64,000 nt of DNA from assembly GCA_003415625.1 (NCBI GenBank), contig PYIU01000005.1, positions 3,663,001 through 3,727,000 of the forward strand, written 5' to 3'. Source of the stretch: Aquanectria penicillioides (taxonomy: Eukaryota > Ascomycota > Sordariomycetes > Hypocreales > Nectriaceae). Below, one piece after another: positions 1-64,000 of the stretch (position 1 is the first letter of the stretch; each line of letters starts with the position of its first letter). A program made the position numbers and the translations under genes. Under the pieces are notes generated by a model. It saw only the letters and a program-made list of their open reading frames with translations, did no database searches and had not been told where the DNA came from.

Positions 1-2
1 TC

Positions 3-655
3 CTTGAGGTCTTCCTGCAATGTGCTCCAGGAGCTTCGCTTAGCAACGATATTAGACAAGTTGCCCCCAAGCCATACTACGAATACTGGGTCTCTCTCCT
101 GCCGCAGGCCGAGATTAACCACCGAGTCCACTGCCTGTTCGGAGAAAACAAGATCATCGACATGCCTGCCCCTAAGAATACGACTACATACCCAAGGCAG
201 CAACCGAGTTATGAGACCGAGGCGCCCGTCGCGCTGTCCAGTTGGGGCGAGACGGTTCGCGTACCACTGGGATACGTGGTGCTCGGCCGGTCGGGCGACA
301 AGGCGAGCGACTGCAACAGCGGATTCTTCGTCCGCAACGATGACGAATGGGACTGGCTCCGCACATTCCTAACTGTGGACAAGATCAAGGAGCTCCTTGG
401 CCCCGAGGAGTACAAGGGCAAGCCAATCGACCGCTTCGAGATCCCCGGCATTAGGGCAGTGCACTTTTTGTTGCACGATCACTTGGATAGAGGTACGTTG
501 CGTTGCTTTTGAAACGTCGGCAAGCATCAACTGATAAATGAATAGGATACAATGGGTGTTCGACCTACGACACACTAGGAAAGAACGCGTGCGAATACAT
601 TCGAGCCAAAACAATTGATATTCCCAAGAAATTTGTAGAAAGAGGCAGGGTCTAG
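3..655 (+). CDS. AtuA/DUF1446 family protein, 3' part
   Basis: The gene enters from the left edge; the frame is open from base 3. Exons are 3-492 and 546-655, joined by a GT-AG intron (493-545), ending in TAG at 653-655. The visible C-terminal part (about 200 residues) carries the AtuA-like C-terminal domain with the RSGDKASDCNSG signature and a downstream YNGCSTYDTLGK segment. Bacterial AtuA proteins belong to acyclic terpene (citronellol/geraniol) catabolism; fungal DUF1446 proteins are mostly uncharacterised, so a role in carboxylic or acyl-CoA breakdown is only inferred. The N-terminal domain lies outside the window. It converges with the FAD oxidoreductase downstream (about 130 bp between the stop codons). 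Confidence 0.85.
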
Positions 656-788
656 GCCTCATATATTATCTATAGACTTTTCATAGCACTATGCTTAGAA
701 GGGATGTACACGATGCAACGCTATATATACCAGAAACGAATACAAAACTATACAAGAGGATTGCGCTTTGCAGGAAGTTATCCCTTTA

Positions 789-2731
789 TTAGGTCCTGCA
801 CATGCGTCCGTCGGCGGCAACATCCCAAGCGGCGCTGCCGACACCCTTGAGGTTGTAGAAGAGGGAGTTGGGGTCCCACTTGTTCTTGACGGTCAGGAGA
901 CGGTCCCAGTTGGTGCTGTAGAAGGTCTCCTGCCAGTTGAGCTGGTTGAAGTCGGCCTCGTTCATGTAGGCGCCGCTGCCGGGGTGACGGCCTCGATCTG
1001 GGGAACGAACTCGTTGGTGATGCGCTTCTGCATGGTGAGCATGGCATCCCACTTGGTAGGGTCCCAGGCGGTGGCCAGCTGCATGGACATGATGGCCTTG
1101 CGCCAAGCGGGGTGGACGGCGTTGCTGACGCCGGAGTAGGGCTGGAAGTTGCCGCTGCTGCCGACGCAGATGACACCGTTGGCAGTCAGGTTCTGGATGA
1201 CCTTCTGGAAACCAGCGTTGTTCTCTTCGAGAACGGTGCGGGGGATAAGACGACCACCGTACTGGTACTCGGAGGCGCCGATGTGGCCGTAGGGCAGAGG
1301 ACCCATGTAGGTGTTGTAGTGATCGTAGTACTTCAGAGTGGTGTATGAAACGGAGGGAGTGAGTCCGAGCTCGGTGAGGACGGTCAGGAAGGGAGCAAGG
1401 ACGGTGTCACGGACGTAGTCGCCAGTGGAGTTGACGAGAGTAATGGGCTTGATGACGAGAACGGAAGCGGTGACATAGTAAATAACGGTAGGGCCGTGGT
1501 CGATCATGGCGGGGAGGAGGTCGTGGAATCGAGACACGGCAGTGTGGAAGGCGGTGATGTTGCTAGCACCGGACAGGGTGAGGGTAGCACCACCGATGTT
1601 GCCGGTGTAGTGAGCGCGGATGGTCATGGAGGTGACAACACCGAAGTTACCGGCAGCACCACCGCTGAGGGCCCAGTAGAGGTCGCTGTTGGTCTTAGAG
1701 TTGGCGGTGACGACGTTGCCAGCAGCAGTGACAACCTCGAACTCGAGGGTCTGATCAGCACCGAGACCGAAGCTGGTGCTCAGAGCGGAGTGGCCACCGC
1801 CGAGGGTGAAACCGGCCAGACCAACAGTAGGGCACTCGCCAGAGACGGCAGTGAGGCCGTACGAGTCGGCGGCAGTGACGGCATCAGCGCCCTGGATACC
1901 GGCTCCGACCTTGAGGGCGGGACCAGTGTAGACGCTGTCGGAGTAGTTGACCAGCTTAACGTCCTTCATGTGGTGAGTCCAGATGGCAAGGGCACCGGCA
2001 CCAGTGGAACGACCAAGGTAGCTTTAGTGGAATCCTGGTTAGCATCGAAATTTTCTCAATATGCGTGAGTGTAGGTGAGAGATGGGACTTACTCATGACC
2101 GGTGTTGCGGATGACCAGGCGGATGTTGTGCTCGGAGGTGAACTTGACGGCGGCGACAACGTGGGCGGTGGTCGAGACGTTGACGGCGTACGAGACGTAG
2201 TTTCCGAGGACACAGGGGCGCGACTCAGCCAGGAAGGGGTCGCAGCTCTGGTTGGCGAAGTAGGCCTGCATCACAGACGAAGACGAGTTGAAGCTGTCAC
2301 GGGTTAGCCCTGGTCTCTGTTTAAGTTACTTCATTCCCCGCAGCGCCACCCGCAGCGCCACCGAGATCCTGCCAAGAAACGCGGGAACGACTAAAGGAAC
2401 AATAAAGGAAAAAAACTCAAAACACTTTAAAAAAGCCAAAGAACACAAAAAGAAGGCAGTATACTTACTGAAGCTGGGGCAGGCTCCAGTCATCCTGAAG
2501 CTCCTCACAAACAGCCTCGTCGTAGTTGGGGTCGTGGCAGGGCTTTCCGATGGGGACGGTCGCGATGAGGCGTCCGCCAACCGTCTGGTTGAGCTTGTTC
2601 CACAGAGCAGTGGAAGGCCAGCCGGCGTCACCAGGCAGGTATCGGCACTTGGAGCTGCTGCTGGCCTTGCAAGGGCCGGCTGTGGCGAGAAGGGGCAGGA
2701 CCGCCCAGGAAAGAGACTTTGAGAACTTCAT
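789..2731 (-). CDS. Secreted FAD-linked oxidoreductase (BBE/FAD_binding_4), one-base frameshift
   Basis: Exons on the minus strand are 2731-2469, 2293-2093 and 2021-789. The start MKFSKSLSWAVLPLLATAG is a signal peptide. The FAD domain has both attachment sites of the bicovalent berberine-bridge group: His in NTGHDY (about residue 154) and Cys in SGECPTVG (about 218), followed by GLAGFTLGGGHS. The C-terminal BBE segment ends WDPNSLFYNLKGVGSAAW. The frame breaks at the run CCCC (plus-strand GGGG 981-984): the upstream frame runs into TGA, while the conserved continuation GSGAYMNEADFNQ is in the next frame. The exons sum to 1697 nt, one short of 566 codons, so a single C is missing. This is either a sequence error or a recent lesion. 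These enzymes oxidise small alcohols, sugars or metabolite intermediates; the substrate is unknown. Confidence 0.88.
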
Positions 2732-2876
2732 GGCGAACTTGTGCGATCGATTCGGAAGAGGATGGCAGCAAAGTTGTTAGTTGTTGTCTTGAAGTTGAAG
2801 CTCGTCACTTGTACCAAACGAAACAGGTACAGGTGGTCGGAACAAAAGGATCAGAGGATTCGCACGAGGACGGGCC

Positions 2877-2886
2877 GTTTATATGT
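2877..2886 (-). promoter_or_regulatory. TATA-like element upstream of FAD oxidoreductase
   Basis: An ACATATAAAC-type sequence on the minus strand lies about 150 bp upstream of the start codon at 2731. It is the only obvious TATA-like motif in the proximal promoter. No experimental support. Confidence 0.35.
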
Positions 2887-3860
2887 AAGAGCTCGTTGGA
2901 TCAATTGAGCCTCCTTCATCTTCCTGCTCCGTCCTCCTGCTCCGTACTCCTGCTTCGTCCTCGTCCTCCTCCACCTCTATGCTGCTCCTCCCGTTGCTGG
3001 CTCGCCCGCCCCCAGTTCCCTGCCCTGTTGATTGATAGTCCGTCGATTCCGTCATGGTGATAATTTAGGGTCACCGACTGTCTCCAGCGTCGGGTCGCAA
3101 GGGGGGGATGGGGTCGGGCGACAGGGACTGCGACGCGCTAAAGGTTCGCTTCGGGGTGGCCAAAGGCGCCAAGGATGCTCTACCTTACTATCTTGGGACG
3201 CATGAGCGAGCTGAGATTCGGCAAGGGCTTGCTTCGGGTGGGATGCCCCAGAAAGCTAGCGCACCGCATCCCATCGTTGCGAGATTTGTTGGTAGCGGGG
3301 CCGGTTTGCCGGTCCTTACTGGGGAGCCGCCTCTGCGGAATGAGACTCGGAGATTGAGGATAGGCCTGGTAAGGCCGGATTGGGGCTTCCCCTGCTGGTC
3401 TTTTGCTGGTCTTTGGCTGGTCTTGCTGGTCCTTTGGTGTACGCCTTCGGATCCGGTATCAAGTTGGGAGACCCTCCGACCCTGGTCCAAGGGAGAAGGA
3501 TGGCAGCATGGCGACCACGTGTGTGGTTGCGTTAGCCAGGCACAAAACGGGATGATGCCAAATGTAAACTGCTTTGCCGCAGAGAATCAATGCAAGCCGC
3601 GGCAGTGGAACAGACGTGCAGCGGCAGATGCAGATGCAGTAGCTACATGTAGGTACTGTACTATGGACTATGGATGTATATCCGTACTCCGTATGCTCCT
3701 TGCTGAGATGAGTTTTGCTCGTTTGCCGGCGTCCGTCAAAGATGGAGAAACCGCCACCACCACACCACCACGCCCGAAGCCTATCAGAGCTCATGCGAGG
3801 CCGATGCCAGAGACACACAAGCGCCTTCAAGGTTTCGTTTCTTCAACCCTAACTCCTAGC

Positions 3861-3900
3861 TTCCTCCTCCCTCCCTCCCTCCCTCCCTCCCTCGCTCCTC
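3861..3900. repeat. CTCC/CCCT microsatellite
   Basis: A pyrimidine-only stretch of near-perfect CCCT repeats (CCTCCCTCCCTCC...) within the gene-free interval; typical slippage-prone simple sequence. Confidence 0.9.
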
Positions 3901-6619
3901 CCGCTTCTTACCTACTCTCGTCTCGTACCTAGAACGCGGCTCCACCCGCTGCTAAATAGATCAAGAGGCACAGTGGCAACGGTTCTGTCCCAATTCGGGT
4001 GGCCTATTCTAGATCTGTTCCTGAGCCTCGGCGCCTGGCGACAGAATGCAACATTGCAGGTATGCATCCACTCAATAGAGCCCGACGCCGAGAGTACGAG
4101 CCGCACGTCGTAGTAGTGAAGGCATAATCAACGGGGGTTCCCTATAATCTCACCTCGGAGCAATGGTCGGTATCCCTGACCTTGCGCTGCTGCTCCCTGA
4201 GCCAACCCACATGGCACAGCGTGGTAAACGCTGATCCCTTCCTCATCTTGCCAAGTCGCAAGCGATCGCGCTCGCACCATCGATTGCCCTCTGCTCCCCT
4301 TGTTCCCCTTGACTCCTCCTTTGCCCAGGCTGTGTGCCTAGACTTTGCCTCTTTGCCTCTTGGTTGACGCGCGCAACGGGCTGCCCATGTCCGTTAACCT
4401 AGTCGTCATCAATTCACTAGACCTGTCAGTCCACTTTGTCGGATTTCTCAGGCGCGTTAGGTCGATTGTTCTAGAACAGGGGGGCTTCGTTGTTCTCCTT
4501 CTTTTCCCTTTCCTTTCGCTTTTGCACATTGTCGGCACGACATGCACTGGCAGCGTGCATTCGCTGCTACAACATGTTGGTCGCAGGGCGGTGGAACCGT
4601 GGGTCGTTGTCGTCTCGAAAGACGCAGGGATCAGGCATTCGCTGTGTTCCCTTATTTTCCCTCTCTCCGCACAGGATCTACAATGATAGATCATGCCATA
4701 TCGCCCTGCCCCAGAGGATCATCGCTTGGCCCTGGACTTTGATCTGGCCCAACCCCAACCCCAACGTCCATCTGCCTTCGGCAAATTCTAATCCGATCCC
4801 GCGCGACAGAGTGGACTGATTGGGATGCTCCGCCGGGTTAAGTCTGCCAATGTCGCATCCGCAGGGTCAACTTCTTTTACACAGGGTTATTCTCTCCTAG
4901 CGTCACCATTGTGGTAAAACTCCGTCAGCAGACTAAGCAATTGACAGCGGCATCCTACTATATTCCTTGGAACATGCCCTGTAAGCAAGGTACGGATGGC
5001 GTTGCCTCCACCTGACCGTACTAGTTCTATGCAACTATGTTGGACCCTTGAAAGCTCAACCCAGTCATCTCACCTGCAGCCGTCGTTCTGCCCGTACAAG
5101 TCGTGCACCCTTATCAGTTTTTCATTTGAAGCTGTCGACGCCGGCCTACGTAATCCTGGCCTGGTTCGTAGGCAATCGTAGAAAACGACGTCCTCGCGAT
5201 CCACCAGAGACTCCAAGTGGAACATGCCTCGGCCGATAGCTGAGCTTACCAGGGACGAAAGGGAGAAACAAATCAGCAAATGTTTCCATCCCATCTAATT
5301 TAGGTACCAGGAACTTGGCGCCCCTTCCGAGGCCTTCCCTCCCCCAGCACTGTTGATGACTGGCCTTTTGTCAGCCAGCACGGCGGATTTCCCCGTTGAG
5401 GGTACGGCGGCAAAATACAACCCAGGAAGCACTTCGTAATCGCTGGCAAAACAGACGCGCACTCCGGACATTACTCACCCCATGAAGACATTTTTTCAGG
5501 TCAGTATGCATGCTAAAGGGGGTATGGTGTGAACATGACTTTCCCTGTTATTCGCAGCGAGTTTTACTATTGCTTCTTGAATGCGTTGGTTGCCTCAATC
5601 GAAGCATAGTCTCGGGCAACCACCCGTTTGCACGCTTCGGTGGTGTCGCCAACAATGGTCCTCGACCAGACTGTTTTTCTTTGTGCCTCACCACGACCAT
5701 TTACCGACCAGGTGGGCCGAAGAGAGTATTGGAATTTTACCCGTAAACTAACCCATTATTTTTGCAAGTACACATTGCCATATTCAACAATTTGAAAGAA
5801 GAATTTGGTCCTATTCATGAGTGTGTTGTGATCTTGTTGCACTAGCTACCCTAAACCTGTTGACAGCATCTCTGACTGTCTCGCCTCCACGCGAGCGGTC
5901 GCACTCAACTTGCTTCATCATAGTGGTGAATCAACGTGCCAAGACAAAGCGCCAGTCTGACTTGAACGCGTTCGATGTATAGCTAAACCTCTTTCGGCTT
6001 ATCTGAACAATACTACGATATGGTTGTATCGCTCACTGAGCCTAGGCCTATTTTTCAGAGCGTCCCTTCAGATTTCGCGCTGCTTAGACCCCACTGGAGG
6101 CTAGCATCAAACCGGCGAATCGAGCTCTTTACTATGATGACGTAGGGATGACGAGCCCAATCAAGACATCAACTCTGGATCTAGCTTTTGTCACCCGAAG
6201 TCTCGGCCGCCAGGAGCTATAGCAATAGGAATAGATCCGGAGCTCCCATCCCTCTCAAACTCAATTCAGAAGCTCGGAATAGCTCAGTGCAAATGCACGC
6301 GGTTAGCTGGAATTGTGAGGGCGGGCGTCGCCCATGAACCGTTCCGGCTTCCTACTCTTGGATCGCCACATTCCTCTCCTCCAGGTCGTGGCTATATAGC
6401 TCTCGAGCGCCACCGACAAACTCACATGGCGATATCCACCGAAACTCTGATGGCGATGATCGCTCCTTTATAATAAACTTGGATCCCGCCGCAAACAATG
6501 ATGGCTCCTTTGGATTTCGATTTTATGTGAGACACTCCATCTCCCGGCACCCGACGCTCTCTACGACGACTCTCCGCCATGGTCTTTGTCCCATTCAGTG
6601 GATAAACGGCCGCGCCAAC

Positions 6620-8152
6620 ATGAAGGCTGTCATCTGGAAGAGTCTCCCGCTGCTGGCCTTGCTGGCAACGGAGAGCATAGCTGCGACCTCCAAAGATCCC
6701 GACCCAACGAAAGTTCCTCAATGCGCAGTACGATTAAACAAGACCCAAATATGTCCTATGTGGTTGCGAATACTTACACCGTGTAGACGAACTGCATGAA
6801 TACAGCTCTTGGCCAAGGGTTTTGCTTCGAATCGAATGAAAAATGCGTATGCAACAACGAGCTAGTGCGCGACAGTGCGCTTCAGTGCGCTTTGGATGCA
6901 TGCACCGTCAAGGAGCGGCTTGGTGAGTCTGGATTGAAATATTGTCATGGGTGCATCAATTGACAGCCAATTGTCTAGTGGCCACGAATTTGACCATGTC
7001 GACTTGCGGGATTCCCGGCCGAGATGCCTCGCACGATTATGTGCTCCTCTCCAACACGATTGGAATAATTGCTGGCATTTGTGTGATGCAGCGATTCATC
7101 TTGAGGCTGTACCTGAGGGCGGGAATTGGGCTCGACGACTACTTGATACTCTTCTGCGCTCTGAGCTGCATTCCGACCCTCGTCATGGCTGGCAATGGCT
7201 TAGTCGACAATGGTTTGGGTCGTGACATCTGGACCCTGTCATACAGCCAAATCACCAGAGTGCTGCAGCAATTCTACCTCACAGCCGTGTGCTATTCTAC
7301 CGCCATCACGCTCCTCAAGCTCTCGCTGCTCTTCTTCTACTTAAGGATATTTCCCACACCTCTCGTCCGAAAAGGCCTCTGGGGAACCGTGATCTGCACC
7401 GTGGCATGCGGGATCGCATTTACGGCGGTCGCCATCTTCCAATGCACTCCTGTCAGCTACTACTGGACCCACTGGGATGGAGAGCACACTGGAACCTGCA
7501 TCAACAGCAACACCCTGGCGGTTACCAGTTCCGGCATCAACATCGCCACTGATTTCTGGCTGCTGATAGTTCCGCTTTCGCAACTGCGGAAACTAAACCT
7601 TAGTTGGAAGAAAAAGATGGAGATTGCAATGATGTTTTTTGTCGGCGGATTGTATGTTCACACACTTCCGGAGAAAGACGCGACACTAACCTTGATTCTA
7701 GTGTCATTGTTTTTAGCGTTCTGCGAATGTTTGCCGTGGCCAAGTTCGGCACGAGCTGGAATCCTTCCTGGGATTTTGTCGACATCCTCGAAAGGTCCAT
7801 CATCGAGGTCGGCATGGGCATCGTTTGTGCCTGCATGCCTTCCCTTCGACTGTTGCTGATGAGCCTCTTCCCCAGAGCATTCGGGCCGTCAGGGCACTCG
7901 ACATCATCCCACTACGGCGACGATCGGCCGCATTCAAGCGGCCCATCGTTTCAAGACACAGAAAAGCCATCGGCCGCGCATTTCAGGCCCGAAAAGGACT
8001 ATGGCCCATACTGCAGTTACGACCGAGGTAGAAAAGCCTCCGACCAGTTCTTTGAGATTGACATTAATGAGCGTGGCCAACCTCGGCTGGTGTCTATAGA
8101 CCTGCAGACTCGGAGCATTTTCCCGAACAGGAGATATAGGTCGTTTACCTAG
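6620..8152 (+). CDS. PTH11-like seven-TM receptor with N-terminal CFEM domain
   Basis: Exons are 6620-6727, 6787-6922, 6967-7651 and 7702-8152, giving 459 residues; all three introns are 44-59 nt GT-AG. After a signal peptide (MKAVIWKSLPLLALLATES) comes a CFEM domain of about 60 residues with the eight-cysteine spacing (PQCATNC, QGFC, KCVCNN, LQCALDAC, then MSTCG). Seven hydrophobic segments follow, starting at YVLLSNTIGIIAGICV and including GLDDYLIL and the loop QCTPVSYYW that are typical of Pth11-type receptors. The tail from about residue 370 is hydrophilic and Ser/His-rich, as expected for a cytoplasmic domain. Members sense host or surface cues and act upstream of cAMP signalling in plant and insect pathogens; the ligand here is unknown. 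It converges with the amine oxidase gene. Confidence 0.92.
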
Positions 8153-8704
8153 GTCGCCCTTCCTGGATGAGAGGCTTAGGCTTAGTTCCACTGCCCGCGA
8201 CGGAGTTTCAAGAGCGTTCATTTTTTAAAGCACAAGGGACCTGCAATTTCTCACCAGACCCATCGGAGTTTATAGAACTTGGCACAAACGTATAGAACTA
8301 GAACAATGCATATGATAAGACCACAAATAAGACCGAGAACACAAGAATTTACTTGCCATCGCTCTCCTGTTCGCCTCAAATTCGCTGACAGGGGATACAA
8401 CGACTTTCCTTGCATCTTAGCGCCATCATGTATGTATAATATAGGCGGGCCCTTGTCAACTAACCGAGGCTGCTACACAGAATGTTTTAGACCATAATTC
8501 GGATGTGACGCACCAAAACCTTGCTGGCACTGGCCATGGGTTCACTAATAGGGCATAAATAATGGTTGAGATTTAAAAATCATTCTGCCAATCGGCAATT
8601 GCTTATGCTACTATCGTATTCTATTGTTGTGTACATGTGCTAATCTAAAAAGCAAGATAGAGCCGAACGGTCTTGCGAAATCCATCCCGTATGCTCTGGA
8701 ACTC
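8153..8704. other. Convergent 3' intergenic region
   Basis: Space between two convergent genes; AT-rich and expected to hold both 3' UTRs. Nothing else recognised. Confidence 0.6.
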
Positions 8705-10820
8705 TCACATTTTTGATGGCCGGGTGGCGCAGCAACTCTCTGGAGCAACCTGGTGAAGAGTCGACTTGTTGAGGCTCTGGGAAGACCGAGGAACATCGTT
8801 CGATGGGTTGAGCTCGAAGAAGTTGGCAGGCTTGAGTGAGACCGTCATCTTCTCAACTGGCATGACGGGAAAATCTGGAGAATAAATTAGCCTTTCAATT
8901 TTCGCACCTCTTCCAATGCGCAACATACCTTCTGGTCGAGTTACATGCGTGATACCGAACGTGTGCCAGAGGACCACATCTTCGTTCTTGACAGGCTCGT
9001 TTCGGGTGGCCCAATCCGCGATGCCAGTGTCCTCGCGACTCTGGTTGGTGAACTCTCCTGAGGCCCAAAGCTCGTCATCGCGGTACTTGGTGACCCAGAT
9101 GGGCTTGGATGTGAAGACGCCGCGTCGGTAGTTGAACGTTTGAGGACCCATCATCAGCATCTGACTGGGAACAGCATGGAGCTTATATCCGTGAGGCTTT
9201 CCGGAGACCTTATTGATGCGCGACTCGTTGATGATCTTGAAGACTCGGTTTTTGGTGAGGTCGAGATCGTAGCCACCTGGTCTCTCAATGGGGGTGGTAT
9301 GGACCCTGAAAGCACAACCGAAGGGATCGAGGTCGGGCTCATTGGTAACAGGGATGCAGTCATCGTAGATAATGGTGTTCTTCTGATCCCCGTCCAGGCA
9401 GGGGTCAACTCGAAGGCAGAAGAGGTGCTGGTGGTTAACAGCCAGAACACCAGGGGCGACCACAGTACCCCAGGGAACCTGGAGACCTTGTCGGATAGGC
9501 ATTGTCGACACGATACCCGTAGCCCTCACGTCGATGTGGATGTTTGCAGCCTGATCCAGAACAAACGCGAGGATGTACTCGTAGTTGGCGACGGTGGCAG
9601 TGCACTGGATAACGAGCTGCCGGTCTCTGACAACGGAAGACTTGTTGTTGCGGAAGTTGGTGTGCTTCCAGCCAATACCCTCATCGACTTCATGCATGCA
9701 AATAACGTTGGGCATGACAATGGGCTTGCCATCACCGCCCACACGAACGCCACTGAAGTAGGCAATGTGGCCTAAGCAATCGCAGCCTAGTGCTAGACTG
9801 TTGGATGTAAGACCGAAGCCGGAGTCACCCAGGTCGAAGGCTTGCTTGCGATGATATGGGGAGCGGGGATCACCGTAGGGGACCGTCATCTCGCTCATCG
9901 AGACACGGTAGAACAATGGGCGGTCGTCATAGCGCATGTCATGGAGAACAGGGCCTTCTCGCAGAGTCCAACCAAGCTGGAAGGACCATTTCTGCCACTC
10001 AATGCGTCGCCCAGTAATCTTGAAAGAAGGTCCCTCTGGCTGGATAATTTGCAGAGGCTTCAGGTCCTTTCGGAACGCATCTTCTCCCATGATGTTGGCG
10101 CTGTATTCAACAGGCTCGACAGGGTTCCAAGGCTGGGTCTCAGCATCAAGAACGTCGTTGGTTCCCGTAGGAAGCTTTTGAAGGTCCACAAGCTCCAAGG
10201 TGTGTGCGTCAAAAATGGGAGCGAGAGGAAGCGGGATTGAATAGTGGTTTGCTTCATCGTCATCAGACAAAGCTGTGTACATGTAACATTGGAAGAGTCG
10301 CCTTCGCTCCTTTGCCGAATCAGTTCCAAATGCCCAAGGGTCTGTCTTGACATGAGCACTAGCTTAATTAGCGGCTATTCCTTAAGTTGTGGAGCTGCAT
10401 TACGGGAACATACTTGGGAGGAAGCTTGAGTTTGGCGATCTCGGCCTTGACAGCAGGATGGGAATTGCAAGCACGATTGACTAGCTCAAACTCGACCCAA
10501 TCAACAGGGCCCTGAGAGTCTGGAGCATCATAAGTTCTTTCGACCTGAGGGTTCGTGATGTTGACAATTGCAATAAGCAGAGTTTGGGTCGTCTTGAGGT
10601 GATAGTAGACCCTCGCCTTTCGGTCCGGCGCAGGTTCGTCGCGATGAAGGTGCTCAAGAGCCAGATTCTTGGGAGGTTCGGCAAGGTCGATGACTTTGAA
10701 TCGAACATTACTGATTTTACATCCGAGATGCTGAAGCAGCGTTTGCGAAGCTGTTCGCACTTCCTCGACAGTCAATGGGTCGAGAGGATGCGGTACCATC
10801 TTGGAACCGGGGGAGGACAT
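8705..10820 (-). CDS. Peroxisomal copper amine oxidase
   Basis: Minus-strand exons are 10820-10404, 10345-8929 and 8874-8705, 667 residues, the usual family length. It oxidatively deaminates primary amines to aldehyde, ammonia and H2O2. Visible are the topaquinone tyrosine in ATVANYEY, the catalytic-base region AFDLGDSGFG, copper ligands in NHQHLFCLR and the third histidine in WHTFGITH. The C-terminus is SKM, a PTS1-type signal, fitting a peroxisomal enzyme. The last intron (8875-8928) is 54 nt with no stop in frame, so retention would only insert 18 residues; the family alignment (RPE joined to DFPVMPVE) supports splicing. The first donor (GTAATG after KYVP) is the least certain junction. 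Divergent from the SDR gene and near an amino acid/amine permease, suggesting a shared role in amine use. Confidence 0.93.
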
Positions 10821-11388
10821 CTTGATTGCAGTTTAAATGCGAAAGAGAAGCCAATTAAAGAAGAGATTGCTTGGTATTCAACATATCAAGAAAACTTGAT
10901 GATCCGAAGACATGTTTATACTCTTTGCTGGCCTCGGAAATTGGGAGCTTGATCAATCTGGAGAGCTGATCTCCACCATCGGCACACGGCGGATCATACC
11001 GAGTCAGCCCGTTCCAGCCCAGCCTTTCTACTTTAGGAAACACTGCCAACTTGACAACCATTTGGTCGGGTGCGGAGAAGACTAATTGGCTCCACAGCAT
11101 GATGCATATGCCTGAAGAGGAATACAGAATGGTGTTGATAAGTGCAGATGAGTGCCCTGACAGGCAATGTTGCCACCAGTCCTCTTTGTGGTAGGGCCCT
11201 CAGCTTCATGCAGGGACCCTTTGCAAGATAAGTGGGAAATATTACCAAAGGGATAGTCTGCCCGGGGATCATTGCGCCCGTCGGCACTACTTGAATGATT
11301 CCATATCTCCTGTTCCATTAATAAAGCAAAATCACCCCGCAGTTGTGTCCAGAAGCAGCAAATACGTTCGCCTTGGAAACCGTTCAGG
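10821..11388. other. Divergent promoter, amine oxidase / SDR
   Basis: A 568-bp interval between two head-to-head genes, so it probably holds both promoters. No specific operator recognised. Confidence 0.6.
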
Positions 11389-12366
11389 ATGCCCGACTTT
11401 CAAGGACTCGACCTGACTGGCAAGACTGCCGTCGTTACTGGTTCCTCTCGGTAAGCCTATTGATTGCACGATTCTGACGTCTATTTCTGACGTCGAATAC
11501 TTTTCATAGAGGAATTGGTGCTGGAATTGCGATTCAACTTGCGAAGCGAGGTGCCAACGTCCTGGTAAACTATACTAGTGACAAAAGCCGATCGCGGGCG
11601 GAAGATGTTGCCAACAAGATCCAAGCTCTGGGCCGCAAGACCCTGATTTGCCATGCAAGCGTGACACATTCCGAAGGGATCCAGAAAATTGTCAAGACTG
11701 CCTTGGAATTGAGCGACACAGGAAAAATTGAGATCTTAATTCACAAGTGAGCCTAATCCAAGAAGTTCGCATGAGGACAAACTCACCCAAGATCGAAGTA
11801 TTGCAAGGGGGCTAACATCGGATGCGCAGTGCCGCCCTCGGCGTCGACGCGAACCTGGACGAAGTAACCGAAGATTTGTTCACTTCGCACTTTGACACCA
11901 ACGTCAAGGGCCCCATTTTCCTGACACAGGCAGTTCTGCCGCATATTGCTCGTGGAGGACGCATTGTCTTTGTCTCTTCCGCCGCCGCCCGGTTGGGCGT
12001 GGCTGGACAAACTGTTTATGGTGCCACCAAAGCCGCCGACGAAGCATTGGTTCGTGTCTGGGCCAAGGAACTTGGCCAGTCTCACGACATCACGGTCAAC
12101 TGCGTGAATCCGGGACCGGTTGCTACGGGTAGGTGCAGCAGTTTTAACCGATCGGCTCCTTTTCTAATAAAGAACAAACAGATCAATGGGACGAGAGTGA
12201 CGAGCAATTTCGTCAGGATATGCAGCCTTTGATTGAGTCGACTCCAGCGGCTGCACGAATTGGAGAGGTGGAGGATATTGCACCACTTGTTGCGTTTCTG
12301 TGCACGGATGACGCGAAATGGACAACCGGTTCCGTGCTGAGTGCCAATGGTGGATTATACAACTAG
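11389..12366 (+). CDS. Short-chain dehydrogenase/reductase (classical SDR)
   Basis: Exons are 11389-11450, 11510-11746, 11830-12128 and 12182-12366, 260 residues. The classical SDR features are all present: cofactor loop TGSSRGIGAG near residue 17, NAALG after the fourth strand, the catalytic serine in VFVSSAAA, YGATK for Tyr and Lys, and PGPVAT after the active site. The Arg in the glycine-rich loop and the overall pattern resemble NADPH-dependent 3-oxoacyl-ACP-reductase, versicolorin-reductase and naphthol-reductase types. The substrate cannot be read from sequence. Located between the amine oxidase and the permease, it could reduce or oxidise an aldehyde or alcohol from amine breakdown (inference). 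Confidence 0.93.
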
Positions 12367-12768
12367 ATTCCAGTTCAGGTTGGAGATTATTATTGAATTG
12401 ATATTGTCTTGAAATGGGAAATATTCTTGATGCCGTCCTTTGGCAAACATTTATATTTTGCGTCACAAATGGTTGGTACTTGCCCCGAATATGCTAGATT
12501 TATGAACTACAAGAATATCCAAGGTTTCAGAACTAAAATAATCTGCTCTCCAAGAACAACGACAACAAAAAAGGGATATGAGAGTTTGATCCATGACAGA
12601 GACCATTGCATAATTACTTGACCACGTAGTGAGAATTTCAGTGGGAAATGTTCAATCAAGTCCCACCCCAGCCTCCATAACCTTTGATGTGTCCACCATT
12701 CAGACCACAACATCACTCAATTAACCTGTCCTGTCCTGGAGAACCAAAAAAGAAGATATATACCTGAA
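12367..12768. other. Convergent 3' intergenic region
   Basis: Space between the convergent SDR and permease genes; 3' UTRs only, nothing else recognised. Confidence 0.55.
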
Positions 12769-14832
12769 TTAAATAGCTTCAGTTTTGTCTCCGCCGTTGA
12801 GAGAGTGACTGTTAGCCTCCTTGATGAGTTCCCAGTCAATATGCGGCCCTTCAAAGTTTTTGCGACCACTGGTGAACCAGAGCCCCATAATAATCGTAAA
12901 CAGGCCGACTGTAACAACGCTGATATAGTTCATGGTGGCGGTAGTAACCGGGATGCTCGGAGGCATGCAGACAATTACACCCAAGACAACAATCCAGAGG
13001 ATGGAAAAGATGTTGCACACGTATCCAAACCATCCGAGGTTGAGATACCTAGGAGGGAGATTCTCATTTCGTCCCTGGAACAGAAGGATTCCCTGAGGAA
13101 CAGCGTAGGTAATGTTGAGAAAGAGAACGGCCGAGGTGACAATTGAGTTGAAAGCCGTGGTTGATGCGAGATAAAGAAGTCCATAGAGAAGGACGAAGAC
13201 GAACGAGGCGATGGTCGTACGGACGGGAAATCCGAGCTTTTGGTCGATCTTGACAAAAAAGTTCGAGAAAGGGACTCCGTTCTGGGTAATTGTCAACTAT
13301 CGGTTTTCAAAAATTGCCGGTACCTTATGAGGACTTACATCACGAGCAAAAGCCCACGCGATACGGCCACTGCTGACCCACTGGGAAGGAAGTGCCACTG
13401 TAGACTATTAGCATCTAGACATCGTAGTAGGTGGCGATGTAACCCACAGACGTAAACAACCAGAATCCAAGAAACAAGGAAGATTGTCACATTCCTGTTC
13501 CCCGTACTATTTCTTGTGAGCGAGAGTTGATATTCAGCAATAAGGAGGGAAAACTGACGCTTGGTAAATCAACTCCATGCTGGGGAGAGGAGAGTTGGCC
13601 ACCGCTTCAAGGTCAGTCATGAAATACATCAAAGCGATGAACAAGGGAAGGCAAGTAGCTAGTCCGATAAGCATAGTCATGATAATGACTTGCGGGACTC
13701 GGCGACCTGGCTGAGACATTTCTTCACTGATGTGGATGGCTTATACAGAGTTAGAATCAGTGATCTTCGTAAAAGTGGGATATCTCACCTCCATCAGTTC
13801 CTCCAAAAGCATACATGCAGTTTGAGATTCCCAGCATCCAAGCGGTTCCAGAATTCCACCCGCTTGTTCCCAGACCTGACTGGACGAGGAATGACCCCTC
13901 ATTGGTGTGCTTATGCATTCCGACAGTGACAAACAAGGTGAGAATCATCCCGATGACAGATAGGTAGAGGGATACCTGGACCACTATAGAGAGGCGGTTC
14001 GAAGCGACGAAAACAGGAATGGCTGTGGTGGAGTTAGTTTCATGATTCTTAAAAAGTAAGGGCTTATAAATCCTCATACCAGTGATGAGAGCAACAGCTA
14101 CATAAAATAGGTAGATTTGCCATCGCTCGGCAACAAATGATGGCTCGAAAAAGTTGATCATTCCAGCGAGAGTGGCTGCTGCAAGAGAGATGCCGGAACA
14201 ACTAATTGAGAATCTTGGTCAGAAATATGGTCTGTTATCAATTCAGCGGAAGCTTACGTGACAATCCACCATGCAAGAACAGACATCCAGCCAAGCACGT
14301 AAGCTGTAAATCGTTTCGATTTCTCGGGGCAAAGGATGTAGCAGAAGTGATATTGGCCACCGGTGGACTGTTTATTTCAGTTAACTCTGGATTATCGTAG
14401 AAAAGCTGGCGATTTCAATATCTTACGGGAAAAGCCGAGGCGATTTCGCTCAGGCCAAGGGTGATTATGAACTGCACAACAAAAGCAACGACCAGTCCCA
14501 GGATGCAGACTTGAGGACCGCCGTAGATGAGACTTTGTCCGAAGCAGCTCTGATGAAAGTTTAGCGATGTTCTACTCTGCGACAACAATCGATTGGGTTA
14601 GCATTGGTTGACTAACCAGGTATCCAACCCAAGAGTTGGTGATGGAAAATCCGAGACCCAGGGCCGAGAGCCAGTTGAACTGGCGCTTCAAGTCTGACTT
14701 GTGGCCATTGGCTCTGAGGACGGCATCGTCAACATCGCCTGCGAAAATGCTGCCACGAGCAATACTCTCGCGGTCGTTATTGATGTCGTCTTGGATTTTA
14801 GCATCCATAGCCTCTTTTTCCGTCGAAGACAT
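12769..14832 (-). CDS. APC-family permease (GABA/choline transporter type)
   Basis: Nine exons on the minus strand: 14832-14617, 14549-14427, 14367-14258, 14201-14080, 14022-13789, 13739-13559, 13512-13452, 13404-13339 and 13296-12769, 546 residues. The start is the family-typical WLSALGLGFSITNSW; STGGQYHF follows TM2 and FGGTDGAIHISEEM is the conserved GTDG/HxSEE segment of the fungal GABA-permease and HNM1 choline-transporter branch. About 12 hydrophobic segments are visible; the N- and C-termini are polar and cytosolic in this family. The junction between exons 7 and 8 (donor GTCTGT at 13451) is the weakest. The substrate is probably an amino acid, choline or small amine. It is convergent with the SDR and divergent from the dioxygenase. 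Confidence 0.9.
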
Positions 14833-15654
14833 TGATGATGGCGGCTACCAAGATGATGACACAGAATGTAGTAAGGATATAAAGAGGGTTAACTTTAACG
14901 TGTACTGCCTGTCAAATTCAACTGACGATGGGACGGCGACTGAATTGGCTGTGGAGGACGAGACTCTTTTAAACCAGTCGATCACGACTGGATGATGGGG
15001 AGGCAAAGTCAACGACGGCCGACGGCTAGGTTCATCTAAACCAATTCGTGACAGTCGTCCCGTGCTCCTTAACACCCATATCGTCCTCGATAGCAGCCGT
15101 GGCAGTGATTGGCGTCTCACAGAACGGCCTGAGTGTTGATAGGGCAGCGAACAGGGGGCCCATGAGGTTCCCCCGGATTTCAGATAGACGATGCATCTCC
15201 CCCTCCGCCGGGACGCCACCTTGGATAAAGTCTAGGCGACGACGCTTGGCGAGGCGAGTGGGGACACCCTGGGCTGGGCCCTGTGCTCAATGATAAGGGT
15301 GTGGAGACATCCGGCGGCTTAGCGAGTTCTACGAAGTAGCTCCATGTCAATAATCCAGTGGCTTGGGTGTTTTGCCATTTTTGGTGATAGCTTTGGAGGG
15401 TTGGGAGCATTTCCCAAAACGGAAGCGCTCCCAATCTGGTGTTGGATGCATCATCTTTGAACCGTTCCCCACATGTTTCAACCTTCGAAATGCATCCTGG
15501 CCTTTCTTTCTCGAGCTTGGGTATAAACGGGACTTCAATCCCATAATCAGATCGCCGCAGAAATAGCTCTCAACACTGTACCAAGAGATTCTTATCTCTC
15601 CTTGCCTGCTCTATCTATCTTTTATCATCTCTACGCCCGCTACTGTAAGATACC
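14833..15654. other. Divergent promoter, permease / dioxygenase
   Basis: An 822-bp shared upstream region of the divergently transcribed permease and PhyH-type dioxygenase genes. No open frame worth calling. A common regulator, for example the Zn2Cys6 protein at 17.2 kb, is possible but unproven. Confidence 0.55.
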
Positions 15655-16731
15655 ATGGCTGGCATCGCTGAAAAGTACGGACCCGAGGTCCAGAAAGTTT
15701 CAACCGATACTCCGATTGAGGATATACTGTACCTCCTGAAGCGAGACGGCGGAGTCTTTGTCAAAGGTCTTGTGTCGGAGGCAGATCTCGACCAGACATA
15801 TTCAGAATGCCGCCACCGTCTTGAATCAGACGTGGAGTGGAACGGTAGCTTCTTTCCCAGTAAGGTTCCTCCCATGCCGCATGAAACATTAACTGCTGGC
15901 GTCCCCGATGGTCGATGTACTGACAAGGGTACCAAGAGGAGACTCAGCGAGCTCCCGCCATGCTCGCCCTAAGCCCTTCTTATGCTAAGACCCAGGTGAT
16001 GAACCCGGTCTTCCAGGCCGTAGTGGACCACTTCCTCACTACGCGAACTTGGTATTGGTGGGGGGACGAGCAGAAGGAATCCGTTTCCAAGCCCTATGTC
16101 CACTCCTGCACGGCTATGAGGATCGGCCCTGGCGGCAAGGCACAGCCGCTTCACCGAGACGACTACATTAGCCACAACATCCACCAAGACATTGACCAGT
16201 GGGATGACGAGCGAGACGTCAACCGCGAGACAGCGGTTGGTCTGTTTGTCGCTGGATGCAGGGTCACCAAGGAGAACGGAGGCACACAGTTTATTCCCGG
16301 CAGTCATCTCTGGTAAGTCTATCACTCGAGCACCTACAAAATGAAGGCGTGAAAGCGTGGCTGATTAATTGTGCCTTCATCTTCCTAGGGGGACAAAGAG
16401 AGGTCCTCCCCGCGTAGAAGATTGCATCTTTGCTGACATGGACAAGGGAGATGCTTTTCTGATGTTGGCCTCCGCCTACCACGGAGGTGGCACCAACTCC
16501 ACCAAGGATGAGCATCGTCTTGTGTACGCGACGTTTGCGGTGCGCGGCTATCTGCGGCAAGAAGAGAACCAATATTTGTCTGTGCCTCGCGAAATTGCCA
16601 TGAAGCTTGACCAGCCGACACAAGCTTTCATGGGGTACTCGATGAGTGATCCTGCGTGCGGCTACGTTGACCAGGTAGACCCAATCTTCCTGCTGCGTCC
16701 AGAACTGAAGACGGGGCCGTCGGACTTTTGA
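15655..16731 (+). CDS. PhyH-type Fe(II)/2-oxoglutarate dioxygenase
   Basis: Exons are 15655-15859, 15937-16312 and 16389-16731, 307 residues. The iron-binding HxD is seen in QPLHRDDYISHN, the distal His in SAYHGGGTN, and the 2-oxoglutarate-binding Arg probably in EHRLVYATF. The PGSHLW and ENGGTQ motifs are typical of the phytanoyl-CoA dioxygenase superfamily branch that contains fungal meroterpenoid and alkaloid enzymes. The acceptor at 15936 was chosen because it restores the conserved FFPKETQRAPAM segment; the alternative acceptor at 15927 keeps the frame but gives a poorer match. Function is oxidation of an unknown metabolite. It sits between the permease and the Zn2Cys6 regulator. Confidence 0.9.
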
Positions 16732-17186
16732 TAGAAGGCACTTGTGTTGAAGAAACAGCAACAATCGTAGCTAGTCAAGCAGGAATGAACAATTATGAAG
16801 CGTAAATAAAGCAAATGTCGAACCAGTGAATTCGTCGTTTCGCGATTATCCCCGGAGCAGTCTGGATGAGCGCTGTGGCTGAACCCTGACTGACCCCTCA
16901 ATCTGTGTCTAATAAATCTAGTTCAAGATAGGTGCGGAGACAAGCCGGCGTTTGCGCAGCACTAATTTTAACTTATCTGCTCCCCGCACACACGCACCTG
17001 GGACTGGGACTCCTCCGCGATGGCCCCGTCAGCGCAGCTAGCTTCGGCTCAGAGACTATTTCCCCCCAACTCCCAGCTTCCTCCAAGTCGCAGCGGCCAA
17101 AGACACGTCGACTCTTATCTCAGACAGAGCCTCACCAGTGCAGCGCATCGAGGCTACCACTGCCGTCACTGCTCAACGGGGAAGTA
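16732..17186. other. Intergenic region
   Basis: Contains the 3' end of the dioxygenase transcript and the upstream region of the Zn2Cys6 regulator. No further feature recognised. Confidence 0.5.
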
Positions 17187-19255
17187 ATGACAACTGAGGA
17201 GAAGTCGGGCAAGGGCCCGACGGCCTGGCGCAAAGGTCAGTATTCTCTCGTCTCGCCAACCTCATCTCGCTCAACTCACCTCCCTGCCCCCATGTATTCA
17301 AGTTCAGGAGTGAAGAATAGCCCAGCGCACTTAATTGCACCTTCCATTCCTTCGAGAATGTCTTTTGCTAACTGGCCGTCTCCAACTCTAGACCCAGCTT
17401 GCGGCACGTGTCGCAAAAAGTGTCGGAAATGCGACCGCAAGCGCCCCATTTGCGACAGATGCCGGACAAAGGGCTTGCACTGCGAAGGGTACCCCCCAAG
17501 ATTCCAGTTCTGCGAGATGGTCGTGGTATCAGAACGCCGTAGACCCCCAAGCTCACAGAGCCGGGCCAAGCGGGGCAGTGTCGCTGCTTCGTCGTCTCGG
17601 TCTCTTCCGGCATCAGAGGAGTCGCCGCTGCAGGCAACTCCGGCCACAGAAGCCGAAGCCGAAGTGTCGGTTCCGGCCTCTTCAACGCAAGTGATTTCTC
17701 CTGTTGGGTCATTCTCCCCCGAGGAATCCGGTTTGATCTCCGCTGGGCTAAACCTGCCCTCGCCACCTTCGCCCTCACCGTCAGCATCCGCATCGCCCTT
17801 GTCAACTCAAGGATCGATCCAGGGACCCCTCCCCCCTCTGTCCGGGAGCCCCGATCTAGATCATGATTTGCTATCCAACCAAAAACTGATTTTACACTGT
17901 AGGATATTTTCTTTCCCAGTTTTCCTTCCCTCATCCGTTCCCAGGATTGTCTGACCTATTCGCATAGTTGACAGAGTGCTCAGCTCCACCTTGACGATTC
18001 ACATCCAAGGAACAGAAAATCCATTCAAAGATCATATACTCCCTCTAGCGTACCAGCATCAAGGAGTGCTTCACGCCTTGCTTGGTTTATCGGCATGCCA
18101 TATGTACTTGTCTGGGAAAGATGAGAGCCCTCAGAATGTCACAACAGCTCTTCAGTATCGGGTTTCGGCCCTGCACTCCCTGGCAGCCTTGCTTCTGAAG
18201 GAAGAGACGGCAGGCCTCTCAGGCTCCGAGGAAGAGTTCGTGCTAGCCATGGTCCTTTTGCTGGTTTTTCATGACGTATGTCCACCCCGAAACACGGCCG
18301 CATTTGCATCAAGCTAAGGCCTAGCGTTCCCCAGATCTGCGAGACAGGCGTGTCAACTCACGGAGCTCACTTGACGGGGGTTTCCTTTCTGTGTGGCCGC
18401 TTGGCTTGCCCACCTGACTTTTCAAGACGGTCTAGAGCAAGCATGTTCTTCGTCTCCGCCCTCGCATGGTAATCCTACACGCCACGATTCTTTCCCCATG
18501 ATCTTGCTAATTGGTGATAGGTTGGATATGCTGCGGGGCTTCAGCGGAGCAGAGAAGCTCTCTTATTCCGAGGACGTGCGCAAGTGCGTTAGGGACCACG
18601 GGAGTCTGAGCCTCCATACTCTAGTCGGCTGTCCGCCTGTCATCTTCTATCGGATTGGTCAAGTGCTGCAGGCCGGCAAAGCGTACCTCGATGGAACCTT
18701 ACCTTTAGAGCAGTTCCAAGAAATCCTTGACAGTGGGGAGAAGTTCCTGCGCGGTTGGGACCCTAATGAGGCAATCTACCCCACGAGTCACCCGGAATGG
18801 AAACACCTCGCTGAGGCGTATCGACATGCATGCCTTCTCCGGGTACTCCGTTTCCCAGACCCGTTCGCAATCTCCTGTGAAGATGAGCGAATCAAGACGT
18901 CGGTTGCTGCTATACTTGACGTTTGCGCAGCGATTCCCCGAGATTCAGCCTTTTACAAGCGCCTGCTCTTTCCATTGTTCTTGGCCGGTGCAGAGACAAC
19001 ATCTCCGCACCAGACTCATTACGCTAGCTGGTGTGTTGGCGAGATCAAGCTGTCTACTGGCTTTCAACACCCGGCCATGACAGACATGTTAACCAAAGTA
19101 TGGGAAGAGCGAAAGGTCAATACGAATGGTTGGACAAACGTCCCCTGGATGGAATTTGTGAGTTGCAGTCAAATTTCGTTACTCCTATTGCAAGCTAACT
19201 CATATAGACATGCTCTACGCTGCTCAGATCACAGCATGCCTATCTCTACTTTTGA
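17187..19255 (+). CDS. Zn2Cys6 transcription factor with fungal TF domain
   Basis: Exons are 17187-17235, 17392-17898, 17968-18275, 18335-18468, 18521-19157 and 19208-19255, 560 residues. The first intron (156 nt) precedes the zinc cluster. The cluster has the exact spacing C-x2-C-x6-C-x6-C-x2-C-x6-C (ACGTC ... RPICDRC ... GLHC) at about residues 20-45, plus one extra Cys in the first loop. A Ser/Pro-rich linker (about residues 60-180) follows, then the Fungal_trans_2-like helical region (ILHFDRV, ILPLAYQHQGVLHALLGLSACHM). The C-terminus ends CSTLLRSQHAYLYF, typical for this group. It probably regulates neighbouring metabolic genes; no binding sites could be proven. Confidence 0.9.
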
Positions 19256-19648
19256 GAGATAAGAGCATTTCTGGAAATACTACAAACCCCTGACTATCAA
19301 ATTCGGCTGCATCCAGCATACCAATTTGGACCCAAGGGGGGCGGGACCCAGGTGGGGCTTTGTCTACCAGACTTGTGGCGATCCCCAGGTGGGGGAGCTG
19401 GGAGCATCTCCCTTTTTGGTTTGGGCGCCGATAGAGATCTTGATTGCAACAACATGACATCTCAAATGTATATTTTCTGTAGCATAGCTTATGGTTAGAT
19501 GCATTGTAATGACACGTAATATGTACTTTTGGATTTGGTGCGAACCATTGGCTACTTCTACTTCGATCCAAGATCCCTCCTTTTTCATCATCCCGAGCTT
19601 ATCACCATTCTCCTTCACAAGTCACATGCGATCAACCACCAGGACACC
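19256..19648. other. Intergenic region
   Basis: About 390 bp between the regulator and the acetyltransferase. A CCCAGGTGGGG-type motif occurs twice (near 19350 and 19386). No gene. Confidence 0.5.
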
Positions 19649-20367
19649 ATGGCAACAATACAGAAGTCATCCCAGGAGATCGAAAAGTCCACCAAACTGG
19701 CGCACGTGCCTAGATGCGACGAATATGAGAAAATGATATCCGGGATGCTGTGAGTTGAATTTCAACCATGCTCGAGGCTCGTTAAGCTTATTAGTGGCGC
19801 TCAAGGTATGATTCCTTTGTACCTGATTTAGACAATGCCCGCTTCCGAGCTCGCGCCTGGACACACAAATATAACCAATACTTCCCCGTCGACCCAGATG
19901 CTACTCCCGCCAGCCTTGCGAAGACAAGACTCAACCTTCTCCGTGAATATCTGGGCCACGTTGCAGACGATGAAGCCTTCATTGAGCCACCGTTCTTCGT
20001 GGACTATGGATGCAACATCTCCCTTGGAAAGCGCTTCTACAGCAACTTCCAGCTCACAATCTTAGACGTGGCTCTCGTAACAATTGGCGACCGAGTCATG
20101 TTTGGTCCCAACGTCATGATTACCACTGCAACCCACGAGGTGGAGGTCGACAGCCGAAGGCAAAACATTGAGTTCGGAAAGCCGGTGATAATTGGAAACG
20201 ATTGCTGGATAGGTGGGGCAGTCGTTATTCTCCCAGGTGTTACTATCGGTGATGGATGTACTATTGGAGCTGGCTCGGTTGTTACTCGGGATATTCCTGC
20301 TTGGAGTGTGGCTATCGGCTCTCCAGCCAAGGTTGTCAGGAAGGTTCCCCAGCCGAAGGAGTCTTAG
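19649..20367 (+). CDS. Maltose/galactoside O-acetyltransferase-like hexapeptide protein
   Basis: Exons are 19649-19749 and 19806-20367, 220 residues, the normal length of NodL/LacA/Maa-type acetyltransferases. The N-terminus has the Mac domain (YEKMISGMLYDSF, ARFRARAWTHKYNQ) and the C-terminal half is a left-handed beta-helix of hexapeptide repeats with FVDYGCNISLGKRFYSNF, the catalytic His in TATHEVEV, IIGNDCWIGGAVVILPGVTIGDGCTIGAGSVVT and IGSPAKVVR. It transfers acetyl from acetyl-CoA to a sugar hydroxyl. Usual partners are unknown in fungi; it is adjacent to an alpha/beta hydrolase transcribed towards it. Confidence 0.93.
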
Positions 20368-20572
20368 TAAATATTCTCGAATTAGTATGAAATTAATAGC
20401 AGAAGTTGAAATAAATCCTCTTAGCTCGGCGAATCAATATGGCTCCTGCGGGCTGCAGCTGAGTTTGATGGTGTTGCTATCTGGCGTGCGGCTCCCACTG
20501 CGACAGCCTAAATGAGGGTAAGGGTTCAGTATGGTAACAAATTCGTTGAATATTTTGATGAATTGTGCTTAA

Positions 20573-21565
20573 TTAATTCTTCTTTCTCAGAACTCTCCTT
20601 AACCAAGCATTCCTAGTTCTAATGGCACCATCCCCAAGCTCCGTCTTGAAGAACAAGTCGAATCCATGAGATCCCCCACCCCAAACATGCAAGTCGGCCT
20701 GAACCCCGCATTCCCACAGCTTCGTCGCATACGCAATACTTTCATCGCGAAATGGCTCTCCAGAGCCGACATCTATATAGGCTGGTGGTAGATTAGATAG
20801 GTCCTCGGCGCGCCCTGGGGCGACGTAGATGCTGACGTCGGTCGCTGGGTGTGACCCTAGCACACAGGACCATGCGTATCGACCCCATGGAGTGTAAAAG
20901 CCTCGCCCGTCTTCAAACTGCTGACATGAGAGACTGTTGCATCGGTCGTCGAGCATCGGACAGGCCAAAAGCTGAGCACAGACCTTGGGACCATTTCGAT
21001 CTCGTGAGAGAATCATGGTACCAGCCGCAAGTCCTGCGCCCGCAGAGACTCCTGCGACCATGAACCGATCTCTATCAATGTTGAGTCTGGAAAGATTGTC
21101 GGACATCCAGACCAGGCCCGCATAACAATCCTCGATGGCTGCGATGCCAGGGTAATCTGGTGACAACCGATAAGAGATGCTTATGACAACGGCATCTAAT
21201 TCCTTCACCATCTCGCTGACGGCGACAAGCCCGACATAGACGTTGCCCATGACCCTTCCGCCTCCATGGAAGAATAAGATTCCCGGGCGAGTCTTTCTCT
21301 CAGCGCTGGGGGACTTATGGGTTAGAATAATTGCTGGAATCTGCCCCGCTGGACCCGGAATGGAAATGTCTTCGATTGAGATCGCAGGATCATTGTAGAT
21401 GGCCTCATCTCGCGGCGGTTCTTCTTTGCGCAGCTCCCGAAGCTCTTGAAAGCTAGACGGAACAGGTCGATGCTGATCGTCTTCGATGGCAAGTATTTCG
21501 GGGAAGTATGGAGGCCGCGGATACACCTTGCCACTGGAGGGAGCTGGGAACAGACCGGCTACCAT
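20573..21565 (-). CDS. HSL-family alpha/beta hydrolase (esterase/lipase)
   Basis: Single exon; the first ATG is at 21565 (330 residues). The frame is open a further ten codons upstream to a TTG at 21595 but without ATG, so a short upstream exon is possible. The oxyanion motif is HGGG (ILFFHGGGRVMG), the nucleophile elbow is GVSAGAG instead of the usual GDSAGG, the acid is Asp in SGEPFRDE and the His is in GGSHGFDLF. This is the hormone-sensitive-lipase-like group acting on short acyl esters. It is convergent with the O-acetyltransferase (205 bp between), a hint of opposing acetylation/deacetylation (inference). Confidence 0.88.
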   Translation of the reverse strand: MVAGLFPAPSSGKVYPRPPYFPEILAIEDDQHRPVPSSFQELRELRKEEPPRDEAIYNDPAISIEDISIPGPAGQIPAIILTHKSPSAERKTRPGILFFHGGGRVMGNVYVGLVAVSEMVKELDAVVISISYRLSPDYPGIAAIEDCYAGLVWMSDNLSRLNIDRDRFMVAGVSAGAGLAAGTMILSRDRNGPKVCAQLLACPMLDDRCNSLSCQQFEDGRGFYTPWGRYAWSCVLGSHPATDVSIYVAPGRAEDLSNLPPAYIDVGSGEPFRDESIAYATKLWECGVQADLHVWGGGSHGFDLFFKTELGDGAIRTRNAWLRRVLRKKN

Positions 21566-22941
21566 GATGACGATGGAATTTTCGAGCTTTTCCAAGCACC
21601 AAGCGTTGCAATGACGGCGCTTTCACACCCAAATTTGAATGCAGATAAGAGCCATGATATTGATTGCACAGATGGGAACCCGCTAATCTCAATTCATAAT
21701 GGAGCATCAGACAAATCTCAATGCCATCGGTATAGGCGCTTTGTCCATGCACTAGGCAGGCAGGTTGGAAGTGCTTCTGTTTGTGCTTTTCGAGTCTACT
21801 CGTTGGGCGCAAGATACGATATCAACCCCAGTAGCAACTTGGGGCCAAGATAATAAGCCCTCCAAAGCAGCCTTGCATCGTCGCGCCCGGGAATATGACC
21901 AAAGTTGATAATGTGAGGGTCGTAGGCCTTGAAGGGGAAACCCTTCCAGCCAGAAGCCTAGTGGGGGCTGTTGGAGCGATACCTACTCCGGATCCACGGA
22001 TCGGGTAAAATTCAAGTGGGAACCGGTTCCGCCTACGGCAAGGCCAAGTGCCGGTGGTAGGCTTTCCCCATTTAGAAATAATGGCCGCTGGGAGGTCCGC
22101 CGAGTCAGCCATCGGGGCTCCGGAGATGGCACAGACAGGACTACTCGCCTCCGTGCCCAGTTCACTTGGATCAAGAATATGTTGAGTTTTTGCGGATCTG
22201 ATCCTCTGGGTATTGATTATGCATAACTTTGATGGCCTCGGCTGTAGCCCAAAAAAAAAAAAAACCCCCATGAAAACTCGCTAGCACTGTGTGAATCAAG
22301 CAGAGTGCAAAATGCCTTGCCGTTGACCTAGGTCACAAAATGCAGCCCAGCATTCAACTCGGCCTTACAGTGGTGGACTAGCGATTCTCCTGACCGCCGA
22401 GCATGCCACCGGCAATAATACCCAGGCTGCCGGTGATTAGTCTAAGCTACGTTTAAGAACATTGGATAAATCGAAGGCTGAATTATCCTTCGGAAGGACA
22501 CCGGTTCCGGTGGAGGTATCGGATCGGTTGGCTAGCAATCTCGGGCGTCCTATCGGCCCATTTGCAGTCCATCTGAGATGAATCGTACTGGAGCGGTTAC
22601 ATTATCGATGTATTTGTGGCTAAGATAAACAAAGAAGGGTTTTCGTTGGCGTTTTGGTGCGGTAAACAGGCTTGACTGTTCTGGGGAATTGGCTCCGTCG
22701 GGGCACTTCCACCGGACTGGATTGCCAGATGATCACCAAATCACCACATGGAACAACGGCGTTGGTATTGACAGGCATTTGATGTAGCACCACTTGGCAG
22801 CTGACATGATGATGCATATCCCTTGCCCTTATTCATTTATTAATCGACCATATAGCGATCTCTAGATCCGTATCAGCACACCCACGCACTTCAACACCAA
22901 CATACCCTGGCTTTGATCTTTATTCCAGACCCACATACACC
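21566..22941. other. Intergenic region with poly(A) tract
   Basis: 1.4 kb without a supportable gene, between the upstream ends of the hydrolase (minus) and the aldolase (plus), so it holds two promoters. A run of 14 A at 22251-22264 is directly followed by CCCCC. Nothing else recognised. Confidence 0.55.
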
Positions 22942-23727
22942 ATGGCCGCCAACACTGTTACCGTCACCCTCCAGCAACTAGCCAAGACTATTGACCACTC
23001 GCTGCTGCATCCTACCATGACTGATGCCGACGTCCTTGAGGGATTAAAGATCTCAAGAGAATACAAGGTCGCAACGGCTTGTGTCAAGCCTTATTCGATT
23101 CCCTTGGCCAAGAAGGAGCTTGAAGGCTCGGGCGTTCTTGTGTGCCCTGTCATTGGGTTTCCCGCTGGCAACTCAACTACTGAGGTCAAGGTGTTTGAGG
23201 CTACCGCTGCTGCCAAGGCGGGAGGCCAGGAAATTGACATGGTGATCAACGTCGGAAAAGCTCTTGGAGGTGATTGGGAATATGTCGCTAATGAGATCCG
23301 CCAAATCAACGAGGCTGTTGTCAAAGAGGGCGGTATCCTCAAGGTTATTTTCGAGAATGATTATCTGAAGGAAGAACACATAATCAAGCTGTGCGAGATC
23401 TGCTCTGAGATTGGCGTGGCATTCGTCAAGACGTCAACAGGGTACGGCTTTGTCAAACAGGCCAACGGCCAATATTCGTACAAGGGCGCTACGATTCCCC
23501 ATCTGAAGCTCATGCGCAAGCACTCCAAGCCCGAGGTCCAGATCAAAGCAGCGGGTGGAGTTCGCACGCTGGATGGACTTCTTCACGTGATTTCCCTCGG
23601 AGTCACTCGCATTGGTGCAACTGCTACAGCTACCATCATGAAAGAGGCTGCAGCCAGAGGAATCACTGATCAGCCTACCGCGGTGCAATTTATTCCGATT
23701 GATGGCGAGGGTGCAGGCGGTTACTAA
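22942..23727 (+). CDS. Deoxyribose-phosphate aldolase (DeoC)
   Basis: Intronless, 261 residues. It cleaves 2-deoxyribose-5-phosphate to acetaldehyde and glyceraldehyde-3-phosphate. The class I Schiff-base lysine is in FVKTSTGYG, the second active-site lysine in QIKAAGGVRT, and the catalytic Asp in EIDMVINVG. The N-terminus TIDHSLLHPTMT is typical. The start context CACCATGGCC is a strong fungal Kozak match. Absence of introns and the close similarity to bacterial DeoC motifs would be compatible with old horizontal acquisition, but the family is widespread in fungi. Confidence 0.96.
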   Translation: MAANTVTVTLQQLAKTIDHSLLHPTMTDADVLEGLKISREYKVATACVKPYSIPLAKKELEGSGVLVCPVIGFPAGNSTTEVKVFEATAAAKAGGQEIDMVINVGKALGGDWEYVANEIRQINEAVVKEGGILKVIFENDYLKEEHIIKLCEICSEIGVAFVKTSTGYGFVKQANGQYSYKGATIPHLKLMRKHSKPEVQIKAAGGVRTLDGLLHVISLGVTRIGATATATIMKEAAARGITDQPTAVQFIPIDGEGAGGY

Positions 23728-24519
23728 GGGGAGCTGTGACAACACAGGCATCTCAGCCTGTAGATATGGGACTCAAGATGGGATTACAAGAGAGCATTCC
23801 GGAATAAAACGCATGAGCAGGAATTGGCGTATCAAATATATATGGCACATTGGGTCAACTAATGAAAACTAGTATCCTTTGATGTGATTTTGTGATGCAT
23901 ATGAGAAGGCTCCTCTGGCGAGCCCACCGACAATTGCGACTAGCATACTCACTTGTGAGTAGCTCTAATGACAACAACTGGGTACAGCAAGACAGAAGAA
24001 GCTAAATAATATCCGTAGAATTAACTCAAACCATGCAACACTCTCGGGCTTGCTGCAAATCTCACCGTATACAGACGAAGGCTAGGCGGCCCCAGCTTAA
24101 CCGATCACCACCCTTGAGCTTGCAACTCATGCACAGATTATACGAGAATTCACAAAGCATAGATATATCTTTCTAGAAGACCTACCAACTTGCAGACGAT
24201 ATGCCGTTTTTGATATGGTGGTGGTGCTATTGCAATGCCAGCCGAAGAAAGCGCGTGCCTTCCTGTTGAACAACAAGGTCCTCAGATGCAACTCAGGCTC
24301 ACCTCACTTTTTTCTCAGATCACTATCACACAAGTGAACCGTTTCCTGCAACCCTCCCTACGGAAAAACAACCCTCCCCTTCCTTATTTTTCTAACTTCA
24401 TCTCCACATCACCACTTTCCTGAGGTCTTATTCCTCATTTCTCCCTTCTTCGACCGCATAGCGCGACCATCGTATTCCCACCAACCTGCCGTTTCCAACT
24501 CCAACGATAGGAAGCAAGT
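23728..24519. other. Intergenic region
   Basis: About 790 bp; 3' UTR of the aldolase and upstream region of the BTB gene (C/T-rich just before 24520, as in many fungal promoters). No gene. Confidence 0.55.
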
Positions 24520-25554
24520 ATGGCCAACTCGCAAGTTCTACCAGATCTTCTCAAGTCTGGAAAGTTCAGCGACTTCGCCCTGGAGTGTGAGGGCAAGGAA
24601 ATTCCAGTGCACAAGGCCATCGTTTGCACACAGTCACCTGTTATCGCCGCTGCGGTTCAAGGCCAATTTCGGGTGCTTTCAACACCGTCTTTCTTATACC
24701 TAGTTCTTCATGCTAATCTAGGCATCAGGAAGCACAGACAAATGTTTATTTCATCAAAGACTTCAACCTCGTCACCGTTCAGTGCATGCTGCAATTTCTG
24801 TACACCACGGACTACGTCCTGGATTTCGAAGAGCTCAAAGACGACCCAAGTCTGACCAACGGCAACACCACGCAGCTCGTCACAAACCCACTAGGTAGGT
24901 ATTTCAGTTGCATTCTTTCAAAAGCCTGCAACTCATGTCTAACTTCGCCGTTGATCAGGGACCCCCTCTCAAGCTCCTCAAAATGCAGCGCAGCCTGCTG
25001 CGACCTTGCCGCTCATCGGTGCCATCTTGCTGGCTCATGTTCGAGTAAACGCTATCGCTGATTACTTTGACATTCCGAAACTCGGTCAGCGATCAAACGA
25101 CAACATTCAGGCACTTCTTCGAGACAGCTGGTGCGCACAAGTATTTCCCCAAGTTGCTGCAGCGGCCTGGCAGTCGACGGGCAACACCGCCCTGCATGAC
25201 ATCATCGCTGAAGCTGCTGCAAACAACATTACAGAGCTACTTGCTATTCCGAATTTCGTGACGATGGAAACTGAAAAGGGATTCTTTGGACGTGTTTTGC
25301 AGTGCTGTGCTACAATGTTGAATGATCCAGGGCCTAGGCCAGGCGCAGCCCCGCCAGTGGCCATTCATGATACTGGTAAAACGCAAGCAGTCATCGCAAA
25401 GATAGATGCATGCCTTCAGAAGTTGGAAGATACAGACGAGTGCCGGAACTGTCGTTTGGAATTTGGGTGTTGGATTGAGAACACTGGACAAGGCACCGAA
25501 CCCATCTATACTCTCCGGTGCGACGAATGCGGCTGCCGACACAGAGCGAACTGA
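24520..25554 (+). CDS. BTB/POZ protein with C-terminal Cys4 (zinc-ribbon-like) tail
   Basis: Exons are 24520-24672, 24729-24894 and 24959-25554, 304 residues. The BTB fold is seen as KFSDFALECEGKEIPVHKAIVCTQSPVIAAA, then VYFIKDFNLVTVQCMLQFLYTTDY; such proteins are usually Cullin-3 adaptors or transcription co-factors. The C-terminal 40 residues hold CRNC ... CWIENT ... CDECGCRH, two CxxC pairs about 28 residues apart that could form a zinc ribbon. The first intron uses donor GTGCTT after QGQFR and acceptor ATCAG before EAQTNV; the phases agree. The middle region (residues 120-240) is helical, with no known domain. Confidence 0.85.
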
Positions 25555-26389
25555 AGACCAGAATTTGCTGAGGAATAGGAGGTTCGCGTATAGTTTTGCA
25601 TACGCCTAGATTGAAGGTGTTCGGTGTTATTAATGAATTGGCCCGGTTAGTTTAGGCCACCTTCTTTGTCGAGTCAAGAAGTGATTGGAGGTCTTCTTCG
25701 CAGGACAGTCAGGGAGCAGGACGATGGCTTTTGTGACCTCCATGGGGCAGGTGTTGAACTGTGCGGAGGCCCAGTGCCAAGACTGCCACTGAGAATTTTC
25801 CTTGAATCATCGATAGAAACACGGAATGTGAATAAAAAAAACTGTCAGGGTTGCCAGCTGCGTGGCACCTGGCGGGCAGGTTCTCTTTTTCATAAACACT
25901 GGCCGCAAATCAATCTGGCAAGTGCCCTCGCTCCCTCGCTCCCTCTCCCCTCGGAATTTCTTCCCTTTCCGACTCCGGGATTTCAACTCTCCATTTTTGT
26001 CGTTTTCTCTGACACATTGTAGCCTATTGAGTCTCGTGCACTTCAACATCACGTGCTCCAATACACCCTTCTGTGTTGTGTTGTCCAAGATGGTGCCGAA
26101 GACCTCCAATCAGACATACCCCACAAGCGTCATCGCAGCATCTGAGAGATCCGATGGCCAAGTTCCTCCCTCTTCCCAAGCATCTCTGTGGAGTACAACT
26201 ACGGCGTCGCATTCCACAGTTGCACCAACATCAAACTGTGCCTGAAATAACGGCGAGGGTTGCACGATGAGGGAGTCTGTTGACGACAAATACTACTGCA
26301 ACAAGTCGGGCTCTCTCCCTCGACCAATAAACGGGCGGGGCAAGTCCGTCTACCCATTTCAAGGTTCCCCTAAATAATGTGTTGTTATC
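25555..26389. other. Intergenic region before decayed repeats
   Basis: About 830 bp without a supportable gene. Short open frames here have no motifs; part may be the promoter or first exon of the degenerate PAN-like gene that follows. Confidence 0.45.
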
Positions 26390-27720
26390 CGCGCCTTGTT
26401 CTCTGACTGTCTTGCTTCGGCATACAACTCAGCCTTTAACTATTGCGGATTCATTGAGTTTACTCTTAGTGACGCCGGCTTCCAGGTCGAAGACAACGGG
26501 TACACTTGGTGTGACCAAGCGTGCTGGAATTGTGTCTCGTGTTCCTCATCCACCACGAATAGTGAAACTGTTTTAATTGCTAGTGCCGCAGTCATCCTCT
26601 CTATACAGCCAATGTTCCCAGCACTACTCTGATGAGCAGTACCATACAGGCTTTGACTTCAACCAATGCACCAACAAATTCTACCTCTCAAGTGGTACGC
26701 TCTTCCACTGGATACGCTATTTTACTCAATGTCGACTCTTCGCACGTCTGCAACCAGTTTAGTCTTTACGCATTATGCCTACGAAGTCGATCGAACTATG
26801 TTCCCCAACGAGAAGACCTCAGAACACTACACCGCAATTTGCTCTCAGATTCGCGAGTGCGAAGCTTTAAATTATTGTACCCAATACGAGAATGGTTAAT
26901 TACATGACCAGTATCTCACGAGTGATGTATTTTTCTATCATGAGACGGGTTCCTATCGGAATGAGCAGGGGTGTTGGGACCCCAAGGCGGGCTTAGATGT
27001 CCGTCCTACCACTACAACCGCTGCACCTTCCACTCCTACATCCAGCTGCTCTCAGATAGGCTATGCTTTGACTACAGATGTTGACTCAGCCTATGTGTGT
27101 GATTCCTTTTGGCTATCTAGATATGCGTACGAAGCCGATTGTACGGCCTTCCCAAACCAGAAGACCGCAGAAGATCGCGCCGCCATTTGCGCACAGATAG
27201 CGCATGCAAAGCTTCGGCCTACCGTGCCCAGTATGAAAAGTGAGAGTTTTTCAACCAATACTTGATGAGCGATGTGTTCTTTTACCATGAATCGGGATCT
27301 TACTGGAGTGAAGAGAGATGTTGAGATCCCCGTGCGCGCCTAGAGGCTCGCGCCACGAGCACAACGGCTGCCCCAACCACAACCACATCCGCTTGCTCAT
27401 CGGCTGGCTATGGCGTGGTGCTGAATGTCGATTCCAGTTATTTTTGCGCTTCCTTTGGTCTGTACAGGTACGCATACGAAGCAGACAGGGGCGCGTTCCC
27501 GAACCAAAAGACGGCTCAGGATTGTGCTGCCATCTGCTCCCAAATCCGGACTTGTCCGGCATCGACGTACCGCTCGCAGTACGACAAGTGCGAATTTTCA
27601 GATTGATATCTTACCAGCGGTGTTTTCTTTCACCACGAGACAGTCTCGTATTACTAAGAACAGCGATGCTGGAACCCCTCGGCATGTTTGGATGCTGTGC
27701 CCACCTCGACCACGTTGATG
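26390..27720 (+). pseudogene. Decayed secreted-type gene with three tandem PAN/Apple-like modules
   Basis: Three diverged copies of a module of about 340 bp start near 26690, 27059 and 27401. Each encodes VDSxxxCxxFxLxRYAYEADxxxFPNxKT, then a C-x3-C ... C ... C block resembling PAN/Apple (best in copy 3: DCAAICSQIRTC, KCEF), then YLxSxVFFHHETxSY and a Thr-rich linker (TTTTAAPST...). All copies carry nonsense codons: copy 1 a frameshift near 26770 and TAA after YENG; copy 2 TGA in place of the KC cysteine codon and TGA after ERC; copy 3 TGA and TAA. An upstream Cys-rich segment (26396-26570) may be the N-terminus. No intact frame or splice solution was found, so a pseudogene of a secreted or wall-bound adhesion-like protein is inferred. 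Confidence 0.7.
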
Positions 27721-27750
27721 ACCACGTTCGCGACTTCACTTTGGCCCCTG
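26690..27750 (+). repeat. Tandem repeat, three units of about 340-370 bp
   Basis: Units at about 26690-27058, 27059-27400 and 27401-27750 align along their whole length, including the Thr-rich linker at the end of each unit. The repeat is protein-coding in origin (see the pseudogene entry). Confidence 0.75.
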
Positions 27751-28588
27751 ACGACAACATCGCGAAGACCCTAAAACCTCCATGTTTTATGTTACATTAT
27801 GCCTCGGTTTAAGTTTTGTCTGTGGCAAAATGAGGGAAGCAATGGTCAGATTAAAGGATAGCCATGCCAAATGCGGGTGACTTGTTGAGATGCTAGGGGC
27901 CTGAGGATAACCAGCGAGCACAACTGGTTTCTCCAATCCTCAGACTCCAAACCATCTGTACGTAGTTTATATCCAACTACATAATAACGCCGCAACAAAT
28001 TGGTAGGTAATCGTACCTAAGCATGCATAGACTACCAGTCTGAAATAAAGAATGCAGTTCAAAAAGTACTGAGAACTTCATGTTTGTTTGTCGTTATTTC
28101 GAATTCCAACCTAACTCCGTTATTCCCTTCTCCGTCGCCTTTGAGATCAAGCGTCACATCGCCTCTCCTGACCCTCGGCTGCCACTTTCTCCGCTGACCA
28201 TTCTGTGGCAATCAGCAGAACTAATGCGGGATAAATGGTGACCGGAGTTTAACTTGGGGTCGATGCATTATGCTTCCTTGCTTAGCTTCAGTACAACCAA
28301 TCTCAGCCCCCAAAAACCCAACAACCGAGGTTCTTTTCCTTTATCTTTCTCGTCTCCCATGGTTCTTTTGGCCCCCGACATTCTCAACTCCGCTCGCAGA
28401 TCTTTTTATAACCAAGGCCCTTGTACATCCTGCCAGTTTGGGTCAAGTTGCCCTTTAGAAATCCCGCCTGCGACGCGTAATTTTCGCCATTTACGTATGT
28501 GTGCCTGGTCCTAGCTTTTTATGACCTCCACCATGCGAGATGAAGTGGGAAAAGCCTCTCGGCCATACTTTGGCTAGGGAACCTCACG
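27721..28588. other. Intergenic region
   Basis: About 870 bp between two pseudogenes; no supportable gene. Confidence 0.45.
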
Positions 28589-29071
28589 ATGGCCTCCTCA
28601 CAGTATGAGAACATATGGATCAGATCCCATATTCCCATCATTTCTGGGATCGACGTTCTCGCTGCTGCCCTGCTTTTTCGGGCTCGGAATTGGAGAACCC
28701 AAGGGCCGCTTCTCACCTACATTCAAGAAGACCCATCAACAGTGTCTCGGTTAGTTCAGTTTATCAGCGCCATTCTTGGAGCCTCAAATATCTATGCGCT
28801 TTTTTCGTCCATCAACTTCACTCAGCGATTGCGACTTACCCAGCAATGGCTCGGTTACGACAAATTTGTCTTTTAGGTAGTATTGACTGCCGGGTCCTTG
28901 GACTTTAGTCTTCCTGCTGTCTACACCATTCTATTGTGCGCTGGGCTTAGCCTTCAATTTGGTCTTGCGCCACTCTGGGCTGCTACGTTGGCACCGGCTG
29001 TGACGGACAAGGCATGCGACTTTACAACCCTTGGCGCAACTTTTTCCTCCTCCTCTCGCAATATACTATAA
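28589..29071 (+). pseudogene. Truncated multi-pass membrane protein gene with nonsense codon
   Basis: The frame from ATG 28589 encodes MASSQYENIWIRSHIPIISG and hydrophobic segments (DVLAAALLFRARNW, SRLVQFISAILGASNIYALFSSINF). It is interrupted by TAG at 28874-28876, then stays open in the same frame (VVLTAGSLDFSLPAVYTILLCAGL, PLWAATLAPAVTD) to a stop at 29071. The pattern resembles the N-terminus of large fungal membrane proteins of unknown function whose WAGALTP-like segment is followed by several hundred further residues. Here the sequence runs directly into an AT-rich scar, so the 3' part is lost. The TAG could derive from TGG by a G-to-A change of RIP type. Confidence 0.6.
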
Positions 29072-29300
29072 CAAATAAAGAAATAGCACATAGCAATAGA
29101 AAAATCAATATAATTTAATTACCTTTAATTGCTTTTATAATTAATTAATCTATTATTAGATATAATACCTTTCTTTCTTACTATTTTATATCGCTTAAAC
29201 CTAATGTCCCAGATCCCTTCTGCATTATAAACCTAATGGTTTATCTTGCTGGATATCCTATACCTAACTACCCTATAGTAAGGTTTGGCCCAGACCGTTA
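29072..29300. repeat. AT-rich, RIP-like scar
   Basis: About 230 bp of strongly AT-rich sequence (TATAATTTAATTACC..., TATTATTAGATATAATACC) with the same texture as the copia remnant at the right end. Probably a mutated transposon fragment that truncated the upstream gene. Confidence 0.55.
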
Positions 29301-29846
29301 CACTCACTCACTCTTGATTCAGACAAGACCAGTTTATGTCCAGGTGCACTGAAGCTTCCTAGATAACGACTTCGACAGGCCCATTGCCTTGGACTTAGAT
29401 ACAGCACGCCTTAGTCATTTGTCCGAGGGTCTGCGTGATGACGTTGGTATTTGAGCATATTTGGACAAGTGACCCACTGAGCAAACTCAGTTGGCAGTGA
29501 TTTGGAGACGAATTGATTGTTCAGCCTCTGATGGATGAAGTCGGGCGTTTAGTCCCATTCTCGGAGAAATTTGGAGAAGATAATTGAGGATTCTCAAAAG
29601 TTGAACTTGAGTGGCTTATCTTTCAATTTTACCGAGCCATCTCGGAGCTCGGAGTTATTAGTTGGTGGCTTTTGCACCCCCACCCTTTGTTCTACACCAG
29701 TGAATTATGAAGGAAGTTTTGATCATCCGCAGACATTATTAATTGCATAAAAGTTCAACATGGAGATACGAATTTGGTGAATAAGTTGGTACAACGTTCT
29801 GATAGTTTAACACAACCCGATACGCAAACCTCCGCAATAAATCAGG
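29301..29846. other. Intergenic region
   Basis: About 550 bp, upstream of the cupin gene; nothing recognised. Confidence 0.45.
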
Positions 29847-30349
29847 ATGTTCGACGTCGCCACTGAAAACTCTCAATACACTATCCCTCCAGTAAGATAC
29901 CCTCCCAAAAGTTGCTTATCAGAACCGAGTCATTCTAATCGTTGGCTTACTATACAGCTTGAGGTTGTTGAAGCCAAAAACGTTTGGTGGGGAGAAGTGG
30001 TCGGAACGAAGAAGGAAAACCGATCGTCTGGTGCTCTCGCTGGATCATTCATGCGAGTCATTTCAGGCGAGCCTTCGGCAAGCCCCGAGTATCCTTGGGA
30101 CGAGACGGGCATTGTTGTTAAAGGCGCGTGACTCTGAATCCCTTTCCCTTTCCCTCCATTCGCTCACTGAGACATCGCTTATCCTTGTTTATTACAGGTG
30201 TCCTCACAATTAAGGATGAGACAGGGAAGACTGAGACTTTAAGCCAAGGAGAGGTGTTCTTCATCCATCGCGGGAGCAAGATGTTCTTTAAGGCTGAGAG
30301 ATTTGCTCTCGTGTTCAAGACCAGCGGAGGTGCCCCGATGACGATCTAG
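29847..30349 (+). CDS. Small single-cupin protein (EutQ-like)
   Basis: Exons are 29847-29891, 29958-30123 and 30198-30349, 120 residues. The barrel is seen in VLTIKDETGKTETLSQGEVFFIHRGSKMFF and the C-terminal strand FALVFKTSG, resembling cupins of the ethanolamine-utilisation EutQ type. Only one His is present in the expected metal-site region, so catalysis is uncertain. The second intron would need a GC donor (G|GCGCGT at 30124) to keep the frame; no GT donor does. This is either a non-canonical GC-AG intron or a mutated splice site. Confidence in the fold is good, in the exact model moderate. Confidence 0.65.
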
Positions 30350-30494
30350 TCAATGCAACCCGGTAGATGTTGGGCATCAAAATCAATATATCTGATATGA
30401 AAGTTATCATATTGTCATTGAAAAGTGTTTAGGATGAAGTGATTAGACAATGCAGTATCTACTGGTTTCTAAATGCACTGAATCGGGTCCCACT

Positions 30495-32767
30495 TTACAT
30501 ACGCCCTTCCCTATTGGAATCAATCGACATCAATCCAATATTATGAAACCCTCGGGTCTTTGGTATCTATATTAGTCCCGCTTCTGTGCTTTGCATATGA
30601 AACAGTACTCACCAAAACCGAGTAAAGGCCGATCACAGTGTCTCCGGAAGGCTGTAGTATTGTCCAGTTGGTGGATGGCATGCCGATGAATTCAACAGGA
30701 GGAACTAGGACCTCCCTTTCGAAGTTGGTTTGGATCTACAGAAATGAAGTTAGTCTGAATGGCGTTTCTGAATTTAAGAAATGCGCATTACTGTGATGGA
30801 GAAAACTCCACCTCCTCGCCCAGCTTGAACTTTGAGACCTGAAATTCTCTCGCCTCCTGGGCCGTCGATCGTGAATGGAACCGGAAGATCCTTGGAGTCC
30901 AGAGATCCTCGAGCTGGATCGTCCCCTGGAAATCGCCCAATCCGTCCAAAGGATTTATTTTTAAAAGGATCAGTGTAGATAAACTCTAAGCCCACAAAGT
31001 CGGCATCATCAAACACCCATGAGACAACCTCGACCAATTGAGAAAGGTCTTGGCCGTCATTGCCGCCGAATGTGATGGTAGAAAATGGAAGCGGCCGACC
31101 AGCGTAACCAGTAGTTGGAAAGTCATCTTGACTACCATCATACTTGAAATTATCCGGGCGGATTCTAGGGCTCCAAAGGGCAATGTCTCGCAGTGAGAGC
31201 GGGCTTGGAGCCTGAGCGGGCACTCCTGGAATACTCAGAGCAACAAGTTTCAAAGCCTATAGTTATCAATTTTAAACACTAATTCAAATTGCTTGCACCT
31301 TGAGGAAAGGATCACTGACATCGAATTCCGCCTTGAGTGCGGAAATACCACTTGATACACCAACTATGCGTCGCTGGGGAACTCCTTGATACTCTCCAAC
31401 CCAGGGAGAAATATTTCCGTCGTCTAGTATTGCGGCAACTGCTTTGACACCATTCTCATGGCAGGCCAAGTTCCAGCCACAGATTGTGTGACCAGGAGGA
31501 ATGTCGATATACCTTTCCCGCTCTGGATGGATGTATCCAATGAGCATCTCCTCGTCGTTTTTCTGGCGCACAAAGCGAAAACCCGAAATGAAGGTACCAT
31601 TTGCAAGTCCAACAAGCGAAACAAAAAGGCCCTCCGGCGGATGGGGAGTATCAAGGACTCTAATTCGGAGTGTTCTGGATCCGTCGGTGAATAGTGTGTC
31701 TGGCCCTTTGAGGGCTCTACTGGCAATATTCCAGATGCGCTCATCCTCACCTCCGTCGGGCTCAAAGAAACATCGCAGTCGATACCCATGACAGGGGCCA
31801 TCAATTTGCCGTAAAACATTACGAAATTCAAGACCTTGATTCCAAATGCGTCGTCGGTTAATTAATTCGGGGCTTTGGTGAGCAGCAGTTGAATCATATG
31901 CTGCTTTCCACGATTTCGGCTTCGAGTATCGGAATTCAAAGATATGCTCAAACTCGTGTCCTTCCCAGAACCGTGATGCCCAAAATAATTCGGGCAGTGC
32001 CAAATCGGTAAAGGTGCGTGATGCGAGCTTTAAAGAACGGACATCTTTAGATAGCAAGAGCATGAGGATATCTTGAAGAATTTCTGGCGGAAATGACCTG
32101 AAGCAGTCATTTATGGTGTCAGCCATCTGTAGGTGAAATGGAGTGGTTTGAGTTCTCGCTGTTGGGTCGTATCCCTGCAAATTAATGTTTAAAGGATCAA
32201 ATTGCATAGGATCATTTGGTGACAACGAGTAGAAGCGAGATTCGACATGGGGGAATTCTGCTGAGGAGTGATGAATGACCGCACCTCCATAATCATGACC
32301 CCAATCAAGGATTTTACTTGTCCCACATGGCATGGAGAGACATGCATGCAGGACATCTTGAATGCAGGGCTCAAACAGATGCGTCAGTAGTGTCCAACAT
32401 GATGAATGGAATGCAAATCCCCAGTATGGCCGCACTTGGAAAAAAGGGTCTGGGCGTATGATATTTTTAAACGATGAGTGTTGCAACTTGATCGGGATTG
32501 AGAGGCCTGGATTTGGGTCTTGGTCATCATATCGCCCGGTCGCTTCCACAGGGACAGTGGTGTTGAACTTTTGGAAGATCCCCACCCCGGATAGTCTCAC
32601 TTCGCTTAAATCATCATCCTCAGTATATACTGGGGAAATTCAAAGTTCAGCAAAGGATTTCTAGGCGTACAAGAGGAGCACTAACTTGCGCGAAACTCTT
32701 TGAGCCAAGGCTCATCGTGACGGGATAAGACAGGAACGCCGCACAGGGCACAGCAAGGTTCGCTCAT
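30495..32767 (-). CDS. Fungal F-box protein (large, unknown substrate)
   Basis: Minus-strand exons are 32767-32686, 32629-31299, 31256-30792, 30735-30613 and 30566-30495, 690 residues; all phases agree. The N-terminus has CCALCGVPVL, then WLKEFRAIYTEDDDLSEVRLSGVG. The F-box is at about residues 195-245 (CFRSFPPEILQDILMLLLSKDVRSLKLASRTFTDLALPELFW). The C-terminal 400 residues form a conserved region of unknown structure found in many filamentous-fungal F-box proteins (HTICGWNLACHENGVKAVA, DIALWSPRIRP, LVEVVSWVFDDADFVGLEF). The F-box binds Skp1 in SCF ubiquitin ligases; the rest presumably recruits a substrate. No truncation seen. Confidence 0.88.
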
Positions 32768-33556
32768 TAGAAGGCACGGCAGAAAGGCGCCGGGAAAGTC
32801 AGTTTCTTGATAATGAATAATATTCACCAGTAGAGGTTCAAGAGGCCATGTCGGTGCCCAATACTCCGCCGTTCTGGGGACTTTTCACGACTCTGTGACA
32901 AGGTGATGTCACGTGAGGGAAAAAAAAAACAGAAAGTGACCAGTTGGATATTACCCGCTGTGCAGGTGAAATTCCAAGGCGGTAGATGAAACCAATACGA
33001 AGATGCAGAGCGGATCAATGGCGACAATATGCCCAATGATATGGGCTGGAATCTTGCGGTGATACCCGGCGCGGGAAAACGGTGCGGCTGTGCTGCGGGT
33101 TGATTATTGGGCCTAGTATCTAACTATTGATCGCATCAAAGCGGCAAATTAATTCATGTGGAGGTTATTCCTACGGAATATCCTAGTCTGAAACATGGCA
33201 CTGTCATTTTGAATGACCCTAAGCGCTGTATCTGGCTTTGGCAACTAACTATGGAATTACTGTTGGTTCTAGGTGTGATTAGAAGCATAGGAGTAAATAC
33301 TATTGGCACGTTTTGGCCGACGGACCCTGTTTGCCTGTCGTGTGAGCTGTTGCTTGCCATTAACCTCGTCTTTAGTGACGGTAGTTGGCGCTTCCAAACC
33401 TGTTTTTGAATGATATAAACTCGGATAATGTCCTCCAGGTTTAGGCTTGTCCATAATCGCCTTTGTACAGAATCTTCTTTCACTACGAGTCCTCTATTCC
33501 TTATTTCTAAAGTTTGTTGCTTGCACTGCTGCTGTAGCCGAACCAGCAATCCCAAC
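32768..33556. other. Divergent promoter region
   Basis: About 790 bp between the F-box gene (minus) and the PD-(D/E)XK-like gene (plus). An A9 run lies near 32921. No gene. Confidence 0.5.
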
Positions 33557-34161
33557 ATGTCTCGACTTCCTGATCAACAACGCGTGGAAGGCACGGTAAG
33601 TACGAATCAGACACCTCTATATCATAGCACGACTCTAACTCTGAAGTTAAATACTATGCGTTGCCATCAGTTTCATGGCGTATCAATAATCGATTTGGAC
33701 GCGACGGGTCTGAAGCAGACGTTCGGACTGCTTGGGCCACAACCTTGAGCCATAACTTCCCTGCAGCGGAAGGTTTTGATATCTTTCAAGAGTACCCAGC
33801 TGGATCTGGCAGATTCGATGTTGGCGTTTCGAATTTGATCCAGTTGGTCGCTGCAGGTCCTACACACCAGTTTATCTTCTTTGTAATTGAATGCAAGGCC
33901 CCTGGAGGGGAATCTCAAGACGACCCTTGGGAAGAGGCCTATTCTCAAGTTCTCCGCTACCTGGGATCCACTAGGAGATATCGCAGGCGGCAATGGGGCG
34001 CTATCTCGGTAGGAAAATACGTCCGGTTTTATGAATTGGATGATAGCGCTACGTCTCTGACCCCTCTTCATGGCGAACCCTTACGGATTGACCGTCAGTG
34101 TGAAACCGCCCAAGGTTACTTAGATTATAATAGAGAGCATTGGGGGTCGTTCATGAGCTAG
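33557..34161 (+). CDS. PD-(D/E)XK-nuclease-like protein, 5' end unresolved
   Basis: The frame from about 33628 to TAG at 34161 encodes SWRINNRFGRDGSEADVRTAW, then an alpha-beta core with RFDVGV, a hydrophobic strand ending FFVIECKAPGG and QVLRYLG. Asp of RFDVGV plus the Glu-x-Lys of IECKA fit the PD-(D/E)XK nuclease or type I restriction R-subunit-like fold. No ATG lies early in this frame. A plausible first exon (ATG 33557, MSRLPDQQRVEGT, donor GTAAGT at 33596) joins in phase only through an acceptor at 33627, a 32-nt intron, shorter than usual. The acceptor at 33670 puts the exon out of frame. Function unknown; such fungal proteins occur near effectors and mobile DNA. Confidence 0.55.
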
Positions 34162-35348
34162 GTATGAAGGGTGTGGGGAAAGGTGTTTGAGTTACAGAAG
34201 GTATGAGATGGGAAATGGTAACATACTCTAAATGTTGTGTTATTCTCTTTCCAGGATTTCAACTTTGCATTAATATAGAATGTATCCAAGTACAGGAAAT
34301 ATTGGATCAGTATGATAACTTTTAGAATATAATGGCATTTTGAGGCTAAAGAAGTTTCCTGAGTCTGCTAAGAGGCATTCATTCATCTATACTTTTAAAT
34401 AACATTAAATTGCCTTCAATTTCTATTAGGATTTTAATCTCTCTCTTATCTCCTGCATCTTTGCTGCGTATCTACATTTGCGTCTAATTCTCGCACTATA
34501 TCTCGCAAAGATAAATGGGAACGGCGCACAAGCTAATGAAAGAAAAGCCGGGATGCTTAAGGCCCAATGCAGACCAAGACGATAATACATACTAGAAGTA
34601 AATAAAGGAAACGCTGCATTAAGTACTAACCGTATAATAGAGATGTTACAACCTAGTCCAAGTTGTTGAACCGAACTTATTCTTGTATTGCTCTATGTAT
34701 CTCCCCTAATCACCCATCGGCGGCGGTCCCTCGTTGTGCATATCCCTTTCCTGGCTCCAGCCGTGTCACACCCCGGCCCCTGTTCCTTGTCCCGAACCCA
34801 TACCCTGTCTCTGCCGTGGCGCATCTCATTGGGTCCGAAGAGATCATATTCGAAGACACTATGGCGCCCCAAACCCCAAAACGCCCCCCTTCCTTCTCTG
34901 ACATCGGAACCTTTTAAGTTTCAGTTCTCTTGCAAAATTTCGAAGCAGAATCATCCATATTAAGGTTTAACCTTCACCATCGTTTTTACCTCTCTTTCAT
35001 CCACCATTGCAACGGAAGCGCCAACCACGCACAGTTAAACAATAATATGCGATTCCGGTTACACTAGATGCTCTTGGCAGCAGGCTAACACAGAACTAGA
35101 TGCACAGACGGACATTTTGTAGATCGGAACCTAAACGGTCCAAAGTCTTCATCTAGCTGCCGTAGGTAATTGCCGTTATCCCGGCGCGCGGGGTAAGGTC
35201 AACTCCACAGTGAGCTTTTCCGAAGCCGCGGGCAAGACTCTAACTTAAGATCAGATAAATATTACTATGTGGCGAGGTCAGACATAATCTACTTGCTTTT
35301 GCTTATCCCGATATACGTTGAAACCAGATTTGCTGGTTATCTGTCACC
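34162..35348. other. Gene-poor interval, partly AT-rich
   Basis: 1.2 kb without a supportable gene. The part 34200-34660 is AT-rich; 34680-34930 is GC-richer with open frames lacking motifs. It may contain an old repeat fragment and the promoter of the DUF3237 gene. Confidence 0.5.
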
Positions 35349-35954
35349 ATGAGGCTGTCACCCTCCGTCCTCTTCGTCTCCCTTGTCCAAACTGCTAGTC
35401 TCGTCACTGGCCAACGTTTCGGAACCCCCTCTTATGAGTTTCTGTATACAGTAAATGCGACTCTAGGCGAGCGCTGGCAGATCGGAGACTACGGACAAGG
35501 CAGCCGAGTTGTAATTCCAATCACTGGTGGCACTTTTGAGGGACCGCGCTTGTCCGGAACAGTCAATAATCTCGGCGCTGACTGGGGCGTCACCGACACA
35601 AAGGGTATATTCTTCCCCGATACGAGATATAACCTAAGGACTCACGATGGGGCCGACATTTTTATTCAGACAGCTGGTCCCACCCAATCTGACGGCCGGA
35701 CCTTGTTGAGGGGCATCTTTCAAACAGGGCACCCTGATTACGAATGGTTGAACTACGTAGTCGCCACAGGGGTGCTTCAACGGCCAACGGGTGCGGATAA
35801 AGGCAAATATGTTGTGATTGACATGTGGCAGGTGAGTTGGCGAACCAAGTCTAATAAAATCAAGCTTTATTCATCGCCCAATGTAATCCATGTCCGCCGA
35901 TATTAACCTTGGTAATAGATGGTCCTACCCACATGCGGTGATGCCGGTTGCTAG
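35349..35954 (+). CDS. Secreted DUF3237-domain protein
   Basis: Exons are 35349-35831 and 35919-35954, 172 residues. A signal peptide (MRLSPSVLFVSLVQTASLVTGQ) is followed by one DUF3237 beta-barrel: YEFLYTVNATLGERWQIGDYGQGSRVVIPITGGTFEGPRLSG, then GADWG, GADIFIQTAG, and FQTGHPDYEWLNYVVATGV. The small last exon (MVLPTCGDAGC) closes after VVIDMWQ, where the domain normally ends. DUF3237 proteins have no firm biochemical role; secretion suggests an extracellular function. Confidence 0.85.
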
Positions 35955-36839
35955 GAATCACTGAGCGACGGCACCGTTGAAATGCCTATTCCGCTGCCGC
36001 CGTGGAAAATGAGCGATTACCTAGATAAGCCCGATAATAGGCCCGATTTATGAGAAAAAGACAGATGAATAAGTAACATGTTGTTTTCTCATCAACTTGA
36101 ACTCACCATTTTCAATATCTCCAAAAGTTGATTTTTTAGGATAGATGCCGTAGAATCAAATATGCTGAAACCTAGCGTAGAAAAATAATGCACAAATGAC
36201 ATAGGAAAGAGATGGACACTGAGTTGGTGGTCTAGGGTAATGTGGATCAACCTGTCATCAGGGAGGTCAAGGAAGATAAAAGGGACCACAGAGACATAGT
36301 AAATGAACAGGCAGTTTTCTCCAACCAATTTTCATTTTTGAAATCCTGAATTCCTTGCATTTGGACTCTATTGAAGTCCCGGTGCAGCCCCGTATGACAT
36401 TCCTTTATTTATGACTTTCCGCTCTATATTCTTTTCTTTCTTTTCTTTGAGGGACACGCCAGAGCTTCTGATCAGATGCTCTAACGCTCTTCCAAGTTGT
36501 TCGCAGTTGCTTGGAAAGGCTGACCGGCTGTCGCCGATCCAGCTTACCCTATACCTCTCTGGGCGGGGTGTGTGTTTTGGCCAGTGTTCCCTTCCACCAA
36601 CAAAACACTCTGGGAATTTATTATTGATCTCATAAAAACATTTTTTAATTACTACTATATCATTTTGTTTATCTAAACAGCGTGTTGAACCTTTCCTCAA
36701 AGACAACTTGTTGAACAACAATGAATTGTCCCTTTCCCAAAAACCATGCTAAACCGATACCCGAACGCCTCGTCGCTAATCCAGTTTCCCTCTACGCTGT
36801 CTTTTTCATAACAAATTATCATTCGTGACCTCGTTTGCG
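35955..36839. other. Intergenic region
   Basis: About 885 bp between convergent genes. Short minus-strand open frames have no motifs and are not called. Confidence 0.5.
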
Positions 36840-38150
36840 TCAAGCAGCATACCCCGGCAAGACATCTCCTGGCAGGGGCCGGGAATACCGTTGCGGCGCG
36901 CCTCCATATGCGTATTGACCGATCAATTCTGACCAGTCACCTTCAATTTCAATATTGTCTGGGGTCCAACCATCGACCTCGGCCTCGCGGGGGTAGCCCA
37001 AGGACTCCATAGCAATCTGAAGGGGGATGTTGAAGCGGAGGGTTGAGTTACCAACCTCCAAGTTCAGATCCAGCTTGTAGGTTCGGGAAAGCAAGCAGGT
37101 ATGAAATGTAGGAAGCCACATCTTCTTAGACATGGGTAACTTGAAAGGGATTCGAATGACGGCGGTGTAAGCGGAGTCTGACTGTGACTTGACGCCTTCA
37201 TCCTTTTCCTTGGAGTCTGGGATCCAAGAGACGTCAACAGCCTTTTTGGAGAAAAGGTTGATGTAGTTTGTGTATGCGTCGCGCAGGAGGCCCATGTTGG
37301 GCAGGTTGACGTTCGGCCGTTGGCGAGCCCACGTCTGTGACTGGATCGTGGCAGAGGCGTTGCCGACCTTCGGGGGCTGGATGCTGGAAGACTTGGATTC
37401 GAATTTGAGGGTGACAAAGACGGCTGATTCGCTGGAGCTAAGGGCGTCGGCATCGAGGTTGACGGCCCGGGGCTGCGCGGCCATGGCAGTGATGCGACCG
37501 TCGGCGGGAGAGATGACGTTTTTTCGCATCTTCTTGGACACACCCATATTGTATTGGATGTTAATATCCGTCAGGTTCAGCGGAGCCTCTTCGGGAGTGT
37601 ATGGCAAAACATTGATGGCGTGCTTGTTGCTGATGGTGGAGTCCTTCTTGCCAGCCTGGGGTGTGATGATGTCAACTTGGATGGCATACTCGACGCGAGT
37701 GGTGGCCAGGCTAAGGTCGTCCTTCTCCCAGCCCCCCAAGCTCGGGGGCATGCAGGAGTGAGCGTATTGGACATGCTCCGAATCGACCTTGTGTTTGCAG
37801 GCGTTGGTGGTGAGGTGATCGGGGACAATGAAATTGAAAGGAATGGTGTAAGTCTCTTGGCCTCGGAAGACCTTGGACCCGGGGCAGATGATGTCAGACT
37901 CCGACATGTCAGTGCGGAGAAACCAGTGGGTAGCGGTTTTGGGGTAGTCCAAGTCATCGCGGCGGACCTTGACGGTGCCGACGAGGCTGATGCGGATGGA
38001 TTCAAAGGGGGTGTCGTTCCGGGGGGTGAAGTTGACGGTGCCAGTTACCGGCGCGCCGGAGTTGTAGATCTTTGAGGCATAGTGGTGGTCGATTTCGATC
38101 TGCAGCTCCTTCTTGCGGTTTTGCTGCAGGAGTTCTAGCTTTCGGCCCAT
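36840..38150 (-). CDS. Arrestin-like protein
   Basis: Single exon, 436 residues. It shows an arrestin N-domain (LQIEIDHHYASKIYNSGAPVTGTVNFTP, SIRISLVGTVKVRRDD, FRGQETYTIPFNFIVPDHL) and a C-domain (RIPFKLPMSKKMWLPTFHTCLLSRTYKLDLNLEVG). Fungal alpha-arrestins tether HECT ubiquitin ligases to plasma-membrane transporters; a clear PPxY is not visible here, only a C-terminal LPGYAA, so direct Rsp5-type recruitment is uncertain. The start at 38150 is the first ATG of the conserved region and gives a plausible N-terminus. Codon use is GC-rich and typical. Confidence 0.87.
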   Translation of the reverse strand: MGRKLELLQQNRKKELQIEIDHHYASKIYNSGAPVTGTVNFTPRNDTPFESIRISLVGTVKVRRDDLDYPKTATHWFLRTDMSESDIICPGSKVFRGQETYTIPFNFIVPDHLTTNACKHKVDSEHVQYAHSCMPPSLGGWEKDDLSLATTRVEYAIQVDIITPQAGKKDSTISNKHAINVLPYTPEEAPLNLTDINIQYNMGVSKKMRKNVISPADGRITAMAAQPRAVNLDADALSSSESAVFVTLKFESKSSSIQPPKVGNASATIQSQTWARQRPNVNLPNMGLLRDAYTNYINLFSKKAVDVSWIPDSKEKDEGVKSQSDSAYTAVIRIPFKLPMSKKMWLPTFHTCLLSRTYKLDLNLEVGNSTLRFNIPLQIAMESLGYPREAEVDGWTPDNIEIEGDWSELIGQYAYGGAPQRYSRPLPGDVLPGYAA

Positions 38151-39734
38151 GATGTCAGGAAGCCTGTGGCTTTAGGGGGAGGGGATTGTGTAAGTGGTGT
38201 TGTCGTTTGGGTGGATAGGTAGGACGAAAGCTTCGTCTGGCAGATGGCAAAGCAAGATAGGCAACGGGAGTTTCAAGTGATGCACAATCAAATTTGTACT
38301 ACAACAAACTTTGTGATGATTGATTAAGCTGTGGTTTTCAAGCAGGTCGAAGGAAGATTCCAATGGTGAGCCTCTGGACTTTTTATTACGAACGACTAAC
38401 AGACCCCTCCCCCAAAGACGCTTGCCTGCGTCAAGCCATGTGCACGCTATGAGACGACGTACGTACTCCGTGACTACTTCGTAGCTACTCCGCATGTCTC
38501 CAAATGGATCCGAACGTATCCACTAACGACACAAGCTGCCGCGCCCTACATTTGACAACGGGTGGTGGTAACGGGTTGGCGTCGATCCAGGGCGTGGCTG
38601 GCCAGGGCCCCATTCCTTGTCGATGGAGGGCGTCAAGAGCGGAATTTCGTCATGTCGGCCCAGCACGCTAGGCTGCCAACCGCGCCTTTACGCCCTATGA
38701 ACGCCCTGTGGGTGTGCTGTGGGTGCCCTGTGGATGCCCTGTGGATGCCCCCGGGAACCCTCATCAGCATCCTCGCAGCGCCCTGCAACGCCCTTGACAC
38801 CACATCTACTGATGGTAGCGCACCCTTCTGTGCGTCACTTGTCGTCACCGTGTCTCTGGGCTTAATTCCGCGTCGCTCCCGTTGCCTTTAGCCGCTAGCC
38901 TCGAGGATGCATTTATAACCAACGTGACTCACCCCCACGGCCGCGAGCGCACCCTTCCATCAAGGTGGCACAATATTTGCTGACAATTCGCAACAAGCTT
39001 GGCCTTGGCTTCCTGCTTCGGAGTTGCTTTCCTGTTCTCCACGATCGGGTGACTCGAGAAGAGCATTGAAAGAGCCAAAAAAAACCCTGGCGCATGCTGC
39101 TACTGGTGTGGGGCAATTCGCTTCTCAATCTTGTTACCGACCGATGCGACACACGAGGTCATTATATCGTGATTGTCGTTGGCTAATCATCCCGAGATCC
39201 GATCGATGCGTGTGCGAACAGAGGTCCTCGAGCAGACTGTCACAGCAAAATTCCAATGCTACGAGGATTCATTCCCTTTTTTCAGTCGTCGTCGGCTTCA
39301 GCGTTCGGCTTTGACCCTGGGATCGGACCGCCAAAAGCGTCGCATGGCCATCGGGTTTCGGCTTTGGGCTAGAAAATCAGCAAAATCTGACCTAAAAGAA
39401 ACCGTGGCCCCCGAAGAACCGCCTGAACGAAGACCCGAAAGAAAAAAAAATTCCCCTTCGTCAGGCGGCTCATCAGACACTCCACATCCTCGCCATCGCC
39501 TGTTAATCCGGGGAACTCAATGCGGTGAATGTGCGGGCTGTGGGGGTGGTTCCGCAAAACGCGCGCCCTTCAATAGCTTGCTCGCTCCACTGGCAATGTC
39601 AAACTTTCGCGCTACCCGCCCACAACCAACAAAACAGACGAGGAGTCATGTTCTCTAGCTCGAAGCGACGAGAAGCAGCAAGAATCCCCGACATAGGAGC
39701 AACCATCTCATTTCCATCCCTGCCATGACCCAGC
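38151..39734. other. Gene-free interval (1.6 kb)
   Basis: No supportable gene. Open frames are low in complexity or overlap a short tandem repeat. Contains the arrestin promoter and the 3' side of the Clr5 pseudogene. Confidence 0.5.
38703..38751. repeat. 12-bp tandem repeat
   Basis: Roughly four diverged copies of a 12-mer, GCCCTGTGGATG, in a row, with the last two nearly identical. Confidence 0.75.
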
Positions 39735-41592
39735 TCAAACAAACACTTTCGCGGCATCGCCAACTTTCATGTTCCCGGTCGTTGCTACAGTCAGCCTCTC
39801 CGATAACCCGGCTTTCAGATCTCGGCGCTGTTGACGCAGGTATTCGAATCGTTGAATACCTCTCTTTGCAGTTGCAGGTATCGACAGTTCGGGAACTGTT
39901 GACGGTATCCCATCGCGAATTCCCATCATGCGTTTGATCTCGACACGAGCGCGCTCACGATCCCCTCTTGACTTAGCCCATAGAGACAACCGCTTCGAGA
40001 ATGTGGTTGCCCAGACTTGGCATTCTATGTTCCCCGAACGCAATATCTCGATGCTCTGGTCCAAAATCTCGCAACTGAAGTTGTAATCCGATTGCTCATA
40101 AATCAATGAGAGTAAGTCAGGAAAAAATGAAGGCTCTGGTGTGAGGGTTGGACCCCAGGCCCATTACCGCTTGGCATTTGCTGATGGTAAGCCTCCTGAG
40201 CCGAATAGCAAGGTGCTCGAGCCCGCTGCCACTTGGCGGTTCATTAAACGGCTCGGGATAGTAATTGCTCGGGTTTCCTTCTGCCAGCCTCGTGATATGT
40301 GTGTCATCATGTAGAATTGTGATAGTCTCATTTGCCTCGGGCCCATACGTAGTTTCCGAGTAGGAAAGCAGATCTTGATAATGCTTGGCAATTGAATCCT
40401 TAAAAAAGTATTTGACCTGGGCTTGCGGAACCCTTGGTCGATGTAGACGAAGATCAGTCCTTTGATTCGGGACTGCTTTACGCGGGCCACGTTGCCGAAA
40501 CTCTGGCCGACGCAGCGGGAAATTCATCCTCATGTGTAAGACAACTGCTTGGTCGGGGCCAACGAGAGGCGCCAATTTATCAATGGAACTGCGATATCCC
40601 AACTCAATGATTTCTTTAGAATGCCGAGGTGAGGATGCCAAGTATCTGCCCAGGGCATTGAGAAGGTCAATCAACACACAACCCCCAAGCCGTTCCTTTA
40701 CATGTGTCCTAAGACAGAAGATAAATAATCGCAATAGCGAAAATGGAACAAAGGGGGGTTTTGCTTTGCCCTTGATGCTGGCTTCGGTCGCGGGTCGAGG
40801 TTGGTGGTACTGAACACGGATAGCCGTCATATCAAGGCATATCCTCCAAAAGTAGACCAGAAAACTAGGGTCGATTCGGGCCACGTCGGGTAGGTCCTTG
40901 AATAGGCGATTCAGCGATGAGTTAACTTGCCCGTAGAGTCCAGTCCGAGACAGAGCCGCAGTCGCGCGGCACTCATCACTCAACCGCTGCCAAACCCACG
41001 AATGGTCCGATTCATTCGGCGGGTGGATAAATGCAAGTTTGTCCGCCTTCCAGCCTTTATCTCCATTTCCAAATAAACCTTTGGCAAAATTAGTAACAGC
41101 GTGAAGCATAATTGCCTTATCATCGCAACTACCATTTATCAAAGGAGCAACAAAGTTAGGCTTGTCAACCTTGGTACGAGGACTCTCGGCCGGAAATCGT
41201 AGAAGTGAATTTGTAGCCTGGAATTTTTCATTGTCCAACCTTTGCCCATAGCGCCGACGAGGGGCCAACCTATCTATCTCCGGTATCAAGGACTTCGCCA
41301 CTTCTTTTCGTGTGGTTCTTCCGAAACCCCCATTTTTCGAATCGATATTGATATGCCTTCGGCCTTGGAACCGTTAGTCAAATTCACCTCAAAAAGATGT
41401 AGTCGCGGCGATGTGTGCTCATGTTGCATGAAACCCGTAGATCTTGGCCATATTAATTCTGACATCATCGCGCGTGTGGGCCTCCACCAAGTACAAGCCC
41501 CGTATGGTTTCCTTCCACTCCTCCCAGATCTCTGGCGAGTGTCCCACATTATTATTTGGTATAAAGTCGCTATTTGCCGTGGCCTCCTCCAT
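39735..41592 (-). pseudogene. Clr5-domain protein, disrupted by splice-site and frame lesions
   Basis: Minus strand. Exon 1 (41592-41423) encodes MEEATANSDFIPN and the first half of a Clr5 DNA-binding domain (WEEWKETIRGLYLVEAHTRDDVRINMAKIYGFHAT). The second half (KAYQYRFEKWGFRKN) starts at 41363, and the phases match if a 59-nt intron (41422-41364, branch CTAAC) is removed, but the donor reads ATGAGC instead of GTGAGC. After about 41300 the frame changes again and stays open to 40168. A clean phase-0 intron (40167-40095) leads to the last exon 40094-39735. The long part has the usual helical C-terminal region of Clr5 proteins (LVYFWRICLDM, VGPDQAVVLHM, YGPEANETITIL, LRSGNIECQVWA). With a lost donor and an unexplained frame change it is probably non-functional. 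A 72-nt intron with a poor GTCCTT donor could explain the second defect. Confidence 0.7.
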
Positions 41593-43062
41593 TTTGAATA
41601 ATGTAAAACTTGACGACCTGCCTCTAGATTGTGAACTATGGGTCTATTTTATCTTCACACGGGGAGCTCACGTGCCCACACAGAAGGGCACCAGTAATCA
41701 GGCAGGTGCAGGCCGAATTCAAGCTGAGGGAATTTCTTTACTTACTCAAAGTCCTAGGATCGAGTACATGACGTGATAAAAGCGGAGTTTGTTCAGCTTT
41801 AGTTTGTTTGCGCAGTCTCATGACCAGAAGATTACGACGTGGGCGTTGCTGATGAAGCTTTTTGAAAGCGGACAGAATGATTATTCACCGATGCTAAATT
41901 CCCCTTGATAAGGCCGTGGAAAATCCTGTTCTTTGAATGGCCATGTTCGGCGAGGGCATTTCAATTGATGGTTATTGGTTAATCAAAAGTGCCATTAGCA
42001 TCCCGCGAGGCTGTCTCGACCAATCTAGCGACGGCACAACAATTGCTGAACATGCTGAAAAGCACCGCTGCATCGACGAAAACAAAACGTTGCAGACTAT
42101 AGTCGCAATGAGTTCCCTAAGCAGAGAGATTCCTATGGTAGTCGTGATGGGCTCCATGAGTATATATCCCGCCTGGATCTCGAGGGAGATGTTGGAACCT
42201 CCTTCTGTTCTCTATCAACACTCGCAAGTTCAAGATAAATTCATTGCTATTTTCCTATCCTCACTTATTCAATACTTGATCACACGAGGTTGAGCCGTTT
42301 CAAAGGCTTCACCCACCTGCCGCATTGCCGATCATCCACCTTTGCATGTGTCTGTTTTGGTATTGGTAATTTGGGTTGCCATGTTGCTGCTGAGAGAATG
42401 AGTCAGAAACCGGAGGCTTTTTTATTTTACTTCATTGACGGCTGCGCATAGCATTACTTTTATGTCAATGGTTAGTCGAGAAACTGTTCGATGACTTGTC
42501 ATCATGTTCGCCGGGCAAAAAGGATGGACGCATGTACACAAGATGGCAAAGATAAATGATCGATTTTAAGACGGATGTTTTCCTCATGAGTCAAAATAGT
42601 AAATGCAAGATAGTAGTGATAATACGTTGTATCTTGGAAATTTCTGAATAAAGAAAGAAAAAGACAATTAGCAAATCATTTTATCGTGATGGCGTCTTCC
42701 AGCTCATCTTCAATGGATTCCCAAGACGTAATCGAGTATTTAAATCAACACCATCCATAGGCGAAAGCGGCAATTCAACAGTCGTAGAGGCATAGTATGG
42801 CCCCTAGATCAATCTGAAGTATTGAAGTGGCTTTTTCCCTGTCACACATGCATCTCAAGAGTTTGGGAACGTCACTCGGCAGAATACGGTTTGTTGAATG
42901 ACTGTTGGGGCTGACTTACTAGCGTACGGCACCGAGATCCGAAGATTGGCGCCAAAAATGAACCCCGCACCCACAAGCTCTCCACAATCGACGAAGGATA
43001 ATCCCTCAGGAACCACGGCGAAAGTTGGCAAAAATGATGGGTTGAACCAAGGGCAAAAAGAA
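41593..43062. other. Gene-free interval (1.5 kb)
   Basis: No gene recognised. An open frame at 41937-42293 (plus) has no motifs. The right end adjoins the tRNA genes. Confidence 0.5.
43055..43059 (-). terminator. Pol III T-run after tRNA-Cys copy 1
   Basis: Five consecutive T on the transcribed-sense strand, three bases past the discriminator apart from a TTTC lead; a standard RNA polymerase III termination signal. Confidence 0.7.
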
Positions 43063-43188
43063 AGGACCGAGCGTGGATCGAACACGCGACCTAGAGATCT
43101 GCAATCTCTCGCTGTTATTGGAGTTAGTAAGGAATGATGCAGTGCGGATGTGTGAGTCAACTGACCTCTACCACTGAGCTATCGATCC
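43063..43188 (-). tRNA. tRNA-Cys (GCA) with D-arm insert, copy 1
   Basis: Reading the minus strand from 43188: 7-bp acceptor stem (GGATCGA with TCGGTCC), TA, D stem 5' strand GCTC, loop AGTGGTA, then GAG. A 54-nt insert follows (43165-43112). After it come C, G26, anticodon stem AGAGA, loop TTGCAGA (anticodon GCA), TCTCT, variable AGGTC, and a T arm GCGTG-TTCGATC-CACGC. Discriminator base is T73 at 43063, a cysteine identity element. The C after the insert is needed to pair with G10, so the insert sits between positions 24 and 25 of the D stem. A box (TAGCTCAGTGG) and B box (GTTCGATCC) are intact and a T5 terminator follows. The anticodon loop has no 37/38 intron. Confidence 0.9.
43112..43165 (-). 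other. Spliceosomal-type insert (54 nt) inside tRNA-Cys copy 1
   Basis: On the minus strand the insert begins GTCAGTTG, has TACTAAC near its 3' end and finishes AACAG. Its length and signals match the mRNA introns of this window. Excision restores a perfect D stem (GCTC with GAGC). Confidence 0.75.
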
Positions 43189-43260
43189 TCTGTTTTCAGG
43201 TGCTGGGCTGCCTGTCTAAGACAGCTTTTGAGTACACACTTGCAAGACAATAGAAATTTG

Positions 43261-43276
43261 AAAAAAACGGCAAAAA
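43261..43276 (-). terminator. Pol III T-runs after tRNA-Cys copy 2
   Basis: T5 (43272-43276) and T7 (43261-43267) on the sense strand directly downstream of the tRNA. Confidence 0.7.
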
Positions 43277-43279
43277 GAG

Positions 43280-43406
43280 AGGACCGAGCGTGGATCGAAC
43301 ACGCGACCTAGAGATCTGCAATCTCTCGCTGCACTTGGAGTCAGTACGGAATGCTTGTGGGCGAACGTATAAGGTGAACTAACCTCTACCACTGAGCTAT
43401 CGATCC
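43280..43406 (-). tRNA. tRNA-Cys (GCA) with D-arm insert, copy 2
   Basis: The exon parts (43406-43384 and 43328-43281, discriminator T at 43280) are identical to copy 1 base for base. The insert (43383-43329) is 55 nt and differs in its middle from copy 1. The mature form would be 72 nt with GCA anticodon and T73. The two genes are in tandem, about 90 bp apart, both on the minus strand. Exact identity of the exons with diverged inserts argues that the mature sequence is under selection or gene conversion and that both copies are, or recently were, functional. Confidence 0.9.
43329..43383 (-). other. Spliceosomal-type insert (55 nt) inside tRNA-Cys copy 2
   Basis: On the minus strand it begins GTTAGTTC, contains TACTGAC and ends GTGCAG. 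Shared with copy 1: GTYAGTT at the start, ATTCCKTACTRACTCCAA near the end, and CAG at the border; the rest is unrelated. Confidence 0.75.
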
Positions 43407-43742
43407 GCTGATCGATGGTGGGCGGGGTTTCATAATCCATTATGTGGCACTGATCGGCCACGTAGCGTATCCTAGAGTCTCCAGTCCCTGCTCATGCATT
43501 TGACAATGCCGTTCTTGAAAGAGTGGCAGGCTTGTTTAGCCAACACTGTGAGGAAACCGGTTGTTTCATAGGCCATCGTTCCCGAAATCACAGCAGGGCA
43601 AGGCTAACATCGCACTGGGATCCGTATGCAAAATACTGCGGGTCACATAGAGGAAATCGGCGGTATGGGGACAACACGGTGATGAGGAATGGCCTTGCAT
43701 TTCGGTGTGTGAGATCTAGGACAGGCTCAAGACTCATGATTC
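43407..43742. other. Short intergenic region
   Basis: About 340 bp between the tRNA pair and the stop codon of the homeobox gene; nothing recognised. Confidence 0.5.
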
Positions 43743-45571
43743 TCAAACATCGTCAATCCCACAACCGCCCGTCCAGCTATCCATAGTCATCCCCGCTCTG
43801 AAATGCGATGCCAGATGATCCATCCGACTTTCCCAGCTGTCCATTGTTGCCTGGCAAAATCCACATCGACTGCGAAACGTATCCTGGCGGTGCTGGAGGA
43901 GACTCAGGTCGGGTTTCCAGCCATCCCACTTGCGACATCGGTGGAACTTGTGGAGATGCTGCCATAAATGGTCCTTGCGGGTGAACTTGCGCTCCGAGAC
44001 AGCTCGCTCAGCGCAGGCGTCAAATTCGTGCGATTGGATGTGCTCGTCGGTAGGGGAGTCTTCTCCGCAAAAGATGCATTGGGGGCTGGTCTGGCTGACG
44101 CGCCATACGAGTTGGGATTGTTCAGGCGGGATGGGCAACGAACAGATCCACGAATCGAGACCGGGGAGGTGGATGGATCGTTCATGGCGGACCCAGTCAT
44201 ACTTTTTCTTGTAACTCTGGTGGCAAAAGGTGCACTGGAAGCCCTGGAGTTTTGACCGTTTCCCTCTCCCAGAAGACGTTGGTCGTGAGAGAGATGTTCC
44301 TCCCTCGCCCGCGGAGCTATTCGCCGAGCGGGAGAGCACAGAAGGCTCAACAAATGATTGCTGAGAAAAGCAAGACGATGCAGAGTTGGAAGACGCATCA
44401 TTGTGGTGGACATTGGGATATAATATGGAATCGCCGCTTGTCGAGGAACCAGGGCCATCCAACCAGGCTAGATCGTTGGTATCCAAAGATCCTTGACTGG
44501 GTGAGTGGTTGGAGAGTGCGCTTTCAATGGCCGAGGCAGATGCGGGCTCCTCGTCTGGAGGCGAATTCCTCCATCGCTCCATTGGAGACATGCCCAAATG
44601 TTGGGGCATTGGTGATCCCTGAAGAAATACTTTCGTGCCTTGGTTGCTGCGTGCGTGGGCGGATAAGCGATGGCGACGTCTTGTGTTGGCGAACCAGTTC
44701 ACCACTTGGCTTCTGCTCAGGCCGGACTCTTCTGAAAGGGCAACTTTCTCTTCCTCAGAGGGGTAAGGATGATCGAGGTGGTTAGAAAACCAATTTCTCA
44801 ACGTTCGAGTTTTCCGCACTGATCGTGTGTTGGCTCTCTTGCTCGACAATGCAGACGCTAAGGTCCTCTCGCAGCTGGCTGACTAGACTGCCCCTCGCTG
44901 AGTCGCTCCAGTGAGCCTTCGTGCTCACTCACCCCGTGAAGGTGACCAATAACGGGCATCAACGTCTCAAACTCTGAGGGAACTCGCTTCTCACGTCCAG
45001 ATAAACTGCATTCCCGGAACATGGCGACGCAACTGGAACATGACTTGGTAGGATTGGGGTTGGCCGAGCTCGTCTGGAGAATGAGGCACTGTAGGCGACG
45101 GCGCCGGCAATGGTTGCAGGGGACAGGGGGCCTATGAGCGCCGTTTTTAATGAAGAACTCATCGATGGCGGTCATGGCTGGCGGTTGAGTGCTGGTTTCG
45201 GGCTGGGCTGTGGTTTCGATCTCCATATCGCCACCGGGTTGATCCAAGAACGAAAAGCCGACATCCGGCTGCTGAGTGTTGGAGTTGATGACGGTACTGG
45301 CAGCCGCCATGACCTGCTCAAAGCTGGTCTGCCAGTCGATTTGAGGGACGCCAGGCAACTGACCTGTTGCGACTGTGGAATTCACCGTCGCTGCGTCGAT
45401 TCCAAGCATCCCGTTACTAGCGCCCAGTTCGCTGGATGGGCTGCGAGACTGCGGCATGATGTCGTCGACCTCGTCAAAGGGCATGGCCAGCGCCGAGTCA
45501 TAATCGACAGAGAACAATATGTCGTCCAGCGACAAGTCCATTCCGGACTGTCGCATAGGATCCCGATCCAT
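43743..45571 (-). CDS. Homeobox/C2H2 transcription factor with Cys6 motif
   Basis: Minus-strand exons are 45571-44933 and 44882-43743 (50-nt intron, donor GTGAGT), 592 residues. Residues about 150-190 contain C-x2-C-x6-C-x15-C-x2-C-x6-C (CNHCRRRRLQC ... CSSCVAMFREC), a spacing like a Zn2Cys6 cluster. A KN-type homeodomain follows at about 230-285 (TLRNWFSNHLDHPYPSEEEK, SRSQVVNWFANTRRRHR). Then come classical C2H2 fingers: FQCTFCHQSYKKKYDWVRHERSIH, a CxxC at CIFCGED, and CGFCQATMDSWESRMDHLASH. An acidic N-terminus could be an activation domain. It belongs to the known ascomycete homeobox-plus-zinc-finger regulators; targets unknown. Divergent from the ammonia-lyase/M20 fusion gene. Confidence 0.88.
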
Positions 45572-46213
45572 GGCTAACCGTAGGAAAATGGTCGATGACA
45601 AAAGAAGCTGTCGTCAGGATTACAAGCGCTACATTTTTTTCTAGAGTGAACTTGGGGAGCAGGAGGCGAATGGTAAAATGGCGATTTCAGCTTAGTCACT
45701 GGCGCGGCCAACCCAATTTGCTTGACTCGAGCGATAACCCCCAAGGCGAACAGGAAAAGCGGCATGACCATCGTCGATTTCGTCCTTTTCGGGTTCTTTT
45801 CTTTTTTTCATTCTAGCGCGGTTCTCTGCAGTCTTCCCCCGGTTTAATCCTGGTTTAACCGGTCGATGCCGGTCGGGCTGTGTCGGCCACCATCACGACG
45901 ACATTTGAAGGCTGCTCATGTACACAGAAGGCGCAACACCAGATTGACAACTGACCCCGCAATACCTCAGATAAATACTGACTGTTTAACCCTCTGAGGA
46001 ACTGATGCAGCCACTCAAGGAAAATCCCCCCTTTTTATTTCAACTTTGAAAACATCTCATGAATTTGGTTGCTCATATCGGGGCCAAACCATTCATATAA
46101 GCAGATATTCGCGAGGCTGCAATCCTCAACAGCTGGATGCCACATAAGTTATACACCAGTTCATCCATAATCCATTCCAGATGCCCTTTATTGAAGCTCC
46201 ATCACCCTCCAAA
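45572..46213. other. Divergent promoter, homeobox regulator / lyase-hydrolase fusion
   Basis: 640 bp between two head-to-head starts. Holds the GGTTTAA element described separately; no gene. Confidence 0.6.
45839..45862. promoter_or_regulatory. CCGGTT...AACCGG inverted repeat with two GGTTTAA boxes
   Basis: A 24-bp element with 6-bp perfect inverted ends (CCGGTT and AACCGG) and a direct repeat GGTTTAA 11 bp apart, between divergent genes. It resembles a dimeric regulator site; the binding protein is unknown. Confidence 0.4.
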
Positions 46214-48523
46214 ATGGCCTCTTCCACTCGGAGACCGGTCTATTTTAACCCGGCGGCGCGATCGTGGACTGTGCCCCAGCCCGTCGACGAGGACCTTACT
46301 GACAGGTTCCACCGGCAGATGCCAGAATACCGGCCGACAGACCTAATCAGTCTAGATGCTGTCGCAAAGGATTTGGGCGTACGCGCCATCCATGTCAAGA
46401 ACGAGAGCAATCGCTTTGGAATGCCCTCCTTCAAGATCCTCGGTGCCTCTTGGGGAACCTTCCGAGCTATCACGCAGAAGCTGGGCCTCCCGTTAGACAC
46501 AGATCTCAAAACTGTCAAAGACGCTCTCTCTTCTCACAAAATATCCATCTATGCTGCTACAGACGGTAACCATGGTCGTGCTGTGGCCAGAATGGGCGCC
46601 ATCTTCTCCATCCCCGCCAACATTTACGTTCCGGCCACGATGGAAAAGAGCACCGTCGAACTGATTCAATCCGAGGGCGCCACAGTCATCGTGTCTTCTG
46701 GAACATATGATGAGGCCGTCTTAGAAGCTTATGATGCTTCGAAACATGAAGAAGGCATCCTTATCCAGGACTTTGCCTTTGGGGACTACCAAGACGTCCC
46801 TCAAGTAAGTTTTGGAAGATCATCGAAGTGAAAGCCATGACTAAATTGACTTATCAAGTGGATTGTTGATGGTTATCTCACCATGTTACGTGAAGTTGAT
46901 CAACAACTCAAGGGCGGCCATGCCGATCTTGTCATTGCCCCGGTTGGCGTTGGTTCCTTCGCCCAGGCTGTCGTTGCTCACTTTAAGAGAGAGGGCATCT
47001 CGACAGCGGTTATGACTGTAGAACCAGACACCGCTGCTTGTATGTGGAAGAGCTTCAAACGCGGTGAGCTTACACCAGAACAGACCACTCTGACTATTAT
47101 GGCTGGTCTGGATTGTGGGACACCTTCGGCTATTGCATGGCCGCTCCTCAAGGCTGGTATCGACGCCAGCGTAACGGTATCCGACTATGAGTCTCATGAA
47201 GCGTTGTTGTACCTCAATTCTGTGGGTGTATCTGCCGGGCCTTGTGGCTCCGCTCCCCTGGCTGCCCTTCGAAGATTGTCTGCCGCCGACAAGGCCGCGC
47301 TAGGACTCAACGAGAATTCCGTGATTGTCCTCCTCTGCACTGAAGGAAACAGAGAATACACGGTTCCTCTCAGTGTGTCCAGTGATGATCCCGTTGTCTT
47401 GACACAAACTCTCGTTCAGATCAACTCTGCTAGCCCTGAGCTCGGATCCGCCCCTGGACCTGGAGAAAGGGCTATTGCCCGCTACATCAGTGCCTGGCTT
47501 GAACATCGTGACCTTGAAACACACTGGATCGAGCCCACAAAGGGTCGGCCCAGTGTTGTTGGGGTTGCGCGGGGATCAGGAGGCGGCAAGAGTCTCCTAT
47601 TCAACGGTCATACCGACACCGTGACTTTGATGGGCTATGACGACGACCCGCTTAGTGGCAAGATCGAAGATGGAAAGCTCTACGGACGAGGCTCCGCAGA
47701 CATGAAAGCTGGTATTGCTGCTGCCATGGTCGCTCTCGCGAACGCGAAGAAGCTTGGCCTTCGAGGCGACGTCATATTCACCGGCGTTGCTGATGAGGAA
47801 AACGGAAGCATTGGCACCCAGGATGTCTTGGAGGCGGGATGGAGAGCGGATGCGGCTATTGTATCGGAACCAACAGATCTCGAGATCATCCACGCACACA
47901 AGGGCTTCGTTTGGCTTGACGTCACGATCCATGGCCTTGCATCCCACGGGTCCCGATCGGACTTGGGCATCGATGCTATTTCCAAAGCAGGTTACTTCCT
48001 AGTAGAACTAGACCGTCATGCCCAGAGACTGATGGAAGCCCCTGCAGATCCTACTGTCGGGACCGGTACCATTCATGCTTCTCTGATCAAGGGCGGGGAA
48101 GAAATCTCGTCCTATCCAGCAGTCTGTACTGTTTCCCTCGAGCGACGAACAGTGCCGGGCGAAACGCCCGAGACGGTGAAACAGGAGATCCAAGACATCT
48201 TGGATAAGCTCACAAAAGAAGTTTCCGGATTCAAAGCTGATGTTGAAGTCACATTCAACCGCTCTCCGTTCAAACTGCCTCTGGATGACCCCTTCACTAA
48301 ACTTGTCGGAGAGTTTGTTAGCAAAGCTATCGGAATGAATGCCACCATCACAGGTGCACCATACTGGACAGACTGCGCTTTACTGGCGGACCGGGGCATT
48401 CCGTCGCTTCTTTGGGGACCGAAGGGTGACGGACTTCACGCTAAGGAGGAATGGGTCGATGTGTACTCTGTGACCAAGGTCGCCGAGGCCTTGACGGAAA
48501 TTGCAAGCGAGTTTTGTAAATAG
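46214..48523 (+). CDS. Fusion: diaminopropionate ammonia-lyase + M20 metallohydrolase
   Basis: Exons are 46214-46804 and 46859-48523, 751 residues. The start at 46214 has the better context (CAAAATGGCC); an in-frame ATG at 46181 would add 11 residues. Residues 1-385 match PLP-dependent diaminopropionate ammonia-lyase (E. coli DpaL/YgeX): PLP lysine in FGMPSFKILGASWG, the key Asp in ATDGNHGRAVA, and GVGSFAQAV and CTEGN near the cofactor. Residues about 395-751 are an M20 deacylase/dipeptidase: zinc ligands and base in FNGHTDTV, GRGSADMKAG, DEENG, SEPTD and a final His in GDGLHAKEEWV. All catalytic residues of both halves are intact. The lyase turns 2,3-diaminopropionate into pyruvate and ammonia; the hydrolase may free it from an N-acyl form (inference). 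Confidence 0.92.
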
Positions 48524-48611
48524 CATTTCAACTCTGTGCTTAAAAGTTGACGATTGTTTCAATTTACGATCCATTACTCAGACTAAACTCAGTCCCTACA
48601 TGTAGACAATC

Positions 48612-51600
48612 TTACCACAGCATGTATGGAACCAATGAAGCATACGCATTCTCCTCAAAATCTTGGAACTGGAGGCTTGGGTGGTTTTTAGTACGATTTA
48701 TAACCGCCCTCCTAGCCTCTTTTGCTTTAGATAGATGCTCTTCTGCTCTCCGATTCTTGTCTTCGTGGTGCATCTGGTACATGCGGAAGTGGGCGAGTGC
48801 CAAGTATCCTTCACCGTAAGGGAAGTTAGATGCCAAAGTCGCACAATCTTCGAGAAGCTTGCTATATCATGAGCATGTTAGCTGATGAAAACGTGATTGT
48901 GAGATATTTGTGCTTCAGGTGTGATTTTAACTTACAGCCCAGCTGCCGGTGAGCCAGTGCGCCGAAGTAAACCACCCACGCGGCACAACGACTCGCAAGT
49001 TTTGAAGAGGCTTCCAAATCTTTTTCTTCTGAATTCGAGCACTTTGAGAGACAACGCAAGCGCTTCGTGAAGTTTGCCTTGGGCCTCGCGTATCAAGGAG
49101 ATGAGGTGGGCGCCACTGCAAACTGGTGAGAATGGAAAGGGAAAATGTGCAGAAGAGACAGAGACACACCTAGAATATCTCGGTTTATCCTCCAGAAACA
49201 ACCCCTCGGTGTCCATTTTTTCCAGTCCTGGTGTCGTCCAAAAGTATGCTTCTGCTTCTTGCACCTTGCCCATTCGAAGCAAAAGTAGCGCGATATTCGC
49301 AATGGAGTTATCCATCATGAAGCAATTGATCTCTTTGCGAATTTGCCAGGCTTTCATGTACCATTTCATGGCTTCATCAAACTTGCCCAGATCTGCTAGC
49401 GCAAGTCCTACATTACTATAGCTCACAGCAAGCCCCCAGTCGCGTGCGTCTAGCTGAGCTTCTCGTCGATTCATCGCATCGGTGAAATATCCCAATGCCT
49501 CTGCGCTATACTGTAGATCAAGCTTCACAAGGCCTAGGAGGTTTGTTGCCTGGGCGTACTCAAGTGAGAACCCCTCCTCAGAGGCGGGGAGGAAAGCAAG
49601 GCAGCCAGCAAGCAACCTTTCGCAATCGCGATACCCTTCGCTCTCGTAAAGGTACCTAAAATCCAGTCAACTTTTGTGAATCTAAAGAATCCACGGATAC
49701 AAGTGCTTATTTGCATACCATGCGGCTCTCAACAGCAGCTCAACATACGTAGACCCTGAATTTAAGGCCTGTGGAGCTCTATCGCTCAATGATTGCGCAG
49801 AGAGATGCAAGACGTGGGGGAGGCACTTTTTGCATTTGTCCCAGGACCTGTACACGAAACCGCGAGACTCGTTGGTCCAGGAGGCTGGGAAAACATTGCA
49901 CAGGATCTTTGTGGACAGATCGAAATAGTGCCTCCATTCGATAGTCTCCAATTCTGCCCGGACCACTTCCTGCAGTAGATGATGCACAGAAAGGCTTTTC
50001 CGAGCAGGGTTTCGATCTATCAGTGCGCCGCTCAATAAAGGCAACTTGGCCTCCAGAAAACTAATCAAGTTAGCCGAAGGGGTTTATTCACATCAAAAGG
50101 AATAAAAAGGGCAGAGGGGAAGAAGGGGTTGGGCTGAATGGAAATAATAGTGGACTCTTACTCGAGATCATCAGAAATGAACTGGAGTAATGGGCCGCCG
50201 TCTGGGTTCTCGCGCAGCCGGGCAACCCCATCTTTCAAAAGATTCTCTTCGATGGTTTCGGGATTGAAAAAGGCAATCAACTTTTGCAGGGTAGAAGCGT
50301 TACCTGAAAGATTAGAAAGGGATACTTTCCAGACCGTAGAAACAGTGTGAACATGGTCGAAACCAGACGATTTCGACCCCAATAGCTTCTCACGGTGGGT
50401 TTTGTAGAAGGGCACAAATTCATCCAGGCTCATCCTTGACTGTTGTATATATGTTGACATTTGGTTTAATGCAAGTGGCAGTCCCCCGAGGGTATCAGAT
50501 ATCTCTCTTGCCAGGCGCAGAGAGTCGTCTGATGATGTGCCAGCTGACCTGCCTAACAACGCCAGAATAGCGGCGCCACCACCCTCGGAGGTGAATGGCT
50601 TGACATTGATTCCGCTCGAAGCTGGGTGGAAAGCGGCGTTCAAATCGCGTGTCGTGACCAGTATAGAGCCCGAGGTTCCGTTTGGCCAGCCATACTTGAG
50701 CACATCAAGATCGTCTGCATTGTCAAAGATCAGAAGCCATCGGCATTCTGCGCTTAGAAGTCAGCGAAATAAACTAAGCAATACACGTTGATAACTCGGT
50801 TTGGGTCAATTGGGAAGCGAGCATACTTGTTTCCGCCAACCACTCTTTAACAAGTATCATGGATGCCACCGGATCTTGTACTGCGGCGGTGGATCGATGG
50901 ATAAGGCCAAGACGGAATGATACTTGAAGATAGTGTTCGGTAATCTTGGCGTACGACTCGGCAGATATCCACAAGATGCAATCGTACCAATTTCTCTCCT
51001 TGGCCAAGTAGGCATACTGCAATGCCGTCTGGGTCTTGCCCACGCCACCAATTCCGTATAGTGCTACCGATCGGGTGGCGGCAAGGCTCAATTGAGGCCC
51101 CAAGCACTCGTAGATATCGTCGAGGAGGTGCTGACGTATGATGAATCGGCTATTCGCGGACATGGGTACGAAGAAGCATTTATCGTTGGATACGATGCTT
51201 TCTGGCCTTGAACGGATCGTCATGTTTTGGAGGATTGTGGCAATGTGCTCGTCTGTGTGTGTGCCGGATTGCGCTCGAATCATAATCTCTTCCTGTGTTT
51301 CGGCCTGTCGGGCCATACGCTCCACGCGTCGAGTCGACCGCTCAAGTTGCGACTTGATAGTCGCCCAATCTTTCCTGACCATGTTGTCTAGCAGGGATGA
51401 GACCATTTGCCTACCCATGAATCTTGCGATAGGGCAGCCTTACCGTGCGGATGAGTTCGGAAAAAAGTGACAGCGGTCGCAAAAAAGCAGGTCACTTGAA
51501 TCAAAATGTCGAGTAGCACTTGGGCTAGCACAGATTCGCTAGGAATTTGGAGGCTTGGGTCACGGAATTTGGGCAGAGCGAAGATCAGTTCTTCAACGAA

Positions 51601-52012
51601 ATCGATCACCAGCGCCGTGATACCCAACATCGGGCCACATGCCTAGTATTTGTAAGCCTGGTCTCTTTGAAATGGGTAGCCGACAAAGCCTTACTAGAAA
51701 GAGAACCCTGATGCTGCCCCAAATTGTAGCTGTAAGTGCCTCGTCCAACCCGATAATTCCCGTAAACAGTTGGATGAAGTCATCGAGAGAATTCAACGCA
51801 GATTTCATGCCCACAATAGCCGAAAGAGCTTCGTTTCGTCCTGCAACATGTAGCGGGAGAGATCGGGTCTGAGTTTCCAGAAGCCGAGCTGATGGAGTGC
51901 TCATGCAGTCTTCCAGGAGCAACGGGTCATCAAGAATGCTAGAGAACGTCTCTTTGATACTATTCATCGGATCGGCTCCAGTTAATGATCGATCACGATT
52001 TCTGGTCTCCAT
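48612..52012 (-). CDS. NB-ARC/TPR STAND protein (fungal NLR-like)
   Basis: Eight exons on the minus strand: 52012-51695, 51642-51444, 51387-50827, 50747-50162, 50060-49719, 49655-49170, 49115-48936 and 48861-48612, 973 residues, all in phase. An N-terminal helical region (about 1-230) resembles the N-terminal domains of fungal STAND proteins. The NB-ARC domain has Walker A GIGGVGKT (about 285-292), Walker B WLLIFDNADD (about 365), a sensor-like SGSILVTTRD and a GLPL motif (LGGLPLALNQ). The C-terminal 300 residues are tetratricopeptide repeats (GLAVSYSNVGLALADLGKFDEAMKWYMKAW and others). One 54-nt intron (49169-49116) has no in-frame stop. Such proteins act as ligand-triggered switches in fungal non-self recognition and cell death; the trigger here is unknown. 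Head-to-head with a membrane-anchored protein gene. Confidence 0.9.
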
Positions 52013-52493
52013 AGTTATTCACGGAAAATGCCTTCATCAGGTAACTAGAGCTGGTACAAATGATAGTGGTTGTTGCGCTGTGATACAGGAATTTGGATCA
52101 AGCCCAATCGCACTCACCCATGGCATTGGTGTCTGGTGTAGATGGAGTAGTCAAGAGCGTACAATTTGCGACAATGAGTCCGATGACCGCATAATAAGCG
52201 CTAAAATTTTGTGAATGCCCAAAGCTACATGGAGCATTCAGGCAGAGTCAGAATGTGCAAACAAGGCGAATAATAAAACAATAAAACAATAAAACGAGGC
52301 GGTTTGTGTTACGCAGTGAAATGCATCTTGGTGCGAGCCAAACCAGCTCTCTGCCAGGGCGGAAGGATTTACCTTCAAATACTTGGTCCTAAATCCCTTC
52401 CATCAATAAATAGGATTTTCAACCTATTCTCGAAGATTAGGCTGCTAGGAAAATAGTTATAATGCCAACTCGTCGCCGAGCAAAACACTCGCC
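52013..52493. other. Divergent promoter, NB-ARC/TPR gene / membrane-anchored protein
   Basis: A 481-bp shared upstream region. A small repeat of AATAAAACA (three times, near 52270-52292) is present. Confidence 0.6.
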
Positions 52494-53938
52494 ATGGCGT
52501 CGGACACGGCACTCGTTTCCAGGTCAGTAAGCGAGCTCTCTTGCCAAACTGTTCTTGCTAAGCCTCTATTTCAGACAAGGATCTTGCATCTCCCGCAGTT
52601 TTACAAGTATTCCCAGATTGTGGGAGCATTTCTCCATCAGGAGCTCTGTGGTACAGAGCATGGATACAACAAGAAGCTCAGCTACTCCCCGACTCCATCA
52701 TGCATGTTTTTAACCAAGAAAGAGATGAAGGCCAAAAGGAATCCCATTCTGGCCAAGTTATAGACATGCGACACGACTCTCCATTGCTTCGCGCCTTTCT
52801 TCAACTTGTATCTTACTGCCGGGGGTCAATTATCGCCGCGATCAGTCTCGATGCCGCGATGGCGAACCTCCAAGACGCTCATATTCTGGTAGCAACGACC
52901 GATTCGGAGATTTTAAATCTCGAAAAACTCCTTGTATTTGCCATGCTCGGTTGGCAAACCATGCTTTGGAAAGCATCTATGGCCCACCCGCCGGCCCTTG
53001 CAGTAGAAGATCCAGCGCAGGGCTGCGCCGGGCATCCTATTTCCAATACTAAGCAACCGTGGATGGCATCTCGATATCCTTTATTTCACTTCCTTTTTGG
53101 CTTTGGTCACTTTTTCCCAGTCCGAAAGCATCCGGGCGATAGAGGCAAAGATCCGGAACAGGTTACAGAAGAGTCCATCAACACTGCGAGGACCATATAC
53201 CCTCAGTACTTGAACATGTTCTTATTACGAACCCTTGGTGGGGTGAGGATAAATTGGACCGATAGCTTAAGTTCGCATCTCGAGTTTGATGAAGCACGTC
53301 GCGTCATCTTTATTTTCCGATATCCATCATTTTGCCTATTCTCCATGCTACCCGCGAAAGGTGTTGCCGAATCGTCAGCTTCCACAGCAGCCATACACTT
53401 GTGAGTTACCATTGTCCTCGATTTTATACCAAGTAAAATCCTTAGTAGGATACATAATTTTATCAGTTGTTCAGCCCAACCAGGGAATCGATTTTCATGG
53501 CCATCGAGAGAGGAGATTGATTCATTTTTGATTGAGGTGCTCCTCTCCTACCGCCTCATGTTTGGCCAGACCCGCCGCTCCCGCCGCCAGTTCAACAAAT
53601 TGCACCGTCTTGATAGATCTATAAGCGTTCATCGAGATCCAATTCTTTCGCAGTTATGTGGGCAGCGCTTTATCGAAGTTCACGAGAGTATTGTCCAGAA
53701 AGAGGCGTATGATCTCAGCCTAGATTTCCCAGCCCTGCGGGAACGGCTAGAAAAGCTCGAGGAGTACCTCACAAAGCAGAATCCACGAGGCTGGAGACAT
53801 ATCTGGTGGAACCGACGCTTTTCGGATGAATGGTATGCATTTTGGATAGCTCTCACGGTCGGAATTGTCAGCAGCACCCTATCTTTGGTTCAGATTATCT
53901 TGCAAACAATTCAGATTGTGCTGCAGATTCGGTCATAG
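52494..53938 (+). CDS. Unknown fungal protein with C-terminal transmembrane anchor
   Basis: Exons are 52494-52526, 52580-53400 and 53467-53938, 441 residues. No catalytic domain recognised. The middle is rich in hydrophobic helices (LLRAFLQLVSYCRGSIIAAISLDAAMANL, KLLVFAMLGWQTMLWKA) and a region with aromatic residues (RYPLFHFLFGFGHFF). The C-terminal 120 residues hold REEIDSFLIEVLLSYRLMFGQ, a charged helix (LRERLEKLEEYLTKQNPRGWRHIWWNRRFSDEWYAFW) and one transmembrane segment IALTVGIVSSTLSLVQIILQTIQIVL at the very end. The first splice uses donor GTAAGC at 52527 (phase 0). Similar tails occur in uncharacterised ascomycete proteins. Being divergent from an NLR-like gene, it could be its partner (inference). 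Confidence 0.7.
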
Positions 53939-54129
53939 CTTAGATTTCCTTGCGTGTTCGAGGGATAAATGGAGATTGTGGGAATTGATGCAAGCCGCTA
54001 TGTCGGTATTGCGATAGCGAGATTCACTTTGGAGTTGCGCCCAATTTGTTACGAAATAGTGCTAGTAATTTCCGCTTTCACTCCAATAGAGAATTTTCCT
54101 ATCCAAATCCCAATTCATTTGTATCAGAT

Positions 54130-55873
54130 TCAACCTTCAGTTGATGCTTTGAGACGCTTGGTAAACCACCCAGGGTTCTCCCAAGCATGCCATTGCCACC
54201 AAAGCCCAGAGATGGATGCATCAGATCCCCGGCGAAAGTCGAGAAGGGTTACATCAAATGTCCAACAGTCTATATACATGCCTTTCAGCCATTCATCCAT
54301 AGATTCAGGCATGAAGGTGTAAACTTCCTCATTGCAATATCTCAGTAGTGTCGCCGTGTCCGATCGGCCATTGAACGTGACACGCAGTTCGTTTTTCTCC
54401 ATTTTAGATATCTCGAAGCACATGTGTAGGGGCCATTTTCGTATTCGCCTTCGTAGTCATCCAGAGACCTGTGGTTTGGTGTTTCACACTGCCTGTCGCG
54501 CCACTCGGCCAGTATATTTTGGTTGAACCAGTCGCGGCCAAGTTGCGCCTCTCGGTCTGCGAGGGCGGTGAGGTCAACCTTAGGTGCCAAGTTGAAGAGC
54601 TCTTGGGTTAACAGCCGAGCGCACCAGTCCGTAGGATCGCCGTACGTGGCACCGTTTGCGAGCACGACGATGGCGCTGTCTGTATTAGGAAAAGTATACA
54701 GACTCGCATTATATCCCGGAACCCGGCCTGACACAAATATGACCTCAAGTTCATCTGATTCTGTACCAATGATGTAATCGAGGTCTTCATCCCTGTCTCT
54801 GGTTTTGTTATTGGAACTCAGTAACGCGAGATGGGCAGATGGAAGTGTGGCGCGAACCCAGCCGAGGCCGTAACTGCATCGGTTCCCGAATCCATCGCGA
54901 GAAGGCTGGGGAAAAAATCCAGACCTGAGGGTTTTCATACATCGCAATGGATTCCCCTCCTCATCCCAAGCCGGTTCCGATGGCCCGTCACTTTCGTCCA
55001 TTTTCTCAGCGGCCAAAACCGCCTTGGCCCAGCTCAGCATATCGTTCACCGAGCTCCACACACCGCAGTGAATTTGCGAAGAGCTCTGGTCTGATGATAG
55101 CTCTGGCATCCCCAAGCGGTAAAATGACTTGTCCGACAACTGAGTGTATGCTAACGCAATATTATATTCCTTTAATATCGCCTTCTCGTTTATCATTGTT
55201 CTAGTAAGCCTCAATGGGTTCAAAACCCTGTCCTGCAGAAACTCCGGGTAAGACAGCTCACCCTCGCACCTATTTTCAACGACCAATGCAGCAAGAGTGA
55301 AGCCATGGTTGTTGTACAAGAACCACCGCCTGAACCTCTGCCCCTCATAGTTTGAGGTCGGTAGATTGTTCATGATATGAACCAAGTCCTTTCGACTATT
55401 AACGGTTCGCCATCCCGGAGCGTTGTGTAATAGATCATGCTGTGCAAGTCCGGTTGCATGGCTAAGGAGGTCAATGAGATTTGCAAATCTTCCAACGTTT
55501 TGGTCACTTTTAGGATTGAAATCCGGGATATATTCTCTTAGAGGTTCCGTCAATGAAACCTTTCCTTCGTTGGCCAAGATCCCCACAGCTGCGGAGAGGA
55601 AGGTTTTTGAAACAGACGCCAAATTGTAGATCGTGTCTGGATTAGCCTCTAGACCAAGCTCCCGGTTGCGAAGGCCGAAACTTCTAGTTTCAACGACTTC
55701 TCCATGGTGTAGGACTCCATATGACAGTGAAGATGCTCCTGTACACTCGATGATGTGTTCAATATGTGATCGAATGGAGTTCAGGTTGACCAGCCCCTTG
55801 GAACTGCAATAAAGTTAGTCATCTCCCCTCCCAAGCTCAATACCCAGGCACTTAACCAGTTCATAGTATTCAT
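54130..55873 (-). CDS. Serine beta-lactamase-family hydrolase, one-base frameshift
   Basis: Minus-strand exons are 55873-55857 (MNTMN) and 55803-54130. The active-site SxxK is in LASVSKTF, the YxN-type motif is in WFLYNNHGFTLA, and the family hallmarks GLAQHD, GLGW and VPGYNASLYTFPN are seen. It belongs to the class C/LACTB-like hydrolases that act on esters or amides. At CCCC (plus-strand GGGG 54429-54432) the frame shifts: upstream reads ENGPYTC, while the conserved continuation MCFEISKMEKNELRVTFNG is in the next frame. Exon length is 1691 nt, one short of 564 codons, so a single C is lacking, as in the FAD oxidoreductase at 1 kb. Either an error or a real lesion near the C-terminus; the catalytic core is upstream of it. 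Confidence 0.83.
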
Positions 55874-57180
55874 GGTTTATCATTTGCCAGTCGAAATGAA
55901 TTCAGTTCTGTACGGACGATTCGAGTGAATTCAAAGATCGACCTCGGAGTACATTGGGTCTACATCCACCCTACCAACGGGACTGCTTTTTCGTCTGCAT
56001 CCTTTGTTTCACGGACTAGTTTCATTGCCACATTAACATTTCATACGTGGCTTATTGCAATTGAATTCAATAACAACCACTGAATAGCCGCTGACGTCAA
56101 ATACGTGACGAATACCCGCAATTTCTGGGCATATGATATCTTCTCCCGCCCTACAATCCCATCCTTGAAGCACATCGGTTACACAATGTATGCACAAGAG
56201 AGCCTGGGTTGAAATTCCTGATGGAATTTCCAACCTAAGCGAATCATTCCCATCACATCATCGCCAGCCAGTTTCACTTGAGCGATTAATGGGTGGTCAG
56301 CTGGCCTCAACACGCTCGAATAAGGAGGCACCATGAAAAGTTGATGTCATTAGGAAAAGATAAGAAGGAAAGAAAGCCTGAATATTTTAATTTATTGGCC
56401 AACCATGATTTTCAGCTTAGGCTTTGGTGGTGTCTTGATGTAACAACATAATCAGATTGAGGGAGGTTACGTTGAAAAAGTCTACTTGGCGAGGCTCGGA
56501 CGTTGTGGCCGGCACTTTCTCCGAGAAGTGCAGAACTCCCATATTTATTAAATGAGGCATTTCACCTCGGTATTTTACACCTAATTTGAATCCTTATCAG
56601 TCACAGAGCAGTTTACGCCCCCAAAAAATTCCACATTCAACACCACTTGCAAGTACGTTACCCCTTTTAGGCATTCATTCGCCATAATATCTGAAATCGA
56701 CTCTTCATTTAACATGTGTATGTAATCAGTCCATTTGATCTCCTTCAAAATGAATACAGACACTATCAAACCTTCTAAAGGCGGAGGTGGTGGAGGCGGC
56801 GCGTTCGGCGGGCCTGGTGTTATGGGATCCGGGGGTGGTGGCCCTGTCCCTGGCTTGCACAGCGATATGTTGGTTCTTCAGAGTGGTCTGAATTCCCATG
56901 AGGCCAGAGAGAGTCCTCTTGATGCTTCTAGGCCCCTCATCTACGATGATATGAGCAGTGGTGGAAAGAAGAATGTTCATTCTGTCAATTAAACGCACTA
57001 ACATCTCTGTCTCAACATATTCGTTGGGTCTAGATCTCAGGTGAAAGTTTAAACACAATCAAATTTGGTTTTTATTATAATTTGCACGCATTTTGTAAGA
57101 TTTACTAAATACATCCATCATATAGCAATCTGCCTTCTAACCGTAATGATCTGTTGCGTCCACGGCTGTGCCCTCTCGTT
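55874..57180. other. Gene-poor interval (1.3 kb)
   Basis: Contains one Gly-rich open frame (listed separately) and otherwise nothing recognisable. Confidence 0.5.
56750..56992 (+). CDS. Possible small Gly-rich protein
   Basis: Open frame of 80 residues from ATG 56750, MNTDTIKPSKGGGGGG..., with two Gly-rich runs, then SGLNSHEARESPLDASRPLIYDDMSSGGKK. No domain, signal peptide or intron. A minus-strand frame overlaps it. May be chance; the ordered, hydrophilic C-terminal half keeps it worth listing. Confidence 0.2.
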   Translation: MNTDTIKPSKGGGGGGGAFGGPGVMGSGGGGPVPGLHSDMLVLQSGLNSHEARESPLDASRPLIYDDMSSGGKKNVHSVN

Positions 57181-59637
57181 CTATTCGCGCTCTGCCCAAC
57201 TTTTGATCATACCTTCCGGTGACTCCTCGTATACACGAATCGTAACTTCATCCTGTGCATCATTGACAAACGTGTTTCCCTGCACGAACATCCAGCTATT
57301 CACCTTTCTGGCACTGACGATAGCGCGTACCCCAAGCCAGTACTCATCGACGCCGGTGGCCTCCTCCAGGTATTCACGGAGCGCGCCTACATCAGCTGTC
57401 ACGCGCCAAATGTGAAGTTTGAGAAGGAGTCTTCCTAGGGCCTCACGTCCATGTGTGAGGGTCTTGTTGCGATCCAAATGCACTTTTACACGTGTCTCGG
57501 CTTGATTGACCTCCAAGTGGAGAAAATCAGGTTCAGTGAGGAGAGCACGAAGAATAATGAAGAACCCTTGCTCATGTGCCTGAGGCCATTCCTGTCGACT
57601 GTCAGTCTTGAAAGTAAAAGAAAAAGGGCCTATTGGTTAAATGACTCACCTTTTCAAGCGAGTCGTAAGAGAGCAATGCCTCAAGCCCATGTATCGCGAT
57701 TGACAGGTATGCGTTGTAGATGACTAGTAGTGTCAGTGGTGTAGCATGCAATAAAAGCGAAGTGAGAAATACGCTCGTCAGGAGATGGTTGGCTACCATT
57801 CTCGTATCCAAATGTGGACAATACGGCACGGCTAGATAAAAGGTATAGCCCAATTCCATCAGCACGACATTCATCCAAGGTCAGGGCCAGGCGACCGAAG
57901 ACATTCGAAACTGTCTCTTCGCCTTTGTACCATATATGGAGAGGCTTCCCTGTGAGCGGATGTACAGGTGGATTCGCAAGGTCGAAGTTGCAAGTCCCGT
58001 CGGTGGCTTCACGTAGTAAGCGATTCCCCGTACCATGACCCAGAAGCTCATGTAGCGCTATGCGCATGTAGGAGGTTTCATGGTTATTGCGTAGGAAATC
58101 GTTGGCTTCTTCTTCCAGCACGAATGGAGCTTCCCTTTTCGGGTCCACGAGCCTCAAGTCGGGAGGTCTGTTGCGATTCGCAATCATGACATTTTTGAAG
58201 CCGCACTCCTCTCGGATATCTGAGAACTACGAGGAATTAGAGTGAGAATGCAGTCTAGCGGAGGATATGACTTGCGTTGGGCAGATTGATACCAGTGAAA
58301 ATGATTGTTGAAGAATATGCCAATGCTGTGGGGTATTTATTAACTGCTCAATCGTCACAGAAGATCAATCACGCGGGCCATACCATGAATAGCTGTAAAA
58401 CCAGGTGGCTCAAAGGTTGACGACTCAAAGGGGCCGAGGCTTCCATCGTCTTCGTGGGTAACCCATGGCAATTCTCCGACGAAATCTTTCCATCGAGAAG
58501 CTAAGGAAGACAAAACCGCCGTGGCTGATGGGGATTGAATGGCCACAGTACCTTGAAATTCCGCTCTGGAGCCAGCAGGGTCTCGATACTGTTCGACAAA
58601 CCCGATAATAAACTCCACAGTAGGGTTCTTGTCTCTTAGCCAGATCTTTTGTGCTTCCTTGAAGTGGGCGATGTCGCCAGTCTCAAAGTGGCGAATATAT
58701 GTTTGGAGCATCTCAACTTGGTCGTTATTTGCTGCATATTGGATGGCCTTTCGTAAGTAGTCGCAAACAATACGAAGCTGATCCGAGAAGCTGCCTTTGT
58801 GTACCGACACAGGGGCGCCGGATGAGAGCTTTCCGAGTGTCTGTGGGCTACTTGAGTCAATGGACGCTTGAAGAACACGGAAAGCAGTCAGTCTTTGTTC
58901 TGGGTCATTCTCTTCTCCTTTTTCTTGAGGTGGGAGCGATGTGGTGATTTGAAGTCTGGTGTTCTCAGTGCCAACACCAGCTGACGTCATGAGTCTATCA
59001 ACAGCCTCAACATCGGTTGCATACACCGGCACGGCTGCATTATCGCGCAAGTAATAGGCGCTTTGCTGTTGTGTTGAAGGAAACCCGAGCTTATTAGGCT
59101 CGGGTGACAGCATGTTAGGGAGACATTCCGCCAGCAGAGTTTGGGCTTTTTGGGTGCTTCGGTGAGCGATACTTTGCATAAAAGTTTCCGAAACACCCGG
59201 GAGGAATTTCTGGTCTCCATAGCCATAGTAATTACCCATGTTGAAGAGAACAAAGGCAAGATAGGTGAGAAAGCGATCGAGATCTTTACGTGGGGCATCT
59301 TCGTGCGGCGAGGGAAGAAGTTGAGACCACTCTCCATCACAGCTGCGGTATAGCTCGAGAGCTAGTTCAACAATGATGGGAGATTCAGGGGAAACTTGAC
59401 GCTGGGTGATTGGAGCACCGGCCCACGCAGCTCTAAAAATTAAGCGGCCAAGGTCAGTGGAGTGGTAGGTGACAAGACGAATATCGTCGCATACTTGGAT
59501 AGGTAATGGGCATAGAGCCGTTCTTTCATTGTCAACTGTCGGAAAATATCAGCACAGTCGAGTGAGCGAATGGCGACATGGCGACGGTCAGGCACTGCGG
59601 CCTTGGGCGGCTGGAAGGGTTTGGCCAGCTCACTCAT
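57181..59637 (-). CDS. Dipeptidyl peptidase III (M49 metallopeptidase)
   Basis: Minus-strand exons are 59637-59495, 59432-58384, 58325-58276, 58226-57773, 57723-57650 and 57591-57181, 726 residues, the usual family length. It removes dipeptides from the N-terminus of short peptides in the cytosol. The zinc motif HELLGH is in YMRIALHELLGHGTGNRL and the second motif EECRADG appears as DECRADGIGLYLL. Other conserved parts are FNMGNYYGYGDQKFLPG, TGINLPNFSDIREECGFKNV and EWPQAHEQGFF. The intron between NLPN and FSD (58275-58227) starts with GC (GCAAGT), a known minor class. The start MSELAKPFQ is the first ATG; the frame is open 30 codons upstream without ATG. Confidence 0.93.
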
Positions 59638-60129
59638 CCTGCTGGCAAAGTGTCTCGAAATGATGCGCTTCAGATGGAAATGAATGGCGACGGCGGTGAT
59701 GGCGATGATGACAACTGACCCGGTCACACCGAGGCAACAGGTGAGGAATTCTCACGGGCTTAAGGCAGGGGTGAGTGAGGGGTAACTGTGAAATATCGTT
59801 CCTGGCTACGAATGGAGGCTTCAAGGCCAGCCGAGTGTGCAAGAACAGAAATCAGGCAGCAAATAGAAAACGGTCGATCGGTGCACTGTTGCGGGCGGGG
59901 GAATGTCAAAAGCAATCGAAGGCGTCATCTGGTTACACACAGAATTGTACGTTCTCATGCTCCAGCTTACAGCCGAGTTGTGTACCAACCGGTGCAACCA
60001 CCCGCCTAGCACAAGGTGTGACTGGCATTTCCGACATCTACATTCATCACCATACAATACGCCGTCTGAACATCCTCTGTGTTAAGACCAGAAAACGGAA
60101 AAAAAGGCAAATCCCTTGGTTCGATTCCC
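59638..60129. other. Upstream region of DPP III
   Basis: Promoter region of the minus-strand DPP III gene. GGTTCGATTCC at 60118-60128 looks like a tRNA B box, but no cloverleaf forms around it. No gene. Confidence 0.5.
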
Positions 60130-60281
60130 TACCACTTGTTTCGGCAAGGGGGTACCTCCAGTTTTTGCTGAGGTGCCGTGGTTCAATAACAAGTGTTGAA
60201 AGTATAGAACCCAAAGTACCACTTGTTTCGGCAAGGGGGTACCTCCAGTTTTTGCTGAGGTGCTGTGGTTCAATAACAAGT
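60130..60281. repeat. 65-bp direct duplication with inverted ends
   Basis: Two copies (60130-60194 and 60217-60281) differ at one base and are 22 bp apart. Each copy is bounded by ACTTGTT near its start and AACAAGT at its end, an inverted pair, with CCTC/GAGG inside. No coding content is evident. Confidence 0.85.
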
Positions 60282-60752
60282 CGCAGCTACCCTATAGCAG
60301 GCGCACTGGTCCCAATGGTTGAATACCAGGACTTTGAATCAGTGTTCGGGAGTTTGTCAGTGCAACAACCCTCTGAGAATTCTCACCAGGCACAACCCTA
60401 TTTTCAACTAAAGATTTTGCATTCTCGCATTGGCTTGACAATTAATTAACAAGTGTCTTTGCAAGACACTAAATATAAGTGTAAACCATAATGTCACAAT
60501 AACGATACAGGGAACCCACCAACCCTTAGTCGTTTTCATACCTATAGTTCAAGTTTAAACCAGCCAACCAAATCTTTGTTGTCCCAGTATCTTGAATTCA
60601 CTAATTTTTGAAAGAATATAGCTGTAAACAATATACAGGCATACGCAGGGACGGTCACAGCGGGCGACATGCGCAACGGGTCGGTCTAGATCAATTGGGA
60701 TTTGTAAGGAGCAGCTAGATAGTGGTCGTAGAATGCAGTCACCTATTTACAG
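60282..60752. other. Intergenic region bordering the copia element
   Basis: About 470 bp of ordinary composition between the duplicated element and the transposon; no gene. Confidence 0.5.
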
Positions 60753-60960
60753 TGTAGGGATTCCCTTATGAGGATATATGGCCTTAAGACCTAGGCCCAT
60801 AAGGCCCCTAAGGTCGGCTTGTGGCCGGCCGCTATGTCTATAGCGGCGACCACCTTTGCCCGGCTGCTATATCCATTAATACTCCCTTTAAGCCCAACTA
60901 AAGGCTTATCCTTAGGTGCTATTATAAGGCTATCCTAACCTTCTTTATATATATATTCTT
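60753..60960 (-). repeat. Putative LTR edge of the copia element
   Basis: The change from ordinary sequence at TGTAGGGATTCCC (60753) through GC-richer sequence (GGCCGGCCGCTATG near 60825) into AT-rich DNA suggests a long terminal repeat beginning with TG. Its partner lies outside the window, so it cannot be confirmed. Confidence 0.35.
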
Positions 60961-63900
60961 TATATAATTATAGAGTTATTCTTTTTTTATTGCTAAAGCA
61001 ATTATTTACTTAAATAGGACTTCTTTATTATAGCTAAAGGCATTATTATAAGTTTTTATAGGTACTATTTATATTTGCCTTAATATTTTTAGTATAGTAC
61101 TTTCTTTAATTTTAGCCTTAATTTTAAGGCATTAATAAAAAAGCAATATAATAGGCCTATTAATAGCTTTATAAATATATTAGCAATATTTTTAGCAAAA
61201 GGGATATATTATAGTTTAACTATACTATTTTTAATAGCCTTTTTTATAAAGTAATATTGCATTTAAATATACTTTATATAAATATAGAATTTAAGGTTAT
61301 ATATTAGCTTTATAGCGCTTTAGTTATCTATAAAGATTACTATTAAGGCAATTAATAGGCTATTAAGTTCCTTTATAAAGCTCTTTATTTATATAATTTA
61401 TAATACTGCCTTTATTAATATATAGTATTTAGCTTTTATTAAAGACTTTACTATAGTCTTTTAATGCTTATTAAATTATGCAATTAGGCCTTTATTTATA
61501 AGGAATATATATCCTTTAGTTAATTATACTATCTTTAGGCAGCTAATATAGTTAAAGTTATAGTAGCTATAGAAATTAAATAGATTGCTATATAACTCTT
61601 TCTTAAGGCAGTAATAATAAATAAAATAATTAAGGCTCCTTTTAATATATTATAGTATCCTTTTTATAGCCTTAAGTTATTACTTGCTTAAGCTATTTAG
61701 GAAGTGTACTTAAAGACTATATATAAAGGCTAAATTAAACTAGCTTTATTATAAAAAATAATTAACTTTTCTTACTATTAATATATATTCTTTATTAATA
61801 GCCTTTATACTAAAGATATTAATTGCCTTAGCTAAATAATAGATTTCTATTTTTATTAGTATATTTATAGCTTTATAGTTAAAGTATTTAAATTGCTTAA
61901 AGATACTTATTATATAATCTTTTTATAATAATATAAGCAATTTATTTTCTTTTGCTATAATAGCTATATTTAAAAAGAGCTTAAGAAATTTAAATAACTT
62001 TATTTTTACTTTCTATATAAGTTTATTAATAAAGGTATTTATATCCTTATTGTTATTAATAACTATAAGTATATTATTTATATATATAGCTATAATAATC
62101 TCCCTTACTTAATCTATATAGATTGCAGTATTGCTCTATAGCCTCTTAAAGCCTAATTTATTAAATATTTTTTTTAGTTTCTTTTGCTACTATTAGGCAT
62201 TTTACTTAAGGCTATATAGGGCTATAAGCAACTATATAATATACTTAATGCCTTATTTATAGCCCACTTTTTTAGCTAAGTGTTTATACTTTAGATCCTT
62301 AAAGAACTTATTAAGTAAAAAGAAAGTTATAATATAAATATTTTCTTTTAGCTTTTTATTTAGGTATACTATAATTATATTATTTTATAATAGCTTCTTT
62401 TTGGTTTATATAGTATAAATAAATAATATCCTTTAGGAGTTAGCTCTTATAGTTAAGGAAAAGGTCTTTTAGTAATTAATGCCTTTTTTTATATAAAGCT
62501 ATATACTATAAGTTAAGCTTTATATATAACTATTATACTATTTTTATCTCTTTTATATTAATTTATTTACTTTACTATAAGTAGTCTTTTGCCCTTTAGT
62601 AACTCCCTTTTTAAGATAAATTTAAGTATGCCTTTATTAATAAGGGCATAAATCTTCTTAAAGAATGCCTCCCTTTAAAGGTTAGCATTTAGCTAATTAA
62701 GGGTATTATAGATTATAGCTAGATTAGCATTAATATAGGCAGCTAAAATCTACTTTTTTATAGCTATTACTAATATTATAAAGTATCTTTTAAAGTTATT
62801 AAATGCTTCTTTTAATTATAATTAAATAATCTTTTTACTTTTTGCTATAAGCAGTAAAATAGGCTTATAGAATACTATATATATTATTATAATAACTTTT
62901 TTTATTTTAGGGTTTTAAATTCTATATGCTTTAATTCCTTAGAATTTTATAAAGATTCCTTTTTAATTATAAGGCAGTATTTTTTTAGATTTATTGCATT
63001 TTTTTTATTTAATATAAATAAATGCCTTTAACTTTAGAATCTATAGATACTTAATGCTTAATATATATTCCTTTTTTAAAATTAAATTTATAAAGTAAAC
63101 TTTATAAAGGGTCTTTTAGTTTAATAACCTTATTGCTATAATATTAGCAATATATATAATTGTAAGGATAATCTCTCCTTATAGCCTAAAAGGGATATTT
63201 ATTGCTATTATTATACTTTTTGCTTTCTTTTAAATTATATAGTTTGCCTATTTAATAAAGCTATTTTATTTATAGCTATATAGTAGTATAATAATTATAA
63301 GGATCCCTATCTTTAAGAAGAGTTTATTAACCTTTCTATTAATAAATTTATAGCTACTATTAAACTATATCTTTTAGGGCAGACTATAGGCTATAATAGT
63401 TTTAAATATTAAAAGATCTTTTTTTATTAAGGTAGTAGCATTACTTTTCTTTTTAAGTAAATTACTATAAAAGTAATAGCTTTTATTATTAATTATAAGC
63501 TTAAGATATCTCTTTCTATTATATATATATAGATTTAGCTCTATAAGGTTTATATAAAGGAGGTTAAGTATGCAGTCTACTCTTTTTTATAGTATTTTTA
63601 GTAAAAACCTTATGCTTTTAGTAAGCTTACAGTCTTTATAGGGTATATTAAGTAGCTTATAATTATTAAGCCTATCTTTTATAACTTTAAAGGTATAGTT
63701 AAGGGCTTTTTAATCTATATAAGTAAGTCTTTAGTGCTATATTTTTATTTTAAACTATTCTATTTATATTAGTATTATTTTAGAAGTAAAGTAATAGCTT
63801 ATTATACTTTCTATTGCTTTAAGTAAAAACCCTTAATTAAGAATATTAAGGGTTATAAAGATCTTACTATTACTATTAAAGATTTTATTTTTAATTATAT

Positions 63901-64000
63901 AATTACTAAAAAAATAGACTTTTTTACTAAAAATTATATTTAATAGAAAATCTTTAATAAAAACTATATCTTTAAGTATTATAGTTTTTATTTTCTTTCT
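60753..64000 (-). mobile_element. RIP-mutated Ty1/copia retrotransposon, cut by window end
   Basis: From about 60900 the sequence is extremely AT-rich with dense TATA/TTAA texture, as left by repeat-induced point mutation. On the minus strand, degenerate polyprotein domains can still be read: reverse transcriptase with NKLGFKRL, TAIYID and AIYINNILI (62064-62090), which corresponds to copia AxYVDDLLI with D-to-N changes from G-to-A mutation; and RNase H with IKAKYYILIKAVL (about 61400-61440), corresponding to TEAEYYALTKAV. RT upstream of RNase H in this order and without integrase after RNase H fits Ty1/copia. Many stops occur in all frames, so the element is dead. It continues beyond the right edge. 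Confidence 0.8.

Follow-up and report, generated by a model that had tools for sequence, protein, structure and literature searches.

Splicing of tRNA precursors, by the TSEN endonuclease and a ligase, and splicing of pre-mRNA, by the spliceosome, are treated as separate processes, and a tRNA gene that needed the spliceosome would break this rule. The question whether such genes exist is raised by two tRNA-Cys(GCA) genes in a 64,000-nt stretch of the Aquanectria penicillioides genome (hereafter the window), each of which is interrupted within the D stem by an insert with the look of an mRNA intron. The features concerned are the following, in window coordinates.

43063..43188, minus strand: tRNA-Cys(GCA) gene, copy C9a, interrupted (Rfam RF00005, 46.5 bits)
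43166..43188, minus strand: C9a exon 1, 23 nt, with the A box TAGCTCAGTGG
43112..43165, minus strand: C9a insert, 54 nt, GTCAGT...CAG, a putative spliceosomal-type intron
43123..43129, minus strand: branch-site-like TACTAAC of the C9a insert, read from the sequence
43063..43111, minus strand: C9a exon 2, 49 nt, with anticodon GCA, the B box GTTCGATCC and T at position 73
43055..43059, minus strand: T5 run 3' of C9a, a likely Pol III terminator
43280..43406, minus strand: tRNA-Cys(GCA) gene, copy C9b, interrupted
43384..43406, minus strand: C9b exon 1, 23 nt
43329..43383, minus strand: C9b insert, 55 nt, GTTAGT...CAG, a putative spliceosomal-type intron
43340..43346, minus strand: branch-site-like TACTGAC of the C9b insert, read from the sequence
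43280..43328, minus strand: C9b exon 2, 49 nt
43272..43276, minus strand: T5 run 3' of C9b, a likely Pol III terminator

Without their inserts, C9a and C9b yield one identical 72-nt sequence with a full predicted cloverleaf, A21, the GCA anticodon, a B box and U73, a cysteine identity element; it has the sequence features of a tRNA-Cys(GCA). The insert separates D-stem positions 24 and 25 in both genes, and the two bases of pair 10-25 thus come from different exons. By sequence alone the junction might be moved by up to 2 nt, AG being the last two bases of exon 1 as well as of each insert; it is the GT-AG borders that place it at 24/25. Coordinates and sequences agree on this point with a sequence-only reading of the window, which had described two tRNA-Cys(GCA) genes of identical 72-nt mature sequence, split at 24/25 by inserts of 54 and 55 nt. 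Despite the identical exons, the Rfam tRNA model matched C9a and missed C9b, both at the gathering score and at E up to 1, and ARAGORN in bacterial mode called neither gene. If the inserts are introns, tRNA finders would miss or downgrade genes of this kind, as Rfam did here in finding one of the two window copies; the non-canonical intron search of tRNAscan-SE 2.0 is described for archaeal candidates (PMC8450103).

For one protein of the window, a deoxyribose-phosphate aldolase, the closest named matches come from Mariannaea, Cosmosporella, Stylonectria, Thelonectria and Neonectria (86-91% identity); three of these genera belong to the Nectriaceae (Hypocreales), and this single protein makes membership of that family most likely. 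A DNA search of the genome (53.76 Mb in 13 contigs) with the spliced tRNA-Cys returned four loci, namely C9a, C9b and two further copies, given here in contig coordinates.

C12:850155-850282: third interrupted tRNA-Cys(GCA) copy (C12), with a 56-nt insert at 850178-850233, at the same site as in C9a and C9b
C7:7006532-7006604: uninterrupted tRNA-Cys(GCA) copy (C7), 62.1 bits

The same four loci emerged from a pattern joining a GCA anticodon loop to a following T loop, which had 58 matches in the genome; all 58 were stem-checked and four make both stems fully, while an Rfam scan of 20 of the 54 remaining matches gave no match. Interrupted genes are thus three of the four tRNA-Cys genes found, a count that would miss any tRNA-Cys whose T loop is unusual, or whose sequence is diverged and carries a canonical intron. 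The genome-wide tRNA family search, in which 63 of 2343 candidates were scored, is not a census. Exon 1 followed by GTNNGT occurs three times in the 53.8-Mb genome, at the three interrupted loci, and not at all in the reversed control. The version of this pattern with a GGCC-type D arm, the only other D-arm type searched for, was found nowhere in the genome, and a D-arm pattern with two loop bases, the wrong loop length for tRNA-Cys, gave 10 matches, none with Rfam support. Pieces of exon 2 of 22-23 bases had no exact match in the genome_contigs or viral_contigs collections; a 17-base piece of exon 1, a string common to tRNAs in general, was present in at least 120 viral stretches. Searched against its own genome, the C9b insert matched only itself, at a sensitivity that also missed the related inserts of C9a and C12. 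The contigs C9 and C12 are exactly 4,470,000 and 3,845,000 bases long, unlike the others seen, which is possibly an effect of assembly or scaffolding.

The third copy allows the conserved parts of the inserts to be told from the rest. All three inserts begin with GTYAGT, carry TACTNAC 11-12 nt from the end and finish with CAG, the branch box reading TACTAAC in C9a and TACTGAC in C9b (each 11 nt from the insert end) and TACTCAC in C12. In a three-way alignment 14 of the 16 signal columns are invariant, as against 10 of 40 elsewhere (Fisher p = 2.4e-5), which bears out the earlier claim that the borders and the branch-like box are the conserved parts. C9a and C9b were entered in this alignment 1 and 2 nt short at their ends, outside the insert columns counted. 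Outside the signals, pairwise agreement amounts to 25, 14 and 11 of 40 columns. Global identity among the inserts is nevertheless 0.64-0.69 against shuffle means of 0.45-0.47, and by this measure the three putative tRNA introns are related by descent and are not three independent cases; since the inserts are homologous, the conservation is that of signals kept inside one family rather than gained three times. The signal pattern was matched by none of 200,000 mononucleotide shuffles for each insert, and by 9, 17 and 29 of 20,000 dinucleotide shuffles in which the first and last base were kept. Within the window, a strict pattern (GTNAGT, TACTNAC, CAG) has three matches, two of them the tRNA inserts, and none in the reversed control; the third, at 17225-17279 on the minus strand, is an intron-like stretch of 55 nt with GTGAGT, TACTGAC and CAG. 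A loose intron pattern showed no enrichment in the window, with 71 matches to the 98 of its reversed control. Pairing of GTYAGT with ACTNAC in a hairpin, for which five or six of six pairs can be drawn by eye, was dropped because one varying position mispairs in two of the three copies.

The inserts were compared with mRNA introns of the same genome, collected through protein-family searches for chaperonins and actins. Fourteen stretches, chosen for short gaps, were fetched and introns were read in 12 of them, six chaperonin and six actin-family (L215 and L220 were left out), with borders set by eye from reading frames and GT-AG and least certain in L214 and L266. These 12 introns are 49-76 nt long, the 49 nt of L213 being a length set by eye, and have CTNAC or CTNAT 8-15 nt from the 3' end. 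The corresponding values for the tRNA inserts are a length of 54-56 nt and a CTNAC 11-12 nt from the end. Fusarium introns, by way of reference, have a median length of 57 nt and a CTRAY branch in 91% (PMC5677156). The 3' end is CAG in all three tRNA inserts, and one of the 12 mRNA introns ends in AAG. The CTCAC branch of the C12 insert, which lies outside the common CTRAY form and outside the variants that source gives for Fusarium (PMC5677156), is also present in one of the 12 mRNA introns.

At the 5' side, the site GAG|GTYAGT matches the U1 complement at 7 of 9 positions, compared with 4-7 in the 12 mRNA introns. When scored with the frequencies given for four Fusarium species (PMC5677156), the 5' splice sites of the three tRNA inserts come out above those of 6, 7 and 7 of the 12 mRNA introns; among sites drawn from the same frequencies they rank at the 34th-41st percentile. 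The departure is at intron position +3, which is a pyrimidine in all three tRNA inserts versus none of the 12 mRNA introns, the figure for Fusarium being 10% (PMC5677156). Both C and T are found at this position in the tRNA inserts, so that what is kept is Y rather than one base. The first base of exon 2 is C, a minority choice. In length, signals and spacing, as read from the sequences, the tRNA inserts resemble this genome's mRNA introns in all but the +3 pyrimidine, and they combine what is expected of U2-type introns: a GT site with U1 complementarity, a branch motif at a suitable distance, a 3' YAG and a size within the range.

Several accounts of the inserts can be weighed. The one we hold to be probable, with some confidence, sees in them U2-type spliceosomal introns and in their hosts functional nuclear tRNA-Cys(GCA) genes, whichever polymerase transcribes these. 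This reading had already been proposed from the two window copies, and it has gained from the signals kept in a third, diverged copy, from the matching mRNA introns and from the lack of a bulge-helix-bulge (BHB) at the junctions, described below. From the sequence of the loci we infer functional tRNA-Cys(GCA) genes, with a mature RNA and its charging predicted. Most likely, Pol III would transcribe the genes by way of their A and B boxes, which are intact, and stop at the T-run; U1 would recognise GUYAGU and U2 would recognise UACUNAC; the spliceosome would remove the intron as a lariat and join GAG to C, by which the fourth D-stem pair (10-25) would be completed; and RNase P, tRNase Z and CCA addition would then act as usual. 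Pol III transcription, spliceosomal removal, the order of the steps, charging and use are all steps that we infer. Were they to hold, a Pol III tRNA precursor could be a substrate of the spliceosome, and the translation of one amino acid would be tied to mRNA-splicing capacity.

The part assigned to Pol III follows from the promoter and terminator elements: neither the A box nor the B box is disrupted, the insert bringing the distance between them to 87-89 nt, and a T5 run lies within ~10 nt of the 3' end of each gene, for which reason Pol III is the likely polymerase. The same elements tell against a variant of the preferred reading in which the spliceosome would act within Pol II non-coding transcripts, from which the tRNA is released or not. 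Such transcripts are where spliceosomal introns normally occur, and a minus-strand ORF at 43743-44849 ends ~340 nt upstream of C9b, from which read-through is conceivable if it is a real gene; the flanks, however, differ at the third copy, C12. When 150-nt flanks were compared in six pairings, five gave values inside the spread of 100 shuffles. The exception, the downstream flanks of C9a and C12, reached 0.54; this equals the highest shuffle value and exceeds the shuffle mean by ~4 standard deviations, so that C9a and C12 may share some downstream similarity. We rate transcription by Pol II as unlikely, with the proviso that, as a variant, it shares part of the probability given to spliceosomal introns as a whole.

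That spliceosomal introns interrupt working genes is disputed by a second alternative, according to which C9a, C9b and C12 are dead genes or go unspliced, C7 supplies all tRNA-Cys and the inserts are merely intron-like. An intact C7 copy with 62.1 bits does exist, and a short insertion in the D or T arm of a eukaryotic tRNA gene is generally taken as the mark of a pseudogene (PMC4090602). The exons, however, show no difference over 72 positions among C9a, C9b and C12 while inserts and flanks have diverged, and with identical exons around diverged inserts gene conversion would need to homogenise both exons and yet spare the 54-56-nt insert between them. Decay of the two window copies in related strains had been named at the outset among the findings that would refute the idea; in this genome the interrupted copies show no sign of decay, and with three of the four genes interrupted the case is not one of a single stray copy.

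C7, on which this alternative leans, is itself odd. The spliced product and C7 differ at three sites: C7 has one extra C in the D-loop, and one anticodon-stem pair (A-U in the spliced product) is replaced in it by another pair. Position 21, which precedes the 3' strand of the D stem, is C in C7, whereas all of the 38 other distinct sequences compared have A there, these being 37 from the genome (40 of the 61 other tRNA loci were fetched and identical ones taken once) and the spliced tRNA-Cys. The predicted D-stem pair probability, in a calculation that ignores modifications and proteins, is 0.19 for C7 versus 0.73-0.74 for the spliced tRNA, and the lowest-energy predicted fold of C7 pairs CGAGCG with CGCTCG and forms neither the D nor the T stem. 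The poor predicted folding is no more than suggestive; a supply of tRNA-Cys by C7 with three dead companions seems to us improbable.

The same copy decides how far the consequences reach. It had been proposed that the interrupted genes might be the only source of tRNA-Cys(GCA) and that cysteine decoding would in that case depend on mRNA-type splicing. Against the first part stands one intact gene, C7, although the several intact genes that were to count against the whole idea did not appear. The second part is weakened, because an uninterrupted gene exists, and retains some force from the aberrant D-loop of C7 and its poor folding in silico; dependence of cysteine decoding on splicing is thus possible despite C7. 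In its strongest form the proposal would make the spliceosome an essential tRNA-maturation machine, with three of the four nuclear tRNA-Cys genes needing splicing, the D arm of C7 defective and cysteine decoding largely dependent on a spliceosome acting on Pol III transcripts. This we advance tentatively, giving it somewhat less than an even chance.

The remaining candidate for removal of the inserts is the tRNA endonuclease. A BHB was sought at the junctions in three registers; a strict central helix had no more than 2 of 4 pairs in any of them, and relaxing it raised the best count to 3 of 4. Predicted folding of the precursors does not surpass that of shuffled sequences (z of -0.02, -0.80 and -0.77), and in a search for a conserved fold 1 of 31 predicted consensus pairs covaries. 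The inserts lie at 24/25 and not at 37/38, the position expected for TSEN. With neither a BHB nor a conserved fold the tRNA endonuclease is a poor candidate, as had been supposed of any D-stem insert, and TSEN/BHB splicing was rejected on these two grounds. Elsewhere in the genome, 21 other tRNA hits of at least 83 nt all have an uninterrupted D stem (21 of 21), their extra length lying beyond the 5' strand of the anticodon stem. In these 21 the anticodon stem can close over a 17-32 nt loop in at least one register, as expected for ordinary tRNA introns, although in some of them long variable arms and the several registers allow more than one place for the extra length. A spliceosome-like string anywhere in the gene was present in one of the 21 (L222) and is taken for chance. 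That the tRNA-Cys inserts are likewise tRNA-type introns, placed at a non-canonical position, cut by TSEN and sealed by tRNA ligase, is very improbable: D-arm tRNA introns do exist in nucleomorphs, with similar ones in Cyanidioschyzon (PMC4090602), and TSEN is presumably present, given the long tRNA genes with extra length in the anticodon-loop region, but neither BHB nor conserved fold was found and this account gives no reason why GTYAGT, TACTNAC and CAG should be the conserved parts.

Set beside known systems, the putative spliceosomal introns of tRNA-Cys share one feature or another with each and coincide with none of those compared. The ordinary tRNA introns of the same genome also lie in nuclear tRNA genes, but leave the D stem uninterrupted in all 21 cases. 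Ascomycete rRNA genes carry spliceosomal introns, so that a structural RNA from a polymerase other than Pol II contains introns of the mRNA type, although the transcript is one of Pol I and the RNA a different one from the tRNA-Cys considered here. Among eukaryotic tRNA genes, introns are mostly at the canonical position, the D-arm cases of a red alga and of nucleomorphs being exceptions (PMC4090602). Cyanidioschyzon merolae and the nucleomorphs thus resemble the present case in having D-arm-interrupted eukaryotic tRNA genes (PMC4090602), but the Guillardia nucleomorph introns measure 3-24 nt and in the red alga BHB motifs seem critical (PMC4090602), whereas the tRNA-Cys inserts are 54-56 nt long with mRNA-type signals, and no BHB was found in them. 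The open-licence literature searched, as far as its accessible text goes, did not describe any nuclear tRNA gene with a spliceosomal intron, which is weak evidence of novelty.

Fission-yeast U6 snRNA offers an mRNA-type intron in a Pol III transcript (PMC10484740), and the likeness is that of a spliceosomal intron inside a small structured Pol III RNA (PMC10484740). The difference lies in the host, since U6 is a part of the spliceosome and its intron is thought to stem from reverse splicing, whereas the host here is a tRNA. In the present genome the best U6 match covers the whole model over 104 nt and so carries no such intron; a second U6-like locus (C1:3831993-3832088, 69 bits), whose 5' part is unlike that of the main U6 locus, may be a copy that is diverged or incomplete. 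Small non-coding RNAs with an mRNA-type intron are therefore already known, and the novelty in Aquanectria penicillioides would lie in a tRNA as host, one that Pol III probably makes.
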